From positions 1,377,353-1,441,352 of the forward strand of contig NC_011831.1 of NCBI RefSeq assembly GCF_000021945.1: a stretch of 64,000 bases of DNA. The letters are read 5' to 3'. The position numbers were made by a program, and so were the translations under genes. The notes beneath the pieces are model-generated. The model was given only the letters and a program-made list of their open reading frames with translations. It had not been told where the DNA came from and did not search any database. Shown one piece after another: positions 1-64,000 of this stretch. Positions within the stretch are counted from its first letter, which is position 1; each line of letters opens with the position of its first letter. The DNA is from Chloroflexus aggregans DSM 9485 (GTDB taxonomy: Bacteria; Chloroflexota; Chloroflexia; Chloroflexales; Chloroflexaceae).

Positions 1-2463
1 GTGGCGGCACAACTGTGCGGCGACCGCACCACGGTGGAGTCGCTTGGCTACAAGGTGGATGATGCAGGCACCATCTACCGGCCGGAACAGGATGAAAGCG
101 GCAAAACGGTCTGGACGCCGTTCTCGAAACTGGGCGCGCGGCGCGCCGTGCTCAACGACCTTTCGCCGGCGGCGACGTTCATTGCCTACAACTACAACAC
201 CCCGGTGGACGTGCGCGCCTTCGAGCGCGAGGCCAACCGGATACTGAAGGACGTGGAAGCCGAATGCGGTTGGATGTACGCCACCCTCGCCACTACCAAT
301 GCGCACGAGGCGGCGATGTGGGCCGAGCGCCTGCGCGCATGCCGCACGGCCGACGACGCGCGGGCGCTCATTGCGTCGATTCCGAATCGCGGGACGATCA
401 ACTACACCGTCTGGTCGGATGTGTTCGTCTGCCCGGAATGCACCGAGGAGGTGGTCTTTTGGCAGGCGGCCGTCGACCACGAGGCGGGCAAGGTGCGCGA
501 TGCATTCCCCTGCCCCCACTGCGGCGCCATCCTCACCAAGCGCACGATGGAGCGTGCATGGGTGACGACGTATGACCGGGCCCTCGGCCAGACCATTCGC
601 CAAGCCAAACAGGTGCCGGTGCGGATCACCTACCGCGTGGGCAACACGCGCTACGAGAAAGCGCCCGATGCCTTCGACCTGGCGCTGATCGCGAAGATCG
701 AGGAGCTGGACATTCCCTACTGGTTCCCGACCGACCGCATGCCGGAGGGTGAGGAGTCGCGTCGCAACGATGATATTGGCCTCACCCACGTGCATCATTT
801 TTATACCAAGCGGAATTTGTGGGTGTTGGGGGCGGCTATATATCGAGCTCTTGCGACAAATCCACGGTTAGGCGTATGGGTTACTTCAACCATGATAAGA
901 ACGACCAAAATGTATAAGTACATGCCTGTCCTTAATAATGGCCAACTTACCGACCGCCGTACTGGAACGGTATCAGGCACTCTTTATGTTCCATCTATGG
1001 CTGATGAGAATTGTCCATTAGACCTACTGGTTTCAAAAATCCGTGATTTTACGTTCTCAATATCCCGGAACATAAATGCTGCTACTAGCACGAATTCTGC
1101 AACTGATGTGAATACGGGTAACATCACGGTCGACTACATCTTCACCGACCCACCGTTCGGCGGCAACCTGATGTACTCCGAGCTGAACTTTCTATGGGAA
1201 GCGTGGCTGAAGGTGTTCACCAACAACAAACCGGAGGCAATTGAAAACCAGACCCAAGGGAAGGGGCTGGCCGAATACCAACGCCTGATGACCGCCTGCT
1301 TCAAGGAGTACTACCGGGTGCTCAAGCCGGGGCGCTGGATGACGGTGGAGTTTCACAACTCGAAGAACGCCGTCTGGAATGCGATCCAGGAGGCGTTGCA
1401 GGCCGCCGGCTTCGTGATCGCCGACGTGCGCACGCTCGACAAGCAGCAGGGGTCGTTCAAGCAGGTCACCAGCGCGAACGCCGTCAAACAGGATTTGATC
1501 ATCTCGTGCTACAAACCCAACGGTGGTTTGGAAGCGCGGTTTGCCCACGAAGCAGGCACCGCAGCAGGCGTCTGGGACTTCGTCCGCACGCATCTGAAGC
1601 ACCTGCCGGTGTTCGTCGCCAAAGACGGCAAGGCGGAAATCATCGCCGAGCGGCAGAACTACCTGCTCTACGACCGGATGGTGGCCTTCCACGTCCAGCG
1701 CGGCGTCCTGGTACCGCTCTCGGCGGCGGAGTTCTACGCCGGTCTCGCCCGGCGCTTCCCGGAGCGGGACGGCATGTACTTCCTGCCCGATCAAGTCGTC
1801 GAGTACGACAAAAAGCGGCTGACGATCCGCGAACTGCACCAACTGACCCTCTTCGTCACCGACGAAGCCTCGGCGATCCGGTGGCTCAAGCAGCACCTTG
1901 AGCGCAAGCCGCAGACCTTCCAGGAGCTTCACCCGCAATTCCTGAAAGAGATCGGCGGCTGGCAGAAGCACGAAAAGAAGATCGAGCTGCGGGAACTGTT
2001 GGAGCAGAACTTCCTGCGCTACGACGGCCAGGGGCCGATCCCGGCGCAGATCGTCTCGTGGATGAAGCAGAGCGCCGAACTGCGCAAGCTCATCGAGGAG
2101 GAGCGTGCGACCGGCCGGGCGACTGAGGAGAACGGCCAACTCAGCACGCAATCCGCCGTGCTGATCGCGCGGGCCAAAGACCGCTGGTACGTGCCCGACC
2201 CGCACAAAGCCGGCGACTTGGAAAAACTGCGTGAGCGGGCCTTGCTGCGCGAGTTTGATGCGTATTGTGAATCTGGCGAGCGGCGCCTGAAGGAATTCCG
2301 CCTCGAAGCCATCCGCGCCGGCTTCAGAAAGGCATGGCAAGAGCGCGACTACGACACCATCATCGCGGTGGCGCGCAAAATCCCGGAGAACGTTCTGCAG
2401 GAGGATCCTAAGCTGGTCATGTGGTACGACCAGGCCATCACCCGTTCGGGAGAGCAAGGATGA
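1..2463 (+). CDS. PglX/DUF1156-type DNA adenine methyltransferase (5'-truncated by window edge)
   Basis: The visible 820 codons encode the bulk of a large BREX-type DNA methyltransferase. A DPPF catalytic motif (motif IV of amino-methyltransferases) lies at residues 383-386, and a two-knuckle zinc ribbon has CxxC pairs at 144/147 and 171/174. The GTG at position 1 is probably an internal valine: the first residues (VAAQLCG) look like the tail of SAM-binding motif I (usual form GxTGVAAQ), so the true start and any DUF1156 N-terminal domain lie to the left. The stop overlaps the next start (ATGA), so it is translationally coupled to the ATPase gene. About 805-1130 is AT-richer with different codon use from the rest. 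Expected role: methylating host DNA as the self-mark of a BREX-like system. The methyltransferase call is firm; the exact PglX subtype is inferred from neighbours. Confidence 0.85.
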
Positions 2464-5400
2464 AATACGGTGATTTGATCCAGTTTGAACCAATTGAGAG
2501 TGTGATTCAGCTCCGCGATGCCGATCACGCCGCGGCAGCACAGCGGCTCGTCCAAAGTTATGTCATCTCAGAGGAGATGGCCGAGCGACTGATAGGGGTG
2601 GTGTTGCCCAACCTTCAGTTCGACCAACCACTCGACAACAAAGGTCTGCTGGTCGTCGGGAACTACGGCACCGGCAAATCACACCTGATGTCAGTCATCT
2701 CAAGCATTGCCGAGCATGCAGACCTCTGTTCGGCGTTGACCAACGCGGCGGTACAGCACGCGGCAGCACGGATCGCCGGACGGTTCAAGGTGGTTCGCAC
2801 CGAGATCGGGGCCACCACCATGGCACTGCGCGACATCCTCGTCGGCGAGCTAGAGGAGCACCTGGCTGCCATGGGCGTCGCGTACACCTTCCCGGCTGCC
2901 GATCAGGTCGCGAACAACAAGCGGGCCTTCGAGGCGATGATGGCCGCATTCCACCAGAAGTACCCAGACCATGGCCTGCTCTTGGTCGTTGATGAACTGC
3001 TCGACTACCTGCGCAGCCGCAAAGATCAAGAACTCATTCTCGACCTCAACTTTCTCCGCGAGGTAGGTGAAGTCTGTAAAGACCTCCGCTTCCGCTTCAT
3101 CGCGGGTGTTCAGGAAGCGATCTTCGACAGCCCCCGGTTCGCCTTTGTCGCCGACAGTCTTCGCCGGGTGAAGGATCGCTTTGAACAGGTCCTCATCGCC
3201 CGCAAGGATGTCAAGTTCGTGGTTGCCGAACGTCTGCTGAAAAAGACCGGCGCGCAGCAGGCCACGATCCGTGCGTACCTCACCCGGTTTGCCGGGTTCT
3301 ACAGCTCGATGAATGAACGGATAGACGAGTTCGTCCGCCTGTTTCCGGTCCATCCCGACTACATTGACACCTTCGAGCGGGTGACCGTCGTCGAGAAGCG
3401 CGAAGTGCTCAAGACACTATCGCTGGCAATGAAGGAACTGCTCGATGCAGAGATACCTACGGATCGGCCCGGTCTCATTGCCTACGACAGCTACTGGAAC
3501 AACCTGCGCCAGAACCCTTCGTTCCGTGCCATCCCGGACATCAAAGCGGTGATCGATTGCAGTCAGGTGTTGGAATCGCGGATCGAGCAGGCCTTCACCC
3601 GGCCGGCGTACAAACCCATGGCACTGCGCATCATCCACGCGCTGTCGGTTCACCGCCTGACGACCGGAGACATCTACGCACCCATCGGTGCAACCGCCAA
3701 AGAGCTACGCGATACGCTCTGTCTCTACCAACCCGGCGTCGAGGAGTTAGGGGGCGACCCGGCCGACGATCTGCTGACGCAGGTAGAAACGGTCATGCGC
3801 GAGATTCACAAAACGGTAAGCGGTCAGTTCATCTCTACCAACCCGGACAACGGGCAGTTCTACCTTGATCTGAAGAAGACCGCCGACTTCGATGCGCTCA
3901 TCGAGCGGCGGTCCGAGAGCCTCGATAACGCGCTGCTTGACCGGTACTACTACGAAGCCCTGAAACGGGTGATGGAGTGTACCGATCAGACCTACATCAC
4001 CGGGTATCGAATCTGGCAGCACGAACTCGAATGGCCGGAGCGCAAAGCGGCCAGACAGGGATACCTCTTCTTCGGCGCACCCAACGAGCGCTCGACCGCG
4101 GTACCACCTCGCGATTTTTACCTCTACTTTCTTCAACCGTTCGAGCCGCCGCCGTTTAAGGATGAAAAGAAGGCCGACGAGGTCTTCTTCCGGCTCAAGC
4201 ACCGAGATACCGGATTCGATCAGAAGCTGCGTTGCTATGCTGCTGCGTTGGATCTCGCGTCCACCGCGAGCGGTCATGCGAAGACGACCTACACCGCCAA
4301 GGCTGACGGATTCCTGCGGGAGCTTGTGGGCTGGCTCCAACAGCGCATCACCGATGCCGTTGAGGTAACCTATCGGGGACGTAGCCGGTTACCGGCTGAA
4401 TGGCTCAAGGAGAAAACCATTCGCGAGCAATTCGGGAGCACGTCCTCCGCGCAGAAAAACGTCCGTGATCTGGTGAACAACCTTGCCGGCGCCATCCTAG
4501 CTCCCCACTTTCACGACCAAGCGCCTGAGTATCCGTCCTTTTCGATCCTCATCACGAACCAGAACCGCGCACAGGCAGCGCAAGACGCCCTCCGCGCCAT
4601 TGCCGGGCAGACTCGCACCAAACAGGCAACCGCTGTCCTCGACGCGCTCGAACTGCTCGATGGCGAGCGGATCGACCCAACCCGCTCGCGGTATGCCAGG
4701 CACATCCTGAGCATCCTCAAGAAGAAGGGGCACGGCCAGGTCGTCAACCGGTCGGAGGTGATCGAAGACATCTACGGTATCGAGTACTTCGCGGCGGAGA
4801 AAGGCTACCGTCTCGAACCGGAATGGCTGGTCGTGGTCCTGGCCGGGCTGGTCTATTCCGGTGACATCATCCTCTCCATTACCGGCAAGAAGTTCGACGC
4901 TACCGGCTTATCGCAACTAGCCGCGACGAACATCGACGATTTGGTCCGCTTCAAGCACATCGAAGCGCCGAAGGACTGGAACCTGCCCGCGCTGAAAGCA
5001 CTCTTCGAGCTGCTCGGACTCACGCCGGGCTTGGCGCAGCTCGTTACCCAAGGGAAAGAAGAGCCGGTGCAAGAGCTTCAGGCAGCCATCAAACAAACGG
5101 TAGAGCATCTGGTCATGGCCCAACAGACCCTCCACAGCGGTCTGCCGTTTTGGGGGAAGGAGCTGCTCACAGCGGTTGAAGCAGCGCGACTGCGCGACGA
5201 GATGGACAAAACAAAAACCTTCCTTGAGAGTCTGCACGTCTATGCTTCACCCGGTAAGCTCAAGAACGTTCGGTACAGCGCCGAGGAGGTGAAGCGTCAT
5301 GAACGCGGCCTCCAGGCCCTCGCAGAGTTCCAGTCCTTGCAAGAGATAGTGAATGAACTCGGCCCGTTGGCCTCCTATCTTGCCACCGCCGCGGCAGTCC

Positions 5401-6188
5401 TGCCCACCGACCACCCGTGGGTGCAGAGCATGCGCCATGCGCAATCCGAGGTGCGCGAGTGGCTGGAAACCGGCCGGATGGAACACCAGGAACTGCGCAC
5501 CCACATCCGCCAGAAACTGACGGAGTTGCAACAGGCATACATCCGCGACTATCTCACGATGCACACCCACGCCCGACTGGGCGCAAACGACGACAAGCGC
5601 AAGCAGGCACTGCTTGGCGACCAACGGCTCAAAACGCTCGCGAGTCTGGCTACCATTGACCTGATGCCGCGCCGGCAACTGACCGATATACAGCACCGTT
5701 TAGCCAACTTGAAGAGCTGCTTTGCCCTGACCGAGCACGACCTCGTCACTCAGCCGATCTGCCCACACTGCGACTTCCGACCGAACGCCGAGATGATGAA
5801 CGTGCCGGCAGCGACGCTGCTCGACCAATTGGACGCCGCACTCGACACCCTCCTCAAGGACTGGACGAACACGCTGCTGGACAACTTGGAGGACCCGACC
5901 ACGCGCAGCAACCTCGACCTGCTCAAACCGGAGGCGAGGAGCCTCGTGGACACCTTCCTTAGGAAACAAACCCTTCCCGACGATCTCAGCCACGATTTCA
6001 TCCACGCGCTGCAAGAGATCCTCTCTGGGCTGACCAAGGTTGTGGTGAAGACGGAAGAACTGCGCGCAGCGCTGCTCAGAGGCGGCTCACCGGCAACCCC
6101 CACCGAGCTGAAAAAACGCTTTGAGGAATACCTCGCCGAACGCACCAAAGGATACGAAGCCGGGAAGGTGCGGATCGTGGTGGAGTAG
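2460..6188 (+). CDS. BREX-like P-loop ATPase (PglY/BrxC family, DUF6079-like)
   Basis: This is a 1242-residue AAA-like ATPase. Walker A (GNYGTGKS) is at residues 67-74 and Walker B (LLLVVDE) ends at D178/E179; a long helical C-terminal part follows, with a single CPHC knuckle near the end. I chose the ATG at 2460 because it overlaps the TGA of the methyltransferase as ATGA and follows a GGGAGAGCAAGG ribosome site; an upstream in-frame ATG at 2421 would add 13 unlikely residues. Size and architecture fit the giant ATPases (BrxC/PglY) that accompany PglX and PglZ in BREX systems, where they are essential for defence but have no settled biochemical role. It is the last gene before the repeat-flanked restriction-modification insertion. 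The ATPase call is secure; the family name is recognition without a profile search. Confidence 0.8.
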
Positions 6189-6206
6189 GTGCGGGGCACG
6201 GCGTAC

Positions 6207-6323
6207 CACCAATTCCCTGTGACCATCCGGCCCTGTCACCCCGCGCGAAGCGAGGGGTCGTGCATAACCCGCTCAGATTCCTTGCTGCGCGCGGAATGAC
6301 ACGAAGGTGGTATCTTCAATCGT
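6207..6323. repeat. Left copy of 117-bp direct repeat flanking the R-M cassette
   Basis: This copy matches 8548-8664 in the same orientation with about 5 mismatches over 117 bp; the inner 94 bp (6214-6307) are identical. The unit holds a palindromic pair of the type 'ccccgcgcgaagcgagggg' and 'ggaatgaca', resembling the intergenic palindromic elements seen elsewhere in the window. It starts about 20 bp after the ATPase stop codon. Confidence 0.9.
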
Positions 6324-6438
6324 AAATCGGTTTAACACCGGATACAAAGCACGCACGCACGGGAACAGATAACACAAAGACGCAGAGTTCGCCGAGGCGC
6401 GAAGGATGCATTAATTCAAGAATTTGGGAATAGTATCA

Positions 6439-7251
6439 ATGAATGACAAGTATCTCAAAATCTTGATTCAACCGCTCCAAACCTGCTTGCAGTATCAACC
6501 CAAATTTGGCCTGGGTGAAAAAAACGGATTAACGTTGCCCGAGTTTCGCCAACTCTACGGTTCTGATCCATTCTATGCTTGGTTTGGACTCGACCATCCA
6601 CTCCTATATGCAGCCCATAGAGCTGCTGGCGGTATTACGAGCATCTATCGGCAAATTGGCATCGGAGTCGAAAGACTCTTTCGTGAGATTCTTAAAGACA
6701 CATTATCACTCTCTGATACTGACGTACAATGGTCTTATGCGATAGATGTTCTGGGTGGAAAACAACGAATTCTTTCGCTCGATGCCCGCATTCCACTAGA
6801 GAGCATCAAAGATGAGACTGTTAAGTCTCGTATTACCAACTGGATGTTTGCCGTCGCAGATGACCTTAGTATAGAGCAATCGATACGTCCTATGTTAAAA
6901 GGCATAGTCTTCGAGGTTCGACAGGGATACAAAAGCAAAGACTCCAAGCGCCAAAATGCCGATATCACCAATGCTGCTACTGCATACACCAAGGGTTATC
7001 TTCCTTGCCTCGTTGTACTATCGTCACAAATCGACGAAGATATTCGACTACGATACCAAAACGAAAAGTGGAGCTTGCTAACAGGTCATTTTAATAACAA
7101 TCCTCGGCAATCTATCTATGCGTTTATGAAAGACGTTATCGGTTATGATTTAGCCGATTTTTTTAAACAAAACAGTGAAATTATTCGTCAAGAAGTAGTA
7201 AAAGTATTAGAACACCTCCTAACCGCTGAACATGGAGACACCCGTGCGTGA
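6439..7251 (+). CDS. Putative type II restriction endonuclease
   Basis: A 270-residue protein with no firm family assignment. It precedes and overlaps a DNA methyltransferase gene, the classical layout of a restriction-modification pair. A candidate PD-(D/E)xK-like core is D115 followed by a hydrophobic strand and E159-V-R-Q-G-Y-K165-S-K, with charged residues after it. Codon use is AT-rich (many aaa, att, ttt codons), unlike the GC-rich BREX-like genes on both sides, suggesting separate acquisition. The start is uncertain: ATG 6439 lacks a good ribosome site, and TTG 6424 in frame is an alternative. It could be a different kind of effector, but the pairing with the methyltransferase makes an endonuclease the most likely role. 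Confidence 0.6.
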   Translation: MNDKYLKILIQPLQTCLQYQPKFGLGEKNGLTLPEFRQLYGSDPFYAWFGLDHPLLYAAHRAAGGITSIYRQIGIGVERLFREILKDTLSLSDTDVQWSYAIDVLGGKQRILSLDARIPLESIKDETVKSRITNWMFAVADDLSIEQSIRPMLKGIVFEVRQGYKSKDSKRQNADITNAATAYTKGYLPCLVVLSSQIDEDIRLRYQNEKWSLLTGHFNNNPRQSIYAFMKDVIGYDLADFFKQNSEIIRQEVVKVLEHLLTAEHGDTRA

Positions 7252-8494
7252 CAATACCATTCAACAACGGCCAGAGTTCACATTTCGAGAAAACCACAAA
7301 AACGGTCGCCATGGATGGGTGCGTTTAACACCTGCCTACTCTGTGACACTCGTGACCGATATTCTTAACCGAGAACGAGGAGCATTCCGCATTCTCGATC
7401 CATTCGCAGGGACCGGAACCACCGTACTTTGTGCAGCAGAACAGGGAATGTACGGTGTTGGTATCGACATCAACCCCTTCCTCGTCTGGCTGGGAAATGC
7501 CAAGCTTCGTCGATACACTCTTGCAGAGATTGCCGAATTCGAGCACACGGTTTGCCGTATCATATCGGCACTCAGATCGGAGGGACCAAGCGTACCCCCA
7601 CCACCAATCCACAACGTTGCGCGCTGGTGGTCTCCTCCAGCACTTGACTTTCTCTGTCGACTGAAGTATGAAATTGACACTAGGATCAATAAAGCGCAAG
7701 CAATAAGCGACCTATGGTACATCACATTCTGTCGAGTTCTTATCATGATCGCTCGTGTCGCATTTAATCATCAATCAATGTCGTTCCAAGATGAGTCGTT
7801 CCGGCAAGGGTATCTTTTTGTAGGAGAAGATCAGTACATCACTATTTTGTCAGAAGTAGCGCATCTTGTGAGCCGATCCGCGATGAGCAATCCAAGCGGA
7901 ACGGGAACGATCATGTTAGGTGATTCACGCATGTTGGTATGTCTCGCCGACGAAGAACGTTTCGATCTCGTCATTACTTCTCCACCATACGTTAATCGGA
8001 TGTCGTATATCCGTGAACTACGCCCATATATGTATTGGCTTGGCTATATCACAGCGGCGAGAGAAGCAGGAGAACTCGATTGGCAGACGATTGGCGGAAC
8101 GTGGGGGGTCGCGACGAGTCGGCTTGCCGAATGGCGATTAGCGAGCGACACCTTTCTGCCAAGAGACCTGCACGACACCATCAAACGGATACGTTCCGCA
8201 GAACACAAGCACAGCTTCTTAATGGCTCAGTACGTTGCAAAATACTTCGAGGATATGTGGATGCACGTAAAGGCGGTGAAGCGTTGGGTTCAACCCGGCG
8301 GGCATCTGTACTACATCATCGGTAATGCTAAGTTCTACGACGTAGTTGTTCCGGTCGAACGAGTATTGGCCGATATGATGCTTGAGTCAGGGTACGAACA
8401 GGTCTCCATCGAAACCGTGCGAAAGCGTAACTCGAAGAAGGAGCTTTTTGAATACATTGTATCAGCCCGTAAACCAAAAGAAGATGATCGGTAA
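7232..8494 (+). CDS. Type II DNA methyltransferase (m4C/m6A, TSPPY class)
   Basis: This 420-residue methyltransferase has a clear SAM-binding motif I, DPFAGTGTT, at residues 56-64 and the catalytic motif TSPPY at 249-253. The SPPY form is typical of amino-methyltransferases making N4-methylcytosine or N6-methyladenine. The roughly 185 residues between the motifs probably hold the target-recognition region. It overlaps the putative endonuclease by 20 bp. ATG 7232 has no ribosome site, while GTG 7244 (residue 5) is preceded by GGAG at a good distance and may be the real start. AT-rich codon use matches its partner and differs from the flanking BREX-like genes. It should protect host sites from the neighbouring endonuclease; the recognition sequence cannot be read from the protein. 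Confidence 0.88.
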   Translation: METPVRDNTIQQRPEFTFRENHKNGRHGWVRLTPAYSVTLVTDILNRERGAFRILDPFAGTGTTVLCAAEQGMYGVGIDINPFLVWLGNAKLRRYTLAEIAEFEHTVCRIISALRSEGPSVPPPPIHNVARWWSPPALDFLCRLKYEIDTRINKAQAISDLWYITFCRVLIMIARVAFNHQSMSFQDESFRQGYLFVGEDQYITILSEVAHLVSRSAMSNPSGTGTIMLGDSRMLVCLADEERFDLVITSPPYVNRMSYIRELRPYMYWLGYITAAREAGELDWQTIGGTWGVATSRLAEWRLASDTFLPRDLHDTIKRIRSAEHKHSFLMAQYVAKYFEDMWMHVKAVKRWVQPGGHLYYIIGNAKFYDVVVPVERVLADMMLESGYEQVSIETVRKRNSKKELFEYIVSARKPKEDDR

Positions 8495-8547
8495 CAACCT
8501 CATGCCTTGGCCATCATTAGGGTAGGGTTCCGTACCGGCAATAGGAA

Positions 8548-8664
8548 CACCACCTCCCTGTGACCATCCGGCCCTGTCACCCCGCGCGAAGCGAGGGGTC
8601 GTGCATAACCCGCTCAGATTCCTTGCTGCGCGCGGAATGACACGAAGGCGGCATCTGCAATCGT
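8548..8664. repeat. Right copy of 117-bp direct repeat flanking the R-M cassette
   Basis: This copy is near-identical to 6207-6323 in the same orientation. It ends about 20 bp before the chosen start of the helicase gene, and an open frame running through it (from 8601) makes an artificial N-terminal extension of the helicase. The two copies bracket the two restriction-modification genes and nothing else. Confidence 0.9.
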
Positions 8665-8684
8665 CATTGGTATCACGGCAACCG

Positions 8685-11624
8685 ATGGATCATTCAGCAT
8701 TAACCCACAACCACAACGAGCCAATGTTTGCCGAAGGCGACTGGGTGCTCGTTCACCCGCAAAACGCCGTCGGTAAAATCATTGAACAACGTTGCTTATG
8801 GGGCAATACCTTCTTCCGCGTCTGGCTTCCATCAACCGACTCGATCATCCGCGTGAACGCGGCCAACTTGTTACCGGTTCAGTCCATAGTCCTCAGCCCT
8901 CATCATCTTATCTACCTCACCGCCGCGACACGGATCGCCGATGCGCTGAGCCAAGATGTCTTGCTTGCACCCGTTGAATCGTCTGTCATCCCGTTGCCGC
9001 ACCAACTGCGCGCACTTTCGCGGGCCATTTCCACCGACCGCGTGCGCTATCTGCTGGCCGATGAGGTGGGTCTCGGCAAGACTATCGAGGCCGGTCTGAT
9101 TATGAAAGAACTCAAGCTCCGCGGCTTGGTGAGGCGAACGCTAATTATCGCCCCGAAGGGTCTCGTGACCCAATGGGTGGCCGAGATGGCGATGCACTTC
9201 AATGAACAGTTCCATGCGATCCTGTCTGAGGATTACAAGAGCTTAAAACGAATCGCGGCAATCGCCAAGACAGAGGCTCGCGGAATGCGGACAACATCCT
9301 TGGAACCATCTTCCCTCATCTCGCCTCCCTCGTCCATCTTCACCGCCAATGCAAACCCGTTTACCGCATTTGATCAGGTCGTCGTTTCCATGGACTCCGT
9401 CAAGCCGCCATCAAATGCCGACAGCGCGGCCTGGGAACGTTTCGAGGACCTGATCTCCGCCGGCTGGGACTTGGTGATCGTAGACGAGGCCCATCGCTTA
9501 GGAGGAAGCACCGATCAGGTGGCCCGCTACAGGCTTGGTCAAGGATTGGCCGAGGCTGCACCCTACCTCCTTCTGCTCTCTGCCACGCCTCATCAAGGCA
9601 AGACCGAGGCCTTCTACCGACTGATCGCCTTGCTCGATAGTCAAGCCTTCCCCGATGTGAATAGCGTGACGAAGGAGCGGGTACAGCCCTACGTCATCCG
9701 CACCGAGAAGCGCCGTGCCATTGATGCAGAGGGCAAGCCGCTGTTTAAGCCTCGGCGCACAGAATTAGCGCCGGTCTCTTGGGAGGAACGTCATCGGGAT
9801 CAACGGCTGCTCTACGAGGCAGTCACCGAATATGTACGCGAAGGCTATAACCAGGCCATCCGCGAGAAACGCAACTACATCGGTTTTCTGATGATCCTGA
9901 TGCAGCGCCTGGTGGTCTCTAGCACACGCGCGATTAAGACAACGCTCGAGCGCCGTCTTGAAGTGCTCAGTGCCGAGAACTCAAGGTTGAGTCAGCGGGA
10001 GTTGTTCGATGCAGCGCTTAACGCTGACGACTTTTACGATCTAGACGGTGAAGAACAGCTCCAACTGCTGTTGAGGACACGTATTCAGGGGATACGTGAC
10101 GAACAGACCGAGGTAACGCTGCTGTTAGAATTGGCAAGACGATGTGAAGCCCAAGGCCCAGATGCCAAAGCCGAAGCACTCCTAGACTGGATTTACCGTC
10201 TCCAAGCCGAGGAAGGCGACCCAAACCTTAAGGTGCTGGTGTTCACCGAGTTCGTGCCTACCCAAGAGATGCTGTACGAATTTCTCACCCAACGCGGCTT
10301 CACGGTGGTATGCCTCAACGGCGCTATGGACATGGCAGCGCGGAAGCAAGTTCAAGACGCCTTTGCCAACAATGCGCGCATCCTCATTTCGACAGACGCC
10401 GGCGGTGAGGGGCTTAACCTCCAGTTCTGCCACGTGGTGATCAACTACGACATCCCTTGGAACCCAATGCGCCTCGAACAACGGATCGGCCGCGTTGACC
10501 GCATCGGTCAGACCCATACGGTCCGCGCCGTCAATTTTGTGTTCCAGGACTCGGTCGAACACCGTATCCGCGAGGTCCTTGAGCAAAAGCTGGCAGTCAT
10601 CTTGGAAGAGTTCGGTATCGACAAGACCGGTGACGTGCTCGACTCCGCCCAAGCGGGTCAAATCTTCGATGATTTGTATGTGGAGGCCATCCTCAATCCT
10701 GCCGAGGTGGAGCAGAAAGTTGACGAAGTCCTGAACAGTATCCGCGCCCAAGCACAGGAGTTCCGGCAGAGTACCGCCTTGCTGGGCGCGACCGAAGACT
10801 TAGACCCGCACGAGGCCGAACGACTGCTCGCCCACCCGCTCCAGCATTGGGTCGAAGCGATGACTACCGCATACCTACGAAGTGTAAGGGACGAGGGGCG
10901 GAGTGCGAACGGCAAAAAACCGGGCGCGGAACCGATTGGCAAAGAGGGGTCTCATACGATCTGGCATCTCATTTGGCCGGATGGCCACGAAGAGACTGTT
11001 TGCTTTACCCATACCACCCTCCGCACGCCACATTTGGGGCTTGAAGACCCCCGCGTGCTCGGTCTGGCGATGCGTCTCCCTTCCTTTGTGCCGGGACAAC
11101 CGATTCCGGTCATCACGCTTCCCAACCTTGCCGCAGAGATCGTAGGGTTCTGGTCACTCTGGCGGATCGCAATCTCGACCACCGATTGGAACCGTCGCCG
11201 GATCATGCCCTTGTTTCTCACCGACAACGGTCGGGTATTCGCCCCGACTGCCCGACGAATCTGGGATCACCTGGTGGTGGCGAACCCTACCATTCTGCGG
11301 CATCTCGACAGCGAGACCTCGTATCACATCTTCGAACGTCTCTGGGAGGCGGCGGAACAACAGGGGAACGCGATCTACCATGAACTGGTGCAGGCTCAGC
11401 GGGAGCATCTCGCGCGCGAGCGTGAGAAGGGCGAGTACGCTTTTGCTGCACGACGCCGAGTTATCGAACGGCTCGGACTGCCCGAAGTTCGTAGCTATCG
11501 TCTGCGGCGCTTACAACAGGAAGAAGAACAATTCAGAGAACAACTCGAACGTAGCTCGCAGATTTTGCCGGAAATGGTGCCTGTGCTGATCGTCCGGGTG
11601 GAACCAGACCAGGATGGGGGGTGA
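8685..11624 (+). CDS. SNF2/HepA-type helicase of the BREX-like system (BrxH/DrmD-like)
   Basis: This is a 979-residue superfamily 2 helicase. Motif I (DEVGLGKT) is at residues 126-133, the DEAH box at 267-270, an SATP motif follows, and motif VI (RIGRVDRIGQ) starts at residue 600; a short beta-rich N-terminal domain precedes the motor. This layout is that of RapA/HepA-like helicases and of the helicases in BREX type 3 and DISARM class 1 loci. I chose ATG 8685 because codons upstream to 8601 lie inside the 117-bp repeat; ATG 8724 is another possibility. With the repeat-flanked cassette removed, this gene would follow directly after the ATPase gene. Expected role: remodelling or translocating on invading DNA. 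The helicase call is certain; the defence role comes from context. Confidence 0.88.
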   Translation: MDHSALTHNHNEPMFAEGDWVLVHPQNAVGKIIEQRCLWGNTFFRVWLPSTDSIIRVNAANLLPVQSIVLSPHHLIYLTAATRIADALSQDVLLAPVESSVIPLPHQLRALSRAISTDRVRYLLADEVGLGKTIEAGLIMKELKLRGLVRRTLIIAPKGLVTQWVAEMAMHFNEQFHAILSEDYKSLKRIAAIAKTEARGMRTTSLEPSSLISPPSSIFTANANPFTAFDQVVVSMDSVKPPSNADSAAWERFEDLISAGWDLVIVDEAHRLGGSTDQVARYRLGQGLAEAAPYLLLLSATPHQGKTEAFYRLIALLDSQAFPDVNSVTKERVQPYVIRTEKRRAIDAEGKPLFKPRRTELAPVSWEERHRDQRLLYEAVTEYVREGYNQAIREKRNYIGFLMILMQRLVVSSTRAIKTTLERRLEVLSAENSRLSQRELFDAALNADDFYDLDGEEQLQLLLRTRIQGIRDEQTEVTLLLELARRCEAQGPDAKAEALLDWIYRLQAEEGDPNLKVLVFTEFVPTQEMLYEFLTQRGFTVVCLNGAMDMAARKQVQDAFANNARILISTDAGGEGLNLQFCHVVINYDIPWNPMRLEQRIGRVDRIGQTHTVRAVNFVFQDSVEHRIREVLEQKLAVILEEFGIDKTGDVLDSAQAGQIFDDLYVEAILNPAEVEQKVDEVLNSIRAQAQEFRQSTALLGATEDLDPHEAERLLAHPLQHWVEAMTTAYLRSVRDEGRSANGKKPGAEPIGKEGSHTIWHLIWPDGHEETVCFTHTTLRTPHLGLEDPRVLGLAMRLPSFVPGQPIPVITLPNLAAEIVGFWSLWRIAISTTDWNRRRIMPLFLTDNGRVFAPTARRIWDHLVVANPTILRHLDSETSYHIFERLWEAAEQQGNAIYHELVQAQREHLAREREKGEYAFAARRRVIERLGLPEVRSYRLRRLQQEEEQFREQLERSSQILPEMVPVLIVRVEPDQDGG

Positions 11625-11745
11625 AGGACGCAATGTGCGGTGCAATACGCGACAGACGGGGGAGCGATAGACGCCTGAAGGAACGCACCACAGTTCCTCC
11701 TTGCGGGTATTCCTCTCTGCCCACGGTAGCAGATGGAGGGAGACG

Positions 11746-13779
11746 ATGACGCACCATGCACCACCTACCCCACACACCGAATCATCCTGGCGCAGTCTCA
11801 TCCTGCGCGAATTCACACCAAAGGTCGCCCGGCTGACTCTCGTCGCCGATCCAGACGGACTACTGCTCGAAGAAGGTGTCCTTGACGGAATCCGATCCCA
11901 GGGCTTTGAGCTGATCCCGTTTGACGATCACATCGCCTTTCGCTATGTCTACGAAGCGAAGTTTCGCTCACGCTGGGATCGGGGCGAGGACACCGATCTC
12001 GTCGTCGTGCTGAGATCGCCATCAAGCGATCTCACCACCTTACCTTACGATCTGCTTCAGGCGGGCCGCAAGCTCTCGTTCAACCTCGGCGATCTGTTCC
12101 CAAAGCTCAGCTATCCCGTGGTCGCAGCGCTCGACAAGACCTGGTTCGACACCTTGTTCGAGGCGCAGGCGAAGTACGCCCAGGAGCAGCTCGGCGATAC
12201 CGCAACAAAGGCGTTCGTTCTTCGGCACGTGTTCGAGATCGCGCCAGAACTCATCAAACAGCCATCAGACCTGCTCCACATCTTGCTCCGCCGCCATTAC
12301 CGCCGACAACGAATTCCGGCCATCCTCGATGAGCACCTGCTTCAGGAGCTTCGTCAAACCAGCCTGTTTGCCGATTGGCCGCTGGAAGCCATCATTCCAG
12401 ACGCGCAAGCGTTCTTTGCCTTCTTGCAAGAGCGCTGGCCGGTGTTCCTCGACCGCTTTGCAGCCGAGATGCCTGGTGAGCAGATGCACGTGCGCGAGCG
12501 AGCACCAGCCTACGAACTACCCGCCCTGCACCTACCGTTCGACCACCCGGATGTGCGGATTTATATCGACAACCTTTTTCTCGAAGGTATCCTTCAGCCG
12601 GTTGCTCACGATCAATCGCACGAACTCGCCAAAACCTGGGTGAAGTACGGTATCAAAATCTCCCCTGCGGAAGACCGTCTGCGCCGGGTCAAGGGATTGC
12701 TGGCTTCCTGCGAAACATCGCTTCCTAACGAGAAAGCAAACTATAGAGAGTGGATCCATTTTGCTCAACAGTGGGCACAACTAAACGCATTGATTACCGA
12801 AGGCGAGCTACAAGCAGAAACTGATGCCAAGATCCGACAATTTACCAATGGGGTAGATGCCCAATTCCTCGCATGGGTGAAGCAGCATTACGGAAATCTC
12901 TTCAATCTGCCGGCTACCGATCCGGTCATGCTTCACCATCTGCCACGATACTTCGCCCACTCACTACCGCCAAAATCAAAACTCGCGTTTCTGCTCGTCG
13001 ATGGTCTCTCCCTCGACCAATGGATCACCTTACGCGAGGTGCTCCACGAACAAGAGCCAACCCTTCTCTTCCGTGAGCGTGCTGTGTTCGCGTGGATTCC
13101 TACCATCACCTCGGTGTCGCGACAGGCGGCTTTTGCCGGCCAACCGCCGATCTACTTCTCAGAGAGCATCCATACCACTCATAAGGAACCGGAGCTTTGG
13201 ACAACATTTTGGGAAAAGCAAGAGCTTTCTAAAGCGGAAGTGGCGTATCTCAAGGGGTTGGGCAACGGGCAAGGTGATGTGCAGAAGATTGACGAACTCA
13301 TCGCTCAACCTAAGCTGCGCGTCGTTGGATTGGTCATCAACAAGGTTGACGATATTATGCACGGCATGCAGCTCGGCTCGGCAGGCATGCACAACCAGAT
13401 CCGGCAATGGGCCAGACAGGGATTCATGCGCGATCTTATCACGCTACTGCTGGGTAAAGGGTTCCACATCTACCTTGCCTCAGACCATGGTAACATTGAG
13501 GCGAGCGGCGTGGGACGACCGAGTGAAGGGGTCGTAGCCGAAGTACGCGGCGAGCGTGTCCGGGTCTATTCCGATTTTCGGCTCAGGCAACAGACAGAAG
13601 CGGTATTTCCGGGATCGTTGGCATGGGGATCGGTGGGTCTGCCGGCCAATTACTTCGTCCTCATTGCGCCGAATCGAGCTGCGTTTGTCCCGAAAAACGA
13701 AATTATCGTCAGTCATGGCGGCATAAGTGTTGAGGAACTGATCGTTCCGTTTGTCCAGATCGAGAGGAGGAGTCAATGA
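11746..13779 (+). CDS. pglZ: PglZ-domain phosphatase-like protein
   Basis: A 677-residue protein whose C-terminal half carries the alkaline-phosphatase-superfamily signature of PglZ domains: a VDGLS motif with D419 and a SDHGN motif at residues 579-583. PglZ is the hallmark gene of BREX and Pgl defence systems. I chose ATG 11746 because a strong GGAGGG lies 7 bases upstream; an in-frame TTG at 11701 would add 15 residues. The gene ends in an ATGA overlap with the next frame, so the two are translationally coupled. The length is close to that of type 3 BREX PglZ proteins as I recall them. In known BREX systems this protein is required for both methylation and defence; its enzymatic substrate is not established. 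Confidence 0.88.
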   Translation: MTHHAPPTPHTESSWRSLILREFTPKVARLTLVADPDGLLLEEGVLDGIRSQGFELIPFDDHIAFRYVYEAKFRSRWDRGEDTDLVVVLRSPSSDLTTLPYDLLQAGRKLSFNLGDLFPKLSYPVVAALDKTWFDTLFEAQAKYAQEQLGDTATKAFVLRHVFEIAPELIKQPSDLLHILLRRHYRRQRIPAILDEHLLQELRQTSLFADWPLEAIIPDAQAFFAFLQERWPVFLDRFAAEMPGEQMHVRERAPAYELPALHLPFDHPDVRIYIDNLFLEGILQPVAHDQSHELAKTWVKYGIKISPAEDRLRRVKGLLASCETSLPNEKANYREWIHFAQQWAQLNALITEGELQAETDAKIRQFTNGVDAQFLAWVKQHYGNLFNLPATDPVMLHHLPRYFAHSLPPKSKLAFLLVDGLSLDQWITLREVLHEQEPTLLFRERAVFAWIPTITSVSRQAAFAGQPPIYFSESIHTTHKEPELWTTFWEKQELSKAEVAYLKGLGNGQGDVQKIDELIAQPKLRVVGLVINKVDDIMHGMQLGSAGMHNQIRQWARQGFMRDLITLLLGKGFHIYLASDHGNIEASGVGRPSEGVVAEVRGERVRVYSDFRLRQQTEAVFPGSLAWGSVGLPANYFVLIAPNRAAFVPKNEIIVSHGGISVEELIVPFVQIERRSQ

Positions 13780-14558
13780 ACCGTCGCCTGAACCAGATCG
13801 GTTTCAGTCAGCGGGTTCGTCTGGAGTGGCTGGAGCGCACGGCAAACCTCGTGCTTGCCGGTAATGATGAAGCCGCCATGTACCATGACCTCCAAGAGCT
13901 GCTCAAAGATAAACTATCTGTTGGAGGGAACGCGAAACGCGGTAATCGCGAGAAGGTCATCACCATCCTGATGAAGATTTGGGTGCGACCACCTCACGAG
14001 CTGCTCCCCCTGCACCGAGAAGGTCTCAACCTTCTCGCCCGGCTTCCACGCGAGGAGCATATCGCAATCCACTGGGGCATGGCGATGGCAGTGTATCCAT
14101 TCTGGGGCAACGTCGCAGCGCAGGTCGGGCGACTGCTCAGGCTCCAAGGATCGGTCACCGCCGGCCAGGTACAGCGCCGCGTGCGCGAGCAATACGGGGA
14201 ACGTGATACCGTATCGAGAGCGGCCCAACGGGTTCTCCGCAGCTTTGTCGATTGGGGAGTTCTGAAGGAAACATCGGCGGCAAAAGGCATCTATACCGCC
14301 GGGCTGACGCGCACCATCGATCAGGTGGAGGTTATCGCATGGCTGGCGGAGGCCTTCTTGCACGCCCATCCTGGTGGTTCGGTGGCGCTGAGAAGCCTTC
14401 TCGATGCCACGAGTCTGTTCCCGTTCCATCTAAGATATGTTCCCGCAGCTCATCTGGTCGCGGTCTGCGACCGCATCGACGTGCTCCGCCACGGTCTCGA
14501 TCAAGACTTGGTTATGCTCCGCCCGGAACGGCTGCTGGTGGCGCAGAGAGGTGAATGA
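13776..14558 (+). CDS. BREX-like operon terminal protein, BrxA-position (winged-helix-like)
   Basis: A 260-residue protein starting inside the pglZ stop (ATGA overlap) behind a GAGGAGGAG ribosome site, so it is clearly co-translated with pglZ. I do not recognise the family with certainty. The middle part is helical with a conserved-looking HWGMAMAVYPF segment, followed by a pattern like a winged helix (…SRAAQRVLRSFVDWGVL…). That arrangement, and the place at the end of the operon next to PglZ, resembles BrxA (DUF1819) of type 3 BREX, which also has winged-helix character and follows pglZ. I would treat it as a BrxA counterpart to be tested, not as proven BrxA. There is no membrane segment or signal peptide. 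Confidence 0.7.
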   Translation: MNRRLNQIGFSQRVRLEWLERTANLVLAGNDEAAMYHDLQELLKDKLSVGGNAKRGNREKVITILMKIWVRPPHELLPLHREGLNLLARLPREEHIAIHWGMAMAVYPFWGNVAAQVGRLLRLQGSVTAGQVQRRVREQYGERDTVSRAAQRVLRSFVDWGVLKETSAAKGIYTAGLTRTIDQVEVIAWLAEAFLHAHPGGSVALRSLLDATSLFPFHLRYVPAAHLVAVCDRIDVLRHGLDQDLVMLRPERLLVAQRGE

Positions 14559-14702
14559 TGCGTTGCGTCACCGCGCTTTTGCGTTCTGCACCTGACACCA
14601 GTGATCGCGCATTGAGTACAAGGCAAAGCACTCCGGCAACCGGCCGGTCATTATTGGGAATGGAATCGTATTCGCTTTTGCGCATGTTCTTGTGAGCAGA
14701 CG

Positions 14703-16118
14703 ATGATGCATCCTGACGAATTCCGCCGTATTGGCTACCAGATCATCGACATGATCGCCGATTACCGTGCAACCATCGCCAACCGTCCGGTCTGGTCACA
14801 GTTGCGTCCCGGCGAGTTTCGTAGTCAGTTGCCGGCCACCCCACCTGAACAGCCGGAACCACCGGAAGCGATCCTCGCCGATGTGGAACGTCTGATCATC
14901 CCCGGTTTATCGAACTGGCAACACCCCCGCTTTTTCGGTTATTTTCCGGCCAACGCTAGCCTCGCTTCACTGTTGGGCGATTTTCTCAGTGGTGGTCTCG
15001 GTCAATTGGGTTTGAATTGGCAGGCTAGCCCACCGTTAACCGAACTCGAAGAGCTGACAACCGACTGGATGCGACAGTTGCTGGGCTTGAGCGAGGCGTG
15101 GCGCGGGGTAATTCAGGATACGGCAAGCACCAGTACGCTGGTGGCGTTGCTCTGTGCCCGTGAACGGGCCAGCGACCATAGCCAGGTGCGCGGCGGCTTG
15201 CAGGCGCTGCCGCAGCCGCTGGTGGTCTATACCTCAATCCAGAGCCACAGTTCGGTGGAGAAGGCGGCGCTGTTAGCCGGTTTTGGCCGCGATAACCTCC
15301 GCCTGTTGCCGGTTGACGATACCTTCGCCCTGCGCGTGGACACACTCGCCGATGCTATTGCTACCGACCGCGCCGCCGGTCGAGTACCGTGCGCGGTGGT
15401 GGCCAGTATCGGCGCAACGGCAACCACCGCCTGTGATCCGCTCGAACCGATTGGCGAACTGTGCCGGCGTGAGGGGATTTGGCTGCACGTTGATGCGGCA
15501 ATGGCCGGCTCGGCGATGATCTTGCCCGAATGTCGCTATCTCTGGCAGGGGATCGAACAGGCCGATAGCCTTGTCCTCAATCCGCACAAATGGCTGGGGG
15601 CGGCGTTCGATTGCTCGCTTTACTACGTGCGCGATCCGCAGCATCTTATCAGAGTGATGTCAACCAACCCCAGTTATTTGCAAACCAGCGCCGACGGCGC
15701 TGTCACCAACTATCGCGACTGGGGCATTCCGTTGGGCCGGCGCTTCCGCGCGCTGAAGCTCTACTTCTTGCTACGCTGCGAAGGGGCCGAGGGGTTGCGC
15801 ACCCGCCTGCGCCGCGACATCGCTAATGCTCGCTGGCTGGCTGAGCAGATCGACGCGACGCCGCACTGGCGGCGATTGGCGCCGGTACCGCTCCAGACAG
15901 TCTGCGTGCGCCACGAACCACCCGGTCTGACCGGTGAAGACCTTGATCGCCATACCTTACGCTGGGTAGGCGCGATTAATGCCAGCGGTGCAGCGTACCT
16001 GACCCCTGCGATGCTCGATGGCCGTTGGATGGTGCGGATCAGCATTGGCGCCGAGCCAACCGAGCACACTGATGTGGCGGCGCTGTGGGCATTGATGCAA
16101 GAGGTGGTACGAGGGTAG
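14703..16118 (+). CDS. Group II pyridoxal-phosphate-dependent decarboxylase (aromatic-L-amino-acid decarboxylase-like)
   Basis: A 471-residue PLP enzyme of the aromatic-amino-acid/glutamate decarboxylase group. The PLP-binding lysine is K296 in the motif NPHKWLG, and an HVDAA motif upstream supplies the cofactor-contacting aspartate. The N-terminus (MMHPDEFRRIGYQIID) and overall length match DOPA/tyrosine/tryptophan decarboxylases. Substrate specificity cannot be read safely; an amine-producing role on an aromatic amino acid is the best guess. It is a single-gene unit beginning about 145 bp after the defence operon, converging with a lipoprotein gene across a small hairpin. Confidence 0.85.
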   Translation: MMHPDEFRRIGYQIIDMIADYRATIANRPVWSQLRPGEFRSQLPATPPEQPEPPEAILADVERLIIPGLSNWQHPRFFGYFPANASLASLLGDFLSGGLGQLGLNWQASPPLTELEELTTDWMRQLLGLSEAWRGVIQDTASTSTLVALLCARERASDHSQVRGGLQALPQPLVVYTSIQSHSSVEKAALLAGFGRDNLRLLPVDDTFALRVDTLADAIATDRAAGRVPCAVVASIGATATTACDPLEPIGELCRREGIWLHVDAAMAGSAMILPECRYLWQGIEQADSLVLNPHKWLGAAFDCSLYYVRDPQHLIRVMSTNPSYLQTSADGAVTNYRDWGIPLGRRFRALKLYFLLRCEGAEGLRTRLRRDIANARWLAEQIDATPHWRRLAPVPLQTVCVRHEPPGLTGEDLDRHTLRWVGAINASGAAYLTPAMLDGRWMVRISIGAEPTEHTDVAALWALMQEVVRG

Positions 16119-16125
16119 TCCCTCG
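16110..16125. terminator. Short hairpin between convergent genes
   Basis: A CGAGGG stem, TAGT loop and CCCTCG stem overlap the stop of the decarboxylase gene and precede the stop of the convergent lipoprotein gene. There is no T-tract on either side, so any terminator function is uncertain. Confidence 0.3.
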
Positions 16126-16617
16126 CTACATCCCTACCCGACTCCGCCATGCGTTCAGATCATAGACGGCCAGCGCATTGGTGAAGACCTCGACTGTCTT
16201 GTCGTCAATGGTTGTCACCGAGACGAAATAGGGAACCCCATCGGCAACCCACGCCATGGTAACCAAACCGGGGTCGATCACCTTCACCCCACGCGCACCG
16301 CGCAGCAGATAGGGCTTCACCCGATCACTCCCCGCCACCGGCTGGTTCTGCTCCCACACGGTGCGGGCCGGCGCGCCGCCGCCGATGGTGATGGTCGCCG
16401 TGCCGCCGCGCGGACGGATAACGACCAGAAAGCCTTGCTCATCGGCCACCGGCGCCGGTTCGGGCAAGATATCGTATTCATCGGCAAAGGTGGGCGGTAA
16501 CAGGTACTGCACCTGCACCGGAGCATCGGGAGGCGCAAGTTGAGGTTCGGGAATAAATGAACGGCCACAACCGGTAAGCAGGAGCAAGATGACAAACAAC
16601 ACAATACGTTGGCGCAT
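16126..16617 (-). CDS. Hypothetical lipoprotein
   Basis: A 163-residue protein with a clear lipoprotein signal: a charged start (MRQR), a hydrophobic stretch and the lipobox LLTGC with the lipidated cysteine at residue 17. The rest is a small beta-rich domain with no motif I recognise, expected on the outer face of the membrane. It is encoded alone, converging with the decarboxylase gene. No function can be assigned. Confidence 0.65.
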   Translation of the reverse strand: MRQRIVLFVILLLLTGCGRSFIPEPQLAPPDAPVQVQYLLPPTFADEYDILPEPAPVADEQGFLVVIRPRGGTATITIGGGAPARTVWEQNQPVAGSDRVKPYLLRGARGVKVIDPGLVTMAWVADGVPYFVSVTTIDDKTVEVFTNALAVYDLNAWRSRVGM

Positions 16618-16988
16618 ACGATGTCACTCTAGGTCGGTAGAAACGAACGAAGCCGGTAACAGTGAGACTGCCACCGACCATGATACCGCAATCCGATGTT
16701 AGGCACCGACATCACTAGCGGAGAGAGTTTAACGCTTGATTGCAATTTATCGACGAAGCTGAGCACCCTGGCGCCGGCATCACCGCCGAGTATCAAACGT
16801 TGCAGGGGAATCACGCCGGTCGTTCCAAGCCAAGAGCGGTCGGTGCGCTGACGTAGCGCGCATTTGGCGATGTAGCATGGCCGCACAACACCCAACACCA
16901 ACCGCTTCCGAATCAATGAGTGCGGAGAGCGCAGCGACGTTGGTCGGCTGCATGCTCCGCACCCAGATGGCGCCTGCAATGGCACGTT
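16618..16988. other. 371-bp intergenic stretch, no clear gene
   Basis: This lies between two - strand genes (lipoprotein and lpd). A 118-codon open frame on the - strand (16629-16985) and a shorter overlapping one exist, but neither has a ribosome site or a recognisable family. Part of the frame (around 'VIPLQRLILGGDAGARVLSFVD') has protein-like composition, so a decayed gene is possible but not supported. Confidence 0.4.
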
Positions 16989-18401
16989 CTACAAATGGAT
17001 CGGCGCGCCATGCACTAAGGCATGCGCCGCTTCGCCGATCGCTTCGTACAGCGTCGGATGGGCGTGAACGGTTTGCATCATACTCTCGCCGGTCGCCTCG
17101 TGACTGAGGGCAATCCCGCCTTCGGCAATCATCTCGGTCACCCGCGGGCCGATCATGTGAACGCCCAAAATTTCACCATATTGAGCATCGGCCACCAACT
17201 TCACGAAGCCAAAGCGGGTCTGCCCCAGCACACGGGCCTTACCGTTTGCCGAGAAGGGGAACTTCCCTACTTTCACCTGATAGCCGCGTTCGCGGGCTTT
17301 GGCTTCAGTCAGGCCGACGCTGGCGATTTCGGGATTGCAGTAGGTGCAAGCGGCAATCTTACCGTAGTCGATAGGGGTGACGTGATGACCGGCCATGTGC
17401 TCGACGGCCAGAATACCCTCGGCACTCGCCTTGTGCGCCAACCATGGGGTATTGGCAGTACAATCACCAATCGCGTAGACCCCTTCGGCGCTGGTGCGCA
17501 GGAAGCCGTCGGTCTCGATGAAGCCGCGGCTGTTGACCTTGACCCCTACCTCTTCGAGGCCGATGTTCTCGGTGTTGGGAGCAATCCCAATCGAGACGAG
17601 AAGCTTCTCGACTGCGATCTGCTGCGGTTTGCCGGCGCTATCGAGCACCGTTACCACCACCTGCTCGCCACCAACATCAATGCTCTCGACCTTGGCGCCG
17701 GCCAGCGTCTTGATCCCGCGGCGCTGGAAGGCTTTCGTCAACTCGGCGCTGACCTCTTCGTCTTCGTTGGGAACGATGCGCGGCAAGGCCTCGACAATCG
17801 TCACTTCGCTGCCAAACGAGCGGAACATTGAGGCAAACTCAACCCCAATCGCACCGGCGCCAATCGCGAGAAAACTCGCCGGTACCGACTTCAGGTTGAG
17901 CATATCGGTCGAAGAGAGCACGCGCTCGCCGTCAAACGGCACACCGGGGAAGGGCCGCGGACGACCACCGGTGGCGACGATGATGTACTTGGCGGCGAGT
18001 ACTCGCTCGCCACCTTCGTTCAACTGCACATGCACTTGACCGCGGCCAATCAAGCGGCCACGTCCGGCAACCACCTCGATCTTGTTCTTCTTCATCAAGA
18101 AGGCGACGCCGTCGGTGCTCTGCTTGACCACCGTGTCTTTGTGTTTCATCGCGCCGGCCAGCTCGAAGGCCACGTTTTCTACGGTGATCCCGAAGCGTTT
18201 TGCCTCTTTCACCTCTTCAAGCAGATCGGCGCTGTGGAGTAACGCTTTGGTTGGGATGCAGCCGATATTCAGACACACGCCACCGAGCGCATTGACCTCG
18301 ACAATCGCCGTCTTCATGCCGAGTTGGGCAGCGCGAATGGCAGCAACATAGCCGCCCGGTCCTGATCCTAACACGACCAGATCGTACACTTGCTCACTCA
18401 C
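16989..18401 (-). CDS. lpdA: Dihydrolipoyl dehydrogenase (E3)
   Basis: A 470-residue flavoprotein disulfide reductase. It has the FAD-binding GSGPGGYVAAIRAAQLG motif at the N-terminus, the redox-active pair in GGVCLNIGCIPTK, a second GAGAIGVE nucleotide-binding motif for NAD, and the C-terminal HAHPTLYE motif carrying the catalytic His-Glu pair. It reoxidises dihydrolipoyl groups of 2-oxoacid dehydrogenase complexes or the glycine cleavage system. The length is standard. It stands just downstream of lipA and lipB on the same strand, so three lipoate-related genes are grouped here, though the E1/E2 subunits are not in the window. Confidence 0.95.
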   Translation of the reverse strand: MSEQVYDLVVLGSGPGGYVAAIRAAQLGMKTAIVEVNALGGVCLNIGCIPTKALLHSADLLEEVKEAKRFGITVENVAFELAGAMKHKDTVVKQSTDGVAFLMKKNKIEVVAGRGRLIGRGQVHVQLNEGGERVLAAKYIIVATGGRPRPFPGVPFDGERVLSSTDMLNLKSVPASFLAIGAGAIGVEFASMFRSFGSEVTIVEALPRIVPNEDEEVSAELTKAFQRRGIKTLAGAKVESIDVGGEQVVVTVLDSAGKPQQIAVEKLLVSIGIAPNTENIGLEEVGVKVNSRGFIETDGFLRTSAEGVYAIGDCTANTPWLAHKASAEGILAVEHMAGHHVTPIDYGKIAACTYCNPEIASVGLTEAKARERGYQVKVGKFPFSANGKARVLGQTRFGFVKLVADAQYGEILGVHMIGPRVTEMIAEGGIALSHEATGESMMQTVHAHPTLYEAIGEAAHALVHGAPIHL

Positions 18402-18571
18402 GGAACAATCCTTTCGTTTCTGGCAACGGCGGCGCAGCCATTGCTCACGCCGCCGAAATCACCGCATTGCAATGATAGGCAAAATGATAAACGCAGTGGC
18501 ACTCAGGCGCAATGGGTGTGGGGAATAGCCACAAGACTTTTAACGACTACTCCCCATTCCCCACTCCCACC

Positions 18572-19492
18572 TTAATGTTGGGCCGCACCGACGTGCAGAT
18601 GAGCATTGTAGCTTGAGCGCACCAGTGGGCCGCTCTCGACGTGGCGGAAGCCACGCGCCAGCGCGTAGGCGCGGAAATCGGCAAACTCGGCGGGAGTGAC
18701 GTAGCGATGCACCGGCCAATAGCTCGCATCAGGCGCAAGATACTGGCCAATCGTCAACACATTGACATCGACTTCACGCAGCCGGTCGATCACCTCGTAC
18801 ACCTCTTCGTTCGTCTCACCGGCGCCGACCATCATCCCACTCTTCGTCACCAAATGCGGATGAGCGGCGCGCGCCCGCGCCAAGAGTTCGATACTCTGCT
18901 CGAACTTGGCCCGCGGGCGGAAACGACGGAAGAGCCGCGGCACCGTCTCGATATTGTGGTTGAGCACATCCGGCTCAGCGTCCAACACCATCGCCAGCGC
19001 GTCCCAGTTGCCGTCGAAATCAGGGATGAGCACCTCAACCTTGCAATCGGGCACCTTTTGCCGGATCAGCTCAATCGTGCGGGCGAAGATATGCGCGCCA
19101 CCATCGGGCACATCATCGCGATTGACCGACGTGAGCACGGCAAACTTCAGCCTCAGATGGGCCACCGATTCGGCGACCCGCTCCGGTTCTTCCTCATCAA
19201 TCGGCTTGGGTTTACCTTTTCCAATCGCACAGTAGCGGCAACCGCGCGTACAGATGTCGCCAAGAAGCAAAAAGGTAGCGGTGCGATGGTTCCAGCATTC
19301 ACCAATATTAGGACAACGCGCCTCTTCGCATACCGTATGCAGGTTCTTCTCGCGCATGAGGCGCAGCACATCGTGATAGTTCACACCACCGGGCGCACGC
19401 GCCTTCAGCCATTCGGGTCGGCGGGGCCGGTTGGTCGTGGCCGAGGTGGGGTTCACCACACCTACTTCACTCAGCGGAATTAATTCTGACAT
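18572..19492 (-). CDS. lipA: Lipoyl synthase
   Basis: A 306-residue radical SAM enzyme that inserts two sulfurs into octanoyl groups to make lipoyl cofactor. Both [4Fe-4S] cluster motifs are visible: the lipoyl-specific CEEARCPNIGEC near the N-terminus and the radical-SAM CTRGCRYC. The C-terminal RSSY motif that supplies the serine ligand is also present. I chose ATG 19492 (MSELIPLSEV); a TTG 39 bases upstream would add 13 residues without better support. It lies between lpdA and lipB on the same strand. A GCGGTACAAT promoter-like box lies about 70 bases upstream of the start. Confidence 0.95.
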   Translation of the reverse strand: MSELIPLSEVGVVNPTSATTNRPRRPEWLKARAPGGVNYHDVLRLMREKNLHTVCEEARCPNIGECWNHRTATFLLLGDICTRGCRYCAIGKGKPKPIDEEEPERVAESVAHLRLKFAVLTSVNRDDVPDGGAHIFARTIELIRQKVPDCKVEVLIPDFDGNWDALAMVLDAEPDVLNHNIETVPRLFRRFRPRAKFEQSIELLARARAAHPHLVTKSGMMVGAGETNEEVYEVIDRLREVDVNVLTIGQYLAPDASYWPVHRYVTPAEFADFRAYALARGFRHVESGPLVRSSYNAHLHVGAAQH

Positions 19493-19558
19493 TGGCGCTC
19501 TCGCCTTCCAGTGATCGCCATAAGTAGGCAATCAATGTCACGCTAGGTTCACTGCTAT

Positions 19559-19567
19559 ATTGTACCG
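19559..19567 (-). promoter_or_regulatory. Extended -10-like promoter box upstream of lipA
   Basis: Read on the - strand this is CGG-TACAAT, about 67 bases before the lipA start. Similar GG-TA(C/T)A boxes precede several other genes in this window. No -35 hexamer is evident. Confidence 0.35.
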
Positions 19568-19579
19568 CATAATCGATCG

Positions 19580-20248
19580 CTACGATAAAGCGTTCACCGG
19601 TCGCAGATCAAAAATCGCGCATAGGGAGGCGATTAATCGGTCGGCTACCTCGGCCATCGGCGGCGCTTTACCGAGTTCTACCGCCAACGACGTTACACCA
19701 CGATCACTGATTCCACAGGGTACAATCAGTTCAAACCCACTCAAGTCAGGATCAACATTCAAGGCTAAGCCGTGGGTTGTGACGCCACTCGCGCTCAGCT
19801 TCACACCAATCGCACAAATTTTGGCTGCGCCACCCCGTACCCACACCCCGGTTAATCCATTGACGCGCTCACCGGTGATGCCGTAGCCGGCTAACACGCG
19901 AATCACACTCTCTTCCAAGCCGCGCACGTAACGCCCAACATCGCTCCCGTGCTGCGAGAGTTTGAAGATCGGATAGGCAACGAGTTGCCCTGGCGCGTGG
20001 TACGTCACTTCACCACCACGATCGCTCTGGACAACAACGACCCCACGCGCAGCTAGCTCAGCCGGCGTCGCTACAATGTGTTCGGGGCGGGCTTTGTTCC
20101 CCAATGTGATCGTCGGTGGATGTTCGAGCAGCAGGAGGGTATCGCCGATCTGGCCGCTCGATCGTTGGCGGGCCAACCGGCGCTGCATCTCCCACGCCGC
20201 AGTGTAATCTATGTGGCCTAGATGGTAGACGGTCAACGTGCGCATCAT
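19580..20248 (-). CDS. lipB: Octanoyl-[acyl carrier protein]:protein octanoyltransferase
   Basis: A 222-residue transferase that moves octanoyl groups from ACP to lipoyl-dependent enzymes, the step before lipA. The family motifs are visible: RGGEVTYHAPGQLVAYP in the first half and AKICAIGVK, which carries the catalytic cysteine and lysine. The open frame extends 60 codons further upstream, but the family begins at the tandem ATGs at 20248/20245 (MMRTLTVYHLGHIDY). It is transcribed towards lipA with about 88 bp between them and is divergent from the sortase gene. Confidence 0.95.
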   Translation of the reverse strand: MMRTLTVYHLGHIDYTAAWEMQRRLARQRSSGQIGDTLLLLEHPPTITLGNKARPEHIVATPAELAARGVVVVQSDRGGEVTYHAPGQLVAYPIFKLSQHGSDVGRYVRGLEESVIRVLAGYGITGERVNGLTGVWVRGGAAKICAIGVKLSASGVTTHGLALNVDPDLSGFELIVPCGISDRGVTSLAVELGKAPPMAEVADRLIASLCAIFDLRPVNALS

Positions 20249-20421
20249 CGTTGTAAACGCGAAGATATAGCGATAACTCTGCTTGAAGTATAGTACACCA
20301 TTTATATTTGAACTGCGGCAGTAAATACCAAACCTATGGGCTGCTGCACACCAAACTGCCATACGCCAGATGAACGTGTGGTAGGCTACCAGAGAGACGA
20401 TTGACTGGATCGAGGTGATCT

Positions 20422-21138
20422 GTGACACGAATACTTCTGCTGATCCTGTTGACCGGCAACCTGCTCAGCGCATGCAGCACAGCTACCGATGCCGCGGCGT
20501 TAGCTGTGCCGTCGTCTACCGCAACCGCTACTGCCACCGGTCTACCGACCGCGACGCCAACCGCATCTCCAACTCCGTTGCCAACCGCAACCGTTGCGCC
20601 AACATCAACACCAACTGCCCCCCCTACCACTGCCCCCACCCCAACCCTATTGCCAACCGCAACGCTTGCACCAACACCACGCCCTACCGGCGATCGGACG
20701 CCGGTACGGCTCGTTATTCCGGCCATCAATCTCGACCGCCAGCTCTTCCCTGTCGGGCTTGATGCTAACAATGTACCGGTTGTGCTCGATCACGAAGTCG
20801 GTTGGTACATCTACAGCGCCAAACCGGGGCAAGGCGAGAACATTGTGCTCTGGGGACATGTCTTGCGCTTCCGCAAGGCACCTCACATTCCAGCTCCCTT
20901 CGCCGAGATCGAACGGTTAGCAATTGGCAGCGAAATCCTCCTCTACAGCGCCGATGGCAGCGTCTTCCGCTATGTGGTCACCCGCAAAGAGCGGGTAACC
21001 CCCGATCAAGTCGATTACATTCTCCCCACCAACGACGAACGCCTGACGTTGGTATCGTGCATTGGCGACCGCGTCATCGTTGATGGTAATGTCGAACTGA
21101 CCCACCGCCTCATTACCATCGCAACGCCCGCTCCGTAA
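20422..21138 (+). CDS. Sortase-family protein with lipoprotein signal and Pro/Thr-rich stalk
   Basis: A 238-residue protein starting at GTG behind a GAGG site. Residues 1-18 form a hydrophobic signal ending in the lipobox LLSAC, so it is predicted to be lipid-anchored. Residues 30-90 form a low-complexity stalk of repeated (P)TxTP(T) units. Residues 92-235 form a sortase domain: catalytic H146 in LWGH and C213 in TLVSCIGD (usual form TLxTC), with an arginine-rich strand before the cysteine. The sortase class is not certain; the compact size resembles class E/D enzymes. Sortases cut and covalently attach surface proteins; no sortase substrate with an LPxTG-like tail is seen nearby. A lipidated sortase is unusual. 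Confidence 0.82.
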   Translation: MTRILLLILLTGNLLSACSTATDAAALAVPSSTATATATGLPTATPTASPTPLPTATVAPTSTPTAPPTTAPTPTLLPTATLAPTPRPTGDRTPVRLVIPAINLDRQLFPVGLDANNVPVVLDHEVGWYIYSAKPGQGENIVLWGHVLRFRKAPHIPAPFAEIERLAIGSEILLYSADGSVFRYVVTRKERVTPDQVDYILPTNDERLTLVSCIGDRVIVDGNVELTHRLITIATPAP

Positions 21139-21166
21139 ACCGACTGCCGAAGGGCCAACACGACCG

Positions 21167-21175
21167 TGGTATACT
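21167..21175 (+). promoter_or_regulatory. Extended -10 promoter box upstream of the F420-type oxidoreductase gene
   Basis: TGG-TATACT about 40 bases before the GTG start at 21215; a TG-n extension precedes a near-consensus -10. No convincing -35 hexamer. Confidence 0.45.
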
Positions 21176-21214
21176 ATGCGATAGACCTCACTTGAAATGC
21201 AGAAGGTTTAACCC

Positions 21215-22213
21215 GTGGCAACAATTGGCATATCAGCAGCCTTAGAACAGTTTCACCCAAACGAACTGCTCGAACATTGCCGGCTCGCCGAACAATACGG
21301 TTTCCGCGGTGTGATGGCTGCCGACCATTTCCAACCGTGGGTACCGGCCCAGGGGCACAATGCCTTTGTCTACAGTTGGATGGGAGCATTGGGCGTTGTC
21401 ACCAACCACCGCTTTGGGCCGGGTGTTACCTGTCCGTCATTCCGTACCCACCCCGCCGTCATTGCCCAAGCCGCCGCGACCCTTGGGGCAATGTTCCCCG
21501 GTCGGTTTTGGCTAGGGTTAGGGAGTGGGGAATTATTGAATGAGAATGTAGTCGGCGGTGTGTGGCCCGAACCGCTGGTGCGGTTTGAGATGCTGCAAGA
21601 GGCGACTGAGATTATTCAAAAGCTGCTGAGCGGCAAAGAAACCCGCTACCACGGACGCTATTTTCAGATGAATAAGGTCCGGTTGTGGACCCTCCCCGAA
21701 CAACCGGTACCGATTTATATCGCCGCCACCGGCCCGCAGACGCTGCGCTGGGCCGGTAAGACGTGCGACGGGTTGATCACACCGGGCGCTGCTCCTGAAA
21801 AGTTGCGCCGCATTCTGGCCGATTTCGCCGCCGGCGCACGTGAGGCCGGTAAAGACCCCAACAGCATGCCAAAATTGTTACAGTTGCACGTCTCGTGGGC
21901 ACCGACTGACGAAGAGGCGTTGCAGAATGCGCTGAGCCAATGGCCGAACGGCGGCATGAACTTCCCCAAGCAAGATATTCGCTCTCCAGAAGATTTCGCC
22001 GCAATGGCCAAACTGGTGCGGCCTGAAGATTTTCGTGGACGCGTGTTAATTTCGTCCGATCTCGATCAGCACCGCGCGCATATCCAGCAATTTATCGATC
22101 TCGGTTTTGACGAGATTTATATTCATAATGTTGGACGTAATCAGGTGGAATGGATTCAAGCGTTCGGCGAAGCTGTCTTGCCCAAACTACGCCCATGTTC
22201 AACCGCATCTTGA
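21215..22213 (+). CDS. LLM-class (F420-dependent type) oxidoreductase
   Basis: A 332-residue TIM-barrel flavin/deazaflavin enzyme of the luciferase-like superfamily. The N-terminal pattern (ISAALEQFHPNELLEHCRLAEQYGF, shown here only as a family cue: positions 5-29) and the segments FPGRFWLGLGSGE and IYIAATGPQTLRWAGK resemble F420-dependent glucose-6-phosphate dehydrogenase-type proteins. The substrate is not predictable, and FMN instead of F420 cannot be excluded. It starts at GTG 21215 and overlaps the following biotin carboxylase gene by 19 bp, so the two are probably one transcription unit. Confidence 0.82.
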   Translation: MATIGISAALEQFHPNELLEHCRLAEQYGFRGVMAADHFQPWVPAQGHNAFVYSWMGALGVVTNHRFGPGVTCPSFRTHPAVIAQAAATLGAMFPGRFWLGLGSGELLNENVVGGVWPEPLVRFEMLQEATEIIQKLLSGKETRYHGRYFQMNKVRLWTLPEQPVPIYIAATGPQTLRWAGKTCDGLITPGAAPEKLRRILADFAAGAREAGKDPNSMPKLLQLHVSWAPTDEEALQNALSQWPNGGMNFPKQDIRSPEDFAAMAKLVRPEDFRGRVLISSDLDQHRAHIQQFIDLGFDEIYIHNVGRNQVEWIQAFGEAVLPKLRPCSTAS

Positions 22214-24168
22214 TCGCAAATCGCGGCGAGATTGCCGTGCGGATCATTCGCGCTTGCCGCGAATTGGGCATTAGCCCAGTGGTTGTCTATTCCGAAGCCG
22301 ACGCTAAGGCGCTGCACGTGCGCATGGCCGATGCTGCGGTGTTGATCGGACCACCACCCGCCGCCCAAAGCTACCTCCGCGCCGAAGCAATCGTTGAGGC
22401 CGCAGTGAAACTCAAGGCAGAGGCCATCCACCCCGGTTATGGCTTTTTGAGTGAAAGTGTGAAGTTGGCCGAACAGTGTGCCGCAGCAGGGATCACCTTT
22501 ATCGGGCCACCCCCGCACGCCATTGCCGCGATGGGGGGAAAGGCTGAAGCACGCGCGTTGGCCCAAGCTGCCGGTGTGCCGGTTGTGCCCGGCTACGACG
22601 GCGAAGATCAGAGCGACGAACGCCTGATTGCCGAGGCACGACGGATCGGACCGCCGTTGTTGATCAAAGCAAGTGCCGGTGGTGGTGGCAAAGGAATGCG
22701 CTCGGTTGGCGATCTCGCCGAGATACCGGCGGCTATCGAAGGCGCCCGCCGTGAGGCACGGGCGGCTTTCGGCGACGACCGCCTGATCATCGAGCGGCTC
22801 GTCCTGCGACCACGCCACGTCGAGATTCAAGTCTTGGCCGACCGCTACGGCAATGTCGTGCATCTCGGTGAACGCGATTGTTCAATTCAGCGCCGTCATC
22901 AGAAGATCGTTGAAGAGGCACCTTCCCCGGCTCTGACCCCAGCACTCCGCGCTGCGATGGGAAATGCTGCCGTTGCCATCGCTCGCGCTGCCGGTTATGT
23001 CAATGCCGGTACGGTTGAGTTTATTCTGGCGCCAAACGGCGAGTTCTACTTTTTGGAAATGAATACCCGGCTGCAAGTGGAGCATCCCGTAACCGAGCTT
23101 GTCTGCGGCTACGATCTCGTCCACTTGCAGATTGCGATTGCCGCCGGCGAGCCGCTCCCCTTCCGCCAAGAAGAGATTACCGTGCGCGGCCACGCGATTG
23201 AGGTACGGTTGTACGCCGAAGACCCACGCACCTATTTGCCGGCAGTCGGTAAAGTGGCGCTGTTTGTCGCTCCTCAAGGACCGGGCGTGCGCGTTGATGC
23301 CGGTCTGACCGGCGGCGATGAGGTGATGGTGCATTACGATCCGTTGCTGGCCAAGATTATTGTGTTCGGCGCCGACCGGCCCCAAGCCGTAGCACGCTTA
23401 CGCCGTGCGTTACGCGAGATGGCTGTACTCGGTCCGACCACCAATCTACCACTCTTACAGGCAATTGCCGAGCATCCCGCGTTCGCCGATGGCGCGACTC
23501 ATACCGGCTTCCTCACCGAGCACGAGGGGATTGTTCCACCGGCAGGCCCTCCACCACGCGAAGTACTCGTCGCCGCGGCCATCCTCACTGTCACCGCCGA
23601 GCCACCGGCCCGCGATCCGCTGGCCGCCGTCTGGCGACTTGGCGGTGATACCATTCCGCTGACATTCACTGCGCACGGCGAGCACCGGCTGCGAGTGACG
23701 CCGCAAACCTTTGGGTGGCACGTAGCCGGCGATCATTGGCATGTCCATGCGACGTTGGTGCGGCGTGGCGATTACGAATTGGCTCTTGATATTGATGGTC
23801 AGCGGAGACAATTCTTCTTTGCACGAGCCAACGACGGTTGGCTGATCGGTTGGCGTGGCGAAGCGTATCATGTGCAACGACCGGCCCCGCTTACCGCCGA
23901 CACGGTTATTCGCACCGCCGACCAGAATGCTGCGCGTTTCAATGCTCCGATGCCGGGTACCATCGTGCGGCTACACGTTGCCGTCGGTGAACAGGTGCGC
24001 GAGGGGCAACCCCTCCTCGTTCTCGAAGCGATGAAGATGGAACATACCATTGTCGCGCCATACGCCGGCATTGTCCGCCGCTTGCCGTATCAGACCGGCG
24101 CAAGTGTTGCCGCCGGTGCTCACCTCGTCGATCTCGAACCGCTGCCGGCCAATGAGCAGCCGGATTGA
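22195..24168 (+). CDS. Acyl-CoA carboxylase alpha subunit (biotin carboxylase plus biotin carboxyl carrier domains)
   Basis: A 657-residue ATP-dependent biotin carboxylase fused to a C-terminal carrier domain. The start motif FNRILIANRGEIAVRI, the ATP-grasp glycine loop ASAGGGGKGM, the EMNTRLQVEHPVTE catalytic segment and the biotin-attachment EAMKMEH near the C-terminus are all present. This layout is that of acetyl-/propionyl-CoA or methylcrotonyl-CoA carboxylase alpha chains; the acyl-CoA specificity resides in the carboxyltransferase subunit, which is not in the window. In Chloroflexus-type organisms such enzymes feed the 3-hydroxypropionate bicycle, but assignment here is inference. The ATG at 22195 lies inside the end of the preceding gene. 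Confidence 0.93.
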   Translation: MFNRILIANRGEIAVRIIRACRELGISPVVVYSEADAKALHVRMADAAVLIGPPPAAQSYLRAEAIVEAAVKLKAEAIHPGYGFLSESVKLAEQCAAAGITFIGPPPHAIAAMGGKAEARALAQAAGVPVVPGYDGEDQSDERLIAEARRIGPPLLIKASAGGGGKGMRSVGDLAEIPAAIEGARREARAAFGDDRLIIERLVLRPRHVEIQVLADRYGNVVHLGERDCSIQRRHQKIVEEAPSPALTPALRAAMGNAAVAIARAAGYVNAGTVEFILAPNGEFYFLEMNTRLQVEHPVTELVCGYDLVHLQIAIAAGEPLPFRQEEITVRGHAIEVRLYAEDPRTYLPAVGKVALFVAPQGPGVRVDAGLTGGDEVMVHYDPLLAKIIVFGADRPQAVARLRRALREMAVLGPTTNLPLLQAIAEHPAFADGATHTGFLTEHEGIVPPAGPPPREVLVAAAILTVTAEPPARDPLAAVWRLGGDTIPLTFTAHGEHRLRVTPQTFGWHVAGDHWHVHATLVRRGDYELALDIDGQRRQFFFARANDGWLIGWRGEAYHVQRPAPLTADTVIRTADQNAARFNAPMPGTIVRLHVAVGEQVREGQPLLVLEAMKMEHTIVAPYAGIVRRLPYQTGASVAAGAHLVDLEPLPANEQPD

Positions 24169-24187
24169 TTCGTCACAGGTAAGCCGT

Positions 24188-24550
24188 ATGTCAGCCGCAC
24201 CGAATAAACCACCAGCTCAATCAACTTCGCCATCGAAACCGCCGGCCAAACGTCGATCGATCGGTTGCAATCTCTGGCTCTTCATATTGGCAATGCTCGC
24301 GCTTAGTCTGCTTGGTCTTAGCTTCCTCCAACCGACCAAATTGACCGTCGTACAGGAGTTTATTATCGGAATTCCACGCGGTGGTATTCGCGAAACCATC
24401 GAAACCACAAGTGTCGACTCGTGTATCCGTGTTGCCGGTTCAAACGAATTACTTTCTGTTACGCGGACACGCCGTGTGACAACGTATAACAACGGTTCAG
24501 TGCTCGAGTTAATCTTCAGCGATCCACCACTGCCGGCACAATGTAACTAA
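24188..24550 (+). CDS. Small single-span membrane protein, unknown function
   Basis: A 120-residue protein with a Pro/Ser/Lys-rich N-terminus, one transmembrane segment at about residues 29-47 (LWLFILAMLALSLLGLSF) and a short C-terminal extracytoplasmic domain containing two cysteines. No known family is recognised. It sits 19 bp after the biotin carboxylase and 12 bp before the vWA gene, so it is likely co-transcribed with them. The start at ATG 24188 follows AGGTAAG; ATG 24152 in frame is less likely. Confidence 0.6.
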   Translation: MSAAPNKPPAQSTSPSKPPAKRRSIGCNLWLFILAMLALSLLGLSFLQPTKLTVVQEFIIGIPRGGIRETIETTSVDSCIRVAGSNELLSVTRTRRVTTYNNGSVLELIFSDPPLPAQCN

Positions 24551-24562
24551 GGGTTGCTCATT

Positions 24563-25903
24563 ATGCTGTTGCATGTGCAGTGTGATCCGCAACCACTGCA
24601 ATTACCACCACTGACACAGCCACAGGTGGCGTATGTTCACCTGGTGATTAGCACTCAGGGCGACCGCACGTTGCCGCTCCACCTTGTGGTGGTCGCCGAT
24701 GCCAGTCGCTCGATGCGCATTCCCATTGTCGACGAGCACCGGTTTCGCGAGTTGGTGCGGAACGGTGGCGCTCACGAGGTCTTGGTCGATGGAGTACCGG
24801 TTTGGCAATTGGCAAATCCCCTAAGCAGTGAGGCACGCAGTCAATTTTCTAGTCCGATTGACTATACCGTGCGCGCATTACACAGTGTGGTTGAACGGCT
24901 CACTCCTGACGACCGGATGGCACTCATCGCCTGCGCTAGCGATGCGCTCGTCCTCGCCCCAAGCACACCCGGCCACCGACGCACCGACTTGATCGGAGCG
25001 ATTGCTCGCTTGCCCGTGCTACGGCTTGGCGAGAGCACCAATCTGGCCCAAGGGTTGCAACTAGCGCTGGCCCAGTTTGTGGTCACCGATGAACCGGCAG
25101 TACGACGGGTGGTGTTACTCACCGATGGCTTCACAACGGATACCACCATGTGTACCGCATTGGCCCGCGAAGCAGCAGACCGGAGTATTACGATCAGTAC
25201 GATCGGGCTTGGAAATACATTTGAAGAAACGCTCCTCACGCAGATTGCCGATCTTAGCGGTGGTCGTGCCAGTTTTGTCCAAGAGGCCGGTCATATTCCG
25301 ACGATTATCTCCGCCGAGTTGGAGCATGCGCGCCAGACCACTATCCACGCGCTGAGTCTGCACATGACGTTACCGCAGACGGTGACACTACGCCGGATCA
25401 CCCGCCTCTCCCCAACCTTGAGTGTACTTACGCCGTTAAGCACCGAACATGGGCGGCGCCTGACCCTACACCTCGGCGATCTGCGCCGTGGCGACGCAGT
25501 GCGCTTGCTCTGCGAATTTCTCATCGCCCCCGGCACTGCGGGGAGCCAACGCCGGCTAGCCCGCCTGCGCCTGAGGAGTGGGCAACACGAACAACACCAT
25601 GACCTCATCGCGCATTACGATCCGCGCGCCACGAACCCGCCACCGGCACTATTACCACTGATTACCCACGCTACCATTGCCCACCTCCACCGGCGTGCCA
25701 CCCTCGCCCGCCAGCAAGGCAACCACGAAACTGCTGCTGTTCTGCTCCACCGGCTTGCGGCCCATCTCCGCAGCCTCGGCGAAACTGAACTGGCCACGTT
25801 GGCCCTGCAGGAAGCGAGTACTTCTGGGCAAATACCACTTCCCAACTTGACAACCAAAATGCTAACCTACGCTACCCGACGACTAGGAGAAGCGGGTGAT
25901 TGA
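24563..25903 (+). CDS. von Willebrand factor type A (vWA) domain protein
   Basis: A 446-residue protein with a vWA domain from about residue 25 to 230: the MIDAS motif DASRS (a DxSxS site for a metal ion) follows strand LPLHLVVVA, and the later MIDAS threonine and aspartate contexts (GESTNLAQGL, VLLTDGF) are present. The C-terminal 200 residues are helical, without TPR motifs that I can name. There is no signal peptide, so it is probably cytoplasmic. Such proteins often act as adaptors or chaperone partners, but no specific partner is evident. Confidence 0.8.
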   Translation: MLLHVQCDPQPLQLPPLTQPQVAYVHLVISTQGDRTLPLHLVVVADASRSMRIPIVDEHRFRELVRNGGAHEVLVDGVPVWQLANPLSSEARSQFSSPIDYTVRALHSVVERLTPDDRMALIACASDALVLAPSTPGHRRTDLIGAIARLPVLRLGESTNLAQGLQLALAQFVVTDEPAVRRVVLLTDGFTTDTTMCTALAREAADRSITISTIGLGNTFEETLLTQIADLSGGRASFVQEAGHIPTIISAELEHARQTTIHALSLHMTLPQTVTLRRITRLSPTLSVLTPLSTEHGRRLTLHLGDLRRGDAVRLLCEFLIAPGTAGSQRRLARLRLRSGQHEQHHDLIAHYDPRATNPPPALLPLITHATIAHLHRRATLARQQGNHETAAVLLHRLAAHLRSLGETELATLALQEASTSGQIPLPNLTTKMLTYATRRLGEAGD

Positions 25904-25912
25904 TGGTACAAT
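25904..25912 (+). promoter_or_regulatory. Extended -10 promoter box upstream of cyclophilin gene
   Basis: TGG-TACAAT overlapping the end of the vWA gene, about 44 bases before the cyclophilin GTG start. No -35 hexamer is evident; one of a set of similar boxes in this window. Confidence 0.45.
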
Positions 25913-25955
25913 ACCTACCATCATTCGCTGTTGGTAGCATACAAGGAGTACATCT

Positions 25956-26441
25956 GTGGCTAAACAGTGGAATAGCCCGCCCCCAATGCAGATCGACCCG
26001 ACCAAGACCTATCGCGTGACGATGGAGACGACGCGCGGGACGATTGAACTCGACCTCTACCCACAACATGCACCGATGACCGTCAACAATTTCGTCTTCC
26101 TCACCCGCGAAGGTTTTTACGATGGTCTCACCTTTCACCGCGTGATCAAGGATTTCGTCATTCAAGGCGGCGACCCAACCGGTCGCGGCAGTGGTGGTCC
26201 CGGCTATCGTTTTCCCGATGAGGTGAAAGGAAACCCACTCACCCACGAAGCCGGAGTCATCTCGATGGCAAACGCCGGCCCCAACACCAACGGTAGCCAA
26301 TTTTTTATCACCCATACCCCTCAGCCACACCTCAACGGTCGCCATACCGTGTTTGGGCGAGTCGTGTCCGGGATGGACGTGGTCTACGCCATTCAACAAG
26401 GCGACAAGATGACCAAGGTAACGGTACGCGAATTATCGTAA
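25956..26441 (+). CDS. Cyclophilin-type peptidyl-prolyl cis-trans isomerase
   Basis: A 161-residue compact cyclophilin. The catalytic [15 protein letters not shown] segment, the [18 protein letters not shown] core and [14 protein letters not shown] are all standard. It begins at GTG with an AAGGAG site 7 bases upstream. It lacks a signal peptide and so should act in the cytoplasm, catalysing proline isomerisation during protein folding. It is followed by a strong palindrome and the convergent M24 peptidase gene. Confidence 0.95.
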
Positions 26442-26456
26442 CCCAAACCGCGCGGA

Positions 26457-26479
26457 GGGGTATGGCAATGCCATACCCC
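26457..26479. terminator. Perfect palindrome between convergent genes (terminator-like)
   Basis: An 11-bp arm GGGGTATGGCA and its exact complement separated by one base, lying between the convergent cyclophilin and peptidase genes. It shares the GGGG…CCCCTAC pattern of palindromes in other spacers of the window. No T-tract is present. Confidence 0.45.
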
Positions 26480-26565
26480 TACCACCGTACTCAGGATGGT
26501 AGGAGCGCCCCCGTGGTGAGTGCCACCGACCACCCAAATGTGCAGACCTGAAACCGACGTTTTCC

Positions 26566-27645
26566 TCATCGGGCGGCGTGTGACAACAGCTCACATCCCT
26601 CTTCGGTAATCAACACCAAATCCTCGATCCGCACCCCACCCCACTCCGGCAAATAGATCCCCGGTTCAACCGAGGTAACCATCCCTACCTGCAACGGTGG
26701 GCCGGGCGGCGCATCGGGTGCAGTTATTCGCAGCCACGGCGCCTCGTGGATCGCCAAACCCACACCGTGGCCAAGACTATGGGCAATCCCACGACCATAG
26801 CCGGCCGTCTCAATCACCTGACGCGCAATCGCATCGGCCTCAGACCACGGCAAGCCGGGCCGCAACGACCGGATCGCCGCCTGCTGCGCCTCCAACGTCG
26901 CTGCATAAACGGTGCGGAACGTATCATCAGGCTGACCAAGCACAATAGTGCGCGTCAGATCGGCGTGATAACCGTTAAGTCGCGCCCCCATATCAATAAT
27001 GATCGGCTGCCCCTCACCCAACCGATCATGGCCCGGCTCGTGATGCGGACGAGCACTGTTACGACCGGCCGCCACAATAATCGGGAACGATGGCCCATCT
27101 GCACCGAGATCGTGCAATGCCACCTCGATCCGCCACGCCGCCTCGCGCTCGGTCATCTCCGGCGTCAACGCCGGCAACACGGCGGCCAACGCTGCATCGG
27201 TGATCGCCGCCGCACGTCGGAGAAGCTCGATCTCACCGGCGTCTTTCACCATCCGCAACCCTTCCACCACATTCTCCGTTGCAACCAGTTCAACCGTCTT
27301 GTCCAACACCTGAGCAAACTGCTGGTACTCGGCCACCGTCATCGCGGCCGCCTCAAACCCCAGCCGGGTAAGGTTCAATTCCACCGCCAATTCAGCCACC
27401 AATTTCGGCATCGGTTTAAGGGCAGCACGCACTTCGCGTAGCGTAAACGCCGGCGCTTCAGCCGCCGCGCGCACCGTGTACCGGCCATCGGTCAACAAAA
27501 AGGCCGCCTCGGCACTAATCAGCAAAGCTCCGGCGCTGCCGGTAAACCCACTGAGATAGCGTCGACTGGTCGGCGCAGTGAGTAACATAGCCGGTAAATC
27601 ACGCTCGGCGAGAGCTGCTCGCAACCGTTGTAACCGCTCGTGCAT
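26566..27645 (-). CDS. M24 family aminopeptidase (Xaa-Pro aminopeptidase type)
   Basis: A 359-residue metallopeptidase with an N-terminal creatinase-like domain and a C-terminal pita-bread domain. The metal ligands are visible: the two aspartates in IIIDMGARLNGYHADLTRT, the histidine in SLGHGVGLAIHE, and glutamates in SVEPGIYLP and GVRIED. It removes N-terminal residues preceding proline, or cleaves Xaa-Pro dipeptides. The start at 27645 has AAAGG 8 bases upstream; the ATG two codons earlier (27651) is too close to that site. It is a single-gene unit. Confidence 0.92.
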   Translation of the reverse strand: MHERLQRLRAALAERDLPAMLLTAPTSRRYLSGFTGSAGALLISAEAAFLLTDGRYTVRAAAEAPAFTLREVRAALKPMPKLVAELAVELNLTRLGFEAAAMTVAEYQQFAQVLDKTVELVATENVVEGLRMVKDAGEIELLRRAAAITDAALAAVLPALTPEMTEREAAWRIEVALHDLGADGPSFPIIVAAGRNSARPHHEPGHDRLGEGQPIIIDMGARLNGYHADLTRTIVLGQPDDTFRTVYAATLEAQQAAIRSLRPGLPWSEADAIARQVIETAGYGRGIAHSLGHGVGLAIHEAPWLRITAPDAPPGPPLQVGMVTSVEPGIYLPEWGGVRIEDLVLITEEGCELLSHAAR

Positions 27646-27835
27646 ACACATATCCTTTCCGCTTTGCAAACGCATCGTCGCCCAGCTATGCTACCATATC
27701 GGCACATATCCCACACGCAACCGCTGCTTCGCCCGCAATCAGCGGTGAGTAACCCGGTTTGCATATCTTGACTCACCTTCTGTAGCTAATTAGGATACTA
27801 TCAGCATCGCATCACCAGTGATATGGGAGAACATC

Positions 27836-29284
27836 ATGAGCGAAGCAGCAATAACCCGACTCTCAACCGGTATTCCCGGCCTTGATGAAATTACCGGTGG
27901 CGGGTTAGTTCCTCACTATGCCTACCTCGTGCGTGGTGGTCCCGGCGCCGGCAAGACGACCCTCGGGTTACACTTTTTAGCGGCCGGAACGGCAACCGGT
28001 GAAACCTCTCTCTTCATTAGTCTTGAAGAATCTGCTGCCAAAATTAGACGTAACGCCGCACAAATCGGGATTGATCTTTCACAGGTACACATTCTCGACC
28101 TCAGTCCTTCATCCGATTTCTTCGCCAAAACGGAAACTTACGATATCTTCTCGCCGGCTGAAGTTGAACGCGAACCGCTGACCCGCCAAATTGTTGATAC
28201 CATCCGCCAATTGCATCCCGCTCGTGTGTTTCTCGATCCGATCACCCAGTTTCGCTATCTTACCCCTGATATTTTTCAATTTCGCAAACAGGTTATCTCG
28301 TTTTTACGCTTTCTAGCCGAACAACAGACAACGGTTCTCTTTTCAGCAGAAAATAGTGCTGTGTTTCCCGACGATGATCTGCAATATATCGCCGATGGCA
28401 TTATCAATCTCGAAACGACGCCATACGGTCGTTATCTTCACGTTACTAAAATGCGTGGCTCGTCGTTTATCAGCGGTCGTCACGCGATGCGCCTCACCAA
28501 TCGCGGATTGCAAGTCTTCCCCCGCCTCATCCCAACGACGCTGATCGCCGGGCATTCTTTTGCGCCACTTGCCTCCGGTGTACCCGAGCTTGACGAACTC
28601 CTCAACGGTGGTATCGAACGTGGCACAATTACGATGCTCTCCGGTCCATCGGGTGTGGGCAAAACGACCCTCGGTTTTCAGTTTATGAAAGAGGCGGCTA
28701 GCCGTGGCGAGCGCTCAATTGTGTTCTCATTTGAGGAAGAAACCGAGATCATGATGCAGCGTTGCGAGTCGGTTAATATCCCGGTCCGGGCAATGCGGGC
28801 CAACAATATGCTGCGGATCGAAAAGATCGAGCCGTTACAATACAATCCCGACGAGTTCGCACAACACGTTCGCCACGTCGTCGAACACGACCGAGCTACG
28901 GTCATTATGATCGATAGTATGAACGGCTATCGCCTCTGCATGCAAGGGGAAGATCTGATCAGTCATTTACACGCTTTGTGTAAGTTTTTGCAAAGTCGTG
29001 GTGTAACAGTATTATTAATTATGGATACTAGCAGTATTATAGGTGACTTTGAAATCTCGAATATTGGTGCCAGTTATCTTGGCGACAACATCATCTTCTT
29101 GCGCTTTTTGGAGATAGACGGTGAACTGCGCAAAGCGATTGGCGTACTTAAAAAGCGCCTCGGTGATTTTGAGAAGACTCTCCGCGAATTTGCTATCTCG
29201 CGCTACGGGATTAAAGTTGGTAAACCATTAACCAAACTGCGCGGTATTTTGAGCGGGATGCCGGTGTGGGTTGATGCGGAATAG
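27836..29284 (+). CDS. KaiC-like double-domain RecA/RAD55-type ATPase
   Basis: A 482-residue protein made of two KaiC-type ATPase domains. Each starts with the typical STGIPGLDEITGGG-like motif and carries a P-loop: GGPGAGKT (K40) and SGPSGVGKT (K276). Paired catalytic glutamates occur after each (LEESAAK and FEEETE). KaiC homologues outside cyanobacteria act in signalling. It starts at ATG 27836 behind GGGAGAA. The next gene, 34 bp downstream, is a hybrid histidine kinase on the same strand, so a phosphorylation- or ATP-linked signalling pair is likely. There are no kaiA or kaiB genes here, so a clock function should not be assumed. Confidence 0.88.
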   Translation: MSEAAITRLSTGIPGLDEITGGGLVPHYAYLVRGGPGAGKTTLGLHFLAAGTATGETSLFISLEESAAKIRRNAAQIGIDLSQVHILDLSPSSDFFAKTETYDIFSPAEVEREPLTRQIVDTIRQLHPARVFLDPITQFRYLTPDIFQFRKQVISFLRFLAEQQTTVLFSAENSAVFPDDDLQYIADGIINLETTPYGRYLHVTKMRGSSFISGRHAMRLTNRGLQVFPRLIPTTLIAGHSFAPLASGVPELDELLNGGIERGTITMLSGPSGVGKTTLGFQFMKEAASRGERSIVFSFEEETEIMMQRCESVNIPVRAMRANNMLRIEKIEPLQYNPDEFAQHVRHVVEHDRATVIMIDSMNGYRLCMQGEDLISHLHALCKFLQSRGVTVLLIMDTSSIIGDFEISNIGASYLGDNIIFLRFLEIDGELRKAIGVLKKRLGDFEKTLREFAISRYGIKVGKPLTKLRGILSGMPVWVDAE

Positions 29285-29318
29285 CGGTAATCCTACAAAC
29301 CGCCCGAAAGGAGAGCGT

Positions 29319-31250
29319 ATGGTCGGCGATACGATCTTGCTGTTACTCACCAACTCCACCAACCGGCAACTGTTAGAAACGTGGTTGGGCCACCACTATT
29401 CGATCATCGTCGGCAATGACAAAACGGCTTTGCAACAACCGTTTCAACTGTGTATTATCGATGGCCCCGCCCTCAACCGGTACGAAGCCGAGATCCACGC
29501 CCGTCGCGCAACTGCCCACCCTATCTTTCTCCCGTTCTTACTTGTTACGACACGACGCGATGTTCACCTGTACACCCGTCATCTTTGGCAGACAGTTGAC
29601 GAGTTGGTGACCAGTCCAATTGAGAAAGCAGAATTGCTCGCACGGATCGAGATCCTCTTGCGCGCACGCCGGTCGGCGCTCGAATTGAACCGTCTTCAGC
29701 AGGCGATGCTATCGAGTACCCAAACGTGGTTACAGTTAGCCGTCAGCGCATCCCAAATCGGCTTGTGGGAATGGGATCTTATCACGAACCGTGTCTTCTT
29801 TTCACCAGAATGGAAAGCACAGCTTGGATATGCCGCTGATGAGCTGAACGATTCCTTCGCTGTCTGGGAAGAACGCCTCCACCCCGATGATCGTGAGCGC
29901 TGCCTCCGCACCTTGCAGCAATATCTTGAGCGGCCATGGCCGAACTTTTCCCTCGAATTCCGCTTGCGCCATAAAGACGGGAGCTACCGTTGGATCCGCT
30001 CACAAGCTGCCCTTATCTACGATGAATCTGGTCGCCCAACTCATATGCTCGGTGCCCACCTTGATCTAACCGAACGTAAACAGCTTGAAGAGGAACGGCA
30101 ACACCTTACCGAACAACTCTTTCAGTCGCAGAAGCTAGAGGCAATTGGGGCGCTGACCAGTGGCATTGCACACGACCTCAACAATTTGTTGGTGCCGATT
30201 ATTGGTTTCGCCGAACTCGGTATGTTACAGCTCTCTCCGTCGAGTGAGCTGTACACCGATTTCGACCAGATCCGGGCGGCAGGTATTCGGGCTACTGCCC
30301 TGACTCGGCAGATTTTAGCCTTTAGCCGTCGGCAACGACTCGAACCAAAACCGGTGAATCTCAATCAGGTAATTAGCGACTTCATCGGTATTTTGCGTCG
30401 TTTGATCGGTGAACGCATCACCATCCATCTACAGCTCGCACCCTCTTTGCCATTGACACATGCCGATCCCGGGCAACTCGAACAGGTATTACTTAACCTA
30501 GTTATTAACGCTCGTGATGCAATCGAAGGCTACGGTACCATCACCATCTCGACGGCATCGGTTACCATTCCACCTTCGCCCTCAGACCAAAGAGCCAGAC
30601 TACTTCCCGGCGAGTATATTATCCTCCAGGTACACGATACCGGCTGTGGAATTGAGCCAGATATTTTACCTCGGATTTTCGAGCCATTTTTTACCACAAA
30701 ACCACCGGGAAAAGGAACCGGTCTTGGTCTGGCTACTGTCTTTGGCATTATCAAGCAATATCGCGGCCATATCGATGTCCAAAGTGTGCCTCAGCAGGGG
30801 ACAACGTTTACTATGTACCTGCCGACACTCACCGATTCAACACCGGCCGGTGAAGCACCATTGCCATCCTCAGATACAGCATTGACCGGGCACGAAACGG
30901 TGCTCGTCGTAGATGACGAACCTTCCGTACTCTACCTCATCACCAGTGCGTTACGGTTGTACGGGTACCGGGTACTAGAAGCTACCGATCCGCAGCACGG
31001 GATCAGTCTCGCCGTAGATCGTGAGCAGCCTATCGACCTCTTAATTGCTGACGTGATGTTACCGGGAATAACCGGCGACGAGCTATACCGCTCACTTGCC
31101 GCCCAACAACCTAACCTGCACGTCCTGTTCATCTCGGCACAGACGGATGATTCATATGATCTACCACCCAATGCCCCGCTGTTGATGAAACCGTTTACCC
31201 TGAACCAATTGCTGCAAAAAGTACGTGCCGCACTTATGGTAACGGTGTAA
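29319..31250 (+). CDS. Hybrid sensor histidine kinase (receiver-like, PAS, HisKA, HATPase, receiver)
   Basis: A 643-residue signalling protein. Residues 1-125 look like a degenerate receiver domain. A PAS domain follows (around WLQLAVSASQIGLWEWD), then a dimerisation/phosphoacceptor helix with H285 in SGIAHDLNNLL, an ATPase domain (NLVINARDAIEGYG, DTGCGI, GKGTGLGLATVFGI) and a C-terminal receiver with acidic pocket VVDDEPS, phosphoacceptor D578 and the lysine of LLMKPF. No transmembrane segment is visible, so it senses a cytoplasmic signal. Start ATG 29319 follows AAAGGAG. It is paired with the upstream KaiC-like gene; its output regulator is not in the window. Its end overlaps a convergent gene by 17 bp. 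Confidence 0.92.
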   Translation: MVGDTILLLLTNSTNRQLLETWLGHHYSIIVGNDKTALQQPFQLCIIDGPALNRYEAEIHARRATAHPIFLPFLLVTTRRDVHLYTRHLWQTVDELVTSPIEKAELLARIEILLRARRSALELNRLQQAMLSSTQTWLQLAVSASQIGLWEWDLITNRVFFSPEWKAQLGYAADELNDSFAVWEERLHPDDRERCLRTLQQYLERPWPNFSLEFRLRHKDGSYRWIRSQAALIYDESGRPTHMLGAHLDLTERKQLEEERQHLTEQLFQSQKLEAIGALTSGIAHDLNNLLVPIIGFAELGMLQLSPSSELYTDFDQIRAAGIRATALTRQILAFSRRQRLEPKPVNLNQVISDFIGILRRLIGERITIHLQLAPSLPLTHADPGQLEQVLLNLVINARDAIEGYGTITISTASVTIPPSPSDQRARLLPGEYIILQVHDTGCGIEPDILPRIFEPFFTTKPPGKGTGLGLATVFGIIKQYRGHIDVQSVPQQGTTFTMYLPTLTDSTPAGEAPLPSSDTALTGHETVLVVDDEPSVLYLITSALRLYGYRVLEATDPQHGISLAVDREQPIDLLIADVMLPGITGDELYRSLAAQQPNLHVLFISAQTDDSYDLPPNAPLLMKPFTLNQLLQKVRAALMVTV

Positions 31251-31926
31251 TCAGTAACGGTTCGAGCCGACCCTGTTGCCACCGCCCGATCACCTCAACC
31301 GAGCCATAGCGCACCGAACCACTCCTCGCTAAACGTTCGAGCATCGGTTCATCGCGCTCGCCGTACAACACCTTAATTTGGCGCGCAGTCGATACCGGTA
31401 CACCACCGGGACCAATCGCATCTACCAACAAACTGGTGCCACTCGCGACAATCAGGTTAGCCTGTACGCGCACAACCATACCCTCATAACGGTTATCACG
31501 TAACAGTGCTGCCAAATCGACCGTCTCCGGTTCAAAGGCTTGCAAACGTGGTGATTCCAACGCATACGACCACGCTCCGCCCGGCCCGTACAAACCGGCA
31601 GAAAGCCACCTTCCTTGTGCAATTACGAAGCCGTACTGAACACCACCGACGGTATGTAGCACCACTCCGTCCGGCGGATCGACAGCACCGAGCCACACCT
31701 GTTGAGGAGACGTATCGAGTGGCAGCGGACGATCCCCGCTCACGGTCAAGCTGTTGACTAAGCGCGATCCTTGCTCATCGCGATACAAGATGGCGATGAC
31801 CTGTTGCGCGCCATGCGTCGCCGGTTCGGTGATGTCAACCGGTAATGGCAACCGTTGCCTCGCCGTGCATCCGCTGCATACCCAGATGAGACCGATAACA
31901 AAGAAAACGAACAAATGTTTGTACAT
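31234..31926 (-). CDS. Hypothetical lipoprotein
   Basis: A 230-residue protein with a lipoprotein signal peptide (MYKHLFVFFVIGLIWVCSGC; lipidated cysteine at residue 20). The mature part is beta-rich with no recognised domain; a segment near the C-terminus (MVVRVQANLIVASGTSLLVDAIG) resembles an OB-type fold but is not diagnostic. It is encoded alone and converges with the kinase gene, overlapping its last 17 bp. I chose ATG 31926 since frames upstream to 31998 give no signal peptide. Confidence 0.65.
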   Translation of the reverse strand: MYKHLFVFFVIGLIWVCSGCTARQRLPLPVDITEPATHGAQQVIAILYRDEQGSRLVNSLTVSGDRPLPLDTSPQQVWLGAVDPPDGVVLHTVGGVQYGFVIAQGRWLSAGLYGPGGAWSYALESPRLQAFEPETVDLAALLRDNRYEGMVVRVQANLIVASGTSLLVDAIGPGGVPVSTARQIKVLYGERDEPMLERLARSGSVRYGSVEVIGRWQQGRLEPLLITPLP

Positions 31927-32043
31927 ACGCTCTTTATTGTACCACATGCAGGTGTTACGACCTTCAAATACGCTCATGACAGCCGTCAGACAGGCCAATG
32001 ATAGGTTTTGACAGTTGTTTTAAGCCTACTTTACGGCAAGCCG

Positions 32044-32052
32044 TGGTATTGT
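32044..32052 (+). promoter_or_regulatory. Possible extended -10 box upstream of HMG-CoA reductase gene
   Basis: TGG-TATTGT about 107 bases before the chosen start; a weaker member of the set of TGG-TA boxes. If used, it would give a leader of roughly 100 nt. Confidence 0.25.
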
Positions 32053-32158
32053 AGAAAGCGATGGGCTACCACGTGCTAGCCCACGTTCATAGCATCCTAC
32101 CGAGTGATCACGACAGCAGAAGATGAATACAGTATCAGATGAAGGGAGGAGTCCTCGT

Positions 32159-33481
32159 ATGGGGACCAAGAATTCTCGTCTACAAGGCTTTTACCAACTG
32201 AATCCGTTCGAGCGATTGCAGATGGTTAAATCATTTGATGGGTTAGTTGACGAAGACCTACGGGCGCTCCACGGTGGTCAGGGTGGCGCGCTGACCCTCG
32301 AGCGCGCCGACAAAATGATCGAAAACGTTGTTGGTACGTATAATCTACCCCTTGGCATTGCAACCAACTTCCGTATTAACGGACGCGACTATTTGATACC
32401 GATGGTAGTAGAAGAGCCATCGATTGTCGCCGGCGCGAGCTATGCCGCCCGTATGGTGCGTGACGGTGGTGGGTTCGAGACCAGCAGCACCGAACCGTTA
32501 ATGATCGGGCAGGTACAATTGGTCAATATTGCCAACCCCGATCAGGCCCGTGAAGCCATCCTTGCCCGCAAGGACGAGATTTTGGCGCTGGCCAACGCAC
32601 AGAGCCGATCGCTGGTTGCACTTGGTGGCGGTGCGCGCGATGTTGAAGTGCGCTTCTTCCCCACCAGCCCGATGGGGCCGATGTTGGTCGTCCACCTTAT
32701 CGTTGATTGCCGTGACGCAATGGGCGCCAATGCAGTTAACACAATGGCCGAGGCAGTAGCACCGCTATTAGCCGACATAACCGGTGGTAAGGTTTATCTG
32801 CGCATCCTCTCGAATCTGACCGATCGGCGGCTAGCCCGTGCCCGCTGCGTCGTACCGGCAGCCTCCTTGGCCCGTGATGGTCTCAGCGGCGAGGAGGTGG
32901 TCGAGGGTATTCTCTGGGCTTACGCCTTTGCTGCGGTTGACCCGTACCGGGCCGCAACCCACAACAAAGGCATTATGAACGGTATCGATCCAATACTGGT
33001 TGCCACCGGCAACGACTGGCGTGCAGTGGAAGCCGGTGCGCACGCCTACGCCAGCCGTAACGGTCGTTACACCTCGCTCTCGCACTGGGAGCGCGATGAG
33101 AATGGGAATCTGGTCGGCACCCTCGAAATGCCACTCTCGGTTGGTATCGTCGGTGGGGCGACCAAGGTGCATCCCACGGCCCAAGCTGCGTTGAAGTTGC
33201 TAGGAGTGCGCAGCGCCAACGAGCTGGCTGAAGTGTGTGTTGCTGCCGGCTTAGCCAACAACCTCGCGGCAATGCGGGCATTAGCTTGCGAGGGCATCCA
33301 GCAGGGCCATATGAGCTTGCATGCGCGCCAAATTGCACTGGCAGCCGGCGCAACCGGTACACTGGTCGACGAAGTCGCCCGCCGGATGGTCGCCGAGCGC
33401 AATATCAAGCCGGCACGCGCCGAAGAGATTATTGCCGAACTCGAAAGACGACAACACGCCGGCAATCCCTCCCACAACTGA
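32159..33481 (+). CDS. mvaA: Hydroxymethylglutaryl-CoA reductase, class II
   Basis: A 440-residue class II HMG-CoA reductase. The catalytic glutamate is E85 in [13 protein letters not shown], the lysine lies in [10 protein letters not shown], the aspartate in GNDWRA and the C-terminal histidine in [10 protein letters not shown]. It reduces HMG-CoA to mevalonate, or works in reverse in mevalonate degraders; the neighbouring HMG-CoA synthase favours the biosynthetic direction. I chose ATG 32159, which follows GGAGGAG, over an in-frame ATG 12 codons upstream. It leads a mevalonate locus of five genes on the + strand. Confidence 0.93.
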
Positions 33482-33494
33482 TCGTGTCGCCTCT

Positions 33495-33525
33495 GGCGGC
33501 CTGTTCGTTGCTGAAGCAGGCCGCC
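33495..33525 (+). terminator. GC-rich hairpin directly after mvaA
   Basis: A 9-bp stem (GGCGGCCTG with CAGGCCGCC) and 13-nt loop, 13 bp after the HMG-CoA reductase stop. No T-tract follows, so it may stabilise the mRNA or partly terminate before the HMG-CoA synthase gene. Confidence 0.35.
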
Positions 33526-33708
33526 GTTCACTGTCACCGTTGACAGACTAGTGTGCAATATCGATTGCCGCACAAGGGTGATGTTTGTTTGCTCAACCAA
33601 GCCACTCCTGCGGTATCGCTCGTGAACCACTCGCTACCGTGTGGCGGGGATAGGTGTTGCTTTCTTGCGCTCCTGTAGCGCCCAATTCCAATTTCGGGAG
33701 CACTGGTT

Positions 33709-34758
33709 ATGATGAAACCGAACCAACCTGTCGGCATTATCGGCTATGGCGTGTACATCCCACGTTACCGGATCGCAGCGCGCGAAATTGCTCGGATCTG
33801 GACAGACGGTCAGAATGGCGTCCCCGTGGAGGCAAAGAGCGTTCCCGGCCCCGATGAAGACACGATTACGATGGCAATTGAAGCGGCGCGTAATGCGCTG
33901 GTGCGTGCCGACATTCCGGCTAGCGCACTCGGTGCGGTCTGGATCGGGAGCGAAAGCCATCCCTACAGCGTGAAACCATCGGGGACGGTAGTAGCCGACG
34001 CACTCGGCGCCGGGCCATGGGTGAGTGCCGCCGACTGGGAATTCGCATGTAAGGCCGGCTCCGAAGCGCTGACCGCGGCGATGGCACTGGTCGGCAGTGG
34101 GATGCAGCGCTACGCCTTGGCGATCGGCGCCGACACTGCCCAGGGGCGTCCCGGTGATGCGCTGGAATACACTGCTTCCGCCGGCGCAGCAGCGTTGATC
34201 GTTGGTCCTGCCACCGAAGCGTTGGCGACCATCGATGCAACCGTCTCGTATGTCACCGATACCCCTGACTTCTACCGCCGCGCCGACCGACCGTATCCGG
34301 TACACGGCAACCGCTTCACCGGCGAGCCGGCGTACTTCCACCAGATTCAATCGGCAGCCTCTGAATTATTACGTCAACTCAACCGTACTGCTGCCGACTT
34401 TACCTATGCCGTCTTCCATCAACCTAATGCGAAATTTCCCCAGACGGTTGCCAAACGACTCGGCTTCACCGATGCCCAAATCGCGCCGGGATTGCTCAGT
34501 CCACAGATCGGTAATACCTATTCGGGCGCCGCACTGCTAGGCCTGTGTGCCATTCTCGATGTCGCCAAACCGGGCGATACCATCTTCGTAACGAGCTACG
34601 GTAGTGGGGCCGGTTCCGACGCTTATGCCCTCACCGTCACCGAAGCGATTGTGGAGCGACGCGAGCGAGCGCCATTGACGGCAGCGTACCTCGCCCGCAA
34701 GGTGATGATCGATTACGCAATGTATGCGAAATGGCGCGGTAAGTTGGTGATGGGCTAG
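33709..34758 (+). CDS. mvaS: Hydroxymethylglutaryl-CoA synthase (archaeal/bacterial short type)
   Basis: A 349-residue thiolase-fold enzyme that condenses acetoacetyl-CoA and acetyl-CoA to HMG-CoA. The three catalytic residues are intact: E82 in GSESHPY, nucleophile C114 in WEFACKAG and H237 in VFHQPNAKFP. Its length and motifs match the archaeal-type enzyme that forms a complex with thiolase and a DUF35 protein. Both such partners are encoded just downstream. Tandem ATGs (33709/33712) follow GGGAG. The 114-bp spacer to the thiolase-like gene has no terminator I can see. Confidence 0.93.
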   Translation: MMKPNQPVGIIGYGVYIPRYRIAAREIARIWTDGQNGVPVEAKSVPGPDEDTITMAIEAARNALVRADIPASALGAVWIGSESHPYSVKPSGTVVADALGAGPWVSAADWEFACKAGSEALTAAMALVGSGMQRYALAIGADTAQGRPGDALEYTASAGAAALIVGPATEALATIDATVSYVTDTPDFYRRADRPYPVHGNRFTGEPAYFHQIQSAASELLRQLNRTAADFTYAVFHQPNAKFPQTVAKRLGFTDAQIAPGLLSPQIGNTYSGAALLGLCAILDVAKPGDTIFVTSYGSGAGSDAYALTVTEAIVERRERAPLTAAYLARKVMIDYAMYAKWRGKLVMG

Positions 34759-34871
34759 GGAACGTTCGCGGTGGTTGATACGTAAATGCAACATCACGTA
34801 TTGCGCTGGCAATACCATCCATCCGATAACGTTGTGGTGCGAGAAAAACAACCATCCATCGAGGAGTCGTT

Positions 34872-36038
34872 ATGACGAACGTCTATATTGCAGGTATGGG
34901 AGCGACTGCGGTTGGCGAGCACTACCGGCGCAGCCTCGCCGATCTCGTCAGTGAAGCAGCTCGTGCCGCGCTATCCAGCACACCGGGAATCGCTCCGCAT
35001 CAGATCGGCGCACTCTATGTCGGTAGTGCCTACAGCGAAGAGCTGTATGGGCAAAGCCAACTCGGCGCATATCTCGCCGGTGTACTGGGCCTCTCCACCT
35101 CCATCCCCACACTCCGCGTCGAAGCCGCCGGCGCGAGTGGCGGATTAGCCCTCTACCAGGCAGTCCAGGCAGTACAACATGGCTTGCCATTAGCACTGGT
35201 CATCGGTGTCGAAAAGGTCACCGATCAACTCGAAGACGATATTGAGGCCGCACAAGCAATGGCAAGTGACGGCAATGAAGAGGCGTTACACGGCATCACC
35301 TTGACGGCACAGTGGGCAATGCTGATGCGTCGCTACATGTACGAATACGGCTATAGCGCTGAAGCGTTCGCGCCGTTTCCGATCAATGCCCATGCCAACG
35401 GGGCGAAAAATCCGCTTGCCCTTTACCGTTTTCCCATTGACGCCAACAAGTATCGCAAAGCGGCGATGGTTGCATCACCGATCAACCTGCTCGATTGCAG
35501 TACCCTTGCCGATGGCGCAGCAGCCCTTCTGATCGCCGGCGAGCACTTGGCCCGCGAACTAACCGGGCCGCGCATTCGTATTGCCGGGTCGGCGGTTGCG
35601 ACCGACACGGTTGCCCTTCACCGCCGACGTAACCCGCTCGAACTAACTGCCGCGCGGGCCAGTGCGCACATTGCGCTAGGCCGCGCCCACCTCGGCGTCG
35701 GCGATGTTCACGTCTGGGAGCTGACCGATCCGCACGGCATTGCCGCAACTTTGGCGCTGGAAGCGATTGGCTGTTACGAACCCGGTACAACCCCACGCCA
35801 CGCCGCCGAAGGAGCGATTACTCCGACCGGTAAGACACCCATTGCCACGGCCGGCGGCTATAAAGCGCGCGGTGACGTAGGTGGAGCAAACGGAATCTAT
35901 CAGGTGATCGAGCTTGCCCATCAACTCTGCGGTACAGCCGGCGCAACTCAAGTCGCCGATGCACGGATTGGGTTAGCGCAAACACTTGGTGGCATTGGGG
36001 CGACGGCAGTGACCCATGTCCTGATTCGCGAATCGTGA
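34872..36038 (+). CDS. Thiolase-family protein lacking the catalytic residues
   Basis: A 388-residue SCP2/archaeal-type thiolase homologue with the full-length fold and a good GGAG ribosome site. The nucleophilic cysteine of the usual VEAACASGG motif is replaced by glycine (G87 in VEAAGASGG). The usual HDAF segment reads TDPHG (285-289), and the catalytic histidine of the usual GHPxGATG motif is aspartate (D335 in ARGDVGGANG). It therefore should not act as an ordinary acetoacetyl-CoA thiolase. Its place between HMG-CoA synthase and a DUF35 gene mirrors the archaeal thiolase/HMGCS/DUF35 complex, so a structural or CoA-binding role in that complex is plausible. An annotation as acetyl-CoA acetyltransferase would be misleading. 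Confidence 0.85.
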   Translation: MTNVYIAGMGATAVGEHYRRSLADLVSEAARAALSSTPGIAPHQIGALYVGSAYSEELYGQSQLGAYLAGVLGLSTSIPTLRVEAAGASGGLALYQAVQAVQHGLPLALVIGVEKVTDQLEDDIEAAQAMASDGNEEALHGITLTAQWAMLMRRYMYEYGYSAEAFAPFPINAHANGAKNPLALYRFPIDANKYRKAAMVASPINLLDCSTLADGAAALLIAGEHLARELTGPRIRIAGSAVATDTVALHRRRNPLELTAARASAHIALGRAHLGVGDVHVWELTDPHGIAATLALEAIGCYEPGTTPRHAAEGAITPTGKTPIATAGGYKARGDVGGANGIYQVIELAHQLCGTAGATQVADARIGLAQTLGGIGATAVTHVLIRES

Positions 36039-36067
36039 GCGTACCCCTTTACGACGGTAGTTGCGTG

Positions 36068-36076
36068 CGGTACAAT
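36068..36076 (+). promoter_or_regulatory. Promoter-like -10 box upstream of the Yip1-like gene
   Basis: CGG-TACAAT in the short spacer after the thiolase-like gene, about 40 bases before ATG 36116; it suggests the last two genes of the locus can be transcribed separately. Confidence 0.4.
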
Positions 36077-36115
36077 AAGGCTGCTCCCGTCCGTATCTAT
36101 CTAAGGAGTACACGT

Positions 36116-36745
36116 ATGTTTCAGGAAATGGTCAATGGCAGTATCGCTGTCCTAACCAAACCGTCGGCCCAAACGTTCGAACAGCATGAGCGAGATAATC
36201 TGGTGTGGGCGTTGATCTACGCCGTTATTGCCAGTGTGATCAACGGTATCCTGGCGGCGATAACATGGCCCTTCCGTATGGGAGGCATTCGCGCGCAATT
36301 CGAGGCACAAGGACTACCAAGCGACGTTATCGATGCAACGCTCGCACAACAAGGGAATGTTATCAGTCTTGTTCTCGGTGGTATTTTTGGTACTATCATC
36401 GGCTCGTTAGTGGTTTGGGGCCTGATCTATCTGCTCGGACGAGCCTTTGGCGGTACCGGCAGCTTTGGCGAGCTGGCGTGGGACATTTCGCTCTTTTCGT
36501 CACCTTTAGCAGTAGGGCAGGCGATCGCGAATGCAATCCCCTTCGTTGGTTTCATCGTTTCGCTCGGTCTTACGGTATACGGCGTCTATTTGACGTACTT
36601 AGCTATTCAGTCGGGCATGAACCTGCCCGCACAGAAAGCTCTCTACGTTGCTATTATTTTGTTCGTCATCGGCACCATCTTTATTTGTGTGACGACAGGA
36701 TTTTTAGCCGTCGTTACGCTCTTGAGTGGGGGATTTGCGCCATGA
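36116..36745 (+). CDS. Yip1-like multi-span membrane protein
   Basis: A 209-residue protein with about five hydrophobic segments (around residues 35-57, 85-108, 120-145, 150-170 and 180-205), starting FQEMVNGSIAVLTKP in the style of Yip1/YIF1-type bacterial membrane proteins. AAGGAG precedes ATG 36116. Its stop overlaps the start of the DUF35 gene as ATGA, so the two are translationally coupled. The function is unknown; the coupling is odd because DUF35 proteins are soluble partners of thiolase-fold enzymes. Confidence 0.75.
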   Translation: MFQEMVNGSIAVLTKPSAQTFEQHERDNLVWALIYAVIASVINGILAAITWPFRMGGIRAQFEAQGLPSDVIDATLAQQGNVISLVLGGIFGTIIGSLVVWGLIYLLGRAFGGTGSFGELAWDISLFSSPLAVGQAIANAIPFVGFIVSLGLTVYGVYLTYLAIQSGMNLPAQKALYVAIILFVIGTIFICVTTGFLAVVTLLSGGFAP

Positions 36746-37143
36746 ATATTGCACGACACTGGCGGGAACGCATAAGCCGTTACCGACTGGAAGGGCAACG
36801 CCATCGCCATACCGGCGAAGTGCGCTTTCCAGCCCAACCACCGACCCTTGATGAAGACCCGAACGATTGGGAGCCGTATCAGTTAAGCGGGCGCGGGGAG
36901 ATCTACAGCTTTAGCGTCATTCGCCAGGCACCGTCTGGTTTTGAAAGCCTCGGTATCTATCCGGTGGCTCTGGTGCGGTTAGAGGAAGGCCCTCTGGTGA
37001 CAGCACAATTAACCGATTGTGACGAAGCCGACCTCGCCATCGGGATGCCGGTCGAGATGGTTACCCGCCGGCTGATGGATACCGGTGAGGACGGGGTATT
37101 GGTATACGGTTATAAATTCCGCCCCTGCCTACGCTCATCGTAA
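36742..37143 (+). CDS. DUF35 OB-fold protein lacking its zinc ribbon
   Basis: A 133-residue protein matching DUF35 layout: an N-terminal helix (HWRERISRYRLEG), a short ribbon region, then an OB-fold (YQLSGRGEIYSFSVI, FESLGIYPVALVRLEEGP). The four zinc-binding cysteines expected in the ribbon are gone: the first CxxCG position reads HRHTG (residues 21-25) and the second pair is replaced by a PPT stretch. In archaea the DUF35 protein bridges acetoacetyl-CoA thiolase and HMG-CoA synthase, passing acetoacetyl-CoA between them. Here it ends a locus containing both homologues. It starts in the ATGA overlap with the membrane protein gene. Confidence 0.78.
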   Translation: MNIARHWRERISRYRLEGQRHRHTGEVRFPAQPPTLDEDPNDWEPYQLSGRGEIYSFSVIRQAPSGFESLGIYPVALVRLEEGPLVTAQLTDCDEADLAIGMPVEMVTRRLMDTGEDGVLVYGYKFRPCLRSS

Positions 37144-37191
37144 CACCGTATGATTGCACGCGCCGCACGACTGTGCGGCGCTTCGACCGTT

Positions 37192-37605
37192 TTACGGACC
37201 AACCACCATCGGGTAACCGGCTGCGGCCCATGCCCGCATCCCACCGGCAACGTTGATCACCTCAAATCCACGCGATCGCAACAGATCACACGCTGCCGCA
37301 CTCCGATTCCCCGACCGACAGATGCAAACAATCGGTTTGTCGGTCGGTAGTTCGCTCAAACGCTGTTCCAACTCTTGGAGCGGGATAAGCGTTGATTGGG
37401 CGATCCGGCCATCTTGGACAAATTCCTGCGGCGTGCGTACATCGAGCAGGAAGAAGTTTTCTTGCCGGTCTAGCATGGTTTTCAAGCGGGCAACGTTGAT
37501 CTCAGCCGGCAACTTTGTGGCCGGCGATGTGGTTGTTGCTGCTGTACCACAAGCAGTGAGGACAATGGTCGTCATCAGCAAGAGAGCTAATCCAAAGCGT
37601 TGCAT
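37192..37605 (-). CDS. Rhodanese-domain lipoprotein
   Basis: A 137-residue protein: a lipoprotein signal with lipobox VLTAC (cysteine 19), a short Thr/Ser-rich linker, then one rhodanese domain with active-site loop CRSGNRS. Rhodaneses transfer sulfane sulfur via a cysteine persulfide; the signal places this one outside the cytoplasmic membrane. It is the last gene of the sulfur cluster, separated from the SulP gene by a spacer with a palindrome. The ATG 37605 is chosen since only this start gives a signal peptide. Confidence 0.85.
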   Translation of the reverse strand: MQRFGLALLLMTTIVLTACGTAATTTSPATKLPAEINVARLKTMLDRQENFFLLDVRTPQEFVQDGRIAQSTLIPLQELEQRLSELPTDKPIVCICRSGNRSAAACDLLRSRGFEVINVAGGMRAWAAAGYPMVVGP

Positions 37606-37634
37606 AGTTGTTATCCTTATTCTCAAAGGCGATT

Positions 37635-37667
37635 GGGTAGGAACACAACGACGCTGTGTCCCTACCC
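37635..37667 (-). terminator. Intercistronic palindrome between SulP and rhodanese lipoprotein genes
   Basis: GGGTAGGAACACA pairs imperfectly with TGTGTCCCTACCC around a short loop. It belongs to the GTAGGG…CCCTAC palindrome type and lies in the 101-bp spacer between two co-directional genes. Confidence 0.4.
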
Positions 37668-37706
37668 ACTGCCAGAGGCCATCTTCCAACGACAACAGAG
37701 CGTCTA

Positions 37707-39473
37707 TCAATCTCGGCAACCCAACGCTAGCATCGCCGAGTGCGTTGTCAGGTGGATGTGATCTTGCCCGATCTTATCGAGCAATTCCGACCGCTTGAGC
37801 CGATCCATGACCGGTCCTTTAATATCGGCCAAATGAAACTCGACACCGGCATCGCGCAGACCATCAATTAAGTTATGGAGAGTATGCAAGGCGCTCGAGT
37901 CGATAAAATTAATGGCCGAACCGATCAACACCAAATGCTTCACCTCAGGTCGTTCAGCCACAATCCGCAATAACGTCTGCTCGAGATAGCGCGTATTGGC
38001 GAAATAGATGCTCTCGTCAACACGGACGGCCACTACGTGCGGCCATGTCTTGACCGGATGACGCTCGACGTTGCGGTAGACTTCACTGTTCCCCAGCCGA
38101 CCAACGATGGCAATATGCGGACGGCTAGTACGCCAGAGGTAAAGAATGAGCGCCGAAGCGACGCCGGCAAAGATACCGGTCTCAATCCCAAGAGCCAGCA
38201 CCGCCACAAACGTAATAAGCCATGTAAAGGCATCCCCGCGATTAGTGCGCCAGATTTGCTGCGGCTCATGCAGATCAACCAGCCCGATGACGGCTACGAT
38301 CACGGTTGCCGCCAACACTGCCTGCGGTAGGTAATAGAAGACCGACGTAAAGAAGAGCAGGATCAGCGCAATCATGGCGGCAGTGATCAACGATGCCAAA
38401 CCGGTGATCGCACCGGCCTGCGCATTGACCACCGAGCGAGCAAACCCACCCGTCACCGGGTAACCGCTAAAAAAGCCGGCCGCAATATTGGCAGCACCAA
38501 GCGCAACCAATTCCTGATCGGGATCAATTGCTTGACGACGCTTGCTGGCCAATGCCTTAGCGACGGCTATCGACTCAACCACACTGACCAACACAATCGT
38601 GAGAGCTGTCGGCAGTAAGGCTTGTGCGTCGGCTATGGTTAAGACAGGTGAGCTAATCGGTGATAGGCCGGGCGGGATCGTCCCTACAACCGCGACACCG
38701 GCAACTTGATCGAGGCGGAATGCTTGTGCCACTAGAATACCAAAAATCACCGCCAACAGTGGCGCACCACTCACGATTAAGGTGACTGCTAGCGGTGATA
38801 ACCCGGCCCGGCGCAACAACGGACGCAGCCCCTGCCGAAAGAAGAGTAACAAACCAATACTTGCCAAACCAATCACCAACGTGGCAACGTTGGTCTGGCT
38901 CAGACCGGCGATTGCTTGTGCAATCGTTTCGTAGATATGTTCACCACCGATCCGATAACCGAGAATATATTTCAATTGACCCACCGCAATAATCAGTGCT
39001 GAGGCACTGGTAAACGCGGCCAACACCGGATGTGAAATGAAGTTAAGGATCACACCCAGTCTGAATATCCCCAAAGCCAATTTGATCGCACCAACCATAA
39101 AGGCCAGCAAGAGCACCAACTGAAAATAGCGCTCAGTACCCGGCACAGCCAACGCACTCACCCCGTTGAACACGAGGAGGGACGTGATCGCGACCGGACC
39201 TACCGAAAGTTGACCTGAGGTACCGAGGAGGGCGTAGACAATCAGTGGCGCGACCGATGCGTACAGACCAACCTGCGGTGGAAGACCGGCCAACTGGGCG
39301 TAAGCCATGCTCTGCGGAATGAGCATAATGGCGGTAACGATTCCCGCCACTATGTCGCTAGGCAGATGCTCGAGCCGGTAGGTACGTAACCAGTTCAGGA
39401 ATGGCAGGTAGCGTGTAATCATCATCAGCAACGCTGCCTGCACTCCCGGTTGGCGCGCAGAAACGGGCATCAT
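37707..39473 (-). CDS. SulP-family anion (sulfate) transporter with STAS domain
   Basis: A 588-residue permease with about 10-12 membrane spans and a C-terminal cytoplasmic STAS domain. The SulP signatures are clear: PSDIVAGIVTAIMLIPQSMAYAQLAG near the N-terminus (positions 38-63) and a GFFSGYPVTGGFARS segment in the membrane core. The STAS part has VDESIYFANTRYLEQ and the INFIDSSALHTL loop. Substrate may be sulfate, bicarbonate or another anion; the rhodanese-rich neighbourhood favours a sulfur oxyanion. ATG 39473 follows GGGGAG. The upstream gene ends only 11 bp away, so they are co-transcribed. Confidence 0.9.
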   Translation of the reverse strand: MMPVSARQPGVQAALLMMITRYLPFLNWLRTYRLEHLPSDIVAGIVTAIMLIPQSMAYAQLAGLPPQVGLYASVAPLIVYALLGTSGQLSVGPVAITSLLVFNGVSALAVPGTERYFQLVLLLAFMVGAIKLALGIFRLGVILNFISHPVLAAFTSASALIIAVGQLKYILGYRIGGEHIYETIAQAIAGLSQTNVATLVIGLASIGLLLFFRQGLRPLLRRAGLSPLAVTLIVSGAPLLAVIFGILVAQAFRLDQVAGVAVVGTIPPGLSPISSPVLTIADAQALLPTALTIVLVSVVESIAVAKALASKRRQAIDPDQELVALGAANIAAGFFSGYPVTGGFARSVVNAQAGAITGLASLITAAMIALILLFFTSVFYYLPQAVLAATVIVAVIGLVDLHEPQQIWRTNRGDAFTWLITFVAVLALGIETGIFAGVASALILYLWRTSRPHIAIVGRLGNSEVYRNVERHPVKTWPHVVAVRVDESIYFANTRYLEQTLLRIVAERPEVKHLVLIGSAINFIDSSALHTLHNLIDGLRDAGVEFHLADIKGPVMDRLKRSELLDKIGQDHIHLTTHSAMLALGCRD

Positions 39474-39484
39474 ACCCTCTCCCC

Positions 39485-39979
39485 TTACCTCTGCATGCCG
39501 CTCCGCTCAAAGAAATCGTCGGCGCAGAACTCAAAAGTTGCCATTGCCTCATCATCGTAACCGGCAGCGCGTAGTTCGGCCTCAGCCTGTTCGCGCGTCC
39601 AACCCTGATGCACGATCCGATAGAGCATCCAAATCAGACCGACGCGGGTGGCACTGCGGCAATGAAACACCAGCTTACCGGTTTCCGGAGCTTCGACAAT
39701 CCGAGCAAACTCGGCCAGATGCTCCGGCTCCAATTCGTAGGCCGGCCATGGTACGTGAATGTAGTGTAAACCGGCAGCACGAGCGTTAGCTGCTTGCACG
39801 GCTGCCCGTTCGGGATCACTGCGAATATTCAAGACAGTTTTGTAACCCGCTGCCACAAAACGTTGCCAATCTTCTGGCTGTGGCTGCGCTGCCAGCAATA
39901 CCCGATCGGTAACAGCATAGCTGCGCAGCGGTGCGATCTCAGTTTGGTGCTGTAAGGCATTGCAAAGTTGATCCTGCAT
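39485..39979 (-). CDS. BLH-type phosphatase/sulfurtransferase-like protein (DUF442-like)
   Basis: A 164-residue protein resembling the beta-lactamase-hydrolase-like (DUF442/TIGR01244) family: an early VTDRVLLAAQPQPEDWQ segment, VLNIRSDPE, then the active-site loop FHCRSATRVG. The loop is C-X4-R, closer to a rhodanese CRSGTR loop than to the C-X5-R of true tyrosine phosphatases; the usual glycine is alanine. In other bacteria these proteins are fused to or beside persulfide dioxygenases and rhodaneses, matching this operon. It is translated just before the SulP gene. Confidence 0.75.
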   Translation of the reverse strand: MQDQLCNALQHQTEIAPLRSYAVTDRVLLAAQPQPEDWQRFVAAGYKTVLNIRSDPERAAVQAANARAAGLHYIHVPWPAYELEPEHLAEFARIVEAPETGKLVFHCRSATRVGLIWMLYRIVHQGWTREQAEAELRAAGYDDEAMATFEFCADDFFERSGMQR

Positions 39980-40002
39980 AGGTTTTACTTCTCCCCGTAC
40001 AT

Positions 40003-40036
40003 CGCAACGCTCTGCCCAACCGGGTAGAGCGCTGCG
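40003..40036 (-). terminator. Intercistronic hairpin between rhodanese and BLH genes
   Basis: Arms of 11 bp (CGCAACGCTCT with AGAGCGCTGCG, one mismatch) around a 12-nt loop in the 63-bp spacer; no T-tract. Possibly an mRNA-processing or stabilising structure. Confidence 0.35.
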
Positions 40037-40042
40037 ATTCGC

Positions 40043-40408
40043 TTACTGACGATTAATCGGATAGCCGGACCGCTGCCACGCGATCATCCCACCAACCACA
40101 TTCGTCACGTTGGTGAAGCCGTGGCGTTGGAGCATTTCACAAGCCACCTGGCTGCGATTGCCCGACCGGCAAATGCACACAATCGGTTGATCTTTCGGCA
40201 ATTCGTTCATGCGCATTGCCAACATTGGCAGCGGCAGCAAACGTGCGCCGGCCACATGCCCATCGTAAGCAAACTCTTCCGGCTGGCGCACATCAACCAG
40301 CACAATCGGTTCACGTGAGTCCAACTTCGCTTTTAACTCTTGCACCGTCATGGTACCAATTTGATTAGCTTGGGTTTCACGCTGATTGCGAAACAGTTGT
40401 CGAAACAT
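40043..40408 (-). CDS. Single-domain rhodanese
   Basis: A 121-residue rhodanese with a short basic N-terminus and the active-site loop CRSGNRS, identical to that of the lipoprotein rhodanese in this cluster. It ends with the GGMIAWQRSGYP motif typical of the fold. It lacks a signal peptide, so it handles persulfide sulfur in the cytoplasm, probably passing it to the TusA- and DsrE-like proteins encoded just upstream. Start ATG 40408 has AAAGG about 9 bases upstream; the ATG two codons earlier is possible. Confidence 0.88.
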   Translation of the reverse strand: MFRQLFRNQRETQANQIGTMTVQELKAKLDSREPIVLVDVRQPEEFAYDGHVAGARLLPLPMLAMRMNELPKDQPIVCICRSGNRSQVACEMLQRHGFTNVTNVVGGMIAWQRSGYPINRQ

Positions 40409-40432
40409 AGTCATTATCCTTTCACAAGAAAT

Positions 40433-40470
40433 GACGGCGCGCTCGCCTTTGTTCACGTGATCGCGCCGTC
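40433..40470 (-). terminator. Intercistronic hairpin between DsrE-like and rhodanese genes
   Basis: A 9-bp perfect stem (GACGGCGCG with CGCGCCGTC) and 20-nt loop in the 99-bp spacer; no T-tract. One of four such hairpins in the spacers of this cluster. Confidence 0.35.
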
Positions 40471-40507
40471 GTCGATCAATCTCTCATTGCGCCTACATCG
40501 GCTCTTT

Positions 40508-41083
40508 TTAAATGAACAACGTCACTTTCGAACGTGCAGCATCGCCAAGGAACGTTGCGACACCGCCGGTCTCCAAGCCTTCAACCAGCTCTTCATCCTT
40601 GATACCGAGTAATTCACGCGACATGTCGCAGACGACCATGCGCACGCCCAATTCACGAGCCATTGCAAACAATTCTTCCGGCGACGCAACATCGTGTTTC
40701 TTCATCAGGTTGCGGATGATCTGCGCACCGGCCCCGAAGAAGTTCATCTGCGATAGACCCAGCTCACCCAGCTTGCCGGGGAGCATTGCCGTGAAGCCCT
40801 GCTCAAGCAGGTTCTTGCCGCTGAAGACCTTTTGTTTCTTCACTGCACTGATGCCCCAGAAGGTGAAGAACATACTCACTTCGAGACCCATCGAGGCAGC
40901 ACCGGTGGCGATGATGAACGCAGCAATTGCCTTATCCAAATCGCCGGAGAAGACGACCATCGCCAGCCGATCTTCAATCCCCTGCGCCGGCGACTGCTCA
41001 AGTGCGGCGACGCGCTGCTCAAGTTCGGCGATCCGGGCGAGCAGGGCTTGCGTATCAACCGTTTCCGTCATCGGTGTTGTCAT
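40508..41083 (-). CDS. DsrE/DsrF-like sulfur carrier protein (DrsE2 type)
   Basis: A 191-residue protein: a short coiled-coil-like start (ALLARIAELEQRVAALEQ) followed by a DsrE-like domain (MVVFSGDLDKAIAAFIIATG, MGLEVSMFFTFWG) with a cysteine in RMVVCDMSRELLG near the C-terminus. DsrE-type proteins relay sulfane sulfur, often with TusA and rhodanese; those partners flank it here. The hydrophobic FFTFWG segment is typical of this subfamily and is not a membrane span. It lies 49 bp after tusA. Confidence 0.85.
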   Translation of the reverse strand: MTTPMTETVDTQALLARIAELEQRVAALEQSPAQGIEDRLAMVVFSGDLDKAIAAFIIATGAASMGLEVSMFFTFWGISAVKKQKVFSGKNLLEQGFTAMLPGKLGELGLSQMNFFGAGAQIIRNLMKKHDVASPEELFAMARELGVRMVVCDMSRELLGIKDEELVEGLETGGVATFLGDAARSKVTLFI

Positions 41084-41132
41084 TGCTTTTCCTTCCTTAC
41101 GTTACTGTTTCACCTGCCGGAGCAATGCTACG

Positions 41133-41381
41133 TTAGGCCGTGCGGCGCAGATAGTGAATGTACAGCTCCTGTCCGTTCTCTTGCACCGTCTCTTGCGCAA
41201 CAAGCTCAACGTTCTTGGCCGTCTTCACCCAACCCTGAAAATCGGCTACCGAACCACGGTCGGTCGATATTACCTGCAACACCTTACCGACCGGCAATTC
41301 GGTAATCGCCTTGCGGCTCTTGACCAGCGGCATTGGGCACTTCGCCCCTTTAACATCGAGTGTTTGATCAAACTGCGGCAT
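41133..41381 (-). CDS. tusA: TusA-family sulfur carrier protein
   Basis: An 82-residue TusA/SirA-like protein. The persulfide-carrying cysteine lies in the signature KGAKCPMPLVKSRKAI. AAAGGAGGAG precedes the ATG at 41381. TusA proteins accept sulfur from rhodaneses and hand it to DsrE-type carriers or to biosynthetic enzymes; both kinds of partner are its neighbours, so a relay in sulfur trafficking is well supported, with the end acceptor unknown. Confidence 0.9.
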   Translation of the reverse strand: MPQFDQTLDVKGAKCPMPLVKSRKAITELPVGKVLQVISTDRGSVADFQGWVKTAKNVELVAQETVQENGQELYIHYLRRTA

Positions 41382-41405
41382 GTTGTCTCCTCCTTTGTAT
41401 CCATC

Positions 41406-41430
41406 GGCGGTAGCAGCGCAGACTACCGCC
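41406..41430 (-). terminator. Intercistronic hairpin between MBL-rhodanese and tusA genes
   Basis: An 8-bp stem (GGCGGTAG with CTACCGCC) and 9-nt loop in the 67-bp spacer; no T-tract. Confidence 0.35.
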
Positions 41431-41448
41431 ATCACTATCCTTATCCTA

Positions 41449-42636
41449 TCACTTTTCCCCGGACAATGCACAGATATTCTTGCCCAATTCCAATTCGCTC
41501 GCTTTGCCATCGCAGGCTTCTACCAGACCAATGTTCACCCGCTTGATCTCGACGTACTCCGGCGGGAAGACCGGCAGGTGGCTGAGCACGTAGCTCGTGA
41601 ACTCTTCCAGCGTGCGCGGCTTGAGGCTGTCATTCCGCGCCAACACCTGCTTGTACGGCGCGGCAAAGATGCCATTGCCGGCATCCTCCTCAAGGGTGCT
41701 GAAGTGGGCCGGTAGGATCATTGTGTCGTCGGTCAGATGACGTGGCAGCCACTCGAACATGCTGCGGTAGAGGATGGGCGTCCACGCTTCACCCTTACCA
41801 CCCAAATCGGGGCGACCAAACGAGCGCAAGAAGATACCGTCACCGGTGAACAGGTAACGACCACCATCCGGCGTCTCGGCGAGAAAGTTGACCTGGCCGA
41901 GGGTGTGACCCGGATACCAGATGGTTGTGATCCGCACCTGCCCAATTTGGAAGACCTGCCCATCGCGCAACGGCTCATAGGCAATCACCGCCGGTAGCAT
42001 ATCGATGGGGTGAATGGCGTCGTAGGGATGGATGTAGTACGGTGCGCCGGTTTCCTTCGCCAACGCAGGACCACCGCTGATGTGGTCGGCATGGACGTGC
42101 GTGTCGAGAATGGTTGTCAACTTCGCACCGGCGCCTTCGATCAGCTCACGGTAGACATTGGTATGGCGGAGCGGGTCGATGAGCGCGGCCTGTCCATCGC
42201 TGATAATCGCGAAGCTGAGGTCGCCGCGGGCGGGGCGGGCAATCTGCACAATCCGACCCCAAGTGGCGCTCACCACATCGCGCACATCGTAATAGTTCCC
42301 CCAACCGATTGTCCCGTCCGTCACCGAGACGGCACGGTAGCCGTGATTATTCAGGATTTCAGCGACGTACTGCGATGAACCACCCTTGGCACAGATAACG
42401 ATAACCTCTTCAACATCGTTTGGCATACGAGCCAACGCCGCCTCTTCGTCTTCAATAAAGTCGTAGTAGGGCAGATTGAGGGTGCGCAGCGTCGCATGCC
42501 CCTCGATCGGCATACGCTTGAACTCGTCCTCGTTGCGCACGTCGAGAATGAACAACGGTTGTGCGCTCAACAGGCGGGCATACAGTTCGCGGGGAGAAAT
42601 TTCAGTAACAGTCGATTGATCCTGCGTGAACGTCAT
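41449..42636 (-). CDS. Rhodanese-metallo-beta-lactamase fusion (persulfide dioxygenase-like)
   Basis: A 395-residue fusion. Residues 10-120 are a rhodanese domain with active-site loop CAKGGSS. Residues 130-380 are a metallo-beta-lactamase domain with the metal motif THVHADHISG, a further histidine in YPGHTLGQ and an aspartate in LFTGDGIF. The domain order (rhodanese first) differs from the common ETHE1 followed by rhodanese. ETHE1-like members oxidise glutathione or CoA persulfide to sulfite; the exact activity here is unproven. It heads the sulfur operon, whose other genes are carriers, rhodaneses and an anion transporter. Confidence 0.88.
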   Translation of the reverse strand: MTFTQDQSTVTEISPRELYARLLSAQPLFILDVRNEDEFKRMPIEGHATLRTLNLPYYDFIEDEEAALARMPNDVEEVIVICAKGGSSQYVAEILNNHGYRAVSVTDGTIGWGNYYDVRDVVSATWGRIVQIARPARGDLSFAIISDGQAALIDPLRHTNVYRELIEGAGAKLTTILDTHVHADHISGGPALAKETGAPYYIHPYDAIHPIDMLPAVIAYEPLRDGQVFQIGQVRITTIWYPGHTLGQVNFLAETPDGGRYLFTGDGIFLRSFGRPDLGGKGEAWTPILYRSMFEWLPRHLTDDTMILPAHFSTLEEDAGNGIFAAPYKQVLARNDSLKPRTLEEFTSYVLSHLPVFPPEYVEIKRVNIGLVEACDGKASELELGKNICALSGEK

Positions 42637-42726
42637 TGCTTATCAACCCTTTCTGCATTTTTGTGAACCACGGCACTAATTTCAGGTTCGCTTGTAGCAT
42701 ACACTGCAAGCGTTAGAGTCATACGA

Positions 42727-42748
42727 GGGTTTTGTAAGGGTTTGGTAA
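42727..42748. promoter_or_regulatory. Two tandem 11-bp direct repeats in a divergent promoter region
   Basis: GGGTTTTGTAA is followed directly by GGGTTTGGTAA, one mismatch, 91 bp upstream of the MBL-rhodanese start and 88 bp upstream of the thioredoxin-fold gene. The 11-bp spacing is typical of OmpR/PhoB-type regulators that bind one DNA face; no such regulator gene is adjacent, so this is a candidate operator only. Confidence 0.35.
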
Positions 42749-42835
42749 GGAAATGAAGTATTGCTTGATGACCTGCGCATATCGGCAAAATCAGGGTATA
42801 CTGAACAGAAAGACCATTATCACGAAGGAGGTCAT

Positions 42836-43432
42836 ATGGTGCGGCCAATCGTGCCCTTAACCGATAAATTCATCAACGAGTTGGTTCGCCCACGCGGTCC
42901 GGCCAATGTTCCGGCTGTGGGCAGTGAAGCCCCCGACTTTACCCTGCCCTATGCCCAATTTCTCAGCGGCCCGCCTGAAGACCGCGTAGAATACGGACGG
43001 ACGATCACCCTGAGCGCACTGCGCGGACGACCGGTGGTGCTGAACTTGTCCCGGATTTTTAGCGAGCGGGTCTTCTGCCCCAACTGCGCTCCTCACCTTG
43101 CCGCGCTCCGCACGCAGTACAACGAATTTTCCCGCCGGAATGTGCATTTGCTGGTGGTCAGCAGCACCGATCTCGAAACTACCAGCTATGTCGCCGAGGT
43201 GTTACGAGCGCCCTTCCCCATTCTCAGCGATCCCGATTGGAAGGTCTTTACCGGTTACGGTATGGGTTCAGCATTCGGCGCCCCTCTCCCCGGAGTCTTC
43301 ATTATTGACGCACAGGGTATCATTCGCTGGAGCTGGGTTGCACCGTTTTCACCGATCTTCTCGCCTCCGCCTATCGAGGAGCTGACTGCTGTGCTTGATA
43401 GCATCGGGGCAACCCCAACCACAACTGCGTAG
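42836..43432 (+). CDS. Thioredoxin-fold peroxiredoxin/redoxin protein
   Basis: A 198-residue AhpC/TSA-like protein. The core begins VGSEAPDFTLPY, followed by VVLNLSRIFSERVFCPNCAPHL, where the redox site is a CPNC pair, then HLLVVSSTDLE and VFIIDAQGIIRW. The CxxC form resembles redoxin/ResA-like reductants more than a typical 1- or 2-Cys peroxiredoxin with a single peroxidatic cysteine. GAAGGAGG precedes ATG 42836. It is divergent from the sulfur operon across a 199-bp region and may share its regulation; a link to persulfide or thiol stress is inference. Confidence 0.85.
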   Translation: MVRPIVPLTDKFINELVRPRGPANVPAVGSEAPDFTLPYAQFLSGPPEDRVEYGRTITLSALRGRPVVLNLSRIFSERVFCPNCAPHLAALRTQYNEFSRRNVHLLVVSSTDLETTSYVAEVLRAPFPILSDPDWKVFTGYGMGSAFGAPLPGVFIIDAQGIIRWSWVAPFSPIFSPPPIEELTAVLDSIGATPTTTA

Positions 43433-44121
43433 TTTCGCCAAAGACGACTATTCACGCCCGTATTCCGCTCACCGCTACATGGCAACACACGTCCACTTGC
43501 CCACACAGTTCAACCACGGTGCCGTTGGTGGTGAGCGCGGGTTCCGTTGGTATCCTGCTGCTTGTGTCCCGCAATGTGATCGACCTACGCAATATCCATA
43601 GGTTGCAACGTAAACCATGTACCTGTAGCAGCCGCCCTCAATAAGTTCACGCACAGCAACGGTTTGATCGGCATTGAATCGTTCTCAACTGAACGTGCTA
43701 GAAGTGCCTCCACCGAGGTCGGACCTCGCACCGGATCATTCGAGCATGTGGGCATCGAGAACTTTGTCAGGAACTGCTTTTACTTTGCGGATCGAAATGG
43801 CGACCTGTCACCGATTTTGATTGCAGATTTGCTTGAATGGGTTACGTTTCAGGATATTTGACCAAAACGAAAAAACACTTTCCCTGCCCGCTCCGAACTA
43901 GAATGCGGACACACATAAAGTGGAGTGAAGAAGGGGAAAGTTTGGAGGAACGTAATATAGTGTACGCAAGCGGTATCCACCTCATAAAACCGGAGCGACA
44001 ATCACTCCCGCTGATAGCATTCCTGTGAGCAAGTACACTGAACAGAGCCGGCAGTATCACTACGACCCTGTACAGTTACTGCTCACAGATGCTGCCGTTA
44101 CGACCCCGCCGTACCTACGGA
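43433..44121. other. 689-bp stretch with no supportable gene
   Basis: Short open frames of 60-70 codons occur on both strands without ribosome sites or recognisable families. Together with the decayed gene tail at 44122 it looks like a degrading region. No tRNA, array or strong palindrome was seen. Confidence 0.4.
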
Positions 44122-44265
44122 CTATCGGTTGATTAACGGTATATACACGTCACGCCGATTACCGATGGTGAAACTCGTTGCATAGGGTGTGGCCAGCGCA
44201 TTGCCGGCTACATCCTTCACACCAGTTGTTACCAGTTGTTACGGTCACGCGATAAACGGCTGCCG
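44122..44265 (-). pseudogene. Remnant of an Ig-like (Big_5/SbsA-type) surface-protein C-terminus
   Basis: Read on the - strand, the last 33 codons before the stop at 44122 give TTGVKDVAGNALATPYATSF and then TIGNRRDVYIPLINR, the classic end of an SbsA-type bacterial Ig-like domain plus a short C-terminal tail. An exact 10-bp tandem duplication (ACCAGTTGTT twice, 44221-44240) breaks the frame: removing one copy joins it to AAVYRVTV upstream, again fitting the domain. Nothing beyond about 44265 continues the protein. It is a decayed fragment, not a functional gene. Confidence 0.7.
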
Positions 44266-44357
44266 GCACAAACCGTCAGCTTGGGCAAGGAAGGGAACTT
44301 GTACGTGCGCAACCCAACCGGCACGATCGCGCTGCGCTTCCTCAACGCCGATAGCAC

Positions 44358-45620
44358 CTACTGCACAATGAGCACCACATTGAGCAGAATGATAATCGCC
44401 GTGATCACACCGGCAAGGGTTGTCGTCACCCAATGATTGCGCAGACTGCCCATCAAACGGCGTTGGCCGGTAAACCAGACCAGCGGGATCAATGCAAAGG
44501 GTAGTGCAAAGCTCAGCGCTACCTGGCTCAACACCAGCGCTTTAGTCGGATCGATACCGAGCGCAATCACCAGCAAGGCCGGCGCCATCGTGATCACCCG
44601 CCGCAACCAGAGCGGTACTTCCCATTGTAAAAAGCCTTGCATAATCGCTTGACCGGCTAACGTGCCCACCGCCGAAGAAGAAATCCCGGCCACTAGCAGG
44701 GCAATCCCAAAGATCAGACTCGCCGCCGAACCGAGTAACGGCGTTAGACTCTGGTAAGCCCCTTCAATGGTGGCTACATCGTGGAAGCCATGACGATGAA
44801 AGGCCGTCGCAGCCATGATCAACATCGCCGCATTGACAAGACCGGCAATACTGAGCGCGATGGCAATATCGATTAACTCATAGCGGTAAATGGTGCGACG
44901 TTCGGCGTCGGTGCGACCGATAATCCGCCGTTGCGTGAGCGCCGAGTGGAGAAAGATCGCATGCGGCATCACCGTCGCTCCGAGAATGCCTGCCGCAAGG
45001 AGCAAACTATCGCTCCCGGCTAGTTGGGGAACAACGGCGTGAAAACTAACGTCAGCCCAATCAGGACGACCTAACACGAGTTCGGCCACATAACAACCGG
45101 CAACGACGGCCAGTAACGCGGTAATCACTACTTCCAGATGACGAAACCCACGGCGTTCCAGGCTGATGATCAACCACGTGATCACCGCCGTGAGCAAGCC
45201 ACCCCAGAGCAGCGGTAAGCCAAACAGCAACTGAAAGCCGATTGCGGCCCCAATAAACTCGGCAAGATCGGTTGCTATGGCCGCCAGTTCGCTCACTCCC
45301 CACATGAGCCATACTACCGGCATAGGGAAGTGTTCACGGGCTAGTTCGGCTAAACTATGGCCGGTAGCGATGCCGATCTTTGCGGCGAGCGCTTGGATTA
45401 GCATGGCCGATAGGTTGCTGGCAACGACTACCCACAATAGCATTGTGCCGAACCGAGCACCCGCTTGCACGGCGGTAGCAATATTGCCCGGATCAATATA
45501 CGCAATCGACGCCACAAAGGCCGGCCCCAGAAAGGGCAAGAGCCGCACCAACAACCAGCGGCGTGGCTGCGGTACGGCCAGTGTATCGCTAGAGTGGCTC
45601 GCGTAGGTGAGCGATTCCAT
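44358..45620 (-). CDS. mntH: Nramp-family divalent metal transporter (MntH type)
   Basis: A 420-residue, 11-span proton-coupled Mn2+/Fe2+ importer. The metal-site motifs are intact: DPGNIAT in span 1 and MPHAIFLHS in span 6. I chose ATG 45620 (GGGAG about 10 bases upstream); a GTG 11 codons earlier is an alternative. It is a single-gene unit. An inverted repeat of DtxR/MntR type about 57-72 bp upstream could be the operator for metal repression. Confidence 0.92.
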   Translation of the reverse strand: MESLTYASHSSDTLAVPQPRRWLLVRLLPFLGPAFVASIAYIDPGNIATAVQAGARFGTMLLWVVVASNLSAMLIQALAAKIGIATGHSLAELAREHFPMPVVWLMWGVSELAAIATDLAEFIGAAIGFQLLFGLPLLWGGLLTAVITWLIISLERRGFRHLEVVITALLAVVAGCYVAELVLGRPDWADVSFHAVVPQLAGSDSLLLAAGILGATVMPHAIFLHSALTQRRIIGRTDAERRTIYRYELIDIAIALSIAGLVNAAMLIMAATAFHRHGFHDVATIEGAYQSLTPLLGSAASLIFGIALLVAGISSSAVGTLAGQAIMQGFLQWEVPLWLRRVITMAPALLVIALGIDPTKALVLSQVALSFALPFALIPLVWFTGQRRLMGSLRNHWVTTTLAGVITAIIILLNVVLIVQ

Positions 45621-45676
45621 GTCGCTAAGCTCCCGGCAATCGGTTTTGTACACAGTTAGGTAATTACAAATCTATT

Positions 45677-45692
45677 TTTAGTATTCCCTAAA
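45677..45692 (-). promoter_or_regulatory. Inverted repeat upstream of mntH (possible metal-regulator operator)
   Basis: TTTAG-TATTCC-CTAAA in the AT-rich region upstream of mntH; a TTAGG half-site lies 15-20 bp closer to the gene. The pattern recalls DtxR/IdeR/MntR-type boxes (TTAGG…CCTAA), but no such regulator is encoded nearby. Confidence 0.3.
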
Positions 45693-45758
45693 TTCTATCT
45701 CGATTGTACCTCAACAAAGGTGATCAGTCAAGTATCATGTAATCAGATGCCTCACTTT

Positions 45759-45923
45759 GTCATTGCGAGCCGCGCTACGTGCGGTGAAGCAATCCCCTCC
45801 GAGCACGGAACGCACCCTCTGAAGTGCGGTAGTTTCACTGTCGCATCCACGAATGCCCCCACTCAGCCATCGCATCCGCCTGAGCGGGAGATTGCTTCGG
45901 GCGCTCCGCGCCCTCGCAATGAC
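45759..45923. repeat. 165-bp palindromic intergenic element with GTCATTGCGAG inverted ends
   Basis: The ends are perfect 11-bp inverted repeats (GTCATTGCGAG and CTCGCAATGAC). Inside, GAAGCAATC and GATTGCTTC form a second inverted pair. It carries no gene and resembles non-autonomous MITE-like or REP-type elements; related sequences occur at 56540 and 61570. Confidence 0.6.
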
Positions 45924-46055
45924 AAGAGTCCGCACCACCCCGCAATGACAACATAACACGCCTCCCCCGCTCCTACCTTATGGCGGGGGTACATTTCTAT
46001 CGCAGAGGACGCGGAGGATCATCCCCATCCCAACCCATCTTTGCGTACTCTGCGT

Positions 46056-46233
46056 CCTCCGCGCCTTTGCGTTAAGAGCCTCCGCGCCTTTGCGTTAAGG
46101 CCTCCGCGCCTTTGCGTTAAGAGCCTCCGCGCCTTTGCGTTAAGCGTCCTCCGCGCCTTTGCGTTAAGCGTCCTCCGCGCCTTTGCGTTAAGAGCCTCCG
46201 CGCCTTTGCGTTAAGCGTCCTCCGCGCCTTTGC
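46056..46233. repeat. 22-24-bp minisatellite, about 8 copies
   Basis: Tandem units of the form TCCGCGCCTTTGCGTTAAG plus AGCC, GCC or CGTCC. The core TTTGCGTTA recurs in the minisatellite at 52860. Units are contiguous with no unique spacers, so this is not a CRISPR array. Confidence 0.85.
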
Positions 46234-46343
46234 TCGCTTTACGCCGCTGTAGCGCCTCTCCCCCGCGTTAGTGAGAGAGGGGGCTGAGTTGAGGGTAAAA
46301 CAACGCATCCCAAAGCCAAGCAGGTTTTGTCCACCCTTGAAAA

Positions 46344-46372
46344 CCAAAAAGGCGAGAGTCATCTGACTCTCG
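46344..46372 (-). terminator. Rho-independent terminator of tRNA-Arg
   Basis: Read on the - strand: a perfect 9-bp stem CGAGAGTCA/TGACTCTCG with a 2-nt loop, directly followed by CCTTTTTGGTTTT. It lies 12 bp after the tRNA 3' end. The best-formed terminator in the window. Confidence 0.8.
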
Positions 46373-46384
46373 TCCTTTCGGATC

Positions 46385-46460
46385 TGGCGCCCCCGGCGCG
46401 ACTCGAACGCGCGACACGCAGTTTAGGAAACTGCTGCTCTATCCCCTGAGCTACGAGGGC
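46385..46460 (-). tRNA. tRNA-Arg (anticodon CCT)
   Basis: On the - strand, GCCCTCG starts the acceptor stem and pairs with CGGGGGC; the D-arm, the anticodon arm GCAGT-TTCCTAA-ACTGC (anticodon CCT, reading AGG) and the T-arm with TTCGAGT are all formed. The discriminator base is G, and CCA is encoded in the DNA (76 nt including CCA). A terminator follows at 46344-46372. Confidence 0.95.
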
Positions 46461-46507
46461 AATGCCCGTTCGAGTTTACCATACTCTGGATTACTGTGCA
46501 AGATAGG

Positions 46508-47725
46508 TCATACCAGCACCAAGCTCACCGCCACGGTCAAGATCGTCACCGGCAGGCCTACCTTCAGGTACGCGCCGAAGCTCACCCGTACCCCCCAGCG
46601 CGCCGCCAGCTCGGCCATAATCAGGTTCGCCACCGAACCGAGTAAGGTCAAATTACCGGCCAACGTGGCGGTCGCGGCCAGCGTTAGCCAGGCCCGCTGC
46701 TGATCGGCAAAGGCCGGGATCACGTTCTGCAACAATAACACCGCCGGTACATTACTGATTACGTTTGACAGGACGACCGACACCACGCCAAACGGCACCA
46801 TGCCGGCTTGCGCTAAAGGGGCCAGCGCAGCAAAGAGCTGTTCGGTCCAACCCTGCGTCTCTAGCGCGTGAGTGACGACGAATAGCCCGGCAAAGAAGGT
46901 CAAGAGGCCCCAGTCAATGGTCTTGTAGACCCGTTCGGGCCGAAAACGGCGGGTAGCGAGTAACGCACCGGCAGCGACAAACGCTGCAAGCGGGACCGGT
47001 ACGCCAACCAGAAACGCGATCAGCATCAGGACGATCACAACACCGGCTTTGCGTAACAATGGTCGGTAGACCCGCGTGCGTAAGACGTTGGGTGCCACCA
47101 ATGCTCCGCTCCGAAATTCGTCACGGTAGATCAGCATGACGATCACCCAGCAGATGACGAGGCCGATCAACGCAGTTGGCGTTAGCGCAGCGGCGAAGTC
47201 GAGATAGGGAATCTTCGAGGCACTACCGATGATAATGTTCTGCGGATTACCGGTGATGGTAGCGGTCGAGCCGATGTTGGCCGCGACTGCCAACCCGATC
47301 AGGTAAGGCAACGGATTGCGCCGTAGGGCGCGAGTGACATCGAGCACGATCGGCGTCATCATGAGCACAATTGTATCGTTGAGGAACAGCACCGACAGCA
47401 CGCCACTCGCGCCGATGACCAACGCCAACAATGAGCGCGGGCCACGGGCGAATTGCACTACACGCTGGGTAATAACCCCAAAACAACCGCTCAGAAAGAG
47501 ACTGCCGTTGATCACCATCATGCTAAACAGCAACAGGATGGTGTCGAAATCAATCGCCGCATACGCTTCTTCCAACGACATCGCGCCGATGCCAAGCAGC
47601 AGTGCAGCACCGATCAGGGTAATCGTAGTACGGTCGGCGCGTAGCAATGGCCAGCGCCCGACCGCGACCCCAAAGATGGTCGCGGCGACGATCAGCAACG
47701 TCAGTACTGAGATGATGGTGTCCAT
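46508..47725 (-). CDS. ArsB/NhaD-superfamily anion or ion transporter
   Basis: A 405-residue membrane protein with about 10-11 spans. Its motifs (VLFLNDTIVLMMTPIV, NIGSTATITGNPQNIIIG and NVPAVLLLQ) belong to the ion-transporter superfamily that includes ArsB, NhaD and citrate/SLC13-type carriers. The substrate is unknown; no arsenic genes are nearby. ATG 47725 is chosen over a GTG three codons upstream; neither has a strong ribosome site. It is followed by the tRNA gene on the same strand. Confidence 0.85.
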   Translation of the reverse strand: MDTIISVLTLLIVAATIFGVAVGRWPLLRADRTTITLIGAALLLGIGAMSLEEAYAAIDFDTILLLFSMMVINGSLFLSGCFGVITQRVVQFARGPRSLLALVIGASGVLSVLFLNDTIVLMMTPIVLDVTRALRRNPLPYLIGLAVAANIGSTATITGNPQNIIIGSASKIPYLDFAAALTPTALIGLVICWVIVMLIYRDEFRSGALVAPNVLRTRVYRPLLRKAGVVIVLMLIAFLVGVPVPLAAFVAAGALLATRRFRPERVYKTIDWGLLTFFAGLFVVTHALETQGWTEQLFAALAPLAQAGMVPFGVVSVVLSNVISNVPAVLLLQNVIPAFADQQRAWLTLAATATLAGNLTLLGSVANLIMAELAARWGVRVSFGAYLKVGLPVTILTVAVSLVLV

Positions 47726-47923
47726 GGGAGACACTTACAGTTCGATCGTAGAGCGTAGGTTGCCCATCGCAAACTCGCCCGCCCTGACGGGTCGAGCTAT
47801 GCTTGCAAAGTCCGCTGACAAGTTGTGTCCTTAATTAAGACAAAGTTAGTTCACACGAGAAGGATATTAGGCGTCAACTCCATAGCGCGCGGCAGTGATA
47901 CTGCCGCACGATCCTACCAGACT

Positions 47924-48694
47924 TCAATGATCAGCGCGATAGCCCAACTGCCGGCTGCACGCCAGCGCCGCCTCACGCACCCGCGGCCCCAACGCTTCGG
48001 CCCGTGCCCGATCAAGACGGATTGAGGGTCCTGATAAGCTGATCGCTCCGACCACCTGCCCGCGCCGGTCGAAGATCGGTGCAGCGACACAACATACCCC
48101 CTCTTCGCGCTCCTCGTCATCTAAGGCAAAACCGCGCTCACGCGCCAACGCGAGTTCGGCCCGCAACCGGTCACGGTCGGTAATGGTTTTGTTCGTCCAC
48201 CGCTCAAAGTGGCCACTGGCCAGATACCGTTCGAATTCAGCAGCCGGCAGCGCCGCTAAGATCGCTTTGCCACCTCCGGTGCAGTACAACGGCGCACGCT
48301 GCCCTACTTCGGTGAACATACGCACCAGATGTGGGCTTGGGATCTGTTCTTGATAGACTGCCTCATCGCCCTGCCGGATAATCAAATTACTGGTTTCACC
48401 GGTTTCGGCGGTGAGTTTGGCTAATTCGGCCCGCGCAATGCGGATCAAGTCGAAGCGACGGCTCTGAGCAGCACGGGCAGCAATTTCAAGGAGACGTGGC
48501 CCCGGCCCGTACCGCCGTGTGCTTGGCTCTTGCGTCACATACCCTCTCGCTGCTAAACTGGAGAGCAAGCGATGCACGGTCGCTAACGGGAGATCGAGCT
48601 GCTCACTCAATTCCGAGACACTTAGATCATCATCGGCTTGCGCTAGTGCCTCTAAGACGTCAAATGCGCGATCGATTGACTGTATCATACCCAT
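47924..48694 (-). CDS. IclR-family transcriptional regulator
   Basis: A 256-residue regulator: N-terminal winged helix-turn-helix (IQSIDRAFDVLEALAQ, VSELSEQLDLPLATVHRLLSSLAARGYV shown here only as positions 5-55) and C-terminal effector-binding domain with the GCxxxGKAIL-like motif CTGGGKAILA. IclR proteins control carbon-source degradation genes, often next to them, but the adjacent transporter is the only candidate target here. Start choice between 48694 and 48688 is open. Confidence 0.9.
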   Translation of the reverse strand: MGMIQSIDRAFDVLEALAQADDDLSVSELSEQLDLPLATVHRLLSSLAARGYVTQEPSTRRYGPGPRLLEIAARAAQSRRFDLIRIARAELAKLTAETGETSNLIIRQGDEAVYQEQIPSPHLVRMFTEVGQRAPLYCTGGGKAILAALPAAEFERYLASGHFERWTNKTITDRDRLRAELALARERGFALDDEEREEGVCCVAAPIFDRRGQVVGAISLSGPSIRLDRARAEALGPRVREAALACSRQLGYRADH

Positions 48695-48839
48695 TCCAAA
48701 ACTCAAAAAAGTTTTCCATGTCTAGTGTAACACTTTCACGGCGATAGTCTGTAGAATATTTACGCCCTCGCCAACGACAAGCACCTCGTTTTGCTACCGA
48801 ATGTTCGGCGAGGTATGATGATCGCGGTGTATCCCATCG

Positions 48840-49625
48840 CGTAAGGGCGACCCGGCGGGTCGCCCACAATGGTCGGGGTACGGCAATGCAGTGCCCCTAC
48901 ATGCCGTGTCGGTTCACGTCGGGGCGACGCACCGCGTCGCCCATTTCGTAAGGGCGACCCGCCGGGTCGCCCCTACATGTCGTGCCCCCACATGCCGTAC
49001 CGTACCCCCACATGCTGCGCCGGTTCGCGTCGGGGCGACGCACCGCATCGCCCATTTCGTAAGGGCGACCCGCCGGGTCGCCCCTACATGTCGTGCCCCC
49101 ACATGCCGTACCGTGTCCCCACATGCCGTGCCGGTTCACGTTGGGGCAACGCACCGCATCGCCCATTTCGTAAGGGCGACCCGCCGGGTCGCCCCTACAT
49201 GTCGTGCCCCCACATGCCGTACCGTGTCCCCACATGCCGTGCCGGTTCACGTTGGGGCAACGCACCGCGTCGCCTATTGCGTCGGGGCGACCCGGCGGGT
49301 CGCCCCGACATGTCGTGTCCCCACATGCCGTACCGTGTCCCCACATGCCGTGCCGGTTCACGTTGGGGCAACGCACCGCGTCGCCCATTTCGTAAGGGCG
49401 ACCCGCCGGGTCGCCTTTACATGTCGTGTCCCCACATGCCGTACCGTGTCCCCACATGCCGTGCCGGTTCACGTTGGGGCAACGCACCGCGTCGCCCATC
49501 CCGTGCGTCGCCCACAATGGTTGGGGCACGGCATGCCGTGCCCCTACATACCGTACCCCACATGCCATGCCGGTTCACGTCGCCCATCGCGTTGGGGCGA
49601 CCCGACGGGTCGCCCCTACATGTCG
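48840..49625. repeat. 111-bp tandem repeat array with hairpin in each unit
   Basis: Unit boundaries at about 48840, 48947, 49058, 49169, 49280, 49391 and 49502 show a 111-bp period (first 107), then a shorter degenerate end. Most units contain the perfect 21-bp palindrome GGGCGACCCGCCGGGTCGCCC and copies of CACATGCCGT. Because 111 is divisible by 3, long open frames exist on both strands (up to 297 codons), but they have no ribosome sites and a low-complexity composition. Confidence 0.88.
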
Positions 49626-49991
49626 TGCCCCCCATGCCGCAACAATGGTGCAATCCACCCGTTGGGGCACGGCGCTGCCATGCCCATCCTGCCTTCACTG
49701 GTGATACAATGGCATTAGTGCCACATTCGTGGTGTGTGGTTGGTTTTGCCAAAGCGAGTTGATCGAGATACTTATACGGCGCTAACGTCACAACGTGCGC
49801 AAGAGAGGTTTGCAATGTGTAGACAAACGTCCTTAAGCGCAATGCCCGACGGTTGATACATACTGTTTTAGGACCACGTCGTTGTGTGGTGTCGGCACAA
49901 ACGTGGGCACCGTTGTCGGTTGGCGCTACGCTTCAGCTCATGACATCACGCTACATCTGCACGCTCAACCTAAACTTTATCTAATCACATT
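49626..49991. other. 366-bp spacer with no gene seen
   Basis: The sequence starts with the degenerate edge of the 111-bp array and then continues as unique, non-repetitive DNA up to the acyltransferase start. I see no RNA gene, promoter or open frame with support. Confidence 0.35.
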
Positions 49992-50531
49992 ATGAATGCC
50001 GATCTCAAACCAACGGATACCGACGGCCTTGGCTCCACTGCTGAACGCAAAGCGCGGCTGTGCAGCGCGCCGCTGCCCGGCCCCCATAACGCACTCTGGT
50101 ATTTTCCCCAATTGGCCGGGGGCTACCCGCGCATTATTCGCAATGCCGCGCTGATCCAACTTGCACGGTACACGCCGATCATTCCGCTCAAAAATGCGAT
50201 CTACCGCCTGCTCGGCGTCAAGGTGGCGCCTCACGCGAGTGTTGGCCTGATGGTGATGTTCGACATCTTCTTCCCCGAAGATATTACCCTCGGCGAAAAC
50301 TGCGTAATCGGGTACAATACTACCATCTTATGCCACGAAGTCACCCGCCGCGAATGGAAACGCGGACCGGTTGTGATAGGCCCGGACGTGACAATTGGCG
50401 CGAATTGCACCATTTTGCCGGGCGTGGTCATCGGCGCCGGTGCGACAGTTTCGGCCATGAGTTTGGTAAACCGTGACGTGCCGCCAGGAGCGTTTGTTGG
50501 CGGCGTCCCCATCCGACGGTTGGATCGGTGA
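49992..50531 (+). CDS. Hexapeptide-repeat (LbetaH) acyltransferase
   Basis: A 179-residue protein with left-handed beta-helix repeats in the C-terminal half (VIGYNTTILC, VVIGPDVTIGANCTILPGVVIGAGATV) of the maltose/galactoside acetyltransferase type, with a His in the CHEVT segment as candidate base. The acceptor is unknown. The N-terminal 50 residues are Pro-rich and unassigned. Its end overlaps a possible GTG of the next frame, but the better start of the DUF1405 gene is 57 bp on. Confidence 0.85.
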   Translation: MNADLKPTDTDGLGSTAERKARLCSAPLPGPHNALWYFPQLAGGYPRIIRNAALIQLARYTPIIPLKNAIYRLLGVKVAPHASVGLMVMFDIFFPEDITLGENCVIGYNTTILCHEVTRREWKRGPVVIGPDVTIGANCTILPGVVIGAGATVSAMSLVNRDVPPGAFVGGVPIRRLDR

Positions 50532-50587
50532 AAACCGTAGAGCCGCACGGCCGTGCGGCCCCAGAACGATCAATGACAGAGGATCAC

Positions 50588-51235
50588 ATGCGCTACATTC
50601 GTCCATTTATCGACTGGATATATGCATTCATTACTGGCCACCCGTTCATTTTCTGGACATGCATGACCCTCAATCTGTTTGGCGTCGTGTGGGGCGGCAT
50701 CGTCTGGTATGGGCCAATGCTGGTCTCCTCGCCACCTTGGGCCTGGATCTTCATTCCCGATTGCCCGGCAGCCGCCCTCTACGCCACCATCGCGTTTATC
50801 CTGATCCGCTATGGCCGCGCCGTGCCGTGGTTCACCGCCTTCGCCGCTTTTGCTTGTATTAAGTATGGTCTGTGGACACTCGCCTTCTGGTCACGCCACT
50901 GGCTCGGTGCCGGTACAGTCGAACCACTCGAACTGATGTTGTTCGTATCACACATTGGCTTGACGTGTGAGGGTATACTCCTCGCAACCCGCATCGGACG
51001 GCTTAGCATGACCGCACGCGCCGCAGTCGCTGCCTTTTTCAGTCTGTCGATCTTCGTTGATTACGGCCTTGGGTATCACCCGCCGCTGACGTGGGTAGTG
51101 ACGCCGGCATTCGCAATGTGGACGGCAGTTATTTTGACCAGTGTGCTCGGCTTCTGGCTAACCCGACCATCGGTGGCGGTAGCCCAACAGATTGAAGCGC
51201 GTGGGTTGCAGCTTGAGAAAGGGGTACAAGACTAA
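50588..51235 (+). CDS. DUF1405-family membrane protein
   Basis: A 215-residue protein with about six membrane spans, starting RYIRPFIDWIYAFITGHPF and containing WYGPML and IPDCPAAALYATIAF segments that fit the DUF1405 family. The function is unknown. ATG 50588 is preceded by AGAGGATC; ATG 50573 and a GTG at 50528 are in frame. It converges with menE. Confidence 0.8.
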   Translation: MRYIRPFIDWIYAFITGHPFIFWTCMTLNLFGVVWGGIVWYGPMLVSSPPWAWIFIPDCPAAALYATIAFILIRYGRAVPWFTAFAAFACIKYGLWTLAFWSRHWLGAGTVEPLELMLFVSHIGLTCEGILLATRIGRLSMTARAAVAAFFSLSIFVDYGLGYHPPLTWVVTPAFAMWTAVILTSVLGFWLTRPSVAVAQQIEARGLQLEKGVQD

Positions 51236-51250
51236 AACGGTGCTTAACCA

Positions 51251-52717
51251 TCATGCGGTCACACCGCGCTCCAGCATCCATTCCCGGAGTTGGTGACGAC
51301 GCAGTTTGCCTGCCGCAGTACGAGGTAGCTCATCGACAAACACAATGGTGCGCGGCACTTTATAACCGGCGAGACGTTCACGACAGTGGGCTATTAAACT
51401 CTCAGCCGTGACCGGGAAGCGCACAACGACTGCGGCTACCGGACGCTGCCCCCACTCCGGGTCGGACAACCCAACCACTCCCACTTCGACCACAGCCGGA
51501 TGACTGAGGAGCGCAGCTTCAACTTCGGCAGGATAGATATTCTCACCACCGGCAATGATCAAGTCACTGCGTCGGTCAACCACATAGAGATAACCATCAG
51601 CATCGAGATAGCCCATATCGCCGGTACGGAACCACTCATCAGGCCGACGCGACGGCATCCCCAGATACCCTGGCGACAGCGTTGGTCCACGCAAGCAAAT
51701 TTCCCCCACTTCTCCGGCAGCAGCCTCGCTCCCATCCGACCGAACGATCCGCAGTTCAACCGGCAACAACGGCTTACCCGCCGACCCGAGTCGTTGCAAT
51801 GCCTCGGCGGGCGCGAGCGTTGCCGCCTGCGAAGCCGCTTCAGTCATACCATACGTCTGCGTGACCGGAATTCCGCGCGCGGCACACTGTTCGAGCAACG
51901 TTTGCGGCACCGGACCACCACCAAGCAAGACGCAGCGCAAGTGAGCAGGAAACGGTGTGGAATCAACTATGAGCAATCGTTGGAGCATCACGGCAACGAG
52001 TGAGACAATCGTGATACGCTGCTCGGCAAGATCGCGCTTAACCAACGCCGGATCGAACCGCTCATGCAACACGACCGGTATGCCATAAATAACACCACGC
52101 AGCAATATACTCAACCCACCAACGTGAAAAAGCGGTAGCACCGCCAGCCAACGGTCATCGTCGTGCAGGCCAAGGTTGAGCATCGAGCCGACTGCATTCC
52201 ACCAATGGTTGCCGGCGGTCAGAATCGCACCCTTCGGCTGCCCGGTCGTTCCCGAAGTGTAGATGATCGTATGCGGAGCCGCGAGGTCGATTGGCGGAGC
52301 CGGTGAAGGTGAAATTGTTGTTGTCGGTGCAGTCAGCTCCTCAAGCGTAACAATCGGCACGCCATACGCTGCTTCGTGTATTTTGGTCGAAAGTTCAGCT
52401 TCGGCGATCAGCAAAGATGGTGCGCTATCACGCACTTGAAAGGCAAGCTCAGCAGGTGTCAGACGAGTATTGAGCAAAACAAGCGTCACACCTGCCCGTG
52501 GTGCAGCATGCACTACTGCGGCATACGCCAACCGGTTACGGGCCAGCAAAGCAACCCGCGACCCGACCGGTACCCTTTGGCGCAACCGATCCGCCACCAC
52601 ACTGACCCAGCGATCAAGCTCGGCAAACGTATATGTCGCTTCAGCACCGATCAACGCCGGATGGTGTGGCCGGAGTAGTGATTGCCGGGCTAGCCAGTCG
52701 GGAAGATACATCATCAT
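51251..52717 (-). CDS. menE: 2-succinylbenzoate-CoA ligase
   Basis: A 488-residue acyl-CoA synthetase of the AMP-forming family. The P-loop TSGTTGQPKG, the YGMTEAASQ motif and the GYLGMPSRR/TGDMGYLD segments are present, and the end motif PRTAAGKLRR supplies the catalytic lysine. It activates o-succinylbenzoate with CoA in menaquinone synthesis, the substrate of MenB. Nearby menA and menB on the same strand make the MenE call preferable to a generic ligase. Three tandem ATGs follow GGAG; 52717 is the first. The spacer between it and menA is filled by a minisatellite. Confidence 0.88.
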   Translation of the reverse strand: MMMYLPDWLARQSLLRPHHPALIGAEATYTFAELDRWVSVVADRLRQRVPVGSRVALLARNRLAYAAVVHAAPRAGVTLVLLNTRLTPAELAFQVRDSAPSLLIAEAELSTKIHEAAYGVPIVTLEELTAPTTTISPSPAPPIDLAAPHTIIYTSGTTGQPKGAILTAGNHWWNAVGSMLNLGLHDDDRWLAVLPLFHVGGLSILLRGVIYGIPVVLHERFDPALVKRDLAEQRITIVSLVAVMLQRLLIVDSTPFPAHLRCVLLGGGPVPQTLLEQCAARGIPVTQTYGMTEAASQAATLAPAEALQRLGSAGKPLLPVELRIVRSDGSEAAAGEVGEICLRGPTLSPGYLGMPSRRPDEWFRTGDMGYLDADGYLYVVDRRSDLIIAGGENIYPAEVEAALLSHPAVVEVGVVGLSDPEWGQRPVAAVVVRFPVTAESLIAHCRERLAGYKVPRTIVFVDELPRTAAGKLRRHQLREWMLERGVTA

Positions 52718-52739
52718 CTACTCCAATGTCTGCTTATAT

Positions 52740-53261
52740 GCTTTGCGTCAGCAATCTTTGCGATCTTTGCCCTTCGTGGGGGCACGGCACCGCCGTGCCC
52801 CTACAGCCCTTCGTGGGGGCACGGCGTGCCGTGCCCCGACGGGTGGCGCTCTATGCGTCAGCATCCTTTGCGTCCTTTGCCCCCTTTGCGGTCTTTGCGT
52901 CAGCGTCAGCATCCTTTGCGTCCTTTGCCCCCTTTGCGGTCTTTGCGTTAGCAATCTTTGCGTCCTTTGCCCCCTTTGCGGTCTTTGCGTTAGCAATCTT
53001 TGCGTCCTTTGCCCCCTTTGCGGTCTTTGCGTCAGCGTCAGCATCCTTTGCGTCCTTTGCCCCCTTTGCGGTCTTTGCGTCAGCAATCTTTGCGTCCTTT
53101 GCCCCCTTTGCGGTCTTTGCGTCAGCAATCTTTGCGTCCTTTGCCCCCTTTGCGGTCTTTGCGTTAGCAATCTTTGCGTCCTTTGCCCCTTTGCGGTCTT
53201 TGCGTTAGCAATCTTTGCGTCCTTTGCCCCCTTTGCGGTCTTTGCGTTAGCAATCTTTGCG
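52740..53261. repeat. 42/48-bp minisatellite (about 9 copies) in the menA-menE spacer, with two GGGGCACGG palindromes
   Basis: From about 52860, units of the form TTTGCGTCCTTTGCCCCCTT then TGCGGTCTTTGCG plus TTAGCAATC (42 bp) or TCAGCGTCAGCATC (48 bp) repeat about nine times; one unit lacks two bases. At 52781-52845 two GGGGGCACGGC…GCCGTGCCCC palindromes precede the array. The last unit directly abuts the menA stop (TTA at 53262). It contains no gene; open frames through it are repeat artefacts. Confidence 0.9.
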
Positions 53262-54167
53262 TTAAACAAGTATTCCTATCGCAAACAAGACCCCAAAAAG
53301 GAGATGCAACCGTCCCGTTCCCACCAACGCCTTATTCAGCGCCCGACCCCGCTCACGGTTCACGAAATCGATCAGGTTCAGCGCCATTGGAGCAGTCAGC
53401 CACGCCAACAGCGTAAACGGCGACTCACCACCCCACATCCACGCCAGTGGCAACGTCACAAACGCACCAAGTACCAACAACGCAAACTCACTACGCGCAA
53501 AACGTTCACCGAAGATCACGGCCAGCGTCCGCTTACCCGCCTTACGGTCGGTCGGCGCATCACGCAAATTATTCACTACCAAGATAGCCGTCACCAGCAT
53601 CGCCACCGGTAACGACGCCCACAGTGCCACCCAACGGAACTGACCGGTATGCGCGTAGTCGGTCCCAATCACGGCCACCAACCCAAAAAAGACAAAAGTA
53701 AACAGATCACCAAGACCGTTATAGCCAAGCGGAAACGGGCCAGCCGTATAGAGAATACCGGCAGCAATCGACAACAGACCGATCACCAATATCGGCCAAC
53801 CGGCCACCACAATCAGATAAACACCGGCCAGCGCCGCAATCCCAAAACTGACCAGCGCAGCCACCAACACCGTCTTTGCCGGTAACAGGCCAAGCTGCGT
53901 TACCCGGGGCGGACCAAGCCGCTCGCCGGTATCGGCGCCTTTCTTAGCGTCAAAATAATCGTTGGCGAGATTGGTCCCAATCTGAATGAAGAGCGCTCCT
54001 ACGAGGGCAGCCAGCAGAACCAATGGCCGAAACTGGCCGGCGCTAAAGGCCAGTGCTGAGCCAACCAGCACCGGCACAACTGCCGCCGGCAATGTTGCCG
54101 GGCGGGCAGCCATCAGCCAAATCTGCCACTGTGACGGTCGTCCCACCGGAGCTGCTTTGCTAGTCAT
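53262..54167 (-). CDS. menA: 1,4-dihydroxy-2-naphthoate polyprenyltransferase
   Basis: A 301-residue UbiA-family membrane prenyltransferase with about 8-9 spans. The first aspartate motif NLANDYFDAKKGAD and the second, NNLRDAPTDRKAGKRT, bind the Mg2+-diphosphate of the isoprenoid donor. It joins dihydroxynaphthoate to a polyprenyl chain, the membrane step of menaquinone synthesis. It lies 39 bp downstream of menB on the same strand. Its stop codon falls at the edge of the minisatellite. Confidence 0.92.
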   Translation of the reverse strand: MTSKAAPVGRPSQWQIWLMAARPATLPAAVVPVLVGSALAFSAGQFRPLVLLAALVGALFIQIGTNLANDYFDAKKGADTGERLGPPRVTQLGLLPAKTVLVAALVSFGIAALAGVYLIVVAGWPILVIGLLSIAAGILYTAGPFPLGYNGLGDLFTFVFFGLVAVIGTDYAHTGQFRWVALWASLPVAMLVTAILVVNNLRDAPTDRKAGKRTLAVIFGERFARSEFALLVLGAFVTLPLAWMWGGESPFTLLAWLTAPMALNLIDFVNRERGRALNKALVGTGRLHLLFGVLFAIGILV

Positions 54168-54206
54168 CGTTACGCTCCTGTTGGCAACAGTACGTACCGC
54201 ACGTCA

Positions 54207-55034
54207 TCACGGATAGCGCCGGAAACGGCGGAAGTTCGGCTTTCGCTTCTCGAGAAATGCCTGCTTACCCTCCTGTGCCTCCTCGGTCAGGTAGTAAAGC
54301 AGCGTCGCATCACCGGCCAACTGCTGCAAGCCGGCATACCCATCGGCCGCAGCGTTGATACTCGCCTTCAGCATGCGGATAGCCAGCGGACTCTTCTCCA
54401 GAATCTCGCGCGCCCACTGCACGCCTTCATCTTCAAGCCGTTCGAGCGGAACCACCGCATTCACCAACCCCATCTCCAACGCCTGTTGCGCAGTATACTG
54501 CCGGCACAAATACCAAATCTCACGCGCTTTCTTATCACCGACCATACGGGCCAGCAGGTTCGAGCCATACCCACCATCAAAACTACCTACCTTCGGCCCA
54601 GTCTGCCCAAAAATCGCGTTATCGGCAGCGATAGTCAGGTCGCACACCACATGCAACACATGACCGCCACCGATCGCATACCCGGCCACCAACGCAATCA
54701 CCGGCTTAGGAATGATCCGGATCAGCCGTTGCAAATCGAGCACATTCAGCCGCGGAATTTGATCTTTGCCCACATAACCGCCGATACCACGCACACTCTG
54801 ATCGCCACCCGAACAGAATGCTTTATCACCGGCACCGGTAAACAAGATCACCCCAATCCGCTCGTCGTCACGAGCGTGCGAAAAGGCATCGATCAGCTCG
54901 TTCACCGTTTCGGGACGAAACGCATTACGCTTTTCAGGCCGATTGATGGTAATCTTGGCAATCCCCTCACCGGCCGCGTCGTGCTCGTAAATAATGTCGG
55001 TATAATCGCGAACTTTGACCCACTCGATTGGCAT
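54207..55034 (-). CDS. menB: 1,4-dihydroxy-2-naphthoyl-CoA synthase
   Basis: A 275-residue crotonase-fold enzyme closing the naphthoquinone ring from o-succinylbenzoyl-CoA. Motifs are typical: [14 protein letters not shown], the oxyanion-hole segment [32 protein letters not shown] (positions 118-149, [12 protein letters not shown] following) and the C-terminal [16 protein letters not shown], which is diagnostic of MenB. GAGGAG precedes the ATG. It heads menB-menA-menE on the - strand. Confidence 0.95.
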
Positions 55035-55181
55035 ATATCTCCTCGCTGTCGTCAGATTGGCAGTCTATAAATAATGTACCATATTCTTTTCCGCAGAGGG
55101 CGCAGGGGGAATCAGACCACCGGCAAGGAGACGTCGTTGCCTGCCTCCGCGCCCTCAGCGGCAACCCCACCCACGAAAACT

Positions 55182-55190
55182 TGTTATAAT
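55182..55190 (+). promoter_or_regulatory. Extended -10 promoter of the first moeA gene
   Basis: TGT-TATAAT, a perfect -10 with TG-n extension, 33 bases before the ATG; no convincing -35. The strongest -10 in the window. Confidence 0.5.
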
Positions 55191-55223
55191 AGCGATAGCC
55201 CAAGCTGAGACCAAGGAGTAGCT

Positions 55224-56453
55224 ATGCCTGAACTGTTTCAGGTAGTGACGATTGCCGAGGCCAATGCTCGCCTCAGCGCGCACATCAGCCCACTGGCCCG
55301 CCGCGAGTCGCTGCCGCTGCACGCGGCCCTCGACCGGGTGCTGGCCGAAGCATTGCATTCGCCGGTTGATTTGCCGGCCTTTCCGCGTTCAACTATGGAT
55401 GGATTCGCGGTGCGCGCTGCCGATACCTACGGCGCCAGCGAGAGCCTGCCCGCCTACCTGACCCTCTGCGGCGAGGTGCCAATGGGCCGCGCGCCGAACT
55501 TCACCGTCGGCCCCGGCCAAGCGGCGCTGATCCATACCGGCGGTATGCTCCCCCCCGGCAGCGATAGCGTGGTAATGATCGAGCATACCCAATATCTCGA
55601 TGCCACCACGATTGAAGTGGTGCGGCCCGTCGCGATCGGCGAAAACGTGATCCCAATCGGTGAGGATGTCAAGCGCGGCGAGTTGCTCTTCCCGCGCGGT
55701 CACCGCCTCCGCCCGCAAGATCTCGGTGGCCTCGCCGGCGTTGGCATCGTCAATGTGCCGGTGGTCGAGCGGCCACAAGTGGCGATTCTCGCCTCCGGCG
55801 ACGAAGTGGTGCCCGCCGATGCCGAGGTCGCGGCGGGGCAAGTGCGCGACATCAATAGCTACACCATCGCTGCGCTGGTGCGCCGCGCCGGCGGCGAGCC
55901 AATCCTGTGCGGCATCGCTCCTGATGATCCGGCGGTGCTGGAGCGTATGGCGCGCGCGGCGCTGGAAGCCGCCGATATGCTGGTACTCTCCGCCGGCAGC
56001 TCGGTCAGCGCGCGCGACCATACCGTTAAAGCGATCGAGTCACTCGGCGCTCCGGGGGTGCTGGTACATGGCGTGGCCATTCACCCCGGCAAACCCACCA
56101 TCATCGCCGCCGCCGGCAACCGCCCGATCTTTGGCTTGCCCGGCAACCCGGTGTCGGCAATGATCGCTTTCGGCCTCTTCGTCGCCCCGGCCCTGCGCCG
56201 CCTGCAAGGCATACCCGACGCCGATCCACTGGCTCTCCAAGCCGTGCTGACCCTCAATATACCTTCCAAGCCGGGCCGCGAAGACTTTGTGCCGGTGCGG
56301 CTGGAACGGCGCGACGGGGTGCTCTACGCCGAGCCGGTCTTTGGTAAGTCGAATCTGATCTACACCATGGCCCACGCCGATGGGCTTGTGCGGGTACCGC
56401 TCGATCTGACCGGATTGTACGCTGGGACAACAGTTGACATTACGTTGTTCTGA
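55224..56453 (+). CDS. moeA: Molybdopterin molybdenumtransferase MoeA
   Basis: A 409-residue MoeA/MogA-fold protein that inserts molybdenum (or tungsten) into adenylylated molybdopterin. The sequence PAFPRSTMDGFAVRAADT is the family signature, followed by GQAALIHTGGMLPPGSDSVVM, LSAGSSVSARDHT and GLPGNPVSAMIAF. AAGGAG precedes ATG 55224. A second, fused MoeA homologue follows, suggesting the two work on different metals or steps for the aldehyde oxidoreductase encoded nearby. Confidence 0.93.
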   Translation: MPELFQVVTIAEANARLSAHISPLARRESLPLHAALDRVLAEALHSPVDLPAFPRSTMDGFAVRAADTYGASESLPAYLTLCGEVPMGRAPNFTVGPGQAALIHTGGMLPPGSDSVVMIEHTQYLDATTIEVVRPVAIGENVIPIGEDVKRGELLFPRGHRLRPQDLGGLAGVGIVNVPVVERPQVAILASGDEVVPADAEVAAGQVRDINSYTIAALVRRAGGEPILCGIAPDDPAVLERMARAALEAADMLVLSAGSSVSARDHTVKAIESLGAPGVLVHGVAIHPGKPTIIAAAGNRPIFGLPGNPVSAMIAFGLFVAPALRRLQGIPDADPLALQAVLTLNIPSKPGREDFVPVRLERRDGVLYAEPVFGKSNLIYTMAHADGLVRVPLDLTGLYAGTTVDITLF

Positions 56454-56539
56454 AGGGGTTTTGTGATTGCGAAGGGGCACCCGCATGTCATTGCGATGGA
56501 GTGGCGGCTCTGCGCTACGCCAAGGCTGCCCGCGCTATT

Positions 56540-56655
56540 GTCATTGCGAGGGCGTGCAGCGCCCGAAGTAATCTCCCGTTTTGGCGGATACCAGTGCGTG
56601 TAGGCATCGCTCCCGTGCTCAGAGGAGATTACTTCGCCGCCTCCGGCGGCGCACG
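56540..56655. repeat. Palindromic intergenic element of the GTCATTGCGAGG family
   Basis: Starts GTCATTGCGAGGGCG and contains the perfect 12-bp inverted pair GAAGTAATCTCC (56565-56576) and GGAGATTACTTC (56624-56635). It ends in degenerate GC-rich sequence before the second moeA gene. A partial copy (GTCATTGCGATGG) lies at 56487. Confidence 0.6.
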
Positions 56656-56743
56656 AGGACACAGGTCGAGGACAAGCATTGCTTGCTTATAGATGAGCTG
56701 AGTCTTCAATTGGAATCGTCCCCATAACATCATAGAGAATCTT

Positions 56744-58711
56744 ATGTCAAAACGACGCTACTACCTTGAAGATCGCGCTCTCGATGAGGCGATTACCCGC
56801 TTTGAAGCGACCCTCGCGCGTACCGGCGGGGTGCATCTGCTCGACAGCGAGACCATCCCGCTGGCTCAAGCCCGCGGACGGATTACCGCCGCGCCGGTGT
56901 GGGCCGCGCGTTCGGTGCCGCATTATCACGCCGCCGCGATGGACGGCATTGCCGTGCGCGCGGCTGCCACTGCCGGCGCGACCGAGTCGTCGCCGCTGAC
57001 GCTCACCCTCGGCGAGCAGGTGGTGTGGGTAGATACCGGCGACCCGATGCCTCCCGGCACCGATGCGGTGGTGATGGCCGAGAATGTGCAGGTGCTCGAT
57101 GAGACAACGGTGGCGATCAATGCTGCGGTGGTGCCGTGGCAACACGTGCGCCCGCTAGGTGAAGATATTGTGGCGACAGAACTGATCGTCGCTGAGGGGG
57201 TGGTCTTGCGTCCGGTCGATCTCGGCGCGATTGCTGCCGCCGGTTACGCGACCGTCACCGTGCGACGCCGTCCGCGGGTGGCGATTATCCCTACCGGCAC
57301 CGAGCTGATTACGCCGGAAGCCGCCGCCGCGCGCGAAGCGGCGGGCCAGCCGGTGCAGCCGGGTGAGATTATCGAGTTTAACTCGCTGATTCTTGCCGGT
57401 TTGGTTGAGGAGTGGGGCGGAGTGCCCACCCGCCTGCCGCCTGTTCCCGACCGGCAAGAGCTGTTGCGCGCGGCAGTGGCGGAAGCGCTGGCAGACCATG
57501 ATGTGATTGTGATTAACGCCGGTTCATCCGCCGGTTCCGAAGACTATACTGCTTCGATCATCGCCGAGTTTGGCGAGGTGGCCGTGCATGGCGTCGCGAT
57601 TCGCCCCGGCCATCCGGTTATCCTCGGCGTGGCCGGCGGCAAGCCCGCCTTTGGTTTGCCCGGCTACCCCGTCTCGGCAGTATTAACGGCGGAACTCTTC
57701 CTGCGCCCGTTGCTCTACCGGCTGCAAGGACTAACACCGACGGAACGGCCCAAGGCGACGGCGTATATTAGCCGCAAGCTGCTTTCGCCCATGGGGGAAG
57801 ATGAGTTTGTGCGCGTGACGTTGGGCCGGGTAGACGGGAGGCTGATCGCGACGCCGCTCTCGCGCGGGGCCGGTGTGGTAACATCGCTAATCCGAGCCGA
57901 CGCGATCGCCCATATTCCCCGCTTTTCCGAAGGGTTGCACGCTGGTGCCGAAGTAACAGTCGAGCTGCTACGCCCACAGGCCGAGATCGAGTCTACTATC
58001 GTCGCAATTGGCAGCCACGATCTAGCCCTTGACCTCTTGGCCGGCTATCTGCAACGCACCGGCGCAGGCCGCCGGCTCAGCTCGGCCAACGTGGGCAGTT
58101 TCGGCGGCTTGATGGCGCTCAAGCGCCGTGACGCGCACCTTGCCGGGGTGCATCTGCTCGATGAAGAGACCGGCGAGTATAACGTGTCGTATGTGCGGCG
58201 GTACCTGCCCGATGAAGAGATTGTGCTGGTGCATCTGGCCGATCGCGAACAGGGCTTTCTGGTGGCACCGGGCAACCCGCTGGGATTGCGCACGCTCGCT
58301 GATCTCACCCGCAGCGGGGTGCGCTTCGTCAACCGGCAACGCGGATCAGGCACGCGGGTGCTGCTCGATTACCAACTGCGCCAAGCGGGAATTGACCCTA
58401 GCGCCATCACCGGCTACGAACGCGAAGAGTATACGCACATGGCGGTTGCGGCGGCGGTGCAGAGCGGCGCGGCCGATGTCGGCCTCGGCATTCGCGCCGC
58501 TGCCCAAGCCTTGGGCCTGACCTTCATTCCGCTCTTTAGCGAACAGTACGACCTCGCCATTCCGCGTCGCCATTGGGAGAGCGATTTGTTGGCACCGCTC
58601 CGGCAAATGTTGGTTGAACCCGCCTACCGGCAGGCGGTTGCGGCGTTGGGAGGGTATGACGTCACCCGTATGGGGGAAATAGTAGCGGTGAGGCAAGCCT
58701 TACCGCATTAG
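56744..58711 (+). CDS. MoeA fused to a periplasmic-binding-protein-like (LysR substrate-type) domain
   Basis: A 655-residue fusion. Residues 15-405 form a MoeA domain (VPHYHAAAMDGIAVRAA, VWVDTGDPMPPGTDAVVM, NAGSSAGSEDYTAS, GLPGYPVSAVLTAELF). Residues 415-650 form a type 2 periplasmic-binding fold as in LysR effector domains and archaeal-type MoeA fusions (AIGSHDLALDLLAGYL, NVGSFGGLMALKRRDAHLAG, VRFVNRQRGSGTRVLLDYQL, LPLFSEQYDLAIPR). Fusions of this type are known in archaea and some bacteria; the extra domain may bind molybdate or tungstate, which is inference. It follows moeA and points toward moaD on the other strand. Confidence 0.9.
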   Translation: MSKRRYYLEDRALDEAITRFEATLARTGGVHLLDSETIPLAQARGRITAAPVWAARSVPHYHAAAMDGIAVRAAATAGATESSPLTLTLGEQVVWVDTGDPMPPGTDAVVMAENVQVLDETTVAINAAVVPWQHVRPLGEDIVATELIVAEGVVLRPVDLGAIAAAGYATVTVRRRPRVAIIPTGTELITPEAAAAREAAGQPVQPGEIIEFNSLILAGLVEEWGGVPTRLPPVPDRQELLRAAVAEALADHDVIVINAGSSAGSEDYTASIIAEFGEVAVHGVAIRPGHPVILGVAGGKPAFGLPGYPVSAVLTAELFLRPLLYRLQGLTPTERPKATAYISRKLLSPMGEDEFVRVTLGRVDGRLIATPLSRGAGVVTSLIRADAIAHIPRFSEGLHAGAEVTVELLRPQAEIESTIVAIGSHDLALDLLAGYLQRTGAGRRLSSANVGSFGGLMALKRRDAHLAGVHLLDEETGEYNVSYVRRYLPDEEIVLVHLADREQGFLVAPGNPLGLRTLADLTRSGVRFVNRQRGSGTRVLLDYQLRQAGIDPSAITGYEREEYTHMAVAAAVQSGAADVGLGIRAAAQALGLTFIPLFSEQYDLAIPRRHWESDLLAPLRQMLVEPAYRQAVAALGGYDVTRMGEIVAVRQALPH

Positions 58712-58725
58712 TTCCTTAGCGAATA

Positions 58726-59004
58726 TCACCCGCCGGCGATGGCGGGAAAAATATCAACCGTATCACCCGGCTTGATCACCGTCTCGACGCCATTGGGCAG
58801 GTACGGCGCATCGCGGCCATTGATAAACACATGCACGTGCGGGTAGAGGTTGCCGTCTTCGTTGAGCAGCTCTTTGCGCAGGCGCGGAAACCGCTCGACG
58901 ATGACATCAACCAGTTGTTTCACCGTCACATGCTCGCCAACTTGGAACTCTACCGTCCGGCCACCGACGATCGGGCGCAGAGTCGCATAGAAATTCACTT
59001 GCAT
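58726..59004 (-). CDS. MoaD/ThiS-type small sulfur carrier
   Basis: A 92-residue ubiquitin-fold protein ending in the essential di-glycine (AIAGG), which is thiocarboxylated to deliver sulfur. The internal segment PYLPNGVETVIKPGDTVDIFP is typical of MoaD-like proteins associated with aldehyde:ferredoxin oxidoreductases. It lies 68 bp downstream of the AOR gene on the same strand, with moeA genes opposite, so a role in building the tungsto/molybdopterin of the AOR is likely. Confidence 0.88.
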   Translation of the reverse strand: MQVNFYATLRPIVGGRTVEFQVGEHVTVKQLVDVIVERFPRLRKELLNEDGNLYPHVHVFINGRDAPYLPNGVETVIKPGDTVDIFPAIAGG

Positions 59005-59072
59005 CGCGTTTCAGTCATTAGAACGGGGCGAGCGCATCCGAGCGCCCGCCCCACGGCTAACCAGCTCACCAC

Positions 59073-60902
59073 TTAATCGATAATCCCCAGCTCGCGCAGC
59101 TTGCTCTCCGGCACCACGCCATTCACCCAACCGCGGGCCGCGTAGTACTCGGCCAGCATCTCATCAAGCTCGCAGACGTGGCCTTCCGAACCGGGCATAG
59201 TTGACGGCTCTTGGGTGAAGCGAGCCGGCAAATAGTCGCTGCCCTCGCGGAAACCGGCCAGATTGTTGTAGTAGCGCTCGAGGTTGTAGATGCGCTCGCC
59301 GATCTTGAGCACATCTTCCGGCGTACACTCAACCCCGACCATCGCCGCATACTGGGCCGCGTACTCCTCGGGGCTTTCGGCGAAGGCGCTGAACTTGCAC
59401 AGATCGAGGCTGTCGGAGAAGGCGTGAACATCTTGGAAGATCTTCACCAGCTCACCCTTGCCCTTCCACGCCAGCGGATCGACCTTGAGCGAGCCGAACG
59501 GCATCACCCCTAGCTCAGCGGCGGGGGTATAGGCGCGCAGGTGGCAGGCGCCGCGGTTGCTGGTCGCGTAGGCAATGCCCATACCCTTCAGACCACGTGG
59601 ATCGTAGGCCGGCACGCCTTGGCCCTTCACCGTCATCGCCAATTCGGGGTGGCCAAAATACCGCGCCGTTGCCTCGGTGCCATCGGCCATCACATTGCCG
59701 ATCCCCTCGCGCATAGCAATCTTGCGCGCCATCTCGACCATCGCCATCGTGTCGCCCCACGCCAAGCCGTCAGCGCCGTTGGTATAGCCACGCTCGGTCG
59801 CTTCCATGTACACCGAAAGCGGATGGCCCAGCTCGATGGCGTCCATACCGTAGTCGTTGCACATATCGATCAGCTTGGCGACGGTGTTAATATCATCGTT
59901 GCCGCAGTTCGCACCGAGCGACCACGCCGGCTCGTACTCGACGCTCTCCATGCGGAGACCCTTCCACGGCCCCTCTTTGATCTCGACCTCTTTCTTACAG
60001 GCCACCGGGCAAGCGTGACAGGTCGGGTCATTGACCAGAATATGCTCCTTGACATACTCACCGCTAATCTTCTCGGCGTTGGGGCCAAACGAGGTGACCA
60101 TGCTGTTCTTAGTGGGCAACGCCCCCATTGCGCTAGTAATGTTCATCAATACATTGGTGCCGTAGACCGAGAGACCACCCTTACGCGGGCTCGTGATGTT
60201 GCGCTCATCCATGATCGTGGCGAGGGCGCGCTTGTGGGCCGGCTTCCACGCATCGAGGTTGGCCGCCTTGGGCATCTGTTTGGCTGACTTGATCACCACC
60301 GCCTTGAGCAACTTGCTGCCGCCGACGCAGCCGGTGCCGCCGCGCCCGCTGGCGCGGTCGTTCTCGTTGACCCAGCAGGCAAACTTGACCAGATTCTCAC
60401 CGGCGGGGCCGATCGCGATCACGCTCAGATCCTTCTCGCCGTAGCGCTCGCGGAAGAACTTGACCGTATCGTGAATGCCTTTGCCCCAGACCTCCGAGGC
60501 ATCCATAATCTCGACGATGCCATCATGCACGTATAGGTAGACCGGGCTGCTGGCCTTGCCCTTCACCACCAGGCCGTCAAAGCCGGCCCAGCGCAGCCGC
60601 GCCGCCGACCAACCGCCGTGATGGCTATCGGTGACGGTGCCGGTCAGGGGCGACTTAGTCACGATCGCCATCCGCCCGCTCATATTCGCTTCAGTGCCAG
60701 TCAGCGGGCCGTTCATAAAGCAGAGCAGGTTATCGGGCGAGAGTGGATCAACCTGCGGGCCATTCTCGAGCATATAGCGCACCCCAAGCCCACGCGCGCC
60801 AACATACTTGCGCGCCCAGTCTTCGGGAATGCCGCGATATTCCACCGTTCCAGCCGTCAGATCGACATGGGCGACTCGGTTTGCGTACCCGCCAAGAGCC
60901 AT
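59073..60902 (-). CDS. aor: Aldehyde:ferredoxin oxidoreductase (tungsten enzyme family)
   Basis: A 609-residue AOR-family enzyme that oxidises aldehydes to acids with ferredoxin. The [4Fe-4S] ligands are present: CxxCxxxC at C295, C298 and C302 plus C502 (DLCKF). The pterin-binding regions GGTGCVGGSKLLKAV and LKGMGIAYATSNRGACHLR are typical, as are the early GARGLGVRYMLEN and MSGRMAIVTKSPLTG. GAGGAGGG precedes ATG 60902. With moaD and two moeA genes adjacent, it is the metabolic end point of this W/Mo cofactor module. Tungsten or molybdenum use cannot be told from sequence. Confidence 0.93.
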   Translation of the reverse strand: MALGGYANRVAHVDLTAGTVEYRGIPEDWARKYVGARGLGVRYMLENGPQVDPLSPDNLLCFMNGPLTGTEANMSGRMAIVTKSPLTGTVTDSHHGGWSAARLRWAGFDGLVVKGKASSPVYLYVHDGIVEIMDASEVWGKGIHDTVKFFRERYGEKDLSVIAIGPAGENLVKFACWVNENDRASGRGGTGCVGGSKLLKAVVIKSAKQMPKAANLDAWKPAHKRALATIMDERNITSPRKGGLSVYGTNVLMNITSAMGALPTKNSMVTSFGPNAEKISGEYVKEHILVNDPTCHACPVACKKEVEIKEGPWKGLRMESVEYEPAWSLGANCGNDDINTVAKLIDMCNDYGMDAIELGHPLSVYMEATERGYTNGADGLAWGDTMAMVEMARKIAMREGIGNVMADGTEATARYFGHPELAMTVKGQGVPAYDPRGLKGMGIAYATSNRGACHLRAYTPAAELGVMPFGSLKVDPLAWKGKGELVKIFQDVHAFSDSLDLCKFSAFAESPEEYAAQYAAMVGVECTPEDVLKIGERIYNLERYYNNLAGFREGSDYLPARFTQEPSTMPGSEGHVCELDEMLAEYYAARGWVNGVVPESKLRELGIID

Positions 60903-61332
60903 AACGTCCCTCCTCACAATAACAAACAAAGCGACATCGGCACCTCAACCCGACTGTCTGACGCAGACGACCAAAGACAGCGATACCCGGCGCAGACGCT
61001 AGCAAGCGCGAAGGAGACGGCGCGTGCAGCAGCGGTCAGCACAAACCGGCACCCAGTCTGTCTGGATGCGTTACCACCTACAATGATCCCCTGAGCACAC
61101 ACCTTCTTCATGTTGACACCCGGCTGCACTGCCTTATTGACGTTTGCGTGAGAGTATGATAAAAACATTGTATATCAAGGCAGGCGGTAAATCAATACGT
61201 CAACAGCATTTACACCTCACTATTCGGCTAGAGAAAGACCGGCGCTAACGTCACCATTGTCGTTATACGCACTATCCGCCAGCAACGCGGGTCAATCATT
61301 GCGAGAGCGCCAAACTAAGGAGCGCACCTATC
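60903..61332. other. 430-bp region upstream of the aldehyde oxidoreductase gene
   Basis: No gene is supported. The sequence just upstream of the AOR ribosome site is mildly AT-rich on the - strand. I looked for a molybdenum/tungsten cofactor riboswitch and could not make out a convincing structure by eye. Confidence 0.35.
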
Positions 61333-61533
61333 GTGTCCGGTGAAACTGATGTGGCTACGCTCCTCGCGACGATGCAGCCGGTTTTGCACGCAGAAGCGTA
61401 CGTCTTCTGCACCATCACCCCGCGCGAGCTAGCCGGATTGGCGGCAACTCCGCTCGGCCTCGTTCACGAGCACGAGGGCGTGATCGTCATTGTGACCGCC
61501 CAAGAAGCGCGACAACATGAGGTAGGGCGGTAA
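61333..61533 (+). pseudogene. Truncated ACT-domain protein (DUF2241-like)
   Basis: A 66-codon frame from GTG 61333 (AAGGAG upstream) encodes an intact-looking N-terminal half of a small ACT-type regulatory protein: VATLLATMQPVLHAEAYVFC then ELAGLAATPLGLVHEHEGVIVIV. Family members I recall are about 130 residues and continue with a second ACT half, missing here. The frame stops just before a GTCATTGCAAGG palindromic element (about 61570), suggesting loss of the 3' half near the element. Confidence 0.6.
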
Positions 61534-61569
61534 CAGAATCGATGGTCATACGCGGGGGCGCTTGCCGCA

Positions 61570-61640
61570 TGTCATTGCAAGGGAACACTTTCCGCATATC
61601 ATTGCGAGGGGGCGCAGCCCCCGAAGCAATCCCCCGCTTC
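61570..61640. repeat. Partial GTCATTGCGAGG-family palindromic element
   Basis: Contains GTCATTGCAAGGG and ATCATTGCGAGGGGGCGCAG with CCCCCGAAGCAATCCCCC, matching the elements at 45759 and 56540 but without a full second end. Confidence 0.5.
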
Positions 61641-61653
61641 AGCGAAAGAAAGG

Positions 61654-62484
61654 TCAGTCTGTCGCTTCAGCAAGAAAATCGCTGATCAACCTACCAACCA
61701 TCTCCGGTTGCTCGATCTGCGCCGCGTGACCGGCATCAGGCACGATCAGATGACGAGCGTGCGGCATAAGCGCAACTATCCGCTCGGCAATCGCACAAAA
61801 TTTGGTATCGAGCGCACCGGTAATCAGCAGCGTCGGCGTTGTCATGACCGGCAATGCCGCCCACAACGATGGTTGCCGCCCGACGCTCATCCCGCGCAGC
61901 GCGTTGGCATACCCACGCGCACTCCCGGCCAACCGCTGTGCCCGCTGCGCCGCCCGTACCTCCACCGGCAACCGTTGTTGCGATGCAAAGATCGGCTGCG
62001 CCGCCCAATAATCGACAAACCACTCCAGCCCTTCCTGCTCGATCCGTTGGGCCAACGCCTCATCACTCGCCAGCCGAGCAGCCCGCTCGGCCGGATCGGC
62101 TAATCCCGGTGAAGCACCGATTAAAATCTGCCGCCTCACCCGCGCCAGCGCACCGGCTGTCAACAACAACCCGATCCGCCCTCCCATCGAATAACCGCAC
62201 AGATCCACCCGTTCGACACGCAAATGATCGAGGAGCGTCAGCAGATCGGCGACACACTGCTCAATCACATAACGGGCCGGATCGGCAGGCGCATCACTCC
62301 GTCCATGTCCGATCAGATCAACGATGATCAGTGTATGATGCTCGGCCAACGTTGGCGCCAACGGTTGCCACGTCTGCCCACTCCCGGTAAAACCGTGCAA
62401 CAACAGTAACGGCGGCCCCTCACCGGTCAATTCGACATACCATTCAACACCGTTAAGGAGAAGCTTCACTGCATTCCTCGTCAT
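61654..62484 (-). CDS. Alpha/beta hydrolase, MenH-like
   Basis: A 276-residue alpha/beta hydrolase. The oxyanion segment LLLLHGFTGSGQTW, the nucleophile elbow GYSMGGR (serine), an aspartate in LITGALDTKF and a histidine in VPDAGHAAQIEQPE give a complete catalytic triad. The GYSMGGR form and early LHGFTGS resemble 2-succinyl-6-hydroxy-2,4-cyclohexadiene-carboxylate synthase (MenH), fitting the menaquinone genes some 7 kb away, but a generic esterase cannot be excluded. Start: ATG 62484 or, with a better ribosome site, GTG 62469. Confidence 0.8.
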   Translation of the reverse strand: MTRNAVKLLLNGVEWYVELTGEGPPLLLLHGFTGSGQTWQPLAPTLAEHHTLIIVDLIGHGRSDAPADPARYVIEQCVADLLTLLDHLRVERVDLCGYSMGGRIGLLLTAGALARVRRQILIGASPGLADPAERAARLASDEALAQRIEQEGLEWFVDYWAAQPIFASQQRLPVEVRAAQRAQRLAGSARGYANALRGMSVGRQPSLWAALPVMTTPTLLITGALDTKFCAIAERIVALMPHARHLIVPDAGHAAQIEQPEMVGRLISDFLAEATD

Positions 62485-62602
62485 AAGATTCTGACGAACA
62501 ACACACTATCCATCGGTATATGCTACACTGAACATACAATCATGACAATGTGCAGGTGTATCTCATAGCTGCCAATTATCTCACCTGCACAGGAGCGAGG
62601 CT

Positions 62603-64000
62603 ATGACCACGACTCCGACAAACGAACAATCATCATCACCCTCTGCCGGCACTATCTTGTACGAGCGGCCGGTGTTGCCGCTCCTCGACAGTGTGCTCTT
62701 TCCGCAGATGCTGGCGCCGCTCTTTGTCAGTGACGAGCGCGCGATCAATGCGGTCGAGCAGGCTGCTGCCGGTGATCGGATTGTGCTCGCCGTAGCTGCT
62801 CGCGGCCCGATCGAAGACTTTTCAATCGGGATCAATGATCTCTATACGGTCGGCGTGGAAGCCATTGTGCAGCGGGTTCGACGTTTGCCCGACGGCACCC
62901 TCAGTATTGTGCTTGAGGGGCGTCAGCGGATGCAGATTGTAAGTGTCGTCAGTGAGCAACCGGCTCTGCGCGTGCTGGCTACACCGCTTGAAACGCCACC
63001 CCTCGACGACGATGCTGCGTTGATGGTTGAGGCACTCAGTCGCACGATCCTCACTACCTTCGAGAAGATTGTACGCCTGTCGCGCAATTTGCCCGACGAC
63101 GCCTATCTGTCCGCGCTCAACAGCGCCGAACCGGGTGAGTTGGCCGATGTTATTGCAGCTCTGCTGCCCATCTCGGTGGAAGAGCGGCAAAAGATTCTCG
63201 AACTGGTTGATATTGAGCAACGGCTGCGCCATCTTGAAGTCTTGCTCGCCAAAGAACTTGACCTGCTCGAACTTGAAAACCGCATCCATAGCCAGGTACA
63301 GCAAGAGGTCGATCGCAGCCAGCGTGAAATGTTCCTGCGCGAGCAGTTGCGCGCCATTCAGCGTGAACTCGGCCAAGAAGACCCATCGCGCCGTGAGATT
63401 GCCCTCTTGCGCGAACGCGCCGCCGCCGCCGGATTACCACCTTACGCTATGGCCCGGTTTGAAGAAGAATTGGCGCGGCTCGATCTCATCTCGCCGATGT
63501 CACCCGAACACGGCATGCTGCGCACCTACCTCGATTGGCTGATTTCGCTACCCTGGAGCAACGCTAGCCCGGAAAATCGTGACCTGCGCGCAGCAGCGGA
63601 AGTACTCGAACGCAATCACTACGGCTTGCGCAAAGTCAAAGATCGCATCCTCGAATATATCGCCGTGCGCCAACTGGCCGGCCCGGCCCGCCGCGCCCCT
63701 ATCCTCTGCTTCGTCGGCCCACCCGGTGTTGGCAAGACGAGTCTCGGCCAAAGCATCGCCGAGGCGCTTGGTCGCCGCTTTGTGCGCCTCAGCCTTGGTG
63801 GCGTTCACGACGAAGCCGAGATTCGCGGCCATCGCCGCACCTACATCGGTGCTCTGCCCGGACGCATTTTGCAGCGTATGAAGGTAGCCGGCACCATCAA
63901 CCCGGTCTTCATGCTCGACGAGGTTGATAAGCTTGGTAGCGATTTTCGTGGCGATCCGGCAGCCGCGTTGCTCGAGGTGCTCGATCCCGAACAGAATAGC
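62603..64000 (+). CDS. lon: Lon protease (3'-truncated by window edge)
   Basis: Starting at ATG 62603 (AGGAGCGAGG upstream), 466 codons run to the window end. They show the Lon N-terminal substrate-binding domain (ILYERPVLPLLDSVLFPQM), a long helical region (REMFLREQLRAIQRELGQ), then the AAA ATPase with Walker A GPPGVGKTS and Walker B FMLDEVDKL. The proteolytic Ser-Lys domain lies outside the window. Lon degrades misfolded and regulatory proteins in an ATP-dependent way. Confidence 0.95.
   Translation, partial: MTTTPTNEQSSSPSAGTILYERPVLPLLDSVLFPQMLAPLFVSDERAINAVEQAAAGDRIVLAVAARGPIEDFSIGINDLYTVGVEAIVQRVRRLPDGTLSIVLEGRQRMQIVSVVSEQPALRVLATPLETPPLDDDAALMVEALSRTILTTFEKIVRLSRNLPDDAYLSALNSAEPGELADVIAALLPISVEERQKILELVDIEQRLRHLEVLLAKELDLLELENRIHSQVQQEVDRSQREMFLREQLRAIQRELGQEDPSRREIALLRERAAAAGLPPYAMARFEEELARLDLISPMSPEHGMLRTYLDWLISLPWSNASPENRDLRAAAEVLERNHYGLRKVKDRILEYIAVRQLAGPARRAPILCFVGPPGVGKTSLGQSIAEALGRRFVRLSLGGVHDEAEIRGHRRTYIGALPGRILQRMKVAGTINPVFMLDEVDKLGSDFRGDPAAALLEVLDPEQNS

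Follow-up and report, generated by a model that had tools for sequence, protein, structure and literature searches.

The archaeal complex of thiolase, HMG-CoA synthase (HMGCS) and a DUF35 protein is accounted for by channelling, in which the product of the unfavourable thiolase reaction passes directly to HMGCS. In the Methanothermococcus complex (6ESQ, Voegeli et al. 2018), each of the three proteins contributes residues that bind CoA, according to a paper that cites it (PMC6392133). PhlACB, or PpATase (5M3K), also combines three proteins of these families. Its HMGCS-like subunit PhlA has neither catalytic Cys nor Glu and is believed to be required solely for assembly, and the N-terminal region of its DUF35 protein packs against both partners (PMC6392133). 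The steroid aldolases Ltp2-ChsH2 and Sal-Shy (6OK1, 9MYR) have a thiolase fold, are DUF35-bound and have lost the nucleophile Cys, which is Gly in Sal (PMC12329534). An inactive thiolase in a mevalonate locus was not found reported in the open-access literature under the terms searched.

The window analysed here is a stretch of 64,000 nucleotides of Chloroflexus aggregans (G000:C1:1377353-1441352) from a single-contig genome of 4,684,931 bases, the closest relatives of which are Chloroflexus species. It contains all three 6ESQ-type gene families clustered together (Table 1), with the same folds and with HMGCS catalytic residues intact. The Chloroflexus version differs from 6ESQ in that its thiolase has none of the Cys/His/His residues and the DUF35 of its order has no zinc ligands, and channelling from thiolase to HMGCS would be impossible in it. 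The Chloroflexota case would, by analogy, be the mirror image of PhlACB: there PhlA is dead and the thiolase-like PhlC active, whereas here the reverse holds, and in the mevalonate pathway. Unlike Ltp2 and Sal, the Chloroflexus protein lies in a mevalonate locus rather than one for steroid breakdown, and its DUF35 partner is a separate protein. ST0096 of Sulfolobus tokodaii (4YZO; Z 54.1) is also an archaeal-type thiolase whose nucleophile Cys is missing in the alignment, but its GHP motif is intact and its HDxx segment still has the first His.

Table 1 Coordinates of the mevalonate genes and of the replaced residues within the window
Feature	Position	Strand	Support
HMG-CoA reductase (HMGR), first gene of the cluster	32123..33481	+	TIGR00532
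Archaeal-type HMGCS, catalytic E82/C114/H237 intact	33709..34758	+	TIGR00748; 6esq_I E 1.3e-122
Pseudo-thiolase ORF, 388 aa	34872..36038	+	Thiolase_C_1 E 7.5e-35; Thiolase_N E 4e-16
Codon 87, Gly replacing the nucleophile Cys	35130..35132	+	structure alignment, order alignment
Codon 148, an invariant Trp within the order, where live Chloroflexota thiolases have Asn and most other dead thiolases Ala	35313..35315	+	
Codons 285-288, T-D-P-H replacing HDAF; the order has H288 throughout	35724..35735	+	
Codon 335, Asp replacing the GHP His	35874..35876	+	
Yip1-domain membrane protein between thiolase and DUF35, 4-base overlap with each	36035..36745	+	
DUF35 scaffold protein of 133 aa, without its zinc ligands	36742..37143	+	6esq_E E 9.4e-30; 6esq_F Z 15.2
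Former zinc ribbon of DUF35, H21, T24, T35 and E38 in place of four Cys	36802..36855	+	

Catalytic residues of the pseudo-thiolase and their fate across the phylum

The reading frame of the pseudo-thiolase is uninterrupted, and its product could be aligned end to end with solved thiolases using HMMER (7yvy, E 3.5e-75; 6esq_A, E 1.5e-51). In these alignments the nucleophile Cys is matched by G87, HDAFT/HDCFA by T285-D286-P287-H288-G289 and GHP/GHA by G334-D335-V336, in agreement with the residue calls of the first-pass annotation (G87, TDPHG, D335); the nucleophile Cys, the HDxF His and the GHP His are all lacking. The thiolase fold is retained: PF22691 and PF00108 score above cut-off, and the predicted structure (pLDDT 96.3), which like the other models behind our fold matches is a monomer only, has 6esq_A as its best PDB match (Z 63.4, rmsd 1.2 over 384 residues). 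Against the NCBIfam equivalog for archaeal acetyl-CoA acetyltransferase (NF053570) the protein scores 289 bits, below the cut-off of 600. The HMGCS next door had been noted to keep E82, C114 and H237, and it does; it scores 502 bits with TIGR00748 (cut-off 353), and these Glu, Cys and His residues are invariant beside dead and live thiolases alike wherever the residue is covered.

The protein is present in 55 of the 60 genomes of the window's order, some of them MAGs in which absence of a gene may reflect incomplete assembly. The first-pass annotation had proposed a survey of relatives; in all 54 full-length genes the nucleophile Cys is lost and the GHP His is replaced by D, rarely N. Residue 87 is almost always G (L119 has T, L131 a local gap), the HDAF motif reads (T/S/C/H)-D-(P/Q)-H with D286 and H288 invariant, and D335 is nearly invariant. 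The earlier statement that every catalytic residue is replaced is thus true of the window and of most members of the order but not of L132 and L140, which keep the first His (HDPH), and not outside the order, where HD is retained in most dead thiolases.

To avoid the bias of a thiolase-led search, 161 genomes of the phylum were searched for archaeal-type HMGCS, and 35 were positive, 19 of them outside the order. In 15 of these 19 non-order mevalonate loci the thiolase has neither Cys87 nor the GHP His (usually G paired with F, in others D, E or Q paired with N or F), while four have a canonical thiolase, counts that are not independent because the genomes share kinship. A separate thiolase-led scan also recovered both canonical and dead classes. 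The replacements vary by lineage (G/D/E/Q/S/N/T at residue 87, T/S/C/Y/D at 285, D/N/F at 335), as expected if catalysis no longer matters. The trait thus spans the order and most of the sampled Chloroflexota loci, an extent that goes beyond the first-pass annotation.

A second type of dead thiolase, with Asp at the nucleophile position, GNP for GHP and HD retained, was seen in L026, L032, L042, L059, L068, L072, L051, L086 and L182. The DUF35 zinc Cys are retained in these loci wherever a full DUF35 is present.

It could be argued that the protein is still a thiolase using another Cys and His, as C209 and C371 both occur often in the order. Residue 371 directly precedes the LGG motif, a position that holds the second Cys in classical thiolases. 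However, these residues reach only 79% (C209) and 67% (C371) in the order, Chloroflexus has T or S at 371, neither Cys occurs in live thiolases, and the nucleophile turn itself carries Gly at position 87. No Cys that could substitute reaches 80% conservation in the order or exceeds 60% in the other dead lineages, and an alternative active-site Cys, which the first-pass annotation had named as a possible refutation, is most improbable. A Sal/Ltp2-type aldolase was also considered and rejected, as the YD(H/C) motif is missing and residues 285-288 are TDPH.

Selection, rates and trees

Median dN/dS between Chloroflexus species is 0.058 for the thiolase, 0.034 for HMGCS, 0.027 for HMGR, 0.087 for DUF35 and 0.122 for the Yip1 gene, figures that are approximate since many dS values exceed 1. 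The pseudo-thiolase is under purifying selection. The ratio of thiolase to HMGCS divergence is about 1.0 in live loci versus about 1.5-2.1 in dead loci, and that of DUF35 to HMGCS rises from 1.24 in live loci to 1.4-2.1 in dead ones. Constraint on the dead thiolases is relaxed, not released. Live thiolases share 107 invariant positions; the order has lost 25 of them, including six of the nine in catalytic motifs (Fisher p 0.005). C87, F144, V145, N148 and H335 are gone or almost gone from each dead group, and N148 has been replaced by W in the order and by A in most other dead groups.

In trees built with the motif columns removed, C87 was lost at least twice (in the main group and in L049). 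Two live groups join the main dead group via a fork without deciding support, which leaves one loss or more within it; support values are SH-aLRT only, without bootstrap, and several branches are long.

Loss of the catalytic residues and a faster rate are also what a decaying gene would give, and the first-pass annotation had allowed for sequencing errors at the replaced codons. Both ideas are refuted by the same changes in 54 genomes of the order and by a dN/dS of 0.06, and there is no internal stop among the matches listed; we put the chance of either at next to nil. The recurrence of the losses in these 54 genomes and in 15 of 19 other loci indicates an old change rather than an error of sequencing.

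A probable structural role and the supply of acetoacetyl-CoA

DXR was detected in none of the 60 genomes of the order but in 9 of 14 control genomes. Chloroflexus aurantiacus has been described as relying on mevalonate alone (PMC3847144), and an alternative mevalonate pathway operates in Roseiflexus (PMC3857490). With DXR absent and Chloroflexus reported to depend on mevalonate only, the HMGCS step is needed. Canonical thiolases (TIGR01930) are encoded in 59 of the 60 genomes, the exception being G029, which is about 92% complete, and in 11 of 11 genomes examined that have a dead thiolase outside the order. The genome of the window has three at other sites: a fadA-like one adjoining a fadB-like gene, a BktB-like one adjoining a reductase of PhaB type (neighbours named by eye) and an AtoB/PhaA-like one. 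Judging from sequence, such thiolases can supply acetoacetyl-CoA, and most simply the source would be the AtoB/PhaA-like thiolase at C1:2994589. This fits the earlier proposal that acetoacetyl-CoA comes from elsewhere.

The neighbourhood of the thiolase is conserved. The order HMGR-HMGCS-thiolase-DUF35 is kept across the phylum in loci long enough to judge, although in some loci of the order HMGR is not within about 4 kb of the cluster. Four of the 60 genomes of the order have neither the thiolase nor archaeal-type HMGCS; in the fifth genome without the thiolase, G049, HMGCS ends 253 bases before the contig end, and the absence is explained by a contig break at the expected thiolase site.

The DUF35 protein shows a second loss, one that the first-pass annotation did not mention. 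According to a paper of 2019, all DUF35 structures known at the time bind zinc (PMC6996347). The protein encoded here has no Cys4 zinc ribbon, and none of the four zinc Cys is present in any sequence from the order, whereas all four are present in each of the 33 full-length sequences from outside it, including those beside dead thiolases. Despite the loss of the ligands, the best match of its AlphaFold model is still 6esq_F, and W7, R8 and Y14 of the N-terminal region are invariant in 87 sequences.

Chemistry has been lost in various ways in many lineages, yet frame, fold, neighbours and purifying selection are kept, and the best reading of this pattern is a structural subunit. We consider it probable that the protein is a pseudoenzyme kept as a structural subunit of a 6ESQ-like thiolase/HMGCS/DUF35 assembly, with HMGCS using acetoacetyl-CoA made elsewhere. 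In such an assembly the dead thiolase would no longer make acetoacetyl-CoA; it would hold HMGCS and DUF35 together and contribute part of the shared CoA-binding surface of HMGCS, which would take free acetoacetyl-CoA from a canonical thiolase encoded elsewhere, channelling having been lost. Physical assembly, CoA binding by the pseudo-thiolase and its lack of activity are what we infer from these patterns. The first-pass annotation had suggested a non-enzymatic partner of HMGCS, and purifying selection, fixed gene order, co-occurrence and the matches to 6ESQ subunits, all read from sequence, favour that suggestion.

If the protein is indeed such a scaffold, the three-part assembly would last not for channelling but because this HMGCS depends on its partners for activity or for binding CoA, and the DUF35 zinc ribbon would be dispensable. 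Mevalonate is apparently the sole isoprenoid route, and an old bacterial lineage would have retained the thiolase subunit but not its chemistry. Labelling the protein as acetyl-CoA acetyltransferase would then be an error in most of the sampled Chloroflexota mevalonate loci.

Some observations run counter to this reading. In the order the pocket has been fixed anew (W148 and H288 invariant, D335 nearly so), which is more order than a pure scaffold needs, and the doubled rate of the thiolase could reflect adaptation to a new task. The lack of a canonical thiolase in G029 also counts against it. The refixed pocket is our main reason for keeping a new function under consideration. In Chloroflexales the emptied pocket (G87, T/S285, H288, D/N335, W148) may have been rebuilt for a new task with HMGCS on a zinc-less DUF35, either gating or sensing acyl-CoA or a new reaction; we regard this as doubtful. 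Were it true, the first committed step of isoprenoid synthesis would be run by a machine unlike the archaeal one.

Another possibility is that the thiolase fold acquired a new active site, as it did in Ltp2 and Sal; here H288 with D286 or D335 beside W148 might carry out another C-C or thioester reaction on acyl-CoA. Across the order H288, D286 and W148 never vary and D335 hardly does, and Sal is active although it too has Gly at the nucleophile position (PMC12329534). We nevertheless consider a repurposed enzyme unlikely: there is no common new site, since other dead lineages lack H288 and W148 and usually carry F or N at 335; the Tyr that is catalytic in the Ltp2/Sal YD motif is missing (TDPH); and the conserved neighbourhood shows no substrate pathway besides mevalonate. 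It is quite improbable that the dead subunit is instead a regulatory sensor that binds CoA or acetyl-CoA and tunes HMGCS while being dispensable for assembly. The refixed pocket residues would suit a sensor, as would the sharing of the CoA site in the archaeal complex (PMC6392133), but sequence hardly separates it from the scaffold model. A structural subunit remains the reading that we prefer.

Neighbouring genes and minor observations

The Yip1-domain membrane protein is not thought to be part of the complex. A gap of its size between thiolase and DUF35 is missing in most relatives outside the family, where the two genes are adjacent. A GAGGAG ribosome-site-like motif lies a few bases 5' of the pseudo-thiolase ATG; promoter and terminator scans of 31900-37300 gave sites no more numerous than in shuffled sequence.

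In G010, G017 and G021 (L204-L207), HMG-CoA reductase is present and archaeal-type HMGCS, DXR and IspG were not found. G010 and G017 are rated 100% complete, and G021 has one HMGCS-like ORF of another type (L176).

Downstream of the cluster, on the minus strand at 37192-42636, translations examined by eye suggest rhodanese-like, SulP-type transporter, DsrE/TusA-like and metallo-hydrolase-rhodanese ORFs. Directly upstream of the rhodanese gene, a palindromic hairpin around GTAGGGACACAGCGTCGTTGTGTTCCTAC (about 37635-37667, minus strand) may be a dispersed repeat.
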